From NCBI GenBank assembly GCA_033182465.1, contig CP137322.1, positions 1,612,001 through 1,676,000 on the forward strand: DNA of 64,000 nucleotides, read 5' to 3'. The notes beneath the pieces are model-generated. The model was not told the origin of the DNA. It did no database searches and saw only the letters and a program-made list of their open reading frames with translations. Shown here piece by piece: positions 1-64,000 of the stretch (position 1 is the first letter of the stretch; every line of letters begins with the position of its first letter). This DNA comes from Sanghuangporus weigelae (lineage: Eukaryota > Basidiomycota > Agaricomycetes > Hymenochaetales > Hymenochaetaceae). A program made the translations under genes and the position numbers.

Positions 1-1388
1 CCCTCGCCGACGCCTCCTACAGCTTACCAAGCAGTCCCCCATTGTCTAGGGAGCTATATATTGTCATATGTGCTTACATGCCTCATTACGATGTATCTGC
101 CACCAGTCCGGCAGTCCCCCACAGCACTGCCGCTCCGGCCACTCATATTAGCCACTAGGGATCGCCCACACTCTGTATTGAGTGCCGCCGATGCATCGGA
201 CACCTCAGGGACATCGGCTGATGCGCCCTTTGTCTCATATACGCGATATCAGCCTCCGATCATCGGTTCCGAGGTTTCCCGACTTCCCCCTGACGCGGCG
301 GCCCCCATTAGACCATGTATGGAAGGTAGGCATGTGGTACATCAGCGTGCCAAGCCACCGACTCGCGCCGCCAAGCCCAACTCCGCCGGCGCCTGTATTA
401 TTGCAGATACTCGATATTCCATGCTATTGGATGCCTCCCTCACGTTGCCGCTCTCAGATTTCACCTGGGCGCTCTGGCAGCGGCCCTTGGCGACCCAGAT
501 GACTCAGGAGATGTTGTCAGACAGTAGGATGTGTCGGCGACAGCAGTAGAGTATATATAGAGCTTATACTAGCTTGTAGACGAAAGGATTCCAAGCCTAG
601 CAAGGATTCCAAGCCTAGCAAGGATTCCAAGCCTAGCAAGGATTCCAAGAGCATGTACCAGACCGAGCGCCAGAGTTCGAGATATCCCTCACTCTGAGTC
701 TCCCCTCATGTACTGAGCCTCCCCCTTGACTATATACTATCCTTGACATCTCCTCTTGTTTGACTCCACATTCTACTTGCCTTCGCCGCCTCCGGTACGC
801 CTCTGCCGCTCTGACGTTCAGTGATCCGGCGCCCCTCTATTCGACGTCAGCGACCCTTCGGCGACCCAGGCTTCTCATCAGACTCCCCTTCGGCGTCCTT
901 TCCAGCCTTTCACTCCAGTTTATCCCATATATTGATCTTATACGGTCTTTTCCTTTCATCTATCGCGTTTACGCTACTGTGGCGGATTCCTGCGGCCTCC
1001 CCCTCAGTCCGGCACCCCTCTATTCGACGTCGGCGGCCATCCGACGACCCAGGCATCCTATCAGACGACCCAGCGGCGCCTTCTCCAGCCACTCACTCCA
1101 TTTTATCCTTTATATTCATCTTATACGCTTCATACCTTCCTGTGGCTGAGTTTATACCACGTCGGCAGCCTCTTGTGATCCCCCCTTTTGAGCGGCGGCC
1201 CTGTTATCCTATTCCCTTTATCCAGCGGCATCCTTAGACCCATCCATTACGTCTCCGACGGTTCCTGGCACCTGCCGGGTAGTAGGTCTTTGAGAGTCTG
1301 ATAGCGTTGGCATCCCATTTTTGGAGGTCCCTTCATACATTCAGCACCCTTAGTAGGACGGACATCTGTAGCACCTTCAGATACAACA
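1..1388 (-). mobile_element. LTR-like repeat copy A (cut by window edge)
   Basis: Reverse-complement copy of the repeat at 1899-3704; the first 120 bases match the complement of about 3185-3305 without a visible difference, so A and B are recent relatives. The inner edge lies near 1388, where the TGT/ACA-type end is reached, though similarity continues about 20 bases further. It has a TATA-like stretch (about 548-556) and a run of three and a half 18-bp direct repeats (588-650). Long, non-coding, TG...CA bounded and with a TATA box fits a long terminal repeat of an LTR retrotransposon fossil; the family (Ty3 or Ty1 type) cannot be told because no interior coding part is recognisable. Short open frames on both strands look like chance. 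Confidence 0.5.
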
Positions 1389-1898
1389 CCGCCGACCGAC
1401 AGCGGTGTGAAACGCTGATGAAAAGGCCTAGGGTCCCTTCAGGAGTCTGGGTCCAGGCTTCGGAGTGCCGATATCCGCTCGGGTGACTGGGGCGGAGGTC
1501 GGCGAATGGTAGTGTGACAAAGTATGGACAATGAAATATGGTGTGGCGCCTATCGCGCAGTATTAGTGGGTCTTCGGGGTCTCGGAATGTGACATATGTG
1601 CAATGGAAGGTGAAATGGGGTGAGCCAAGATATGTATGAAGTCTCGGGCGCGTCCTAAGGTATGGCAGAGCGCTCGGAAGGATTGAATCGAGTCGTATAC
1701 ACCCTTTGTGACTGTTGGAGTCACTCGGGCAGCTGATACACCAGTGTGTTGGACACTGGTGAAGTATGTACAATACTCGACCGCTGACGCCCAGAATAGC
1801 AGTGTGCGCTACAACGCGGGCGCGGCATCCGCTCCGCTACTAGGATATGCGGGCGTGGCATCCACCCCGCTACCGAGATACGCGGTGTCGGTCGGCGG
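1389..1898. other. spacer between inverted repeat copies
   Basis: About 0.5 kb of unique-looking sequence between the two opposed repeat copies. It has an 8-bp hairpin (CACCAGTG...CACTGGTG near 1738-1760) and two imperfect direct repeats around 1815-1875 containing GCGGGCG.GGCATCC. A similar GCGGGCACGACATCC motif follows the end of copy B at 3705. No gene is recognised. Confidence 0.45.
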
Positions 1899-3704
1899 TG
1901 TCGTATCTGAAGGTGCTACAGATGTCCGTCCTACTAAGGGTGCTGAATGTATGAAGGGACCTCCAAAAATGGGATGCCGACGCTATCAGACTCTCAAAGA
2001 CCTACTACCCGGCAGGTGCCAGGAACCGTCGGAGACGTAATGGATGGGTCTAGGGATGCCGCTGGATAAAAGGGAATAGGATAACAGGACCGCCGCTTGA
2101 GGGGGGGGATCACAGGGGGCTGCCGACGTAGCGTAAACACAATAGATGGAGAGAAAGGACCGTATAAGATGAATATATGGACTAAGCTGGAGTGAAAGGC
2201 TGGAAAGGGCGCTGCAGGGGTGTATGATAGGAAGGCTGGGTCGCCAGGTGGCCGCCGACGTCGAATAGAGGGGTGCCGGATTGAGGGGGAGGCTGCACAA
2301 ATCTGCCGAAGTAGCGTAAACGCGATAGATGAAAGGAAAAGACCATATAAGATCAATAGATGGGATAAACTGGAGTGAAAGGCTGGAAAGGACGCCGAAG
2401 GGGAGTCTGATAAGAAGCCTGGGTCGCCGAAGGGTCGCCGATGTCAAATAGAGGGGCGCCGGACAGGTATAAAGTGTGGGGAGGAGGCTCAGGGTTAAAT
2501 CCCAAGCCCTACTCACTCACTGAACGTCAGAGTGGCAGAGGCGTACCGGAGGCGGCGAAGGCAAGTAGAATGTGGAGTCAAACAAGAGGAGATGTCAAGG
2601 ATAGTATATAGTCAAGGGGGAGGCTCAGTACATGAGGGGAGACTCAGAGTGAGGGATATCTCGAACTCTGGCGCTCGGTCTGGTACATGCTCTTGGAATC
2701 CTTGCTAGGCTTGGAATCCTGTCGTCTACAAGCTAGTATAAGCTCTATATATACTCTACTGCTGTCGCCGACACATCCTACTGTCTGACAACATCTCCTG
2801 AGTCATCTGGGTCGCCAAGGGCCGCTGCCGGAGCGCCCAGGTGAAATCTGAGAGCAGCAACGTGAGGGGGGCATCCAATCACATGAAATATTGAGTATCT
2901 GCAATAACACGGGCGCCGGCGGAGTTGGGCTTGGCGGCGCGAGTCGGTGGCTTGGCATGCCGATGTACCACATGCCTACCTTCCATACATGGTCTAATGG
3001 GGGCCGCCGCATCGGGGGGAAGTCGGGAAACATTGGAACCGATGATTGGAGGCTGATATCGCGTATATGAGACAAAGGGCGCATCAGCCGATGTCCCTGA
3101 GGTGTCCGATGCATCGGCGGCACTCAATACAGAGTGTGGGCGATCCCTAGTGGCTAATATGAGTGGCCGGAGCGGCAGTGCTGTGGGGGACTGCCGGACT
3201 GGTGGCAGATACATCGTAATGAGGCATGTAAGCACATATGACAATATATAGCTCCCTAGACAATGGGGGACTGCTTGGTAAGCTGTAGGAGGCGTCGGCG
3301 AGGGTACCTGAGGATGTCTGAGTGTCCGCCGCATTGATCGGCGCCAAGGGGGGCCGACTCGGAGGCATCCAGAGTCGCCGCACGGCTGTACGTATGGTAA
3401 ATCATAAGATCGGCGGCATGTAGTCACTGAGGGATGTGTCCTATAGTGCCTGGTGCTGGGTAGGAGCTGTCGGCGGACCTGTCTGAGTGTCGGGGAGCCA
3501 TCGGCGGATCGATTTGGGTCATAGGAGGGCGCTGCAGTACAGTACGTGTGCTGGAATCAATGGATACGTGCTCAAATGATGTCCTGAGTGCAATAGGAGT
3601 GTGCCCTCACACTCTCAGGTGTCGGCAGTGCTGGGATATGGTATCTGCAGTAAGAGGGAGCCATAGTATGAGTGTACTGGCACAGGAGGAGCCAGTGCGC
3701 TACA
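1899..3704 (+). mobile_element. LTR-like repeat copy B
   Basis: About 1.8 kb, starts TGTCGTATCTGAAGG and ends GCGCTACA, a TG...CA boundary. The ends are uncertain by about 30 bases because flanks of A, B and C resemble each other; a 4-bp GCGG on both sides could be a target duplication. TATA-like motifs lie at about 2467 (TATAAAG) and 2746 (TATATATA). Copy A is its near-identical inverse and copy C (4061-5836) is a more diverged direct copy. It reads as a solo or orphan long terminal repeat of an LTR retrotransposon; a non-autonomous derivative or an unclassified repeat is the alternative. Confidence 0.5.
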
Positions 3705-4060
3705 GCGGGCACGACATCCACCCGCCGACATTTGTTTCCCACCTCTCAACCCACCCAACCCATGGCACATCGAAGGAGGAAGGTGCGTTCCATGTCTTGT
3801 TTTGCCTTGCCCCCCTAAAATCGGGCTCTATAGACCCTATTAAGGGTATGGCTGTTCAGCATACGAGGAATAAAAGGAAACTGGAAGAGGCTGAGGGTTA
3901 TCCTCCTGATCAAATAATGGTTCTCACAGATGTGCTATGCGATGTCGTTCATTGGCTTTCTCAGCATGTAACTTGTCTTGATAAGCGTTGTGATGGCGTA
4001 GCGAGTACTGTGGATGATCAACGTGCAAAGTTGAAAGACCATTCCGCTGTAGTGGGTGGT
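3705..4060. other. segment between direct LTR-like copies
   Basis: Between direct copies B and C. A short open stretch on the plus strand (about 3849-4072) has ordinary amino acid composition, but I cannot place it in any family. Its position between two same-orientation LTR-like copies means it could be a scrap of element interior or unrelated host DNA. No function is assigned. Confidence 0.35.
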
Positions 4061-5836
4061 GTGTGTCTCTGAAGGCGCTACCAATGTCCGTCCTACTAAG
4101 GGTGCTGAATGTATGAAGAAACCTCCAAAAACGGGATGCCGACGCTATCAGACTCTAAATCCCCACTACCCAGCAGATGCCAGGGACTGTCAGAGACGTG
4201 ATGGATGGGTCTAGGGATGCCGAAGTATGAAAGGGATAAGCTAATAGGGCCGCCGCTCAAGAGGGGGGATCACAGGAGGCTGCCGACGTGGTGGAAACTT
4301 GGACACAGAGTTGGCAGGAGCGTATAAGATGAATATAAGGGCTGAACTGGAGCAAGTGGGTGGAGAAGGCGCCGCTGGGTCATCTGGTATGATGCCTGTA
4401 TTGCTGGATAGCCGCCGATGTCAAATAGGGCAAGCAGGAATGAGGGGGAGGCTGCACGAATCCACCGAAGTAGCGTAAACACAATAGACGAAAGGAAAAG
4501 ACCGTATAAGATCAATATATGGAATAAACTGGAGTGAAAGGCTGGAAAGGGTGCCGCAGAGGAGTCTGATAGGAAGCCTGGGTCGCCGAAGGGTCGCCGA
4601 CATCAGATAGAGGGGTGCCGACGAGGTACAAGAGGGGTGGAGGAAGCTCAGGGTTAAATCCCGAGCTTCTACACACTCGCTGAATATCAGAGCGGCCGAG
4701 GCATATCAGAGGCGGCGAAGGCAGGTAGAACAATGAATCAAGCAAGAGGAGGTGTCAAGGATAATATAAAGTCAAGGGGGAGGCTCAGAGTGAGGGATAT
4801 CTCGAACTCCGGCGCTCGGTCTGGTACATGCTCTCTAAGATGATCGTCTCTTCCTTCTACCAACCTAATATAAGCTCTATATATACTCTGCTGCTGTCGC
4901 CAACATGTCCTACTGTCTGACAACATCTCCTGAGTCATCTGGGTTGCCAAGGGCCACTGCCGGAGCACCCAGGTGAAATCTGAGAGCGGCAATGTGAGGG
5001 GGGCACCTAATAGCATGAAATATCGAGTATCTGCAATAATACAGGCGCCAGCGGAGTTGGGCTCGGCGGCGCGAGTCGGGGGCTTGGCACGCCGATGTAC
5101 CACATGCCTACCTTCCATACATGGTCTAATGGGGGCCGCCGCATCAGGGGGAAGTCGGGAAACGTCGGAGCCGATGATCGGAGGCTAATATTGCATATAT
5201 GAGACAAGGGGCGCATCAGTCAGTGTTCCTGAGGTGTCCAATGCATCGGCGGCACTCAATACAGAGTGTGGGCGATCCCTAGTGACTAATATGAGTGGCT
5301 GGAGCAGCGATGCTGCGGGGGACTGCTGGATCGGCACCAGATACGTCGTAACTAGGCATGTAAGCACATAAGACAATATATAGCTCCCTAGGCAATGGGG
5401 GACTGCTTGGTAAGCTGTAGGAGGCATTGGCGAAGGTACCTGAGGATGTCTGAGTGTCCGATGCATTGATCGGCGCCATGGGGGGCCGACTCGGAGGCAT
5501 CTAGAGTTGCCACAAGGCTGTATGTATGGTAAATTATAAGATCGGCAGCCTGTAGTCACTCAGGGATGTGTCCTATAGTGCCTGGTGCTGGGTAGGAGTC
5601 GTCGGCAGACCTGTCTGAGTGTAGGAGAGCCATCGGCGGATTGATCTGGGCCTTAGGAGGGCGCCGCAGTACAGTACATGTGCTGGAATCGGTGGAAACA
5701 TACTCAAATGGTGTCTCGAGTGCAGTAGGAGTATGCCCTCACACTCTGAGGTGTAGGCGGCACTGGGATATGGTATCTGCAGTGGGAGGGAGTCATAGTA
5801 TGAGTGTACTGGCACAGGAGGGGCCAGTGCACTACA
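4061..5836 (+). mobile_element. LTR-like repeat copy C
   Basis: Direct copy of the 1899-3704 repeat, about 1.78 kb, beginning near TGTGTCTCTGAAGG and ending GTGCACTACA. It is visibly more diverged from B than A is, so it is probably older. It keeps the TATATATA motif (about 4880) but lacks the 18-bp direct repeats that lie just downstream in A and B. Treated as a fossil LTR; no coding part is recognised. Confidence 0.5.
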
Positions 5837-7421
5837 CCACGACGGTGAAAAAGGGTATCTCCGAGTTTGCGATTGAAAGGATCCACACAAAATCTCACAT
5901 CAGGATCGATGCGATCAACAGATCTACATGATCAGCTTCCCAAATGCGACCAGTAACCAAGCCAGCTATCACGGGCCCAAGCGATCGAGCGGCCTAGGCA
6001 ACAGTAACCCGTTACCACCCGAGTGCTAGAAGCACCGAAGCGGATACGTAATCCCGCTAACAGCTAACACCGCCGACCGCCTATTACCGTGGACTACCAC
6101 TCTAACGCCACCGACCAAGCAACCAGAGCGACCTCGATCAAAAGAAGCGATCAAACTTCTTAGAAGTCCAGAAGCACAACTACTAAAGCCTAAACGCTAA
6201 AAGGCTAAAGGCTAATAAGGTTTATGGAGACCTCACTAGCATTCCAGCACTGTCAAGTCTGTGCACGAGTTTACATGGTCCTTTATGAAGTATACTACAT
6301 AGTATGCATGGCAACAGTGGGCACGCGTAACTGTCACATCGAAACCGAGCGACACCTTCAAGATACAATGCATTCCAATCCACCAAACCCAGTAGTACCC
6401 AAGAAACGAGAGGAACTCACGATCACAACTCGAACCCCTCGAACTGCGAACCCGATAACCTGGAGAATGATTGGATGGTATAGACCAGAGTTGCACACAC
6501 CATGTCCAGCATCTACGATACAGGCAAACCTTTATTTATCAAGAGATGCGAACCTGGAGACCAAGCAATTACAACTCCTTATACAACGAAGGATATGGCG
6601 CTACATTCGAGATATACGATACGAAGGCAAAGCATGGCTAGTCACCAGAACCCAGCAGAACCCGCCAGCAGAGCTTATGCAGTTCATGATATGCCTTGGA
6701 CCATACTCTACACCAACCCGACACCTTAACACTGACGTGCGAGTTATGCTTACCCTCGCTGGACCTCGAGATGAATTTCGAAGAATCACATACGGAGCAG
6801 CCTACATCGCTCCAAGAGCCAAGATGCCACTCAACGACGGCAATGACATCGTTATGGAGTACTGACAGTGGAGCATTCCATATCGGAGCACCACCTCTAT
6901 TGTCTCAGTCAGCAACTCCACAGAATACTGTCATAGTGGAGACGATCTTATAAAGATTGGAGCAAAGTGGAGCGAAGCGCAGCAGGATGACAAAGGAACA
7001 GATGTAAAGGTGGAGAAAAGTGGAGTAAAGTGGAGACAGGATGAGTAAGAAATAGGACGGAAAATGGAATATCTGGGAGCATAAATAGTTGTAGGATTAG
7101 GCCCTCATTTCCCCATCTTTCGATCCTCTTAACACACTGGTGTAAAGCTTGCCCTACAGCGAGCTATTACTGTGTGCTTTGTACTATCACGCCTCTTGGA
7201 AATCCCAATCTGCTTTACTATCACCTTGTATCTGAAAGCATCCATAACTCGGACCGCGACTAGGAAGGCTAGTAAGGGACCGTGTGGTACAGCCAGACGT
7301 GGGTAGATAAGATCACCTCTGCACAACACACCGCTGCTTAGGCAAAAGGATCGAACCGGTGTAACCCCGGGCCTACTCCCTAACAGCGATAGCACTCTCC
7401 GAGACTGTGGAGCATGTGAGG
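5837..7421. other. accessory region, no recognised gene
   Basis: About 1.6 kb after copy C. The longest open stretch is 6224-6865 on the plus strand (ATG start, 213 codons), overlapped by shorter open stretches in the other plus frames. Its product has no signal peptide, repeat or motif that I recognise and may be chance or a scrap of an old mobile element. Around 6960-7030 there is a local run of imperfect GTGGAG/AAGTGGAG repeats. I see no tRNA or other RNA gene. Confidence 0.35.
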
Positions 7422-8877
7422 ATGCTCAAGGCTTCTTCTTTAGGGGTAAATGACTCGTTCACAATTAGACACACCTTTCCTACCTTACTTAATAGTCTCT
7501 CTTTCTTTTCAGAATGATGCAGCCATGAAGTTGTTAGATGTTCGACATAGGTATACAATGGCACGATCTGACGTAGTGCGTGGTTTCACGCTCGTCCTTC
7601 CAAAGTTCCTCAACGTGACAGGTTTCCTGAGCAAATTGGAATGGGCGATACCAGTCAATCTATGGCACATGTTTTTATTGAAGCTGACGGAACATTACCG
7701 CCTCCACTTTGACGTTCAATCGAGGCCGAACGGGACGTACCTGTTTCGTCCTTGTCACTCTGTTTTCCACTATCTTCTGGAAGAGGAGCATTATTCACCA
7801 AATGGTCCGTATTTTGCTACTCTTCCGAACACCGCAATTGTTGGAGATTTTCGATTGGAAGCCGATCACCAATGTAACGAAATTGGACGTTTCGGTATGA
7901 AAACTATCGAGGAATTCTTTGGTCGCGTCTTGAAGTTCTTCGCCCCACTCATAATATGGGAATATAGCATAGTTAAGAAGGAAACAGAACAAACGGGCAC
8001 GGAAATTGAATCTCTGCATGCTGTGCTTGCTGAGCAACACAACCTTATTAGAGTACTTTCTCATGGTGGTACAGTGGAAGAAGCGGTATATGCTAGTCAG
8101 CAACACTCTCAGGCGGGCCATACCAGCAGCACATCTAGAGGGACTCCTGCGCCACTGAAGTGCCAAGAGAGAGAAGGTATGGACCCTTCACTTAAGGCAG
8201 GTAGCATTTCACAGCAATTCTGAATCTGAAACACTCTATTTGGACAATCAGATATCGTTGTTGGCATTTTGAACGTCGAATCTTCTGGGATCAAGGTTGA
8301 CAGCAGTCCTCAAATCGAACGTCCCCCGATCAATTCGGCGTTGATAAACCACCTAGAGGGAAACACGGGAGTCTTTGAGAAGGAAATCAAGAAGGCTCTC
8401 GAGAAGCAGCGGAGCTGCACTCATCGGCTTAATGTTCTTCAGCGGTGCCTGCGGGTGCTCGGTGACAAGAAGTTACTGAATCTAGCAATATCTGGATCCT
8501 CACATGTATACGATCTTATAAAAGCGGGCACGCTTGAGGTCAAGCCACCCTTCAAACAGCTGGAAGCTGCGTGGACCACAATCAAGAAGGCTCATACAGG
8601 AGATGTCAACTCGCAGGAAGTTTTCGATTCCAGTAAAGCTTTGCAGGAGACTGAGAAAGTCAAAACTCTTGAAACAAACGAAGATGAAGTCGATGGAGCC
8701 TCGTCCAACACGGAGAAGGAAATCGATAATTTCATCAAAGCGCAGACACGTTACGGAATGAATATGACAAATCTGGACTACCTTATTCTGTTACAATGGA
8801 TGGAGTCAGTTAACCCTGCTCAGATAGATCAGGAGCCAAAGATGATGGACTCAAAGGCAAAGGGGAAGGCAACATGA
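7422..8877 (+). CDS. orphan hypothetical protein, three exons
   Basis: Not recognised. Proposed exons are 7422-7445, 7513-8200 and 8252-8877, with introns of 67 and 51 nt bounded by GT...AG; phases agree and give 445 residues with no stop. The first exon is short (ATG at 7422, MLKASSLG), and a further upstream exon cannot be excluded. The protein is mixed alpha/beta in look for the first ~150 residues and charged and helical afterwards (residues ~250-445, rich in E/K). No signal peptide, membrane segment or catalytic motif is seen. It lies between LTR-like repeats and a minisatellite, a setting typical of lineage-specific genes. The clean splicing across two introns is the main support for a real gene. 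Confidence 0.5.
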
Positions 8878-9424
8878 GCTGGGCAAGGGACCATCCAGCC
8901 TTGCCTCACTCCCACTGTGGGAGGCCGAAAGTACTATGGACCGGACAATCGCTTGCCCTCCACGGACGGAATTATGCCCTCTTCACCTCTCCTTTGTCTA
9001 GTTTGACAGTTGTTACTCGAAAGGATCTCATTTTGTGTTTATTTATTTCGACTCGGTGTAGACTATCAGACCCTCTTAAGCAGCGGCGAAGGCGACGGCG
9101 TTCGACCACAGAGAGGTGTCGGCGGTGTCAAAGATCGGAGAGGTAAGAAGGGATCCAACTCGTGGCTAGACCTCCTGGACAGCTTGGTGCCGTGGGGGAC
9201 AATTTGACCCGGAAGCACTGCTGCCGATCGGGATGCGTGCTCAGTCGTGGGGAGAGCTCAATCGTAAGGGCTATGGTATGATCCGCGTATAAAGGGGACG
9301 CCGCCGATAATGTACGAGACAAAGCCGCCGACAAGTCAAGATGTCGGCGTCGCGAATCAGCAATAGAGCAACGGCGCTGTGGAGTCCTGCGAGTGGCGGC
9401 GATCACTAGTAAAGCAACGGTACC
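8878..9424. other. repeat-like intergenic block, left flank of minisatellite
   Basis: Rich in CGCCGA/GCCGAC words like the LTR-like copies at 1-5.8 kb and carries GTATAAAGGGG near 9288, a TATA-like box. It may be part of another degraded repeat, but I cannot define its ends. No gene is seen. Confidence 0.35.
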
Positions 9425-9971
9425 GCCGATTACCAGGAGAGCGACGGTGTCGCCGATTACCAGGAGAGCGACGGTGTCGCCGATTATCAGGAGAGCGACG
9501 GTGTCGCCGATTACCAGGAGAGCGACGGTGTCGCCGATTACCAGGAGAGCGACGGTGTCGCCGATTACCAGGAGAGCGACGGTGTCGCCGATTACCAGGA
9601 GAGCGACGGTGTCGCCGATTACCAGGAGAGCGACGGTGTCGCCGATTACCAGGAGAGCGACGGTGTCGCCGATTACCAGGAGAGCGACGGTGTCGCCGAT
9701 TACCAGGAGAGCGACGGTGTCGCCGATTACCAGGAGAGCGACGGTGTCGCCGATTACCAGGAGAGCGACGGTGTCGCCGATTACCAGGAGAGCGACGGTG
9801 TCGCCGATTACCAGGAGAGCGACGGTGTCGCCGATTACCAGGAGAGCGACGGTGTCGCCGATTACCAGGAGAGCGACGGTGTCGCCGATTACCAGGAGAG
9901 CGACGGTGTCGCCGATTACCAGGAGAGCGACGGTGTCGCCGATTACCAGGAGAGCGACGGTGTCGCCGATT
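9425..9971. repeat. 27-bp minisatellite, 20 units
   Basis: Tandem array of the unit GCCGATTACCAGGAGAGCGA followed by CGGTGTC (27 bp). Unit starts run from 9425 to 9965 in exact 27-bp steps, so there are 20 complete units and a 7-base partial one. Units are almost identical; a C-to-T change in the third unit is the clearest variant. Because 27 is a multiple of three and the unit lacks stops in several frames, long apparent open frames arise on both strands (9-residue repeats such as VIGDTVALL and RRLPGERRC). These are by-products of the repeat and are not annotated as genes. Confidence 0.95.
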
Positions 9972-11864
9972 GTCAAAAGGGGGATGGCGCTGCCAATTCC
10001 CAGGACCGGGGATAGCTCTGCCGATCACTTGCGCAGTGGCGAGTGAGCACGTGCCCCTGTTATTCCCTTAAATGGGGGCGGCGTCTTGTGTCGGCACACG
10101 ATCTTCGGCGGAGGCGATAGAGAGCAAAAGGGCTAATAGAGACGAGAGGAGTGCACTGAGATCTATTCTGAACTACTGCTTCTGAACACTACATACATGA
10201 GGTCTATATATACTGGGGAATGCTGGGGAAGAGCGTCACAGAGGCGGCGACAGTGACAGCGCGTCACAGACGCGCAATCGGTGCGGACCCGAAGATTGGG
10301 GCGCGCCGCGAAGCTGCCAAGACACGGGCGCGCGCTGATCGGGCTGGCGGTGATTGGCGCGGCGCATCATCATCGGGCGCGCTCGGATCGCTAAGTGGTC
10401 GCACCACACGAATATGAAACGTCAGGGGAGGCAATAATACTAAAAGGGGAATACGCGAGTGGCCGCCGCGTCCGACAATCGGACTCGGCGCACGAAGCAG
10501 CATAGTATGAACATGAAACGTGGTACCTGGGACCTTGTAAAACCACTACCCGACATCGGATAAGCCAATTAACAGGAGCCGACAAATATTCCATCGGCTA
10601 TACGGTTCGATATCCTTCCGCCGCCGTAGCCGATACATCCGCTGCAACGTTCCAGGCGCCCGTGTATCAGAAAGTGCGGCTGGCCAAGCATACTCGGTTT
10701 GGGAAGTCTTCGAAGGACGGGAGGCGGCGGACGTATTGGTTGAGCCGCGAATCAAGGAGCGGCGGTTTGGAAGGTCTTAAGGAGCGGCGGAGGTGTAGCG
10801 GTCGCCGCACGATGGTATACTGTACGGAGTACTGAGAGGCCTGTACCGACGTACCGGTACAGGCAAGTGCAGCGCACTACATCGGTCTTCTTACTTCTTA
10901 TGCGGGCACGTTGATCCCTTTTGTGGCTGTTTGAGTATACCAAGAGCACGCTGCGGTAGGTCACCACACAGTGGCTCCATTTGCCTTGCCTTGTAACGTG
11001 TGTACAGCAGGAATTGCTGTGTCATGCTCTTCTTGTTCCCTCCCTATCTGAATAAGTATTCTGTTCTTCTATATATCATTCTACCTCTGTATTCCCATGT
11101 ATTTTGGCCGTCATATGCAGTTTCAGACCGTATTCTTTTAGTAGCGATGATTTGAGTTCCACCTGCTCTTGTTTGATCGAGAGTTTGCCTTCAGTCATGA
11201 ATTGCTTCTTGTACTTAATATGATCTGTACGTGCAAGCTGTGTACTGAGTGATAACAACAAATTGTAGCTAACTGATCTGTCGTTGAGGCTCCTTAGCCT
11301 GCTTTGACCGCTTTGGCTCGAGATGCAAAGAAGAATATGAAGATGTTGACGGACCTGGCTCCAAAGGCTGCTGCATTTTCTCTTCAGAGCTTCAACTGGA
11401 TGGGATAGGCAGTGAAGGGCAAGTACTGACCTGTTGGTAATTGAAACAATGAGTGCTAGTGCCCTGCGAGGAGGCTGAGGAGAGGGGTTCTGCAAGTGGG
11501 CATGAATGGCTGTTGCCTTACTCTACCATTGAAGGGCCTATCAATATGCCACAAGAACTTGTACACAGATACCTTCTGCACTTGCATGAATTATGCCACC
11601 TGAATTATATTTTTACATGGAGTATTTCATGAGTGGTGATTTTTCAATGGCCTGAGGGATGGTTGTAAGAGATGGGTTGACAAGGTTGTCTGTTTTGTTC
11701 TGTCATGTACACACTATATTTCTCATACATTCTTACACCGTTGGAAGCACATTTTTGAGAACGTTTTTTACATAGCCATATCATATTTTTACATGCAGTA
11801 TTGACTGAGAAATAGAGCACTCAATTCATTTTTGTTGTTCAAGGGCACGACATATGTCAAAAAA
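9972..11864. other. gene-poor region right of minisatellite
   Basis: 9972-10900 is GC-rich and CGCCGA-rich, with a TATATATA motif near 10206 and scattered short open stretches; it resembles degraded repeat DNA. 10950-11864 becomes more AT-rich. A minus-strand open stretch (11076-11495) begins without an ATG and is not called. The words ATATTTTTACATGGAGTAT (about 11607) and ATATTTTTACATGCAGTAT (about 11785) form a dispersed near-identical pair. No RNA gene is seen. Confidence 0.4.
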
Positions 11865-11872
11865 TCACGTGA
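11865..11872. promoter_or_regulatory. TCACGTGA E-box
   Basis: Eight-base palindrome TCACGTGA, extended to ATCACGTGAT, about 240 bp upstream of the ATG at 12112. CACGTG is the core bound by bHLH factors such as fungal Cbf1. The same TCACGTG core occurs upstream of four other genes in this window. Confidence 0.45.
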
Positions 11873-12111
11873 TTTAGGCTTTTCTCATTACTTTTGCAAA
11901 CGGCTGTAATGACTGTAGGGTTACCATCGCGTGACGGTGAGTTCTTTGTAACTTCTCTATCAAGTTCTTCTCCGGAGTCCTACCTACTCTTTCTTGAGCT
12001 GTCTGACTCTTGCTCACTACACCTCATGAACTCACTTACGGCTCGTTACTCTACTAACAATTGCTGAACTTACGTTACATCCTAGCCACGTCGCGGTCTT
12101 TTCCTTATCAG

Positions 12112-14948
12112 ATGTCTCAACCGTTCAGCACGGTAGCGTCGCCGGGCACTGACAACCAGACGCTTTCTGGCGATGATACCTCCTCCCATCCTGCTCTTGC
12201 CAGTTTTCCCCCGTTTCCAGGTCTAAAATCTTTCGCTCAATCCCTGACCGCCCTGTCGCAGACACCCCTGTCAGACTCCGGTCCACACGGTTCCCCTCCT
12301 CAACCTCAACCCCAGTTATCGTCATCCTCCAGCAATTCTGACATAGAAAAGCTAGAGAGACTCAAAAAAGAGATTCTCGATGGTCAAAATCCGGTCTATA
12401 AGGCCGTTCCTCAACCCAGGTTTCTGGAGAACCTTTATCTCGGTCGTTCCGTGCAAAGGCAAAACTTTGCTCCAGCCCATCCTGACCAAATCACTAAAAG
12501 TCCAACGTCAAGTAGCACTCAATCCCGTCCAATCTCTGCACACGATTCTGCAAAAACAGATGATTCTGAGCAATCGACAGCAGTGAATCATTCCGGGGAT
12601 AAACCAAAGGTTGCCGCTGAGGTATGCCTAGTCATGTACATTTCTATGTTTACTTGACAGGCCTGACGTCTCGCTCATGTCAGTCGATATCTACTACTAC
12701 CTCTCACGAGCAGGGAAATACCGGTCGTGGTTCTGAACCAGTCCATCCAGAAGTCGCTACTCCAGCTATTTCCTCCCCGCAAGATGAATCAAAGGTCCCT
12801 TCATCTAATGCACAACATTCAGACTCTTCCGATATGCTAGGTCAGGAGGACGGTAAACCTCACTCTGCTGGGGCTCCGGATCTCCCAAGTCAAGAGAGGA
12901 GCATTTTCAATCAACCTGTAACTTTCCCGGGCTCTCAGGCTGTGACTATCCATGCCTCTGCTGATGCTCGAAGTGCACTTAATGAAGCTGCTTTGTCAAT
13001 GGATCCTCCTTATGACCCTAAAGAGAGTCTTCGTCATTTGGAGAGTAGCAGTATCTGGTCAGACGATCGATATCGTCATGTTGTATTTCCCTACACTTCG
13101 AATGGGTCCCATTTCGACTATGTACATACTCCGAGTATCAGTCGTAATGGTGAACAAGAGCAGGGAAAAGAATGGAGTCAGCGCTACGGTTATCGCTACG
13201 ATGAACGTCCTTATGCGCCTGACACTTACCAGGATAGGCGACCAATCGCAATCTCGGGTGCTGAGTTCACAGATCCTACCTACCGGGTTAATGATAACAG
13301 AGACTCTCTCGAGGATCGTGCAGGACTGGGCTTTCAGCGTTCCGTGTCTAGATCTTCAAATGATGCCTTAGAAGCTGCCGGCGAAGTCCTCGAGCAGCAA
13401 GCACCGTCGTCCAATGACAGCATCACGACGAAGTCCTTAAACGGAAGAAGTCAGACCCATGTAACCCATTCTCTGATATCTCAGTCTACTGCCAACGACG
13501 TGCATCTTCCGCCAGGAACTCATACTCATCCTGTTGATGTGAAATCTCGATTTGCTGAGGATAGCCGTCTCAAGAGAAGCCGCCAATCGTCTCTGAATGG
13601 TGTATCACCTCAGACAGCTGAAGTCGGCAAATCTCCTGTTCTGGCAGAACGCATTAGCGCCTACGGTCCGACTCCTCTGAAGGATAGAATTGGAATCCAT
13701 ATTCCATTAGAAGAGAGGATTACTACTCCTCCGATCAATGGCTCTGCACGGCTGACTGCTGTATTGCATGAAGGCGGCGAAAATCGGCCACGCTTAGAAG
13801 ATAGGCTGAGTTCAAGGCAGCCCAGTGCAGAGACAGGAATGTCCGCCGGCCGTGAAGTTACTCGTCCCACAGATTTGAAGTCGATTCCGACCCCTCTATC
13901 CCTGATCCGAGCTCGTGGTGCTGATGGGAAAACGACGTCACCTTTAACCCCAGTATCGGCCTCTGGTCAAACTTTACAGCAGAGAGGTGCAGAGCAACCG
14001 CCGTACCCAGCGTCAAGAAACGGAGTTCAACGCAACGACGTGCCTCAACGGCAATTATCTGTATCAGGAAATGGTCCACAAACACCTCAGCAAGGAACGC
14101 CTCTGGATGCATATAGCCATGTGCATCCGCCATCTGATGAGGACCCCGAGATAAGGCCGACCTCTGCTTACCGCGGGGAAAGACATTACATAGATGAAGG
14201 GAGACCTCATGCTTATGAGCGACCTGCCTTCAGGCAGCGAGAAACTTCTGGTGCTGAAGATCGTAGTCGACCAAGCCATGAAGCCCGAGAATGGCGCGAG
14301 CGGAGCGCGTATCCGAGAACCTACCCACAACGCTCAGATCCACATCCAGCCTCGACAAGTCCTCAGCGAGTCTGGACACCGAATTTGCGAAACGGCAGAC
14401 AGCCCGGATCTGCTTTTTTTGATGGCAGAGATAAACAGTTTGGTCGCGAGAACGAGCGTCGTCCTCCACCACGCTCATGGGACAGGGAAGAAGCCGGTTA
14501 TGCGCGGCCTCCGCCTGAAGTATATCCACCTTCGGATGATTTTGTCCGTGAGGGCTATCCTCCTCTGCATGACTTCCGCGAGAGGCCACGCGTTCGAGGA
14601 CGTAGCCCTAGCCCGAATTCGACGCGGCGTAATACTTACGGTGGACCAGCGACCGACTTCCGCCCTGCAAAGCGCGTTCGAAATGAGGCTTTCTACGATG
14701 ATCGCGAGAGTCCTTATCCCGATTACCAAGCCCGACAAGTCTCATTACCGCCAAATGGCTACTACGAAACACGAGGTCCATATCCCGCGCGAGATGTTCA
14801 TGATGATTATGTTGACCGCGATGTCCCATACTACGACCGAAGGGTGTCGGATATGGGTCCACCACCTGAGCCTCCGTATGCAGGCGGGGCTGTTTACTCT
14901 AGACCAGATCTGGACCGATATAACGCAGCCCCGCCGAGAACAGCCTGA
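12112..14948 (+). CDS. long disordered protein of unknown function
   Basis: Exons 12112-12621 and 12684-14948, intron 62 nt (GTATGC...TCAG), phase 0; 924 residues. An acceptor at 12660 would put a stop in frame, so the one at 12683 was chosen. The start is the first ATG in frame (MSQPFST). The protein is almost wholly low complexity: Ser/Pro/Gln-rich at the N-terminus, with one charged helix-like stretch (residues ~65-110). The C-terminal third is strongly Arg/Pro/Tyr/Asp-rich, with R-S/S-P-S-P motifs and a basic KRVR that could be a nuclear signal. No folded domain is recognised. This composition is common in nuclear RNA- or chromatin-associated proteins, which is inference only. An E-box sits 240 bp upstream. 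Confidence 0.75.
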
Positions 14949-15314
14949 CATCTTGATAAATAAAGTCTTGCATCATCTCCATGAGCTATTTTTCTGCTAT
15001 TCGTTTTGTTTAATTCCTATTCACGTCATGCACAATTTACCTTGTCGAAAAGCTTCCAGATATTTACTTGCTTGTTTTGTATATCTTCACTTATCTTCCG
15101 GTTTTCTTGTTGATTTCACCATTTATGCCATGTCTTGGAGACGCTTATCCCAACGAAACTCGAAAAAGACACGAATCCTTATTTCGAGGCCGTAAGTACA
15201 ACAATTGGTGGGATGCAAGTCGAGAGAGCTAAGGTAAGGAGCGTGGTCCCGCTGTTCAGAGACAGGCGGTTACATGGAGGTAAAACAGAATCGGGAATAT
15301 TGTCTTGAGTTAAA
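14949..15314. other. convergent intergenic region
   Basis: 366 bp between two convergent genes, presumably both 3' untranslated regions; T-rich near 15000-15120. No gene is seen. Confidence 0.5.
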
Positions 15315-16181
15315 TCACTCGATGGGGACCTTCTCATCTGCGATGTACTTTGGAGGTTCGATTTCCTCAACCTCAGTAAAAATCACTTCTACCTCATCCT
15401 CATTTCTACGGGACGCGAAGGATCGATATCCGACGACGCACAGTACGTAAAACATCCTCAGAAGAGATCCGATACCGCAACCTAGCAACAGGTTAACGAT
15501 GGTACCAAGAATATCGGGAAATGCGATGCTTACCGAAAATAAAGGCAACGATGCGGCCCTCCCAAGGACCAAGAGTCATTAGCGCCCGTTGAAGACGTCC
15601 AGTAAACGTCGACGGACGGTGACGATGGTGGTAATGGCGGAAACGCGGGCGGCCGTCAACCGTTTCGTTTTCACCAGGATGATGGAACGAATACGGTGTC
15701 AAAACGACCTTCGCGACCTCCGGACGGTGTGGTAAGGGACGACCGTGAGGGAAGTGCAAGTGATGCGGCGGCGGAGCAATGGGCTCAAGACCAACCTTTT
15801 CACGAATCCAGTTGGAGAACGTGATGGCCTTTATACGCGTATCTCCACCACAGCCGTGCTTTCGGACGGGTTTGGAATCGCTATCTTCGGTAGTCTTAGA
15901 CCAAGGCTGAGTGACTGATGCTGGAACGCTGGCCGCCGCGAGACCCCAGCGCATGTGCGCCACAGGGGGGTCGGCTGCGTGCTCGACTGTCGACTCTGGA
16001 CGAGTAAGGTCACCGTTCTCAGGAGCAAGCACGTAAATGCGAATTGGGCCTGCAGAAACCTGGGCGGCTGATGGAAGAAAGGAGGATAGGAAGGATTAGA
16101 TATACAACATCAGTCGGAAACGCAAGGAGACGTACCAAAGCCCAAGACTGCGGCGACAAGTGGTAGAACCGTCAATTTCAT
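15315..16181 (-). CDS. small secreted/type I membrane protein, conserved hypothetical
   Basis: Three exons on the minus strand: 16181-16136, 16067-15534, 15481-15315 (introns 68 and 52 nt); 248 residues. It begins MKLTVLPLVAAVLGFAAQVS, a clear signal peptide, which appears only when the first small exon is spliced on. The middle is His/Pro-rich and probably extracellular (residues ~25-185). Near the C-terminus GRIVAFIFGCGIGSLL plus about 15 more hydrophobic residues forms one membrane segment (about 190-220), followed by an acidic cytoplasmic tail (EDEVEVIFTEVEE). The glycine-rich GCGIG stretch is created across the second splice junction, which supports that intron. I do not recognise a named family. 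Function unknown; cell surface or secretory pathway is inferred from topology. Confidence 0.75.
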
Positions 16182-16464
16182 GCTGATTGAGCCCAGAGGA
16201 TGGAATCAATACAGACGGGATGGACGATGGTGAGGGTGTTAAGGGAAGCGACGATGATGGTGTTGACTTAAGAAGGGTTACTCAGTGCTGCGCTCCACGA
16301 CGCGGCAGGCCGCTCGGCAGCCGGCGAGCGCAGATCTCCAAACTAAGTAGCACCAATGATTAGCTTCCTGAACAAGGCATCTCTTGTGTACCTAAGCCTT
16401 TTGATCATTGCAAGGCTTTTCGCAGCAGTCATGCGTGTTATTCTTGCTTACCGGCGACCAGGTT

Positions 16465-18161
16465 ATGAAGAGGTCGTCGCGATACTTTTTGCTTTCCATT
16501 ATCTTCGTCTTCCTCTTGATCAGTCTATTTCTACACAACAAACGACGCAGTAGCAACCTTCCATCGTCACCCCACCCAAGATTACAATTATCGCTATCTG
16601 GTCAATTTTGGGTCCGAGCCCAGATCATCTCTCGTACTTTTTTTCAGTCCGTCGAGGCAAATGAGCAGATCGACCTTCTGTTCGTTCAGGTAGACAAGCA
16701 AGGTTTTGGCTGTTCCTCATATTCCAACGCTCCAAATGTCCAAGTGTGTCACTTTATCTTTGATTTTTCTTGTCCATTATGACATCCCTGTCGATCGTTA
16801 GGAATTATGTCTATCTGAAGATCAATGTAAGCTTTACTTGTGCTGAAATAGAACCGATCTCTTGAATGTTGCTAGACCATCAGCTTCATGTAGACTTTCT
16901 TTGCAGGAGGTGGAGGTGCTCGGAGGCCGAAAAGAGATGGTTGTTTGAGACGATCAAGAAGAACGGAGAAAGTGACTCGGTAAGCTGGAGCCGGCGATTC
17001 AAAGTGAAATCGGATTCATCAGCAAAATAACAATTTATAGAACAACTCTCACTTTCGAGTTCTGAGAGCCGGCGTATTCTCAGCCTTCATCGATCCCGCT
17101 ACGACTATATGGGTAAGTCAAGTGAATATCGTTGCAAGCCGGCATGGACTAAGGAATATGTAGTGTTGGTGTGATATGGACGAGAATTGGGGAAAGTAAG
17201 CATTATCCCAAACGAAAGTGAACCAAGTACTGAACTTTCCATTTAGCTTCACGAGGACTTTTCCTTGGGATATTGGATCTGAGTACGACATTATTATGGC
17301 TTCTTCACAACTAGAATTTGCCAATCACAGACGATCCTTTACTTCTGTTTCCTACATTAAAACATGTGTATATTACAGAGGACACATGTCTTTCTTTCGG
17401 AATTCACCTGACGTTCTCCACAGGTTGCATTCTTTCCCAAAGTTTGCTTCCCTATCAGCGTATATGTCAATGCCACCAACATTAGTCGATGCAGAGGAAT
17501 CCGAGTTCAGCCATTACGTCTTTTCTGACGAGCCAACTTTCACATTCCTCGTGTTCGAAGGGATGTTGAATAACTATGACACGGCACTTTTATCTCCTCG
17601 AGGTGTTTCTACACTCCGATGCAGAGAAAGGACTTCAAGGATCCTGACCGAAGAGAACGTCCTGCTGCACTCGTCCGTCCTGTACACAAAAAGCCCAGGC
17701 GGCCGACTTTCTCGGATCAGGGCATTGAAGAAGAGGCTCGCGTGTACTATGATGGATATCAATATCCTGGAGATATTTGGTTCGACCGAAAGCATGTCAC
17801 TTTTGTGGAACCAGGATGGTTAGAGCCAGAAAAGCGCGAACAAAAGGCATACTTCATGCGCCGCGAGCCGTACGGTTCTATAATGCAGAGACTAGAGCCT
17901 CGCGAGCGCCACTTGAGCCGCGATAGAGATCTCGTCGTTGATGAGTGCTTATACAAGCACTGGCAGATTGAGAAGCGAGAATGTACGCTTCCTCTTTTCT
18001 TCTATGATTTTTCTCTTACTTCTATTTGTAAATCAGCATGGTTTCGAAGGATTCCCAGTACTAGTGTACTGAGTGCTGGCAAAATTTTCGTTCAGCATAA
18101 TAATGCGCAAGGCGACATTTGGAATGAGTATGGAGAAGTCATATATACTACTGGTCTTTGA
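16465..18161 (+). pseudogene. decayed paralogue of the glycosyltransferase-like gene at 18386
   Basis: Tandem copy of the next gene. Matching exons can be followed: 16465-16743, 16802-16826, 16876-16979, 17041-17112, 17164-17195, 17247-17982, 18037-18161. It keeps the N-terminal anchor (MKRSSRYFLL), the WCDMDENW equivalent of the acidic metal-binding motif and the C-terminal WFRR...IWNEYGEVIY block. Compared with its neighbour there is a frame change near 16565-16585 that is undone by an extra T in a run of seven (16638-16644). This replaces about 30 residues of the conserved domain start. An uncompensated one-base loss near 17604 then leads to a stop at 17821. One intron of the neighbour is reduced to a 32-nt in-frame stretch here. 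A sequencing error in any one spot is possible, but together they point to decay. Confidence 0.7.
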
Positions 18162-18385
18162 TACCAATGGAATCTCCGATTTTGTTGTTCTCTATCTCAG
18201 CCTGATCTGCAGAGCGTCGATCTTGTCTTGTTCCAAATTAAGTAAAAGTCGCTGATCAACAGATCTTTTCAAGTACATATTTGGATGTTGTATACCATGT
18301 TTTGAGCATAGTACGGCGCCTCACGGCTTTCGTGCAGCATGCCGTCGCGCGTTGGACTCAGCCAGCGACTAATGCCAGTAGAAAT

Positions 18386-20159
18386 ATGAAGAGATCCTCG
18401 CGGCGTTATACTCTGCTCGCCATCGTCTCCCTCTGCCTCCTGCTTGTTCTGTTTTTGCTCGATAAGCGACGCAGCATCTCTGGGAGTCCAACGGACCTGC
18501 GCCCAATCAGGCGCCGGCCGCCCAAAATCACCCTTATCGCCGTCTGGTCAATTCTGGGTCCGAGTCCAAACTACCTTCCTTATTTCTTCCAATCCGTCGA
18601 AGCGAACGAGCAGATCGATTTGTTGTTTGTGCAACTGGACCTGCAAGGCAAGGGCTGCCATTCGTTCTCCAGTGCTCCAAATGTCCGAGTACGTAGCGCG
18701 ATTCTCTATTTCTTCTTGTTCATCAGTAGTTCATGTTGAACTGATGTCTACTTCTCTGTCAGGAATTATGTCTGTCGGAAGACCAATGTAAGCTCTTCTT
18801 GTGCTGGTTGAAGTATCGAACTCAACAATTCTGCTATGTAGATTATCACCTTCACGTGAACTTCCTCTGCAAAAGATGGAAGTGCTCGGAGGACGAAAAG
18901 CTAATGTTATTCGAAATGATCAAGAAGAGCGGAGAAAACGATTGGGCAGGTTCCTACCCATGAAGAACCGTCACGCTGAGCTAAATTATATGGTAGAATA
19001 ACACTTACTTCCGGCTCTTGAGAATCGGTGTGTTCAGGTCTTTCGTTGATTCTGCTACGACTATTTGGGTGAGTGGATACTGCTTTCTGTAGCATTGCTT
19101 ACTGAAGGAATGGACAGGGATGGTGTGATGTGGATGAATACTGGGGAAAGTAAGCCTCAGACTTGATAGAAGTACCGTAATACTGAATTTCTAAACTAGT
19201 TTTACTGGGACATTTCCTTGGGATGTTGCCCATGACTTCGATATTCTCGTTCCCTCTCCGCAGCCAGACTTCGCCAATCATAGAATGTTGTACATGAGGT
19301 TCGCGTTGTCGCATTTCCTGTTCTGACGGTCTGCTCCTCACTTCGCTTTGCGATGTTTTTTGTCTGCTGCAGGGGGCATATGACCTTCATACGCAACTCA
19401 CCCGACGTCCTGGACAGGTTGCACTCCTTCCCAAAATTCTCGTCTTTGTTCGCATACATATCACTCCCACCAACATTGGAAGACGCCGAAGAATCCGAAT
19501 TCAGCCATTACATCTTCTCTGAAGAGCCATCTTTCACATTTCTCACATTTGAAGGGATGCTGAACAGCTACGATACGGCTCTGTTATCTCCTCGAGGCGT
19601 GTTTTACACTTCTATGCAGAAGAATGATCTACAGGATGCTGACCGAAGAGAGCGACTCGCAGTCCTTGTCCGTCCTGTAAATAAAGAACCCATCCGACCT
19701 ATCTTTTCGGTCGATGGTGTTGAGGAGGAAGCGCACGTGTTCAGTGATGGTCAGCAATTTCCGACTGATGTTTGGTTCGATCGGAAGCACGTTACGTTCG
19801 TCGAGACCGGATGGCTAAAACCCGAGAAAAGAGAGCAGAAAGCGTACTTCATGCGTCGCGAGCCCTACGGACTTATAACGCAGAGGCTAGAGCCTCGCGA
19901 ACGACATTTAAGCCGTGATAGAGAGCTCGTCGTTGATGAATGCCTTTACAAGCATTGGCAGGTGGAGAAGCATCATTGTACGTTTCACTATTTTCTCTAA
20001 ACATTCTGCGGCTCAAATATCTTCCTCTTTTTCACATTAGCGTGGTTCCGGAGAATTCCTAGCATACTAGGCACTGGGAAGATTTTTGTTCAACACCACA
20101 ACGCACAAGTTGACATCTGGAACGAGTACGGGGACATCGTTTACTCTACAGACATGTAA
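18386..20159 (+). CDS. type II membrane glycosyltransferase-like protein (possibly DUF6625)
   Basis: Eight exons: 18386-18688, 18763-18787, 18842-18945, 18997-19068, 19118-19149, 19200-19298, 19373-19977, 20041-20159; all phases agree, 452 residues. ATG gives MKRSSRRYTLLAIVSLCLLL, a short basic end plus a single membrane anchor typical of Golgi type II enzymes. Then follow PPKITLIAVW, NYLPYFFQSVEAN, and at 170-177 WCDVDEYW with a D-x-D (D172, D174) as in metal-dependent glycosyltransferases. The C-terminus has WFRRIPS and IWNEYGDIVY. I associate this layout with an uncharacterised fungal family often labelled DUF6625; enzyme activity is inference. The intron 18946-18996 starts with GC, not GT. 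The upstream neighbour (16465-18161) is a tandem, decayed copy. Confidence 0.8.
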
Positions 20160-23100
20160 CCCCAATGGAATTTTGGATACACAATACTACGGATCTTCAA
20201 TCACTATTACGTCGAGGGTAGTATGACTTCTACTCTGCGCTCGCTTGGTCTCAGTGACCTCAACGGATATCACATATTGCATTCATTGAACGAGCCTCAG
20301 ACGTCAAGATGTGCGGGAACCCTTGCATTTGATACCGAACCAGCGATAGTCGGGTTTATATTTTCCCGCTGATATTTTCCCGCTGTAACTACTGCCCGCA
20401 GGACTTAGGAGCCTGTTCTTCACAATCAATACACTTTACATTCAGTGTCATGTGAAGTCTGTCTGCGTTCCGGCCTACTTTCTTCGATGCAGCTGAAACG
20501 TCATGAGACGACATTACCGACTTCATCAAACTCAAAAGACTATATTGACCACGCTCTATAGATCCGTGACGACGAGGCCGGTCGCCGTAAATTATGTCAT
20601 GATGAGCCCTTGCTGTTTACGAGCCTCGGAACGGGTCAAGCGAGATCAACTTGAAGCACTGTCTTTCCTTTATCCTGAAACGTTTGTTGTAATGTCGTTC
20701 TCCTTGGAACATGCACAGAACAGCGCAAAACCATATTTGGCTGGAATTTCAAGCATCTTCGAGCCTCCGTACCGAACCGGCAGATTGATCCAAGTGTCTC
20801 CGCATTCGCTTGTTTCCCTTCCCCTATGCAAGGATGCAATGATCACGAGAATGAAACGCGTTCAGCGCGTGGAGTGGAGTCAGAGCAAATTGTCAAAGCA
20901 AGGGTGAGTAAGCTTCACCTTATGCGCCGTACGTCGATTTGATTTCTCAACGCCATTGTAGGTCACTTATCATATATTTGTAAGACTGTTGCAGACCGCT
21001 TCTCTGAACATTAGAAATCGAACAGGTGACTGTCTGGTATCTGAAATGACAACGTATGCTGTCTATCGGTCCGCGTTGTGTTATGAAAAGACGGTTTGCT
21101 ACTTGCGTTGCCTTAGCAGGTCAGGATCGGAAGGAGCTTTTTTCGGAGAATTAAGATCCTGGAAGTTGAGTCAAATCTACTATTATTCTCATGAATCCCG
21201 CGTAGTACGTTGCCAAAAATCCGAAGTAGTCTTGTCATCCTATGAAATGAAGGGTTCATGTTGGATTGCCTATAAGTGATATGTGATTTGTTTCTTGCGT
21301 GCCCGATTTCATCTTCATGTGAACATAGTCGCCAAAGCAGTTCCGCTAGGGTGATTCCTTTACAATAATCTTATCTATAGAAGACGCTCAAGGCCGAAAT
21401 TAATGTCGTCTCGAATAGACCATAGACTGGACTACTCATTAACCGTGAGAATTCTAACTGTTAGGCTCCTTTCTCGCGAACTTTCTATACAGGTTACCGT
21501 CTTGCCTTCTTGACCTATTACTGGCTCACACGCAATGCAGCCGTCGAAAGATTCCTACCGATTACCTTTGGCAACGTGCGGAAGGCGGAAAGATGGAAGG
21601 ACAAGAGAGATTCGAGCGAGGAAATTCAGAGATCGTTTGCGGCCACTTGCAAGACCGCCATTATCCCACTTCATGCCAATGTCGAAGTATGTATACTTAT
21701 GCTAACTTTGCATCTAAGTTAGCAAGAATTGAGAATGCTGCTTGACTCCACAAACGGCGTCTGGTCAAACACCAGGTTGCCATGTAGTGCTTTGCGTAAT
21801 TCGTGTGAAATGATGAACTTTGTAAGTCGAGCTATCTTGGATATGTTTCTTCTACAAACGAAAGATGAACTTACCATACGTATACTCCTCACTATCAGAT
21901 ATTGAATTCGTAATGAAATCGCGGGTTATGCAATGAAGTTCATGCATTGCAGCTACGGGGCATGCAAAAATCGATTACAATAGTTTCGGGCCGTCGAAGC
22001 ATACAAGATACCTTTCTGGCGCTTTTTGTGCGCTTTCTAGCATCGTCGATGCAAGCACATCGAATACTAAGGAAGCTGGGGGCCTTCTGTTGGCATTTCT
22101 TTCTTCGAACTATGGGGATCCGGTTCTTTTACGCTGAGTCCGGATCGGTCGTGACTCATCACCCTCGAAGTCTTACGAATTCAGGTACGAATAAGCGGAG
22201 GAAGTAGGCTGATTGTATACACATTCAGCTATATCAAGGGAACCACATTTCACGGAAGGACTTCGCCGACGCATGCAGACACGTTATCAACTTTCATTGG
22301 CTTCGTATAGTCTTCTGTTGATAAATATCCGGACTTCGAGGATTGTATTCATACAGCTGTCCAAAGGGCCGTTCGTTCGGAGTTTCGTTTCAACCATCCA
22401 GGCGGATTACCATCAACGAGATTACGTCCGGAGTAAAGCACCGAGAACTTTCACACTGGCTATTCGAATCTGATAATCTGTCTAACATATCATGCAGAGC
22501 CGTGAGCTTCGCGAAGATCATATGCATGAGGCGAAAGAACTGATATACACTCTACGTTCACTGGCACGACGCTGGCTCCACCTTTTCAATCTCAATGTTC
22601 TCATTAACAAAAGGGCGTAACCAATGGCGATATCCTCTATCTCTATCCACATCGACAGACAGACATGACCTTCGCTTCCGTTTCTCCCGAATCCATTCCG
22701 ATCACCTATCGGCACTTGCGGAGCGAGTCTCGAATCCTATTGCTAATAATAGTGGCATCGGCCTAACGCCAAGCGAAGCGTATATCTGGTGGTCTGACCT
22801 ATGTGGAGAGCGCTTATCCATTCTGTGCATCATGGACTGGTGTTAATAGCATTCACCGCGTTCTGTGTGTATGCACTAGGCTGTGGAGCATCTTTCGCTC
22901 TTGTCCTTTCCCGAAGGACACTCCTTCACCGCAGTTCTCTATCTGAATTCTCTGAAGCATCCACACACCGCCGAGTCTCTTCTGAATGAGGCTTCGGACT
23001 TTGGCACTTCTGTTCCTAATAGGACCAGATAGTCGTATCTGTGCGTTCTCAGAACACCTCCACTCTAAAGCAGGCCAGGCTGTACCAGATAAGAAGAGGG

Positions 23101-26078
23101 CAAGTGACCTTGCTTCGTTGCTTCCCCGCTGTTATCGCCATCCAGTCAATTTCTACACGAAGCCACAACCACAACTGTTCTCTTCTCGTTGGGAAGGTAT
23201 CAATACCAGATGAATGGCAAAGGTCAAGAGACAGCCATCCAGGAGAGTGGAAGCTGAGGCTCAGTTCGCTCAACGTACGTACAATGACTTGTTGTCTATA
23301 TTCATTTTATTGTTTCATTCTCTTCCTTGATGGACCGTGACCATCGTGATCTTCATTGTTATAGTCGACCGACCAGGACAAGAACATCAGGTTCTAGACT
23401 CGAAGCCCAATAACAAGAACAGCTAGAACGCGGGAAATAAACTTCGTACCCCACACACACTCGTTCGATCGGCGAATGAATTTTCTGGTCTGGCGCTCAG
23501 GCCTCAGGGACGCCGAAACCGTTTCGTCTTGTCTTCAATGAATGAACTGGACTTGGACTTGGATGGCCGGCCTTCGACCCGTGGCTTCACGAGTCCGTCT
23601 CCCCATCCGGACCAGTCCGACTCCGTTGAGCAGAGTAGAAACGTTGATTCCGCGTTGCGGAAACTAATGTTCAATCCATGTGGTAAGCAATATAGTAAGT
23701 ATGGACCGAGTAGGGTTATTAAGTTTGTCTGAGGGTAGTCACTGAGTTCATTCACTCCCGATACCGACGACAGCATCGGCTCCGAAATCTAAATGGAAAG
23801 ACGTTGATACACAAGTTTGAAACACATAGTTCGGTCAATTATCGTCTGTCGGTCGTACAATACTGATACTTTCATCATCATGCAGCACATCTACGTCGTG
23901 CTACACTCGTCCAGACTCAAATATAATAGTCAGACGAGGGAAATCGATGAGCATATAAAATCCGAGGGCAGATGATGATCTTGACGAAAGAAAGAGAAAA
24001 ACAATCACCCCAATTATTGTGCGTGCGTGACCAGGTTTCGACAACCCGTTATCCCGCACAAGGGCAAAAAAGTATTTTATCGATGATTTAGTCTGGGTGT
24101 TTTTAGTGCCTTACCAGTTATCAATTGAAGTTGAAAAAGAAAAGAAAAGAAAGTAGTAGTAGTCGGAATTATCCGATATTGTCGGCGCAACAGGGTGCTT
24201 CGGAGTCCTGTAGTTGCCAATAGGTCAGTGTTGATGAGTAAAAGAAAACGGTATATTGGATTGGATTCCTATGTTGACTCACCAAGGAGCCTTCGTCCGA
24301 ACACCAACGGTGCTGGATATTTGATTTGAGAAAGGTATAGGAGTGGAGAAGGCTTACTCCTAATCAATAATGAAATCTATTTGCACAGCTCAGTAAATGC
24401 GTCACCGGGACAGTAATCATCGAACAGCGCAAAGTGCTCAAAACAAAAACATACGATTCAATTCGAGAAAGAAAGTGGATTCCGCTTTGAAGCTGGCGAA
24501 TAGCCCGCACTGCACGATCGGCCACAGCTGAACCAGCTGAACGTTCTGAGCTGACCAGAAGTCGAAGTAGGATTGAGATATCTGAACTGCTCCTATGTTG
24601 TGGAAGTCTTTTTTGCTCGAGTCCGTCAAGTGGATTACTGAATTTTGGAACGATATGCCCGCCGGGAGAAGGCACGAACACACGGAGTGGAGCAAGCAAA
24701 CAAACGAAGCGCAGGTTGAAGCGAACACGGAACAGACACGACGTCTTCGAGTTGGAGAATTGGGGAGATAAACTCTCAGACCTGCGGCAATCGATTCCTA
24801 CCTAGTCTCATGGTGTCCAGGTCTCGCCGCGCAGTGACTTTCTTTCTTTGTACTATCATCACGACCGATGGTCGTGTGAGGGCGCCTGACATCATCTATG
24901 ACGGCAGGGGCGACTTTAGCATGGACATCAGCTCGAGCCGACTTAACTCTCTCACCGACCGAACTGCCGAGTGTGCTGTGCTTAATAGAGTCGGTGCATG
25001 GCTCACGGGATCGATGATGTCGATGCCTGCTTTTTCAAGCGTCCGTATCTCCTGCATTACGAAAGTATAAAGTCCAGACTCGACTCGCTCGCGTGACCCC
25101 CTCGCCGTGGTGGGAAGATTAACGACCAGAACTTGGCAAGGAGAAATGATCGGAAAATAAAACGAGTGAAAGCAACAACTCCCACCGATCACAATGCTGA
25201 CCACGGTGGTCACCAACGACAACGATCAAAACAAGGAATTTCATTCTTGCGCGGATTTTGGAGAATTTAGATGTGTCATCGTCAGGCGGCGTGCAAACAT
25301 GCAGAACAAACAAGGATAAAATAATGTTACTAAGCGACGCGGCCTGGCGGCGGACGCCCCTTCCCAATCGAGGGTCTCCATCCAGTTTTGGAAGGGACAA
25401 CCTCAAGGATACAAATCGGGTATACCCGAGGTATCCATTATAAGATGGTCTGGGCCTCAGAGACCCGGAATACCTGCATAGCATAAACAATATTTGCATT
25501 TTATGCTAGAAAAAAAAATAGAAATCAGTGGCGAGACATCAACGAAAGTAGGAAACAAAGATGCAAAGACAAGAGGCGGCGCAAAACAAAGAAAGATGAA
25601 GGAACGAAGACTGCATATGAGCCACTTCTTTGATCCATGACCATGAAAGCAAGCTCTGAAGGATATTTACCTGTAAATAAATATTACATAATACTCTCGG
25701 AAGCGGATTTGTTTAGTCCCGCTGATCTGCCCGTGGGTACCCCAGACACCTTAATTTGTATTTGTGTCATGTAACCGGGATGTCCTGTGTGGGGGAATCG
25801 AAACGAGGGGACTGATTAAATAATATAATGCAAATGCAAAACTACATAGGACGGATTGGAAAAGTCTCACCAGTGCCCACATCATCGTCGCCGCCGCCTG
25901 AGCAAAAGACGAGGACGAGGACTGGAACGCTGTCCGCTGTGGAGGACATAACCAGGTTGAGAGACGCATAAAGGCCGAGAAGAGTATTCTGTCACGCCAA
26001 CGTGGTGCACCCCAGAATCCAAGCTGGTTTTTACGAGTTCTTTACGGCTTCACGCCTCATCACACGAGCTGCCGGCCC
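20160..26078. other. 5.9-kb gene-poor region, possible relics
   Basis: No gene model with consistent phases could be built. Some stretches look like former exons: 20600-20905 (containing QLEALSFLYPETF), 21500-21690, 22325-22435 (containing YPDFEDCIHTAVQRAVRSEF) and 22500-22618. Each is short and interrupted, and I recognise no family. 23530-23732 has a short ATG frame of 67 codons without features. 23900-26000 is AT-rich with purine tracts and may be upstream DNA of the next gene. A 14-bp perfect tandem duplication ATATTTTCCCGCTG lies at 20358-20385. Confidence 0.4.
20358..20385. repeat. 14-bp tandem duplication with E2F-like core
   Basis: Two perfect copies of ATATTTTCCCGCTG in tandem. Each contains TTTCCCGC, which fits the E2F consensus TTTSSCGC. 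It lies 200 bp past the end of the glycosyltransferase-like gene, with no recognised gene close downstream, so a regulatory role is unsupported. Confidence 0.5.
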
Positions 26079-27690
26079 ATGCATTCCGAGTGCCAGGACC
26101 AGCTCGCGTTCATCGCTACTAGCGCCAGTACATCTACATCTACTTCCTCCCTCAATTCACTACCTGCCTCTCCTCGTCCTCCTTCTCCTCCTGCCCTTCC
26201 TTACTACGCCCCATCTTCCGTGGGTATCCTTACGCCATCTTCATCAAAGGCCTCGCTCTCCCCAGGCTACTCGCGCTATAAAGGCTCTCATCAGTCTCCC
26301 TCTCCGGCGCCCACCCCACTCAAACCAAAGCGTTCTCCTCCCAGCCGTCGCCTCTTCTTACCTGTCCGCGCCTCATTCGAGCTTTACACGCACACTGCAC
26401 GAGCCTCAGCAATCCTCATGCCTGAACACTCTTCACGTCCAGGGTCGCCCTCGCGCCGTTCACGTGCACTGTCTCCTAGACGTGCCGACACTACCACCCG
26501 ACCGCCAAGCCGCTGCGAGTCCCTGTTGCGGGACACTCTTCGACGCGCGGACGAACAGGAGCGGACGTTGGCACGCAGGACTATGTCAAGGGGCCGAGGC
26601 AGGTCGCGTCCCCGCGGCAACTCCTTCCTCGAATCTCTAAGGCGGGACGATTCAGTGGATAGTGATTGCGACTTTGACGAGAATATCTTCCGTGTGAATG
26701 GGATTGAAGGCGTTCATTGTCGCTCCCGAACGCAGGCTATGCCAATGCCGGGTCGTGGTGCTGCGAGTGTGAGCTCTTCAGATGCTGTGTCCCTAATTTA
26801 CGGCTCTCCATCCTCGCCATCGCCAATGCCGCCATCTATGATGAGGACACGCACGGCGCCTACTGTTCCGCGTGTCAGAGGCCGACTTCGTGACGAGGAA
26901 CAACGAGCTACTCAGATGCTGAGTCCTCAGTCGGGACGGCGTTCATTACCAAATACGGTATCACATTCCCATGGCTCGGTTGTCACCTCGAATGAAGCCT
27001 CGCCGAAGCAGCGAGCGAGTGCACTCAGTCCTCACGAGACGGTTCTTCGTGCCAAATTGGAATATGTCCTGCAGAAAGCTGGTTCCCCCTCTCCCGATGA
27101 ATCTGTTGTCTCTCCGCCTCAACTGAGTGCACGAGATCGGCGAAATCATCACCGAACATTTTCGCATGGCGTCAGTGTCGTCACATCCCCGAAACGTCGT
27201 GACGGAACTTCCTCAAACGCTTCCTCTCCACAGGTGCGTTTTTTTTTAAGGCTGTTGTATCTTCTTCAATTTATAATCCTGATATGCTTTATTTATCTAG
27301 TCCCTCGCTCCTAGTTCGCTTTCTAATTCAGCAACAGATTTGGATAGGACACATTCGTCGCGTTCGCAAGCTCGAGATTCTCTCGCGTATCGGACATCTT
27401 CGTCATCACCACCTGAACCACTGACACCTCCGCCAACTCCACCCTTCAATGCTCGTATTGCCTCCGAAGTATGTAAGCGAATAGACGGATACGTCTCATT
27501 TGCTAGCGTGCAAGGCTTGGGGGAGCCTCCTGGGCTGGACATTGATAGTGACGAAGGTGAAGAGGGCTTGAAAAAGTGGGGACGGTGGTTACGCGCGTTG
27601 CCAATGCCATTCCGCAATGGTACGCATGACCCGTCGACACATGAAGCACAACAGCCGATTGTGAATCGACAACGTTCAGGATCTGGGTGA
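26079..27690 (+). CDS. disordered Ser/Pro/Arg-rich hypothetical protein
   Basis: Exons 26079-27233 and 27301-27690, intron 67 nt (GTGCGT...TCTAG), phase 0; 514 residues. Start MHSECQDQLAF at the first ATG. The first ~200 residues are Ser/Pro-rich, then a basic patch (RGRGRSRPRG). More ordered-looking islands are FLESLRRDDS (about 190), LRAKLEYVLQKAG (about 330) and, in exon 2, a segment around ASEVCKRIDGYVSFASVQGL followed by an acidic DSDEGEEGLKKWGRW. These islands may be short interaction motifs. No catalytic domain, signal peptide or membrane segment. Family not recognised; the length and intact splicing make it a good gene call. Confidence 0.75.
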
Positions 27691-30439
<2,749 letters not shown>

Positions 30440-30778
30440 AATAGATAATTAAAGATTCAAGTTGTTGTTGGAATTGATGGATTACTGGTTGTATTACCTG
30501 TGTATTAGAATTTGTGCGTGGAATCTTAATGTTAATGTGTGTATGTGAAGGACAAATATTCAGTTTGCGCTGTTGCAGCACTTTCTGACTGACTTCAACA
30601 TTTTCACTGACCGTGACGATCGACGGGATCGACGGCAAGATACCATCACGTGGTCTGACTACGGTTTGTTTTCCCCCGACGCGCCTGGGACGCGACTTCG
30701 TTGAACTCTAATCACCCCTTTCCACATGCTCCTTTCTTCAGGCCCCTAGGACAACGCCTACCACAAACGCTTGTATAG
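30440..30778. other. intergenic region and chitin synthase promoter
   Basis: 339 bp: 3' end of the dehydratase gene, then the promoter of the chitin synthase gene, with TCACGTGG at 30646-30653 (126 bp before the ATG). C/T-rich leader from 30710. Confidence 0.5.
30646..30653. promoter_or_regulatory. TCACGTGG E-box upstream of chitin synthase
   Basis: CACGTG core with a 5' T, 126 bp upstream of the ATG at 30779. It is one of five such sites found close upstream of genes here. Binding by a Cbf1-like bHLH factor is inferred from the core only. Confidence 0.4.
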
Positions 30779-33700
30779 ATGGAAAAGAAACCATTTCCAG
30801 GTATTGGCAGAGGCCCGAACCCACCTAACAATGCCAGTAACTCGAACGACCCTTTTACGAACCATACGCAAGCACAGGCACAGGCGCGATTTAGTTATGC
30901 GCAGTCGAATGCGTCGTATGCGACGCAGAGTCAGATAACGCTCCAGGATATTGAGAATTCTGTGACGAGTATGCAGAATCGGTTTCCGGGTACGTCGCAG
31001 AGTGCTGCTCCTCCTCCACCGGCGCCGAGTGGGCAGCAGCCGTTCCAAACTCGACCGCCACGGCCGCCGGGCATGTCATCGGACACTTCGCTAATTGATG
31101 GGGCCGGTGCAGCTCAGGGAGTAGGTTCGGGCGGTGGTGCGTCCTTTCCTGTGCGATGCCAGCCGAATGGACCGCCTATCCTCCCTGTGATCAGTTCTGG
31201 GAAGGCGCTGGAGTGGGAAGGTTTTGAGGGATACCTACGGACTGATGCACTTCGGGATAATGGTGAGACGACGCCTTTGAATGCCCAAGCGGGTGTGCAT
31301 CAGGTTCCACATCCTCCCATACCACCTCAGTCTATCGCAACTTCGGGCCAGTTCAGTTCAGCATATGATGAGAAAGCGCATTCTCGGCCTGCATCGGCGT
31401 ATCCTGTGCCACGACCGACATCTGCCGCTTATCCTTCTACCCGACCGACTTCGGCAGCTTTCTCTTCTTACAATGCACCTCCGTCACAGATTGCAGCTGA
31501 GCATGCCTCAAGCTACGCGCCAAGTCAGCCTCCGAGCTCGCATGGTCATTATAGCGCGGATTATCCGAATACTCCGCAGTACGATGCTGATGGGCAGCTG
31601 ATGGTTGATCACTATGGTCACGACGTGGAGGCGTATGCCAGTGGACTTGACTCTGGTACGGGCCGTCAGATCCGTTCTCGTTCAGTAACTCCGATGGGTA
31701 ACGAGGAGTATATGTCAGTGGAGGACGACGAGGACGGCACTGAATATACCGACGAATATGAAGACGATCCAGAAAAGGGCGTCGGGTATGATTATGGTTA
31801 TCATAATAGTCACCATGTCCATTTCCTGGAACCAAATTCCAATCCGAACCAGGCGTTTGTGCAGAAGTCTCCCGCATCTGAGTATCTGAATACACCTGTT
31901 ACGACTCAGCATTATGGTCCAGCTCCAGTTGGACGAGTTACGAGGCGGATTCACCAGAAGCGCAGGGTACAACTGACGAATGGTAACCTCGTTATCGACT
32001 TGAACGTCCCGACGAAACTTGTCCTTCCGCTCAGAAGAGAGGAGGAAATGATGAAGACGCGGTATACTGCGGTGACGTGCGACCCGGATGACTTCAAGAG
32101 GAATAATTTCTTTTTACGACAGAATGATTATGGAAGGAGAACGGAGCTCTTTATTTGCATAACAATGTACAACGTGAGCCTATTTAGCCTTACTTGATGC
32201 TCTTTGATTTTACTTTTGGTGTTGCGCTTCAGGAAGACGAAATTTTGTTCTGTCGAACGCTGCACGGTGTAATGCGTAATATTGGTCATCTCTGCACCCG
32301 AAAGAACTCGCAAACTTGGGGTCAAGACGCTTGGAAGAAAGTAGTGGTCTGCATCGTCGCCGATGGGCGGAAGAAAATTCATCCTCGGGTCCTCGACTGT
32401 CTTGCTGCTCTCGGTTTATATCAACATGGAGATTTCATGAAGAACCTGGTCAATAACAAACCCGTCACAGCACATCTTTTCGAGTATACGACTTCCTTTG
32501 GGTTGGACGAGAACCTGCATTTCCGATATCCTGACAAGGGCATTGTACCGACACAAATCATATTCTGCCTGAAGGAGAAGAACCAAAAGAAGATCAATAG
32601 TCATCGATGGTTCTTTAATGCGTTTGCGCCTCTGCTTCGGGTGAGTTCTCTTCAGTGGTTTTGTACTTAATGGTAATGGTTATTGACGAGACTTACTTTC
32701 CAGCCCAATGTTTGTGTGCTCATTGATGTAGGGACTCGACCTGGACATAAGAGTCTCTATCACTTATGGAAGACGTTCGACCTGAACTCGAACGTCGGCG
32801 GCGCATGTGGCGAGATAGCCGCATATAAAGGGAAACGTTGGGGATATCTTTTGAACCCTCTTGGTACGTATCTCTATTGGCTCAAGCTCGCTGCATGCTG
32901 AGGTCATCCAGTTGCTGCACAAAATTTTGAGTATAAAATCTCAAACATTTTGGAGAAACCCACAGAGTCACTCTTCGGGTACATCACTGTCCTGGTAAGT
33001 CCTGCAGTCCGGTGTCATTCGAGTGTTGGTAAATCTTTTTTCTAGCCCGGTGCTTTCTCTGCGTACCGATATATAGCCCTCCTGAACAACAAGAATGGCA
33101 TTGGTCCTCTTGCTTCGTATTTCAAAGGAGAGGTCTTGCATGGAAGTGAGACTGACGTCTTTACGTCGAACATGTGTAGGTTTTATAAGAACCTAATCAA
33201 GCCCGTGTTCTCACGAAGTTCTTTTGCACTTCAGATCTTGCTGAAGACGTGAGTTTCCGTCGCATTTGGACAGATAGACGCTAAACATAGATGTGTAGCG
33301 TATCCTTTGCTTTGAGCTAGCTGCAAAGGAGAACTCCGATTGGTAATAGGTCCCTCAGTCTGCGGAAGCATTGTTATCGACTTACATCAAATGTAGGGTC
33401 CTTCGATACGTCAAGTCGGCTGTGGGAGAGACAGATGTCCCGGATGGTCTCCCAGAGTTCATCGCACAGAGGAGACGATGGCTTAATGGATCCTTCTTCG
33501 CGTCCATATACGCCATTGCTCATGCCGCGCAAATCATACGTTCCGGCCACAGCACAGGTCGAAAATTCATGCTTATGATCGAGACTGCGTATAACATCAT
33601 CAATCTTGTCTTTGCCTGGTTTGCCCTTGTAAGCGGTTGTGCTATTTCTCTGTCGGGATACTCGGACTGATTCTGCTTAGGGGAATTTCTATTTATTCTT

Positions 33701-35052
33701 TGTGGGTGTTCTGAGAGTGATGTTGTAGCAAGTGTGCTGAAGTTCCTTCTAGAATATTGTCTCTTCATCTCTAGAAGATCCAGCTTTCGGTTTTGAGGGC
33801 ATTTCATATTTCAACTCTATTATACAAGTAAGTGCTTTGAAATTAACCAAGCGTCCCTGCTAACAGCGAGAAGTATGCATATGCATCTATCGTTATAGGA
33901 TGCTTCCTGTTCTCCATGGGTAATAGACCTCGGGCGTAAGTAGCGGACGGAACTTTTCGCGATAAACTTATTTAACCAGATATTTGCTGATAGTGCACCT
34001 TGGAAATACAAACTTTCTGCCATATTCTTCGCTATTATTAATATTTATGCCATCGTCGCAGCCTGTCTCTGCGCAGTACAGGCCTCTAAACAAGGAGGAG
34101 CATTATACTCCGCGATGCTCTTCAGTGTGATCATCACCTATGGAGGTTCGTAATCTGCTCTGCGCCACTGATTTGTTAACTAATTGACGTTGCTCCAACA
34201 AGTATATGCTATTTCCAGTCTCCTGGCGCTCGATCCTTGGCATATGTTGACAAGTTTTATCCCGTATATGCTGCTCTCTCCAACATATATCAATATTTTG
34301 AATATGTATGTGTGAAGATCGTTATCTCGTCTATTGTCGTTAATTGTTCAAATAAAGCTACGCATTCTCGAATCTGGACGACGTACGTCCGGTATCAATT
34401 CTGAAGTCATATTCCATCTGACGATCTTTGCCAAACAGATTTCATGGGGCACGAAAGTCGATAATGTCGTTGACACAGATCTCGGAGCGGTCGTCCAAAA
34501 CAGTCAATCGCAAGTCGATCTCGAGATTCTGACGGAACCGGCAGATATCAATCAGATGTACGACGAGACGCTGAGAAACTTGCGCACACGCAAGCCTGTG
34601 GAGAAGCCGAACACCGTCACCACGGAGTCGGAGAAGGAACAGCAGGTAAAAGACTACTATGCGAATGTTCGCACAAACGTGAGTGCGTTCCACGAAAGGA
34701 GTTGAGCGAGATCATTAACCGTCTTCTTTCAATACGACAGGTACTCCTTGTATGGGTTCTATCAAATGTGAGTATTCATCTTTGGTCTGTGATGAAAAGC
34801 CTCCTCAGTACAGTTTGAGCACAGGGTCTTCTTCTCTTGGCTGTTTTGAGTGTCGGAGATCCGTCAAAGGCGTTCAGCGATGGGAACAACGCGTCGAAGA
34901 TTTACATGACTTTCATCCTGGCTTTCGTAGCAATTACGAACATCATAGTAGGTCTTTGCATTTTTAGCTTGAAGTCTGAGTCTGATGGATCATGTCGCTA
35001 GCGATTTGCTGGATCTACTCTTTATATGCTTGTATACTTGTTTACGGGCTAG
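30779..35052 (+). CDS. chitin synthase, division 1 (class I-III type)
   Basis: Plasma-membrane GT2 enzyme that polymerises UDP-GlcNAc into chitin. Eighteen exons: 30779-32173, 32233-32640, 32704-32863, 32912-32994, 33046-33175, 33235-33248, 33299-33342, 33397-33628, 33681-33716, 33753-33827, 33871-33935, 33994-34145, 34203-34305, 34358-34382, 34439-34678, 34741-34767, 34825-34947, 35002-35052; 1120 residues. A disordered Pro/Ser N-terminus (~380) is followed by the chitin synthase N-terminal domain ([20 protein letters not shown]) and the catalytic domain. That domain has [28 protein letters not shown] and the signature QRRRW (codons at 33467-33481), then about six membrane segments and a C-terminal [10 protein letters not shown]. 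The junction around 33705-33775 is ambiguous: the chosen one gives [18 protein letters not shown], and an alternative skips about ten residues. Class within division 1 is not decided. An E-box lies 126 bp upstream. Confidence 0.95.
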
Positions 35053-35233
35053 TCCTCTCGACATTACTTCGTGTATTTACAAGGACTCCTAGATCTGATG
35101 TAATTGTGCCATGTCATTCAACACTCTGTATGCACTATTCTCTATCATGTTTGAATACCAGCAACGATCAGGGTTGTCCGCGTTAAAAAGGCATTAACAC
35201 ATGATTGTGTTTGATAAGAGCAAGGTGGGCAGC

Positions 35234-36671
35234 TTAGGAATACAAGAAATCATAGAAAGACTGGTTAGGATCGCGAGAAGTTCTCTTAACCAAGCGAGTT
35301 CTCCCCTTTCGCAAGCGTCTTGAAGGCGGACAAGGCGAACGAGAGTGCGAAGGCGATGAAGATGTGCGGCTGACACCACGTCTGTCGCGGAGCGGGGTTC
35401 GTTCGACTAATTGTGATGTGTATCTGATAGGCGGTTCTCTGGCAATCGGGTTTAGGTCAAGAGAATCAACGCTCTGCGCTAGATCACCGTTGACCGACTC
35501 GTCGTCGTCAGCGAATTCGGCCGGTTCTTCTCTCTCAGGTGGTGGACGGAGCCGCGTCGCACGCGGTGTATCATCTACTTCTGACTCGTTTTCCCTTTCG
35601 GATACGGATGAAAGGCGTCTGTGACGGGCGCCACGTCCAGTAGAGACTTCGGTATCTGACACATTGTCCGGTACAGGTTCATTCTCTTCGACGGAAAGTA
35701 TATCGGATTCGGATAGGACACCGAGTGAGGAGTCAGTTTCCCCTGCCGTGGCGGGTGGTGTATCCAGTATATTTCGAGCTGCATAGTCTGAACGAGTGAC
35801 ATTTGGGCGAAGGAGGAAAGTTAGACGTCTGCCATCGACGTCTTTGCCTGGATTTGGGCGCATATATAAGCATCCTAGGGGACGGTCACAGAGTACTTTA
35901 TTGACTCACTGTAACTTACGACCTTGTGATACCGCGCGCAGCAATGAACAACGTATCGAGCGAAAGCATCCTGCTCGACGCTCCAAATCAATTGCAACGG
36001 CGTGCGAGACAGCTCAACTATAGTCAGAGTGCTCCCGATTGGACGACCATGGATCATTAGGACACCCTCCGCCTCATCGGGGAGCAGTATTGTTCCTCCA
36101 GCTAACCAGTCCTTGATCTCTTTCTCGACATCGCGAACGAGTATCTGAGCTCTGGGACCGTGTCCTCGTAAAGTGCGACGCATCCCTTTCACACTCATGG
36201 AATAACGTCCCATATTAGCTGAAGCGGGATCAAAGACTGGATGAATAGCAGCCGGCGCTGAGACACTCCGTGGAAGGTAGGAAGGTAGCGGCTCCGGCTT
36301 AGACTTTCGTTAGCGCCTTGGACGCAAAATCTACTTCAATGACTCACAAAAGTCCTCCGTGTTGATGGCGGCACGATCTGAATGTCCTGGGTACCAGCCT
36401 GTACTACGAAGGGATTATTCGTGAAATGAGCGTTCTCTCTCCGCCTGATCCAGCGTTTCCCCTCCCTTTCATCGCGGGATCTCTTCTTGGATGATATCAG
36501 AGTCTGAGACCCTCCATTTCCAGCCACAGAGGTTTCGCGTAAGTATGCAAACCTGTCTGCAAGCTTCGCACTGCGAAGGATAGCAGGAAAAGACATTGGG
36601 ACAGAATTAATTGTGGACTCTGACTGCTCATTGTGTTCAGCAGAAGTCTGAATCGCAGTTATCGACTCCAT
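35234..36671 (-). CDS. R3H-domain protein with R3H-associated N-terminal region
   Basis: Minus strand exons 36671-36348, 36303-35910, 35847-35234 (introns 44 and 62 nt); 443 residues. The N-terminal part (RFAYLRE...KRWIRRRENAHFTNNPF, residues ~40-100) fits what I know as the R3H-associated N-terminal domain. Exon 2 carries DVEKEIKDWL, then a segment ending DAFARYVVHCCARYHKVVSYS with the R-x3-H of the R3H motif (about residue 224), a single-strand nucleic-acid-binding fold. The C-terminal 200 residues are acidic, then Ser/Arg-rich, ending SFYDFLYS. The second intron was placed to restore SYSKDVDGRRLTFLLRPNV; a shorter alternative would be only 35 nt. Likely nuclear or RNA-related. TCACGTGT lies 116 bp upstream of the ATG. 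Confidence 0.75.
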
Positions 36672-36786
36672 GGCAAGATAGGGCTAACAGTGGTGGTGGC
36701 AAGATATCAAACACGATGGCAAATTGCAAGAGGACAAGCTGAACAAAACAAATTAAGAAGTGACTGACTCTATCTATGACAGCAGA

Positions 36787-36794
36787 TCACGTGT
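36787..36794. promoter_or_regulatory. TCACGTGT E-box upstream of R3H gene
   Basis: CACGTG core 116 bp upstream of the minus-strand ATG at 36671, inside the 159-bp gap to the stop codon of the upstream TPP1-like gene (36831). The very short gap means this promoter overlaps the 3' end of its neighbour. Confidence 0.4.
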
Positions 36795-36830
36795 CGTTTA
36801 AGCTAAGTTGAGATGAGAAATAACTTATGT

Positions 36831-39800
36831 TCATTGCAAGCCAGCACTTCTCTCCTTTTCGTTGAGATGATACAGGATACCCATAGCTTCCACCAAAGTC
36901 AGCCATTTCGGTTCCTCTCCCTCTCTTCTCGATGTATAGTCAACTGAATAACCTCCCAAAAGTCTCCCAACCGGATACTCATATGAGTCTTCGAGTTTGA
37001 TCTGACTTGAGCTCGCCTCGAGGGATGAAACGTGTGCACGGCGTTTGGTTTTCTTCTTTCTTGGTTCAGAAGAATCTTGCGATGTGTTAGTGCTGCGCAA
37101 GACGCCTGCCGATGGATCTAAGTGCCATGCCTTTTCGACATTATCGGAAATTGCTCCGGATGACAGTGCCGAAGATATTATAGGCTCTCTGACCCGATCG
37201 GGTGCAACATCAGCACGTTGCTTTCCCTTGTCTTTGCTTGTGACGGGATGTTGTTGCTCTCGTTTGTCGGTACCGCGCGACGTAGCTTGGTCGCGATTCG
37301 CCTCGCGTCGCTGAAGGAACGTGGGAGCTCGCCATGCCTCCTTATCGTGTAGCCCGCTTTGGTTCACGGACCCCCTTGTTTCTGCTTCGGCAGGAGATGA
37401 AGCACGAGCCTTCTTTCTAGCTTGCACGCCTTCGCCATCCCCAACGACGGAGTTCATAGCACGAAGCGGCGAAGAGGATCGCGGGCGCTTGCCAAGATGC
37501 GTTGTAGGCGAGCCTTGAATATGAGATAAACGATAAGCTTCTCGTGTATTTAGCTGTTTACTGCGCCTCTCGAGTTCTTCGGGTCCACTGTCTTTAGACG
37601 CGCGGGCAGACTCGGCCTGTTCGCGAAACAAAATTCTTTGCGTCCTGGCGTCATCGACATCCAAGGATGCTAGGGTCTCTGGCTCATCGACGTTCTGCCT
37701 GTCTGCGTTGGATGATTCTATCTGACCAAGCGAACTCTCCTGCGTATGGCTCTGTTGCGAATCTTCCTGGGTCACAGACGACGACTGCTGTTCTTGCTCA
37801 GCTCGACCAGGACCATTAGGCTGCGTATGAGTTGCAGAGGTGCCTGGTGCTTTAGCAAGAGGCTCAGACATCGAGTCAGGTTGCATCAGTTTCGAAGGCT
37901 GCAAATTTCGGTCTGTGCGCCTTTTATCCTTTCGGTCGTTTGATGATTGCCATATTTGCCGGGGCTGATTAATAGAACGACTCGCGGAGAGCGGTACACG
38001 CGTCCCTCCCTGCGAATGGGCGGAAGATGATACGTGCTCCTCCTGTGACGACTCATTGTCCATCCGTGAAGAGGCTGATACCTTCCCAAGGCGAGAAACC
38101 TGTTTATGGAAAGTTCGTGAAGGAGGAAGCTGAGTCTGAGTCTGTGGCTGTGAGTCATATTGCGACGGGAGAAGCGTGACGGACTGCGTTTGAGACTCTG
38201 TCTGCGACTGTGATTGGGATTGCGAGTTCGTGCGGTCCGAAGTATCTGAATCTGGAACAAGTATCCTAGGAGCGCTGTCCTCAACTTTCCCCCTAGAACT
38301 AAAATTGAATTGCGGATGCACATCGCGCTCTTTCCGTGGTTTCTCATTGACACGAGATTCACGATGATGGCCTACAGGCTTCGGGGAAGCATGGTAAGGG
38401 AAAGCTGCCATAGGAATGCTTGATGGCCAGCTCGAACTTGGGGGCAAGTCAGAGCTGTTAGGCTCCGAGTTTTTGTGTTGAGTCGAATCACCCCCGGACT
38501 GCGCAATGGAGTGACTCGTCTCAGACTCCTGTCGCCGTCGCTGCGCGGGAGTCGGCGCTGGGTAGGAAGGACCCATTGTTTCTTCTTCGCCACTTTCATC
38601 ACTGCGGTCACTGCGGTTTTCATTTCCGTCATTTTCTTCATAATCCTCTCCATCAGAAGCTTGAATTTCCTCCATTCTTTTATCACCTTCACCCTCAGGA
38701 GATAGCTGCACACCTGGAGAACTCGTACGTCGTGGCGTTGGTAATCCGACCGGAGATGAGTTGTCCTCGTTAACCTCCTTTCGTCCTTCTCGCTTCGGAC
38801 TCAGTCGTTCGTCATCAGAATTCATCCATTCGCTTGGCGTGCTGGGTTCCTTTGCACTCCTTTGAGTGCTGGCAAGCGCCTGGGCAGTCAAGGGGGAGGA
38901 CATGGGCGTATGAGCCACGTTTGCTTTTTTTAATCGAATAAGATTAGCGACCAGAAGTGGAACATATGAAATGCCTCACAATGATCTCTTGAAGACTTTT
39001 TTGATGTAGATTCCTGCTTCAGAGGGACACCATCTTGAACGGAAATGTCGTTGAGAGTTTCTTCACCCATATGTCGCTTAGACTCTTTTGGAACTACAGT
39101 GCCTCTTACACCTGTTAGTTCTTTACCAAATGCTAGTACAAATCAATGAGACAAAAACGAATCGAGAAAGAATATTTATGTCAGTCGTTATACGATTAGG
39201 ACGTGACCATACATACTCAGAATTTGGTCATGCTCAATTTGCACCTCAGGGGGTGGATGAATGTGATGGGCGAAACGACTAATCATCTGTGAGTCAAAGT
39301 ATGCGCGTAAAGAGCCTTGGTGAGTGAAACCGTGACGGATATAAATCAGAGAACACGGACCTTCCAATATCGATTGTATTCCTTCAAAAGCTCGGTCATG
39401 GTCTTCTTCTTCATGTTAGACTCGCTGAAGATGGTAGGAACTTTCAAATGGCGAGTCTTTGGCAAAAGCGGGTCCTTCTGGGGAGATGCGACTTTCTCCG
39501 TGGGTAGGACAAGCTGTTGCTTAACCTGCGGAGGTCTCACCTCGGCAATCTCTTCCTTCGGTCGTTTGAGAATGTTTCTGAACAAATTGTAAGAGTGAAA
39601 CGGAGAGTACATTCATTTTAAACGTGTATGAGCTTACCCTCCACCACCACCTTCTTTGAGTCCTGATATCCACTCCTGCATGTCTTCATGCATTTCAATG
39701 CTGGTTGGATTCCCGAAAATGCCTTCGTGATCGGCTCCGAGGATGCGAAATTCACCGACTTCAAGAGCAATAGTTTCGGTATCTGTCATTCCCTTGCCGT

Positions 39801-40327
39801 TACCGAGAGGTACTCGAGCGAAGAAGGCCTTCACATCGCCGATGACTGCAAGCGCAAAACGTCGCGTCGTCAGACGACGTTCATCCTCAGCCTGGCCAAA
39901 TACTTCATTCTCCCTATCGTCACCATTTCCAGCGATGTGATGTTGATGTCCCGCGGTAGGCCGCAATAGGCGAACAAAAGACCATATTAGTAGACTATTT
40001 GAAGGAAGGACTCTGCCACGATGTACGCACCGGTTGTAGGCCGCGACTGCATTAGTAGTAAATTTTGCCGGAAGTTCATACTGTTTGTCTGAGATCAAAG
40101 CCCAGATAATGTGGTTCGGTTGGTCGTTAGGTGGGTAAGTCAGAAACTGGAGAAAGTGGTCGTATGAATAACAAGGGTACGAAAACAATGGGCGTCATGC
40201 TTACTCTCGTGATTTGGATTTTACGCTTCTCCTTCAGCGGAGGCGCGTCGTGGATGTTTGCTCCGCGTGTCTCGGCGATCCCCAGCAAGTACTTCAGAAT
40301 CCAAGGTCGTGCGAGTGATTCAGCCAT
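36831..40327 (-). CDS. TPP1/Tpz1-like candidate shelterin subunit
   Basis: Minus strand exons 40327-40205, 40146-40031, 39913-39638, 39577-39361, 39286-39217, 39132-38980, 38923-36831; six introns with agreeing phases, 1015 residues. The N-terminus reads MAESLARPWILKYLLG, like the RPWI-x-LILG start of the human TPP1 (ACD) OB fold. Then come IIWALISDKQYELPAKFT, like TPP1 LLVSDGTHSVRCLVT, and RRFALAVIGDVKAFF plus IALEVGEFRIL, like its later strands. So residues 1 to ~150 look like a TPP1-type OB fold, which in animals and fission yeast bridges the telomere end-binding protein Pot1 and recruits telomerase. The rest is disordered and Ser/Gln-rich (SQSQSQ, TQTQ), ending in a conserved-looking tail (YPVGRLLGGYSVDY, PKWLTLVEAMGILYHL) that could dock a Poz1/TIN2 partner. 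Family call is by eye; another OB-fold protein is the alternative. Confidence 0.6.
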
Positions 40328-40774
40328 ACCATCACACTATTGTTGTGCCTCCGTTGCGCAGCAGCTGCGTACTGTGATGTGAGAAATGTGAACACAACTA
40401 TAGGCGTGATTGTGAGATGCTGACAATGACGAGACTGACCATGTCGATCCTGCGCGTATGCTGACGAATCCTGCTCGTTCCCACGATCAATATGTATTTA
40501 ATTTGCTTTACATCCCTACCTTTTCGTGTTTGATCTACCGTTTGAGAGAATTCACCAGAACAATTCCTGCAGCTTCGAATAATAGATAGGATAGGTACTT
40601 TACTATCGGAGCCGCCGTGGATAAAGAACGAGTCATAAAGTTGAATTGATTCGTCAAACCTAAAATACGCGATCACGCATCCAGGTCACGTGGCTGTGTT
40701 TGTTGCCACGCGTTATCACATAAGGGAACACGCTCCTCTTTCAACGCCCACTTCCATCTTTCACTTTGCCAATA
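40328..40774. promoter_or_regulatory. bidirectional promoter, TPP1-like gene and wee1
   Basis: 447 bp between two divergent starts. It holds TCACGTGG at 40686-40693 (82 bp before the wee1 ATG) and ACGCGT at 40708-40713, the MluI cell-cycle box bound by MBF (Mbp1/Swi6-type) factors in fungi. Both boxes are nearer to wee1. Shared G1/S-type control of the two genes is inference. Confidence 0.5.
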
Positions 40775-44831
<4,057 letters not shown>

Positions 44832-47800
44832 CATGCAACTCGGATTGGCATAGCTACTCTTTCGTGGCATTGTTCCCCCTCAATGTCTTCTCTTCGGATA
44901 TCATTCCATTATGTTTCATCTACTCTGAGACGTCCTTATGATCAACCATGACGCGCATGCATTGCAACTTCTAGAGTGTAAGATATCTATATTTTGTCTT
45001 TCCCATGTTCTTCCGCAGACTAAACTCGCACGACTATACGTTAAACTTTTTTTACCTGCACGCTTGCAAACATCATCGCTTTTTTTTTTTGCTTTGTGAC
45101 TATTCTGTGCTGCACATCGGATAATTGTCTCTTAGAGGGCGCGCCTTCGCTCCTCCCCTTCTGACGCATATTCGTTTGCGTTCAATTATGCATTCTCGTA
45201 CATATGGCTCTTTTCTATTCTGTATGATGAGTAATCGCTCTCCTACCCATTTTTGTCTCTTGTCTACGTTTTGTTCTTGCTGTGTTCCTACCGCTGTCGA
45301 ATACCTATGTCCGTAATCCTTGGATTGCAATATAGTGAAGGCCATTGTGTACTATGTGAATCTCCATATGCACGGACTATATTGTCTTTGCAGAAATGCA
45401 ATGAAGAGGATCTGAAATCATTCCCTCAATGTGGTATTCCAAATACGCCATTATAACGGTCCGCCCACTCCGTTTCAAGATACGCTGCCAGTGGCAACGA
45501 GATGAGCGCCAATAATGATCCAGTGATGAACATCTCATCGGTTTGTTCGATACGAGCTTCATTATCTGAAACTCACAAAACATAGATTTTGCTCTAGGGG
45601 CGTGTGTAGGAGAAGAGTACTAGTAGCAGATAAGTGGCACATCAGCGCCAAGCTGGACACAACGTGTCAGATACCAGCAGGGTGAGCTTTGGCGGTGATG
45701 TGGCAAGGTACGCTTTGATATTTCGTGAATGAGATCATTGCGTGCCATTGCGATTTTGAAAAAGAGTGCTTGTTAGACTCGGATTCGGAAGCCCGAGATG
45801 TGCGAGTACGAGACTAACACTGTATCAGCGATCTTGCCCTGTTCCTGCGGGTGTTTGTCATTCGGCCACGATTGAAAAGCCACCAGATAGACGGGACAGC
45901 ACAAGCGAGATAAACGGACTTTCCGGATCCGAGATGTGTTTTCCCCTTGATTTCCTTTTCTTTCTCATAATATATTGATGTGGATAGTTTCAAACGTTCG
46001 AGCCAAGGTGAGCCAAAGAGTTCATTTGACAGGAGTCTAAAAGTGAACAAACTCGCATTACATAGGGATCGGGTTTAGTTTATACTGATTCCGGGATATC
46101 CAGCTCGCAATCAATCTGGTTGCGGAGGCGGAGATTCGGAATTCCTGAAGCCGGGACGTTTGTGCACCATTTCCGTTGATTGGTTAAGGATGTATACCTC
46201 ATTGTACGCTGCAATTCTATTCGCTCGCATCGCCCATGCATATATTTCTGATTGTACAGTCAATAAGACGTAATGTGGCAATAACGTCGTCTGCTCGGAT
46301 TGGTTGGATAGTATTGCTTCTTCAATTTCTTGTGCGCCGCCACAGACCCGGGGCTACTGAACCGTCCATAAATTGTTGTATTGCAATTGCGGCCTCTCGG
46401 AGACGCCATGGCGGAAGGTACGTGCAAGATAAGGGATAGATATCCGAGCTCAATAAGATCGCTCGACTGGTCCAGACGATCGCTTACGCGGTCATCGCAT
46501 CCTGATCCATTTAAATTCGACTTATCATAGAATGCTTCCGCGTCGCAAATTGGAGGCAGACAAAGCCACGGCGGAGGACAGGGAAACGAAAGAGGCCGAG
46601 GATCGAGCGGACGCCGTTGCGCAGTCGGACTCGGGACACGGAGGTGGGTGAACGGAGACGGAGGCGGGGCCAACAAAGACGACGGACGACGACGGACTTG
46701 TCATTTTCGTGAATGCGTGAATCATATACATAGAAACGTACTCGCTTACTGGGGTGAAAGTCGCGCTAGGCCCAAAACGAACATTAGAGTGTGGGTAGCG
46801 GACATAATCAACGCGCTTATTTGAATTCGGTTGTTTTTGCTATATTCTCTTTCCTATTTCGTCAATCGTGCGGGTCCTATTTGACGTCGGCTGAGAGAAA
46901 GTCTGGAATGTGGTACGTAACTCCGTGCCGTTAGGTAGTCCGACCCTGAGCGTGCGGGAAGCATGGGAGACACGCGATGCGACAGTGTGGGTGAAATTGA
47001 CTAGCAAGTGGTAAGTACAAAACGGAGAACTGGCAATTCCTGTCCTTCTGAGCTATGTACCGGACAATGCGTCAACGTGATCGAGAAATCATTTCCAGAT
47101 GTCAAGCAAATTGAACATCATGATGCAGCGACAACGCAAAAACAACGGAAACGACCAGAAACGGGCAAGTAAGCGACACGTCAGTCGGTCGAGCCATGCA
47201 GTCAAGCCGGACAGTTCCTGTCGTTCCTCCGTCGACCGGCCGCCCGCGATCGAGGGAGAAAAGGAGAGAAATTGTTTGTTCTCGTTCCGCGTTCCGTTTC
47301 ATATCCCATCCCTCTCGTCTGATAAAGTTTGCCAGAATGCAGATAGTATCGGATAATGTTATAAGTATAGCACAGATAGGCACAGATAGAGAGAGATCGA
47401 GTCGGCTCGCAGGCGCGCGTTGTTGAGTCCGTTGCCTGCTGCACCGATTGCGAAATCATGGGACTTGAAACAGAAGTCGCGGATTGCACCCCGTGTCGTG
47501 TTGGCTTGTTTATTAGAAGAGTTCTAGCGTCGATGGTGAGCCGTCATCGCGAAAGAAGAAAAGAAAAAGAAACACATCGCGAGAAAATCGCGGCCTTGTG
47601 TTCTCGCTACTGAAGGGTATCGTAACCCCGCGACGGCGAACAACGCCATTGGCAATATTTCGGGCGCTCAGCGATAACGCAATGCAGACAGAGAGGACAG
47701 AGATCTAAAGCATAACAATATCGCAATGAAAGCTCTCGTACACATACCGGCACTTTGCGTACGGTGCCGTACGCAAGATAGAACAGGGCGCCAAACGCGT

Positions 47801-50800
47801 ATTCAACGGCAAAAGAGTGGCGAACGCGGGAGGATGCGAATAGTGTCGGTGCACGCTAGAATGCAAAGCCAAGCGCTTTGCAGTATCTTGTCGTCCGTCA
47901 ACCTTGATAGATCTTGTGCTAGATCTGTAAAATTAAAAATTAACGACTTAAGTTTCTAATAATATTTCAAAGTAAGTATATTTGTATATCATGGGTACGT
48001 ACCTTGATGCGTATATATGCTATGCAACGCGGATTGAATGTCGTTGTCGAGGTATGAGCGGGTTGTTGTGGGGCGCCAGTTCCGTTGCACTGCGGTCTGC
48101 GGAAGCAGCTTCGTCGGTCGAAAGTATCCGGATCCGCTCTCGTTCCAATTAATTTCCGTCGCTCCGTCATTTCTGACCCGTCGCCATTCTCGCCGGTGAG
48201 AATCCTATCCCGGGTCATGCGCCCCTCTCGGAAAGCCCTGAATGGAGGAGAGTATTGGACGACCCATCGCACTATAGTGCGGGAAGAGTTGGGAAGGGCA
48301 AAAAAAACTGCGAAACATAGAGCAGCAACCAGGGGTAAGTAGAGCGGGAAAAGGGGGGAGTGCCGTCGGTACTTTTCTGCTGCTTCAGAACATGAATATG
48401 CTCACGAATGTAGGTAGTTCTTGAGCTAGAATATGCCGAAGGAAATTTCTTCGGAGCGGAAAGGAGTTGTAGTAGTTGACCCGCCTGCGTGAAACGCGAG
48501 ACGCCGTCGCATTTCGGTCCGTCGTCGTTGCGAAACGAAAAGAAATACCCCCGATGAGCGAATAAATCGGAAGCCGAATTGTAGAACAATTTTCTGCAAT
48601 ACGATAAATTGCTATCGAAGAAAGGTACTCACCTGAATGCTACCTGGCTGGTGATCGAGCTTGCATATCAGGGGAGAAAGAATCTAAAGTTGAGGACAGT
48701 ATGGGCAGAATGATTCACCCTATGCAGAGACGATCCATTCGGTCCAATCCCACGACTTGTTCCCGATTGACGAGCAGGATGTACCATGACCGGGAACGAA
48801 TCACCATGAATCACATTGAATTGCAACTCATGAGAAAATCCAGCCAGGCTTGCACGCTGCGTATGCATGTTTGCGATAGTAGATGATCCTTGAACCCGGG
48901 ACGTTGGCGTGCTCGTATGACACGGAGAGACACGCATACACTGGGTATACAAAATCGTTCCAGCCCAACCCCATCCCCTTTCATCTTGAGTTTTCCCGGG
49001 GACGCATTAGCGGCGCGTGTGTATTGAAGTTTATTAATTAAATGACCCGGGGAAGCAGAACTTCGAAAGATGAGTAACTGTAACTAGCACCCCGGTGTTT
49101 GCGAAGAGTATGCACTAGGAATAGCAGCAACTTGAAAGTGATCGAAGCCAGCCATTCATATAAATGCCGAATGCGTGAGAACGTGTGTGTGAATGTGTCT
49201 GACCGAGGAGGGGTAGAGTCCAAGATTGCCAGGCGGGAAGGAGATCCGGTGGCTGCGACTAGAAACGTCGGATAGATGCGCGTGCGGTGTTGGATAGGCT
49301 TTAGAGTCTGAACGTATGTATACGACAGGAGTTTTGCATATGCCGCATTGCGTAGCGTTCGACCGTTTAGAGTCCCTCACGCATCCGCATCACGCGCAAC
49401 TACCTCCAATTCAATCGACGTTGGAGGTAAAAATAGTTAGCTCGTCGAGACGGGGTCTTCAATCCTGGCGAGCAGTAGGGAAGACCGTGCCGTCGAACGG
49501 AGTCAATACGCGACGAACGGACGCGTGCGAGCACGAGTATCTAGGAATCTCGGGATGTCCTATGATACGACATAGGGAGGACGGGACGAAGCTAGCTTCG
49601 ATGCGGAACGAGAAAGAGAAGACTTGGAAGGGCAGGACTCGGCGAGAAGCTCATGTTCTGGTCATCCATACGGGAGAAGAGAAGTTCAGGCCACGTTCAG
49701 GTGGGGGGGCAGTAAAGCGTGTATGCCTTTCTTCCAGTGGCCTCCGTTCGCCGGAATCAAATAATTCGTAAATCACGATCAATGTCGAATAATCAGAGAT
49801 CAGGGTCCAATCTGGATCAATTCAAAGTGAATAGACCAGGATACATTAATATTGGCGATATTCAGGGGGCAAAGCGTTTGAAGAGAGTGCCAAGCCCGAG
49901 AGTAGCACGAATGGACAAAGAGCATTTAGGTTCCTTTTGAATTCCTTTCGACACGAGGTTGGAAGAATGGTACGAGCAATAGGAATAGAAGCAGGAAAAG
50001 GAACTGCATGGAATGGAACACTAATGGAACCAAATCAAAATAAAATCAAAAATCAAGTGAAAAAAAGGACTTGGCTGAGTGCGAGACGGAATTGCGAATG
50101 TAGATAGGGGTTCATACAAATACTCACCTCTGACTACATTCATTCATAGATTCCTTGATCAAAGTTCAAGTTACAGTAACGATCGTCGATGAGGCGGCTG
50201 CGTAAATAAACTCCTGCGTACTCTCGCCGGAAAGAAATCAGAGATCATCAAAGGAGGAACTTGAACGGGCCGGGCGGGGCAAATCAGGAGGGAAATCATG
50301 AAATGATGATAATGATGTGCGGCGGGGGCGTAGGAATCTACATGGGAAATGCGGGCAACGGGACGAGGAGGGTTAGGCGGGTGCGGGAAGACACCACATC
50401 CGTCCATTCAACGCGAGCAACTAGAGCTAGTCAGTTCTGGACTCTATTGATTGAAAAGAGGTCGATCAGATCCATAGAGATTTCCAGGGAGATTAGAGAA
50501 GTCCCTGGGAGATCACTGGGTCAGCGGTGACTCTATCCTTATTCCCTACCGTACGTGCGCACGAAGGATCCGGAGAGTAAGCCGCTCGGGAGAAGGGCGG
50601 CTGAAGGTGGTCATTGTGGTTTAACTGGGTGGTTCGTGCCAGTCACGATGTTCATGCGCTGGAATCGGAGTCGGAGTCGGTGAGAGCCAGGTTATTTCGG
50701 TGCTTGTTGAGTGGTTCAGTCGACTCCTGAGGAGAGAATGCATACATACAAGGACATACGTAGTAGATAGATAGATAGATAGATAAATAGGGGCTCGATG

Positions 50801-52520
50801 ACCTTCTTCCTCGTTCCTAAGTAAGATGAAATACTCGTTTAGTAGACGTGTGATTGTCTGTAAGTAAGGTAGAAGTAAGCCTCGCAGCGTCATCGATGTA
50901 GTAAGTAAATCAGAAGTCATCCTATCTTTCATCATCTCGCGGCCCATGGCCAAACTGGTGGACCCCGCCCTCCCAGGCGACGACTCTGATTGCGTTTGGA
51001 CGTGCGTTCCAGGTTCCAGGAACACATGTACACCTCTCCAGCGTTCTCCTCAAAGCACGGTGTTTTTAGATGATACCTATCCTATAATATCCTATTCAAA
51101 TGCATACGTGCTAGTACATGGTAGAAATTTCATATATGCGCGCGCTTATGTTTAATAAAGTGTTTTAATTAAGTTGAAGAACTGTACGCAAAGAACCGCC
51201 AAGCGAGGCGGGCAAGGAAGGCAATGATTGGTTCGGTTGACTTTGCAATTCAGTTCGAATTCCCAAATGTTTTCTAGGGGGGAAAAATGGTGTCGTTGCA
51301 AGTGAATAAAGTAGCCAGATCCCGTTTGGATGACGGATCTGGACGAGGTACGCGAGGAAAGCGACTGCCGATGCTGCGATCCCGGCGACCGCATCCCAAT
51401 CCGTTTTTATATCGCTTTGAAGTAGATATCTGTTACGTTATTCTTACTTAATTACTTACCTTGCCATATAGTTTAGTGATAAGAATGAATTTGACTCCGG
51501 CGTCTCGATAAAGGACGATTCGGAAGTAATCTCAGTGGCATCGAAGCCGTGTAATCATGAATAGATTCCAGACCGATGATCAAGAGGAAAACGTAAGGAA
51601 ACGGAAGAGTCGGTGGATAAGAGGATGAGGCAGGTTCGCTAAGGACAAAGGGGATCTTGCTGCCGGTGCACGAGGAAAGCAGAAAGGGGAATAGCGCGAG
51701 GAGGTGGCGGGGCAAAGGTAAGTAAAAGGCAAGTCCAGGCTGGGACGGGAAAAAAAAGGTTCATGGCTTGGGAAGCGGTTCAGTATACAAAAGGCCTATT
51801 GATACATTGACATTTTGGTAGTGTTACATCTTTGCATGAGCATGGATTAGCGTCGGCGAGTTCGAGTGAGCGGAAGGGATACGCAAACAAAAGGAGAAAA
51901 TAGAGGATAGTGGATGTGCCAGTGCTGTGTAGTGCACCGATCGGGGAGTGTTCGGCGTTAGCTGCCTTGCGGGGTAGCTGTAGCTGTAGCTGTAGCTTAC
52001 TTACTTGTTAGTCCGTAGTAGTACACACACATGATGCAAAGGATAGAAAGTGCATTTGCGGCGAGAGAGGATTAGTATTGTATATATCGTGCTACTTAGG
52101 ATGAGTGGCGAGGCGAGTTGACGGAGGGATGGGAAGAAAGTGATACTGATGTGGTGATAGAAGTGGGATAGCGACGACCGGAGGCGGTGGTCGTCGCGTC
52201 GCAGCCCAGGACGAGGGATCAAGGATGGGTTGTTAGGGAGGCTGTGATTGGGTGCATGGAAATAAAATAAAATAAAATAAAATAAAAATGAGAATAAATA
52301 AATAAAATACATTTAAATTAGTTTTTGTGGGATCTACCTTTATACCTCCTCCTCGTCCTCGTCCTCGAGAGTAGTTCCCTTCCCTCCGCTCCTTCCTTTC
52401 CTTCCTTCATCATCCCCCATACTCTCGTGCTCTCTCATCGCCGCATCCCCGGTCGTCTCTTCAACACGTCTGACGCGACTCCGAGTCTGAGTCTGTGTCC
52501 TCTCGCTCTCAGTCGCGACC
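44832..52520. other. 7.7-kb region without convincing gene
   Basis: Many short open stretches on both strands, none longer than ~150 codons and none with splice-consistent partners or motifs. The longest ATG frame is 49316-49771 (151 codons), Arg/Ser-rich and featureless. Contents seen: T-rich tracts (45045-45090), a GATA tetranucleotide run (about 50767-50782), GTAGCT repeated four times (about 51974-51997) and an AAAAT-type array (52262-52290). Base composition is ordinary, without the CGCCGA-rich repeat words of the left end. Such a long gap is unusual next to the 0.2-0.5 kb gaps elsewhere. It most likely contains the wee1 3' end, extended upstream control DNA or a long leader of the homeodomain gene, and perhaps non-coding transcripts. 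Confidence 0.5.
52262..52290. repeat. AAAAT microsatellite
   Basis: Five to six units of the AAAAT/TAAAA pentamer, continuing into imperfect AATA repeats up to about 52310; about 230 bp upstream of the homeodomain gene's ATG. Confidence 0.8.
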
Positions 52521-55500
52521 ATGGACTCCACTGCAGCTACCTTCGCTGCCCACCAGAACACGCGCAACAACATCGCACCGCGCTATCCGTCGCATCCAAT
52601 CTCTCACCAGCACAATCATCACATCCATCAGCACCAGCTCAACCAGCAACCACCGCCGCCGTCCACCAGTGGTTCCGTCTTCCCCTCTATCGACGTCGAC
52701 GCGCTCGCAGCCGGCGTGCAGCGCTTCCTTCCAGGCCGCCCTTCAGCTAGCTACCCCCACAACAACTCCTACATCACCCTCCCTCCCGGTGTGGACCCGG
52801 CGACAGTCGACTTCCGTACGTTCTATCCTTACAACCCGTCAGAGGTCAAGCACCGGAAACGGACAACTCGACCTCAGCTCAAGATACTCGAGGACACGTT
52901 CAAGCGGGAGACGAAGCCAAATGCTGCGCTCAGAAAGCAGCTCGCGGCCCAGCTCGAGATGACCCCGCGCGGTGTACAAGTGAGTAGTTTATTTTATTTT
53001 ATTTTTTCTCTCCATGCACGCGTCGAATTGGATCTGCTCCGCGTCTTCGCCTCGTCGCCTGCCCCCTCTCTCTTGCGTCCCTTGCCTACTACAACCGGAG
53101 GCTTTCTCCCCCTCTCTATTCCCCTGCTCCCCCTTCCTTGCTTCCAAAAGGTCTCTTCCCTCAATCTCTGTATCTGTCTTCCATGCCTTGTTCCCATCTC
53201 TCTCTGCTCTTCTTCTCGCTCCTGCCAATGTGCTCACAAATTCATGCTTCTTCCCTTTCTAGGTCTGGTTCCAGAACAGGTAATTATCTTGTCCTTCGTG
53301 ATCGCGTCGCGTTCATCTGTCGGGATATTCAATTCCCTCTGCTGCCCGCGTGCTCGCGCTGCCGACATTTTTCAGTTCTCATGTGGTCCATATTGCATGT
53401 ACTGATTTCTTTTCCCTTCTTTCCCCTACAGGCGCGCGAAGGAAAAGAACCTGGCAAAGAAGGCCTCGTTATCATCTGCCAATGGCAGAAAGGCAATCAA
53501 CAAGGATGATGGCCAGAAGGGTGATGCTGGCAAGAACGACGCTGACGGCGATGTTGATCGTGACGATGGTGATGGCGTCGCGGATGATGACAGCAGGTCC
53601 AACTGCGAGCAGCCCGCACATCCTGCCAGTCAAGCTCCAGGCACCGCTCCCGCCCTGGATGAACGAAAATGTTCTTCTTACTCGTCCTCAACTTCTCCCG
53701 AGAGCACCTCCCCTGAGCTCACGCCTCCCAATGGTCTGGGCGATACTCCGCACGTGAACGTGAACTCTCCGGGAGAGGATGACGGTGTTGTTAGACAGCC
53801 CGAGGTAAAACAGGGTGAGGACCCGAGCGGGCTCAACTTCCCACCCTCCTCGTGGCAAAGCCCTCAACGGGCGATGAGTCGCACACCGACATCGCATATG
53901 GGTATGGAGCAGGGACACGACTACTCAGAAGAGATGGATTATGGCAGCAATGGAATGATGCCCTCGCAGGACCAGTTCGTGCGACGCACGTCTTTACCGA
54001 CGGTCTTGGGCATTGGTCCTTCCCGTGTCCGCGCAGGCTACAGCCCACGATTAAACGGAATGTCGTCCTTAGGTATGAATGCTGGGCGTATGTCAGGCTT
54101 CGACCCGGCAGTACGCAGAATGAGTCTTGACCGCCTAGCCAGTCACCCGTACGCGCACCTTGCAGCGCAAGCGAACTCGATGGTCTACGGTTCAAGCCTC
54201 TCGCGCTACCGTCCAACGCTTCCTGCGACGACCCACAGCACACCGACGCTCACGCCTCAGGCTCGCACCACTGATCTTCCGCCAATCAACCAGATGCACA
54301 CGGATGGAGATCAAACTGATTGCAAAGGCAACGCCGGCGTTGAAACTAGTTCGAGCAGCGGCATGTCTGATCTGTCTCTCCCACCACACATGCATCATCC
54401 TCCTATGTCTCCGCCAGAATCAGAGGCGCGGCCCGAGCTCGCGCATCGCCAATCATTGCCGGCGCATCTCGCATCCCCCGGTCAATTCGCTCCATCTACA
54501 ACCAGCTTCCCGCCTCAACCGCATTCGGCCAACCCAATGTCGATGCGCTTTCCTCGTGCGGGCCATGTGTATGCGCTCTCATCGCGTACTTATCAGCCAC
54601 CGATCGCTGGTCCATTACCAAATCCAGACTTCTCGTTTGGTTCAGTTGGTAATGGCGAAAGTGAGGGCTCTCATGGAGACGGAACGAGTACGCCTGACAT
54701 GCAGCTCCAGTCCTCTCTCAACAACTTCCAGTTCCCTCCAATGGACGGCGGGAAGGACAACAATGGCAGTAGTTCTGGTGGCACCAACAGCCTGGACATG
54801 GAAATGGAAAGTGATCCTCAATCGAACTTGCCGTCTGGCGGTCTGGATCCTCGATCTGCTGTGTATTACCGCGACTCGCAAGGCTTACATGGTGCGGCTG
54901 ATCCATATGCCTCCCGCTTCGGATCGATCGCAAGCACTGTAAGCATCACGGAGTCGGAATCTAGCGTGACGAGCGGAGCGTGCTTCAGTAGCGAAGGTGG
55001 CAGTAACTTTGATTCTGCGGGTTACAATGATACTCGGAGAGCATCTTGGTTTGTAGTTCTCTGTTTCCAGTCCAGACAATTTTTACTGACTGTCGTGTTT
55101 ACTCGGATAGCACGGGCTCAATAATGGATATGTTCTCGAACCTTGATGTTCGAAATAATTCCCATTCCTCCTTGCCTCATCCGCACGAATCTCAGAAACC
55201 GCAGGATGCGCACCAGTCGCGGGTGCCAATCAGTCGGAGCAGCGAGTTGGCGTTAGCTCTTATGCCTGTGAGTCGATACTCTTATATACGGTTGCTTTTG
55301 TTTGCCTTATAATTCTAATTATTTATTTATTCGTTTCCTTCTATTGCAGGAGGACGACAATAAGTCGTCCATTTACGGTGGGGATAATACGAGTAACGTG
55401 AATGTGAACGTGAACGATGGATCGGCATCTACGAATGATCTAGGAGTGTATAACCGGGCGAGCTTGAGTTCGTCTGACGTCTCGCACGCGCACGGGTATG

Positions 55501-56063
55501 GCCATGGCCATGGGCACGGACACTCGCACAGATTGGGACACAGATATCCCTTGGCGCCATCTTCACGTTCTGCTGCGTCGTCGCGCTCGTCGTTCCATAT
55601 GGCACCGCGCCTCACGCGACTAGAGACAGACAAACTGGACTTTATACATAATATCGACTCTGTCTCGGAAACTGGTCATTATTCGCCCGTGTCGCATCCT
55701 AGTCCTGCTCCGTTTGAGTTTCCTTTGAGCGAGCCGATGCGGAACGGGATGAATCACGGTACTGCTCATGCTCATGCTCATGGGCATGGGAGTGTAAACG
55801 GGAGCGTGGCGAGTTTACATGATATGGAACAGGAGAATAATGGGATGCCTTCGCATTCACATCATTATGGCGGTGTCGATAACGGGCAAGGAGGATTACA
55901 TCAACAGCACCAGCAACAATCGCAGCTATACGTTTCGGGACCCTATGGTAGAGATGGAGAATATATTCCGCCTCAACATCCACCTCCTCCAACTTCAACA
56001 TCATCTTACTCGTTACACGGCCATTCTCAGGAGAATGTTTCGGGCTACGCATATTACAACTGA
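52521..56063 (+). CDS. homeodomain transcription factor (Hom2-like)
   Basis: Exons 52521-52979, 53264-53280, 53432-55048, 55111-55267, 55350-56063; 987 residues. ATG in a good context (GACCATGG). The N-terminus is His/Gln/Pro-rich. The homeodomain spans about 110-168: KHRKRTTRPQLKILEDTF, then helix 2, and the recognition helix VWFQNRRAKEKNLAKK. The core VWFQN lies alone on the 17-nt second exon. The flanking introns are 284 and 151 nt, far longer than the ~60 nt usual here. The long C-terminal part is disordered, with Met/Ser/Pro-rich stretches and two His-rich repeats (HGYGHGHGHGHSHRLGH near 770; HAHAHGHG). The FYPYNP...KHRKRTT layout reminds me of the Hom2-type regulators of mushroom development, which is recollection; another basidiomycete homeodomain class is possible. 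Nuclear DNA-binding regulator. Confidence 0.88.
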
Positions 56064-57657
56064 TTCGAGAACGTCTAAGCAAGCAGCCAGCTTCTTTGGG
56101 TCTTTCTCCTCCTATCTATTTTCCCTTGTCCGCACGGAGTCGCCGTTCGTTCTTCTCATCTCCTGTTGCTTCGCACTAATCGATCGAGCTGATCACGCCC
56201 TCCTGCCTTCCGCACGACGTCAACCCCTAATCTGCTTCGAACAACTAAAAAATAAGAGAGAGGACTTGCTATTTCAAGATTTCTTTATTGCTATTCTCAC
56301 GCGAGTCTTGCGTTATATGTATTTTATTTTGCCATTTGCTCTCAACATCTTGTTCGCTTCATCATCTTCTTTCGCCCTTCCCAAGCACTCGTTTATATTC
56401 TTTCTATATAATCTATTTTTGTCCCAGTCGCCTCTGACGTCGATAACCGACCAACCGACCAACCTGCCCCTCCGCCCCGACCGGTTAGCTCACGCGAAGA
56501 GCTGAAGGCGTCGTGCTGGCCCCATCCATTCCGGATTGCGATTGTCTCTGTGAAGGCTTGTAGATCTTCAGGCAGACAATTCGTCTCGCCTCGGCCAGGG
56601 ACACCCTTCCATGTGGGCTCCTCTTCTTTTCCATACTCCAAATCATCTCCACTCGCCTTTTACACCAGTCCGCACCGTCACGCGCATGGCGTACCGCACG
56701 CGCGCTCGTTCTCGTCGATCCCCCTGTTGTATCTAGCAGGGTCATTCTCTTGTTCTCTCCCTCGTTCTCATCAGAACCATCAACTCTCGTTCGATCGACT
56801 GTTATTATTTTTCCGCGAGTTCTCTCATCCATCTCATCCATCTCGTATCTCATCATCGTCCATTCGTCATCTTGTTCTTGTTCTTCCGTTCTTGTCTTGC
56901 CTCTCTGTTTGACCTGTTTTGCCTGACTGACTGACTGTGTTGTGCTTCGTCGTTTCGTGTTGCCTCTCGTCGACCTATATCTTCCTTCCCACCATCCCAT
57001 CGACGTCATATTCTCCAAACTTTTTCCTCGGTACTCTACAACGCTCACGCAGCGTGACCCCGCTCACTTTTGATTATTATTGGCTGTAATAGCTTTTCGT
57101 TTTCACTTCTTTGTTTTTTGTCGCTCTGATATTGCCTGACTTTGTCCGGTCTGACGGTTTTCATCAATTTTGTCTGTCGTTCCTCGCTCCACGCAGGTTG
57201 GTACATAATGCATTGATGGAAATCTATATACATATATGTGTGTGTATATACGATACTCCAAAGACTCGTCAGCAGCATCTTTTTCGTCGTTCTCATTCTG
57301 GTAGCTTTAGTTTGCTGTGTACTTGTTGCTCTGGTCCATCTCTCTTTTCTTATCTCCCGACACATCTCTCTCTGTCCTGTCTACTTTTTTTATTTGAGCT
57401 TGTCGTACATAGTGTAGAGTGAAATTAATAATCGCTGTCTTTGATATCCACGCTGTGTCTGGTTAATCGGGGTTGCAACCGAAAGCAAGGAAGCACAATA
57501 CGTAGCCATTTGCACCGGTAAATAGGTCGTGTTATACTATAATTTGAATAGAGCAGTGGGTCAAGACCATCTAGCCACATTCATAGCCACATTCATACAT
57601 CTCTGTGTAGTTCAGAGCACCTGGAAGTAAAAAAAAATCGATCCAAATACAATACTT
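56064..57657. other. convergent intergenic region, pyrimidine-rich
   Basis: 1.6 kb between convergent genes, strongly C/T-rich on the plus strand (56300-57420). A minus-strand open frame of 187 codons at 56485-57048 mirrors this bias (Arg/Glu/Met-rich) and is not called. A short TA/TG alternating run lies near 57225-57250. It is probably two long 3' untranslated regions. Confidence 0.45.
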
Positions 57658-59714
57658 TCATAGCTTAGTCGTCTGCGTCTGCGTGGTGAAATTGACTGTC
57701 AACGGGGTTGGGTTGGGAGGTGGGACGGGATGGTTATAATACGCCGCCGTAGTCGTCGCCGTCGTCGTCGCCGCCCCCGCCGCACCACTACCGCCCCCGG
57801 CAGGCCCCCACACCGAGCCGTTCCGCTCAGTAATCAGCGCGTGTACCTGCATGCGCAGCCCGTGCACGATAGCGCGCAGCGCGCCGACTTCTTCGTTCAT
57901 GCGCAGGTTCTCGGTTGTGAGCGCGACGTCCGTCCGACGGGTGAGTGCGTCGAGTGCGCTGGAGACGGCTGTGATGCTCGTGCGGAGCCCGATGAGCGCG
58001 CCTTCGAGGGTCGACGAGCGGTCGACGGGTGCGACGCGAGGGAGGCCTCCTCCTGCTGCTGCTGCTACTGGTAGTGAGCCGTTAGAGGTTAGCCCAATTT
58101 GGGGTTGCGAAGGGGACGATAAGTCCGGAAAACGTATGGGTGGTGGTGGGTACATGCTCTGGAACCGGTTAGAGAAGGGGAAGAGGTGTCGCGTGAGTGG
58201 GTCCACCTGGACTGTCGGAGGAGGGGACAACGTGGTAGGAGGTGGGGCCGCGCCATCTGAAGGGAAAAAAGGTGCTAGAAAGGCAGGGTCCGTAAATGAA
58301 GGAGCTGGTGATGGTGATGCAGGATTGCCGCTGAGTGATTCAACTTCGCCTGAATGTGATATTGGTGAGCTTTCTGGAGAGAAGCTCAGTATTGGTGCTA
58401 GGGGATTCGAAGAGCGCCATCGGTGTTGTTCAGAAAGAACCTGAGAAGCCTGGGCAACAGCCGCCGATTCCGTAAGTTCGGAAGATGATATGTGAGGACT
58501 AGTACTGTCGCCAGAACGCCACCAAGGGCCCAACGCTTTTCTAGTAATGGCAAGCTCCCTGGTGAGTGCGTGAATATTTGCCTCCGCCTTGTTCAAGTTC
58601 TGTCTCAGTACAGTGATCTCATCACGTAATGCCGACATCCGCGTATCATTAACCGCGAAGAATCCTTTAATTGCCTCGTAGGGACATTTCTCGAGGTGCT
58701 CTGGTAGAGTTTTGCGCTTTTCACGCCATGGACATCCGTGATCGGAATGCGCGCAGGCGATCTGGAGTTCGGAGCAAGTGGCAGTATGTCCGGACAACTC
58801 ACCCCGCTTGCATCTCCCAGAACACGCCACACATTCGGTTTCTTGCTCCGCGCATTCATGTTCATGAGCCTGACGTACAAAAGGAGAAAAGCATCATCAG
58901 ATTGGCAAGAAGGAGACAGATAACAAAGAAGCGGTTGGGCGGAGGGGTAACGAGAAATTCGGCAGGGAAACAGAAGTAGAAGTACGTACCTCCAGTTCAG
59001 AAGCCGTAACGGAGGTGCCACACGCGGCGCACTTCACCAGTCTGTGCACACAATCGTGTGTGTGTTTGCCTAGATCTCTGCGAAGCACCGTTTGTTCGCA
59101 CCCTTCTTCGGAACATGGGACTTGTACAAAGTGGCATGTTTCCTTGAGATGCGTGCCGAGAAGCTGCCGTTGGCAGGTGGTCTTGCATCCTGCTGCTTTG
59201 TGAGGACATTCAACAATGAGTTCATCTACCATCTGAGAAGCACAATACAGTCAAAATCATTCATATGCGCAAAACATATGGCGCACGTACGTTTCTCAGC
59301 AGCAGGTTCTCTGGCCTTAAGTCGTCCAAGGAGAGAGGTGAACGATCCACAGGACAACACGGCTGCTGTTCTAACGTCCGCTCAATGCATGCTCTGCAGA
59401 ATGTATGGGAGCATGTTGTCGTCACGACTGGATTAAGGAACGGGCATCTTCACAGTGATTCAATAAGCTTCGTCCCCAGGAATGAATGAATCGATGGATT
59501 TCAACTCACTGGCATATACAGCAGATCTAATCACCGAGTCAGACGGATCTGAAAGACGTAAAGGTGAATGTATGCTCACAAGATTTGTGTTAACTTCTCC
59601 GAAGTATGAGTAATAGATCATGGTACAAGGCAAGGCAAGGAGAGACGTGAAGCGCAGACGGAAGGGCGCATCGATGCCGAGACGATCATCGAAGCGAGTC
59701 CTCGGCCTCGGCAT
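57658..59714 (-). CDS. RING and TRAF-type zinc finger protein
   Basis: Minus strand exons 59714-59580, 59526-59510, 59447-59291, 59232-58990, 58869-57658; phases agree, 587 residues. The 17-nt second exon supplies the first zinc pair (ICCIC), then exon 3 gives CPFLNPVV, TCSHTFCRACIE and PCCPVDRSPL, a C3HC4 RING at ~46-90. Exons 4-5 contain repeated Cys/His modules typical of TRAF-type fingers (ECPHKAAGC, CSEEGCEQTV, KCAACG, HECAEQETECVACSG, CAHSDHGCPW), residues ~105-250. A coiled coil follows (MSALRDEITVLRQNLNKAE), then a Pro/Ser-rich linker and a second helical segment (ALTRRTDVALTTENLRMNEE). The order RING, TRAF fingers, coiled coil suggests a ubiquitin ligase. No C-terminal MATH domain is seen. 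The first-exon end is the least certain part. Confidence 0.85.
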
Positions 59715-60328
59715 TAATATTGCCGATCAAGTCCATTCAATTACATTACATTACACATTACAGACAAATTTTCACTTTTGTAATATTAATGCAATATTGT
59801 AATTATTCGCTGTTACATTATACAAAGAGCACAGTAAATCGAGTTTGGAACGTTCAACCACAACCGACCAGGTATTACCGACTTCTGAATTCATGCACTT
59901 GACCTGATCCAAATTCCAACTTGTATTCTATCGACTGTCTGCCCCTTGAAGCCAAAATAAGCTCCCTGCGCCGTATGAACCAAACTCGATGATGAATCTG
60001 GTCGACAAAATGAAAGGAATCTGGTGAGACCACCACCACAGGCCAAGAGATGCAAGGTTGCCGAAAGCTTTCGTACGATCCAACTACGTACTTGTACTAT
60101 GTAGCCCCAGGGAAACCAATGGGGAGAACGGGAGAACATACCCCGCTTATATTGACGCTTTCAAGCACTGTGTTGCGAGTCTCAGTCCAGTGACGGCACA
60201 GCGGGCAAGCGTTTCAAACTCAAATATAGTAGACACGTGATTGAAACTCCCTAAATGGTAAATGATTGCTCCTCGGGATCGACGTATTATTCGAGCATCT
60301 CAACTTAACTTCAGAGCAGCAAGGAAGG
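59715..60328. promoter_or_regulatory. divergent promoter region, RING/TRAF gene and SNU23
   Basis: 614 bp between divergent genes. ACACGTGA (60233-60240; TCACGTGT on the other strand) lies 89 bp upstream of the SNU23 ATG. The left part has TTACATTACATTACACATTACA-like AT-rich repeats (about 59740-59760). No gene is recognised. Confidence 0.45.
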
Positions 60329-61133
60329 ATGTCGGAAAGAAAAGGTGCCTACGCATCAACAGCATCAGACACCAACTTCAGGCGAAAGTGGGATAAGGAG
60401 GAATACGCCGAAAAGGCTCGTCAGAAGGATGCAGAAGAAAAGGAACGCAAGCAGGAGAATGAAGAGCGTCTGAAGAAAGGTGCGTCCTATTACTTATCCG
60501 CGCTTCCTCTAATCGAGAAGTTCGATCTAATGCAACTGATTTTTACTTAGGAAAGAAGCCCAGGAGAGGCGCGAAGAAAGATGTTGCTAATCCGACAGAG
60601 CTGATGAAGCTGCGCGATTACGATCTGGAACTAGAGAAGAACCTCAATAAAACCGTCGTAGTAGCCAATCCGTCAGGGCGCGGACCCGGTCAACCAGGGT
60701 TCTTCTGCGAGAAATGTAATCGGACTTATAGAGATACGGCTGCGTATCTGGATCACATTAACAGCCGAGCTCGTAAGTATCTGTAAGCATCTATTCACCT
60801 TGATATTGATTTGACTGAACATGTGGTGCAGACCTCCGAATGCTTGGCCAAAAGACCCAAATCGAGCGCTCGACAGTCGAACAAGTCCGCGAACGCATAG
60901 CCTTCCTGCGGGAACAACGACTAGAAGCGTCAAAAGCGAAAGAATTCGACTTCAACAAGCGACTCGCTGAAGTCAAAGCTAAAGCAGATGCCGAGCGTGC
61001 AGCGAAGAAGGCACAGAAGAAAGCTGAGAAGGAGAAAGCGAGGATGGAGCTTCTCAAAGATGTTACGGTACAGCAGGACGATGATATGGCACAGATGATG
61101 GGTTTCGCAGGGTTCGGTTCGTCGAAGAAATGA
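60329..61133 (+). CDS. SNU23: U4/U6.U5 tri-snRNP protein Snu23 (ZMAT2 homologue)
   Basis: Spliceosomal protein of the B complex, nuclear. Exons 60329-60479, 60551-60772, 60832-61133 (introns 71 and 59 nt); 224 residues. Start MSERKGAYASTAS, then FRRKWDKEEYAEKA, the conserved tri-snRNP-binding N-terminus. A matrin/U1-type zinc finger has C103, C106, H119 and H125 (FFCEKCNRTYRDTAAYLDHI...AH). After it comes RSTVEQVRERIAFLREQ and FDFNKRLAEVKAK, strongly conserved in ZMAT2, then a Lys/Ala/Glu-rich helix. The junction between exons 2 and 3 falls inside the finger and rebuilds SRAHLRMLG exactly. Intact and of normal length. Confidence 0.96.
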
Positions 61134-61246
61134 GCGTTTCGCTATCACGACGCCCACGAAGTTTTTGCATCTTCATCCTAATTTATTCCGACAACAAACG
61201 ATAGCCATTGTACAACATTTTGCAAACTTCTATCTCACTATAGGTC

Positions 61247-64000
61247 TCATGGCCACACTAACGATAAGGTGAACCTCGTCTCCGCGATTTCCTGCTCCTC
61301 CTCAATCAAGAGTCTCCTGCCCTCCTGCCTCTCTCCGACATCCTTCGGTACACTGCGTACCAGCTTCTCGACATATGCAGCGTGCTTTTCTAATGCACTC
61401 AGGATGTCCCTTCCGGTATCATCCTGGAAACTGTAGAAAACGTCGATATCATCTGTGGCCTGTAGACCAGCCTTCTTCCGCAACTTCTGGACGCGGTTGA
61501 CCAATTCACGCGCCAGCCATTCGCCTTGAAGCTCTGGATGAACCTGTACATCGAGAAGCACGACCACATCGTTATCCGAGTTCGAACCATACGCGTCCCC
61601 GCTGTTCTGCATATCGACAAAACGCTGAACAGTCAGGTCGCCGGCCACGAGCTCGATTCCATCCACAGTTAGTTTGCCCGTATCCATGTACGCTTTGACA
61701 GCATCACTGGGCACAGACGGAAGTGCGTTCTTCACGCGTACGAGGTCCTTTCGCAACTTCTTCCCAAGCACAGCCCAATCTGCTACCGCGCGGAACTTCA
61801 CACCCGCCCGTGTCTCGTCAGAGGTGAAGATGATGTCTTGTACGTTCAGCTCGGATTGGATATACCGCTGTAGGGGTTGCACATCCGCCAGGTATTGTTC
61901 ATCAGAATGGAAAATGATGAGTTCTTTGAGAGGTGTCTACGAAGCGAAAGACGTATTTAGCTGTGATCTGCTGTTACTCTTGAAAAGTGAAACGCTCACC
62001 TTTAAGGAAAGAGTAAATTTATCACGGATGGCCCTGGCCAGTTCGATGATGGTCTGCATTCTCTTGACTTGACGCTCGATGGCCTCGTCGAAGTATTCCT
62101 CCTTCACTTCGGGAAATAGTAAGAAATGAATGGATCGCGTGTCAGTTTCTTGTGGATCTTGAGGAATAAATGGGCGGAGAGCTTGGTAGATGTTCTCGGT
62201 GAGGAATGGAGTATACGATGACTGAAGGAAAGATTAAACAGTTAACGGATGAATACTTGAGGTTTGAACAACCCAATTTACCATCGTTCGACATAAAGTG
62301 AACAGTGTCTCAAACAGCGTGTTAAGAGCTGTGAGTGTATCTTCAACACCATCCTCACCCTTTAATCTCCGTCGGTTGAACCGAATGTACCAGTTCGTCA
62401 GCTCATCCACAAGGTCTAACAGACGAGGCACAATCGTATACAATCGATACGCCGCCATTTCCTGACGCACAAGCTTGATCAAAGACTGACACCGTGCCAG
62501 GATCCAGCGGTCCATCACGTTGGAAGATACTGGTGCATGCGGATTGTATCTGAAATCTACGTCACTGTCCTTTTTGAGCAATGCAACCTGCCCAAGGAAG
62601 AATCTAGCAGCGTTGAGCCACGGAAGGAACACACGTGAAACGATCTCTCGGACTCCTGCCTCACGGAATCGAAGGTTCTCGGCTCGGGTAACAGGGGAGT
62701 TGACGAGGTACATGCTAGATCTGAGCGTTAGCAGATGGATATTGTAGAAATCATTCTGAGAACGTACCGAGTTGCATCTGCGCCATACGTATTTATGATG
62801 AGATTCGGGTCCGGATAGTTCTTCGCACTCTTGCTCATCTTCTTTCCGTCCCTAAACAATCATGTTTATATTTGTTATCTCCAAAGTTGTAACTTCATAA
62901 CTCACTCAGCAAGTACAAGTCCAGTGGTGATGAGGTTCTTCCATGGTGCCTTTCCGAACAAATGAGTCGAGAGAACCAGGAGCGTGTAGAACCAGCCACG
63001 CGTCTGGTCAATGCCTTCAGAAACAAAGTCGGCAGGAAACGTGCGCTCAAATTTCTCTTGATTCTCAAACGGATAATGTTGTTGCGCATATGGCATACTT
63101 TCCGGAGCGAAAGATGTGAGTTGAAAGACCCGCAGATCAATCTGCAATCATCGTACCTCCCAGATTCAAACCAGCAATCAAAGACTTCTTCGACGCGTCG
63201 CAGTACGCCCTTGCCTTGCTTCGACGGGATGGTGATATGGTCTATTTTTTCGCGATGAAGGTCTGTGATTCCAGTGACACCGGAGAGCTCCTCAAGTTGC
63301 GCGATGGAACCAATGGCGACTATCTGAAAGAGAGAATCATCAGCCAGCTGCTGTACTATCGGAGTCTATGGAACTGACCTCCTGGAAATCCTCTGAGACC
63401 CAGAGCGGGATCGGTGTACCCCAATAACGATTCCGTGATACACTCCAGTCACGGGCATTTGCAAGCCAATTTCCGAAGCGACCTTCTCCGATCTGAGGAG
63501 GGACCCTACGAATGTCATTTAAGTGCGTAAATAAACTTGAAGCCTAGAGAAGATCTGAATCATTACTAACCATGATGTTTCCTTGTTGTTTGCTAGGAGC
63601 CTGTCCGTCGACTCCTGGACTCTCACAAACCAGACCGGGATGGCACGATATATCAGAGGCGTTTTAGATCTTTGCAGACCAGTTAGTTTTCACTTATCTT
63701 AAGCTTATCATAGTCCCGAGGACTGACCTCCAGCAGTATGGGTAAGGATGCAGATACATGGCATGGTTGATGAGTCGGCCCTTCGCCTTCAGCATCTTTA
63801 TGATTTCCTTGTCTGCATCCTTGACATACAGTCCCTTGAAGTCTGTGGCCTCCTTCGTGAAGCAACCGGCATCATCAATAGGACACGGCGGCGTCTCGTC
63901 AGGATTGACGATACCATTCGCAATCGCAATACGGTGGTCGTCATCACCAAATGCTGGCGCCTGGTGAACTATACCTGTTCCTTCCTCCTCCTTGACGTAT
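61247..64000 (-). CDS. ILS1: cytosolic isoleucyl-tRNA synthetase, partial (5' part outside window)
   Basis: Charges tRNA-Ile with isoleucine. The gene runs leftward and enters from the right edge, so the N-terminus with HIGH is missing. Minus exons: to 63728 (from beyond 64000), 63669-63571, 63505-63379, 63323-63157, 63097-62906, 62851-62768, 62714-62282, 62221-62000, 61936-61247. Visible landmarks are [32 protein letters not shown] and KMSKS in [15 protein letters not shown] (exon 62851-62768). [19 protein letters not shown] marks the anticodon-binding domain. The C-terminal extension ([14 protein letters not shown] and on) is of the eukaryotic cytosolic type. Introns are 53-74 nt; all phases checked agree. 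The class I catalytic signatures in view are intact. Confidence 0.96.

What the first reader, a model, noticed from the sequence alone, without database searches (positions are those of the whole stretch)
36831..40327. Candidate TPP1/Tpz1 telomere protein in a basidiomycete
Directly seen: seven exons in phase give a 1015-residue protein whose first ~150 residues match, block by block and in order, the TPP1 OB fold (RPWI...LLG start, ISDKQYELPAKFT strand, RRFALAVIGDVKAFF and EVGEFRIL strands). Known: TPP1/Tpz1 OB folds are poorly conserved in sequence and often missed by annotation, and they recruit telomerase and bind Pot1. Inference: this is the Tpz1 orthologue, with a Poz1/TIN2-type docking site in the conserved-looking last ~50 residues.
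Basis: partly seen in the sequence, partly recalled or inferred. Interest (0 to 1): 0.75.

Follow-up and report, generated by a model that had tools for sequence, protein, structure and literature searches.

The report
Fungal TPP1/Tpz1 telomere protein gene
This looks like a real fungal gene for TPP1/Tpz1, the protein that links the chromosome-end cap to telomerase; the identification holds, but a standard protein-family search already recognises it and relatives in basidiomycete fungi are in print.

Summary
Its N-terminal domain matches Pfam TPP1 (PF10341) above the curated cut-off of 26.5: 32.0 bits for the first 244 residues, 33.5 bits (E 4.5e-8) for residues 1-171. No other Pfam family was reported at E ≤ 10, and 0 of 8 controls (7 shuffles, 1 reversal) matched anything. 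Reading intron 2 as coding lowers the score to 27.4. The match covers residues 7-85 only; the second half of the OB fold was not significant alone, and a single-sequence AlphaFold model was useless (mean pLDDT 37.7). A Poz1/TIN2 site at the C-terminus was not shown. I take it as a TPP1/Tpz1 orthologue. TPP1 is reported in Cryptococcus and Kwoniella (PMC11185503, passage), so this is a new member of a known family. One modest oddity: intron 2 is a stop-free multiple of three at the loop aligned with the human TEL-patch, so retaining it would insert 39 residues there.

The parts
40205..40327 (-). exon 1, start codon at 40327; residues 1-41, includes the RPWI..LLG start of the OB fold
   Evidence: TPP1 match is 20.6 bits on the contiguous reading of exons 2-3 with intron 2, 27.4 with exon 1 joined and intron 2 kept, 32.0 with intron 2 removed
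40147..40204 (-). intron 1, 58 nt, GTAAGC..CTCCAG; no CTRAY site
40031..40146 (-). exon 2; ISDKQYELPAKFT strand, ends inside the codon of R80
39914..40030 (-). intron 2, 117 nt, GTGCGT..CGATAG, CTAAT branch-like site about 73 nt before the acceptor with no AG between; multiple of three with no in-frame stop, so it could also be read through
   Evidence: Pfam bits 32.0 without it and 27.4 with it
39638..39913 (-). exon 3; loop aligned with the human TEL-patch (ENEVFG, residues 81-86), RRFALAVIGDVKAFF, EVGEFRIL and a terminal segment that reads like a helix
39578..39637 (-). intron 3, 60 nt, GTAAGC..GTTCAG; no CTRAY site
39361..39577 (-). exon 4; region after the OB fold where Tpz1 carries its Pot1-binding motif (position only, not tested)
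   Evidence: motif position in S. pombe Tpz1 (185-212) from PMC9333443 passage
39287..39360 (-). intron 4, 74 nt, GTCCGT..TCACAG; its CTRAY site has an AG before the acceptor
39217..39286 (-). exon 5
39133..39216 (-). intron 5, 84 nt, GTATGT..TACTAG
38980..39132 (-). exon 6
38924..38979 (-). intron 6, 56 nt, GTGAGG..AAAAAG, CTAAT site 20 nt before the acceptor
36831..38923 (-). exon 7; long serine-rich linker (15.6% S over residues 251-950 of the protein), then a C-terminal segment with WLTLVEAMGILYHL at residue 992; stop codon at 36831-36833
   Evidence: no Pfam family at E up to 1 in the enclosing 714-residue ORF

Best explanation
The gene encodes the fungal TPP1/Tpz1 orthologue. By analogy with human TPP1 and S. 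pombe Tpz1, the N-terminal OB fold would contact the TERT part of telomerase through a loop equivalent to the TEL-patch, the segment after it would bind Pot1, and the long linker would connect these to a C-terminal peptide that docks on the rest of the shelterin bridge. Shown here: the gene model is open and the first half of the OB fold belongs to the TPP1 family by profile. Inferred: the second half of the fold, Pot1 binding, telomerase recruitment and the C-terminal docking.
For: Pfam PF10341 above cut-off on the spliced domain: 32.0 bits, E 1.3e-7 and 33.5 bits, E 4.5e-8, cut-off 26.5. It is the only Pfam family reported at E up to 10; 0 of 8 controls matched anything and the human TPP1 OB fold, used as positive control, matches the same family at 113.2 bits. 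The first half aligns to the human OB fold better than all but 4 of 3000 shuffles. The match begins at residue 7, next to the start codon, and is followed by a long serine-rich linker; the layout of S. pombe Tpz1 is similar (N-terminal OB fold, Pot1 motif, distal Ccq1 and Poz1 motifs; PMC6686008 and PMC9333443 passages).
Against: The Pfam match stops at residue 85. The full OB alignment to human is weak (110 of 3000 shuffles as good; 60 of 2000 for a local alignment) and the second half alone is at chance (2778 of 3000). No match in solved structures at E up to 10. The AlphaFold model, made from a contiguous reading with intron 2 included and exon 1 missing, had mean pLDDT 37.7 and gives no support. 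No relatives could be fetched, so conservation of the linker and C-terminus is unknown.
Confidence: 0.9

Rival explanations
1. The protein carries an OB fold of another family (RPA32, Stn1, Ten1 or Pot1 type), and the TPP1 match is a by-product of shared OB-fold features.
For: Only the first half of the domain matches TPP1 (residues 7-85); the second half is not significant against human TPP1; RPA2, STN1 and TPP1 have been argued to be ancient paralogues (PMC9119445 passage).
Against: Pfam-A was searched whole and no other family was reported at E up to 10, although HMMER's filters drop most matches above about 0.1.
Confidence: 0.06
2. Intron 2 is not an intron: its 39 codons are coding and the protein is 1054 residues with a long insertion in the OB fold. 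It would still be a TPP1 relative (so this rival overlaps the best explanation).
For: The 117-nt stretch is a multiple of three without an in-frame stop, while the two other introns of length a multiple of three (60 and 84 nt) do hold stops; it is the longest of the six introns, and its branch-like site lies about 73 nt before the acceptor. With it kept, the TPP1 match still passes the cut-off (27.4 against 26.5).
Against: Donor GTGCGT and an AG-free run from the branch-like site to the acceptor; AG-free runs of 70 or more follow 3.8% of 185 such sites on this strand, this one included. Pfam score falls from 32.0 to 27.4 bits with the insert, and the alignment to human TPP1 falls to chance (2023 of 3000 shuffles as good).
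Confidence: 0.12
3. The match is chance and the reading is not a telomere protein.
For: A single profile match of moderate strength; no relatives fetched.
Against: E 4.5e-8 with 0 of 8 controls matching; the match starts next to the start codon and is strengthened by splicing.
Confidence: 0.03

Closest known systems
Pfam PF10341 TPP1 (Shelterin complex subunit, TPP1/ACD)
   Same: N-terminal domain passes the curated cut-off
   Different: match covers profile positions 2-88 of 158 only; human TPP1 covers 1-157
Human TPP1 (ACD), OB fold of PDB 2i46
   Same: RPWI start; gap-free alignment of residues 58-94 across the TEL-patch loop
   Different: in that loop only E81, F85 and G86 are identical (EEKEFG in human, ENEVFG here); the second half aligns poorly; longer protein (1015 residues)
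Schizosaccharomyces pombe Tpz1
   Same: general layout: N-terminal OB fold, then room for a Pot1 motif and distal motifs; a tryptophan followed three residues later by an aliphatic residue near the C-terminus, W992/L995 here, W498/I501 in Tpz1 (mutant named)
   Different: no direct sequence comparison with Tpz1 was made; W-x-x-L is too short a pattern to count; SSSWPSS at 481 is not the SWSSS motif and lies in a serine-rich linker
TPP1 orthologues of Cryptococcus and Kwoniella
   Same: basidiomycete TPP1 reported by orthology (PMC11185503, passage)

Membership tests
TPP1/Tpz1 (PF10341) | match to the family profile above the curated cut-off | tested here: met
   32.0 bits and 33.5 bits against 26.5
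TPP1/Tpz1 (PF10341) | complete OB fold | tested here: inconclusive
   first half supported, second half not significant against human TPP1; model of mean pLDDT 37.7 made without exon 1 and with intron 2
TPP1/Tpz1 (PF10341) | TEL-patch on the OB fold that contacts TERT | tested here: inconclusive
   loop ENEVFG aligns with human EEKEFG without gaps; two acidic residues, no functional evidence
TPP1/Tpz1 (PF10341) | Pot1-binding motif after the OB fold | not tested
   a segment that reads like a helix (TELLKEYNRYW, residue 233) lies after the OB fold; not compared with any Pot1-binding motif
TPP1/Tpz1 (PF10341) | C-terminal TIN2/Poz1-binding motif | tested here: inconclusive
   last 95 residues match no solved chain at E up to 10; Tpz1-Poz1 structures exist (5XXF named in PMC9333443) but were not compared directly
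TPP1/Tpz1 (PF10341) | binds Pot1 and recruits telomerase in cells | not testable with these tools
   needs experiment
other OB families (RPA, Stn1, Ten1, Pot1) | match to the family profile | tested here: not met
   none reported in Pfam-A at E up to 10; HMMER's filters drop most matches above about 0.1

The most novel reading that the evidence does not exclude
Intron 2 ends right at the start of the loop aligned with the human TEL-patch, is a multiple of three and has no in-frame stop. If it is sometimes retained, the cell would make a TPP1 with 39 extra residues in its telomerase-contacting loop: a splicing switch between telomerase-recruiting and non-recruiting forms.
Probability: 0.04. Interest if true: 0.55.

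Novelty: new member of a known kind. Interest (0 to 1): 0.25.

Why it matters
[quoted passage not shown] A further full-length gene model would help to show how widely the Pot1-TPP1 pair is kept in fungi and gives a sequence for studies of telomerase recruitment outside the model yeasts. It does not change the picture in kind.

Tried and rejected
Poz1/TIN2 docking site: the last 95 residues gave no match among solved chains at E up to 10. The W992/L995 spacing resembles W498/I501 of S. pombe Tpz1 (mutant named in PMC6686008), but such a short pattern is not evidence.

SWSSS motif of S. pombe Tpz1: SSSWPSS occurs at residue 481, not an exact match and in a linker of 15.6% serine; taken as chance.

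Structure: one AlphaFold job on the contiguous reading 39638-40146 (169 residues, exons 2-3 with intron 2 included, exon 1 absent) gave mean pLDDT 37.7; no fold search was run on it because a low-confidence model gives meaningless matches. The second job was not used.

Relatives: the same reading found none in viral contigs (5 stretches matched a pattern, 0 confirmed) or genome contigs (43 matched, 0 confirmed); these collections are of viruses, bacteria and archaea and are not expected to hold fungi. No genome is held for the window. No tRNA and no Rfam family at the gathering score was found in the window.

Literature: searches. 'shelterin' + 'TPP1' + 'Agaricomycetes' gave 0 papers; 'PF10341' gave one ciliate paper, seen as a listing only. 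Seven papers were seen as found passages only (PMC9119445, PMC11185503, PMC7952879, PMC6686008, PMC9333443, PMC4936895, PMC10246852); none was read whole, and supplements were not read, including S2 Text of PMC11185503, where its shelterin genes are described.

Full report
The gene model. The ORF listing shows that the ATG at 40327 is the first after an in-frame stop. The six introns measure 58, 117, 60, 74, 84 and 56 nt. I chose the splice sites by eye; a CTRAY branch-like site followed by an AG-free run to the acceptor is present in introns 2, 5 and 6, broken by an AG in intron 4 and absent from introns 1 and 3.

The family. On the contiguous reading of exons 2-3 with intron 2 included, Pfam reports TPP1 (PF10341) at 20.6 bits, below its cut-off of 26.5. 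With exons 1-4 joined it reaches 27.4 bits and E 3.3e-6 with intron 2 kept, and 32.0 bits and 1.3e-7 with intron 2 removed. For residues 1-171 it is 33.5 bits and 4.5e-8, with human TPP1 as positive control at 113.2 bits and 0 of 8 control sequences (7 shuffles and the reversal) matching any family.

Limits of the match. It covers residues 7-85, profile positions 2-88 of 158. Against the human OB fold, the first half scores better than all but 4 of 3000 shuffles, the whole domain better than all but 110 of 3000, and the second half does no better than chance (2778 of 3000). A local alignment of the whole domain was matched by 60 of 2000 shuffles. The AlphaFold model from a single contiguous reading had mean pLDDT 37.7 and was not used further.

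Intron 2 and the TEL-patch loop. In the alignment, residues 58-94 pair without gaps with human TPP1 across EEKEFG. With the first residue of the 2i46 construct taken as residue 90 (recalled), this is E168-G173 and holds K170, a TEL-patch residue whose deletion causes disease (PMC4936895 passage). The loop here is ENEVFG, residues 81-86. The exon 2/exon 3 junction falls inside the codon of R80, directly before it. Intron 2 is 117 nt, a multiple of three with no in-frame stop, unlike the introns of 60 and 84 nt, which hold stops. Splicing is favoured by the GTGCGT donor, by a CTAAT site followed by an AG-free run to the acceptor (runs of 70 or more follow 3.8% of 185 such sites on this strand, this one included), and by the family score. 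Transcript data would settle it.

Function. By analogy with TPP1 and Tpz1, the most likely role is to hold Pot1 on the telomeric overhang, recruit telomerase through the OB fold and connect to the rest of shelterin by a C-terminal peptide. Only family membership of the first half of the OB fold is shown. The C-terminal docking site is an inference that I could not test: no solved chain matches and no relatives were obtained.

Surroundings. The gene is divergent from a plus-strand reading whose first ATG is at 40775. Further along that strand, open stretches hold pieces of a protein kinase domain (Pfam Pkinase 59.7 bits for 44066-44329, above the cut-off of 31.7; 26.1 for 43691-44047 and 19.1 for 44487-44828, below it). 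The best solved matches of 44066-44329 are the membrane-associated cdc2-inhibitory kinase (PKMYT1, name recalled), with Wee1, GCN2 and CDK6 among the 60 shown of 876. I did not splice this gene, so that the kinase belongs to the reading at 40775 is a guess. Of 20 other open stretches scanned gave a Pfam family at E up to 0.01: a chitin synthase in two stretches (30779-32667), a TRAF zinc-finger protein (57661-58893) and two stretches of a tRNA synthetase (61250-62851; DUF5915 and Anticodon_1; 'isoleucyl' is recalled). They fit a fungus with short introns.

Novelty. TPP1 orthologues in basidiomycetes are in print: PMC11185503 reports POT1, TPP1 and a TEN1-like gene in Cryptococcus and Kwoniella (passage). 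The Ustilago Pot1 paper discusses the Pot1-TPP1 complex, but the passages I saw name no Ustilago TPP1 gene (PMC9119445, 12 of 13 places shown). Since a public profile finds this gene once the exons are joined, it is a new member of a known kind and of modest interest.

Noticed in passing
40775-44828 (+): Divergent neighbouring reading (first ATG at 40775, 447 bp from the TPP1 start codon) and, further along the same strand, pieces of a PKMYT1/Wee1-like kinase domain; probably one gene, not spliced here.
   Followed up: partly
35237-36683 (-): Further minus-strand open stretches downstream of the TPP1 gene, including one with an ATG at 36671; no Pfam match at E up to 0.01 in the two stretches scanned (35237-35905 and 35875-36309); 36336-36683 was not scanned.
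   Followed up: partly
30779-32667 (+): Chitin synthase gene (Chitin_synth_1N and Chitin_synth_1), consistent with a fungal source.
   Followed up: no
39914-40030 (-): Intron 2 is a multiple of three with no in-frame stop and ends at the loop aligned with the TEL-patch; possible in-frame retention isoform.
   Followed up: partly
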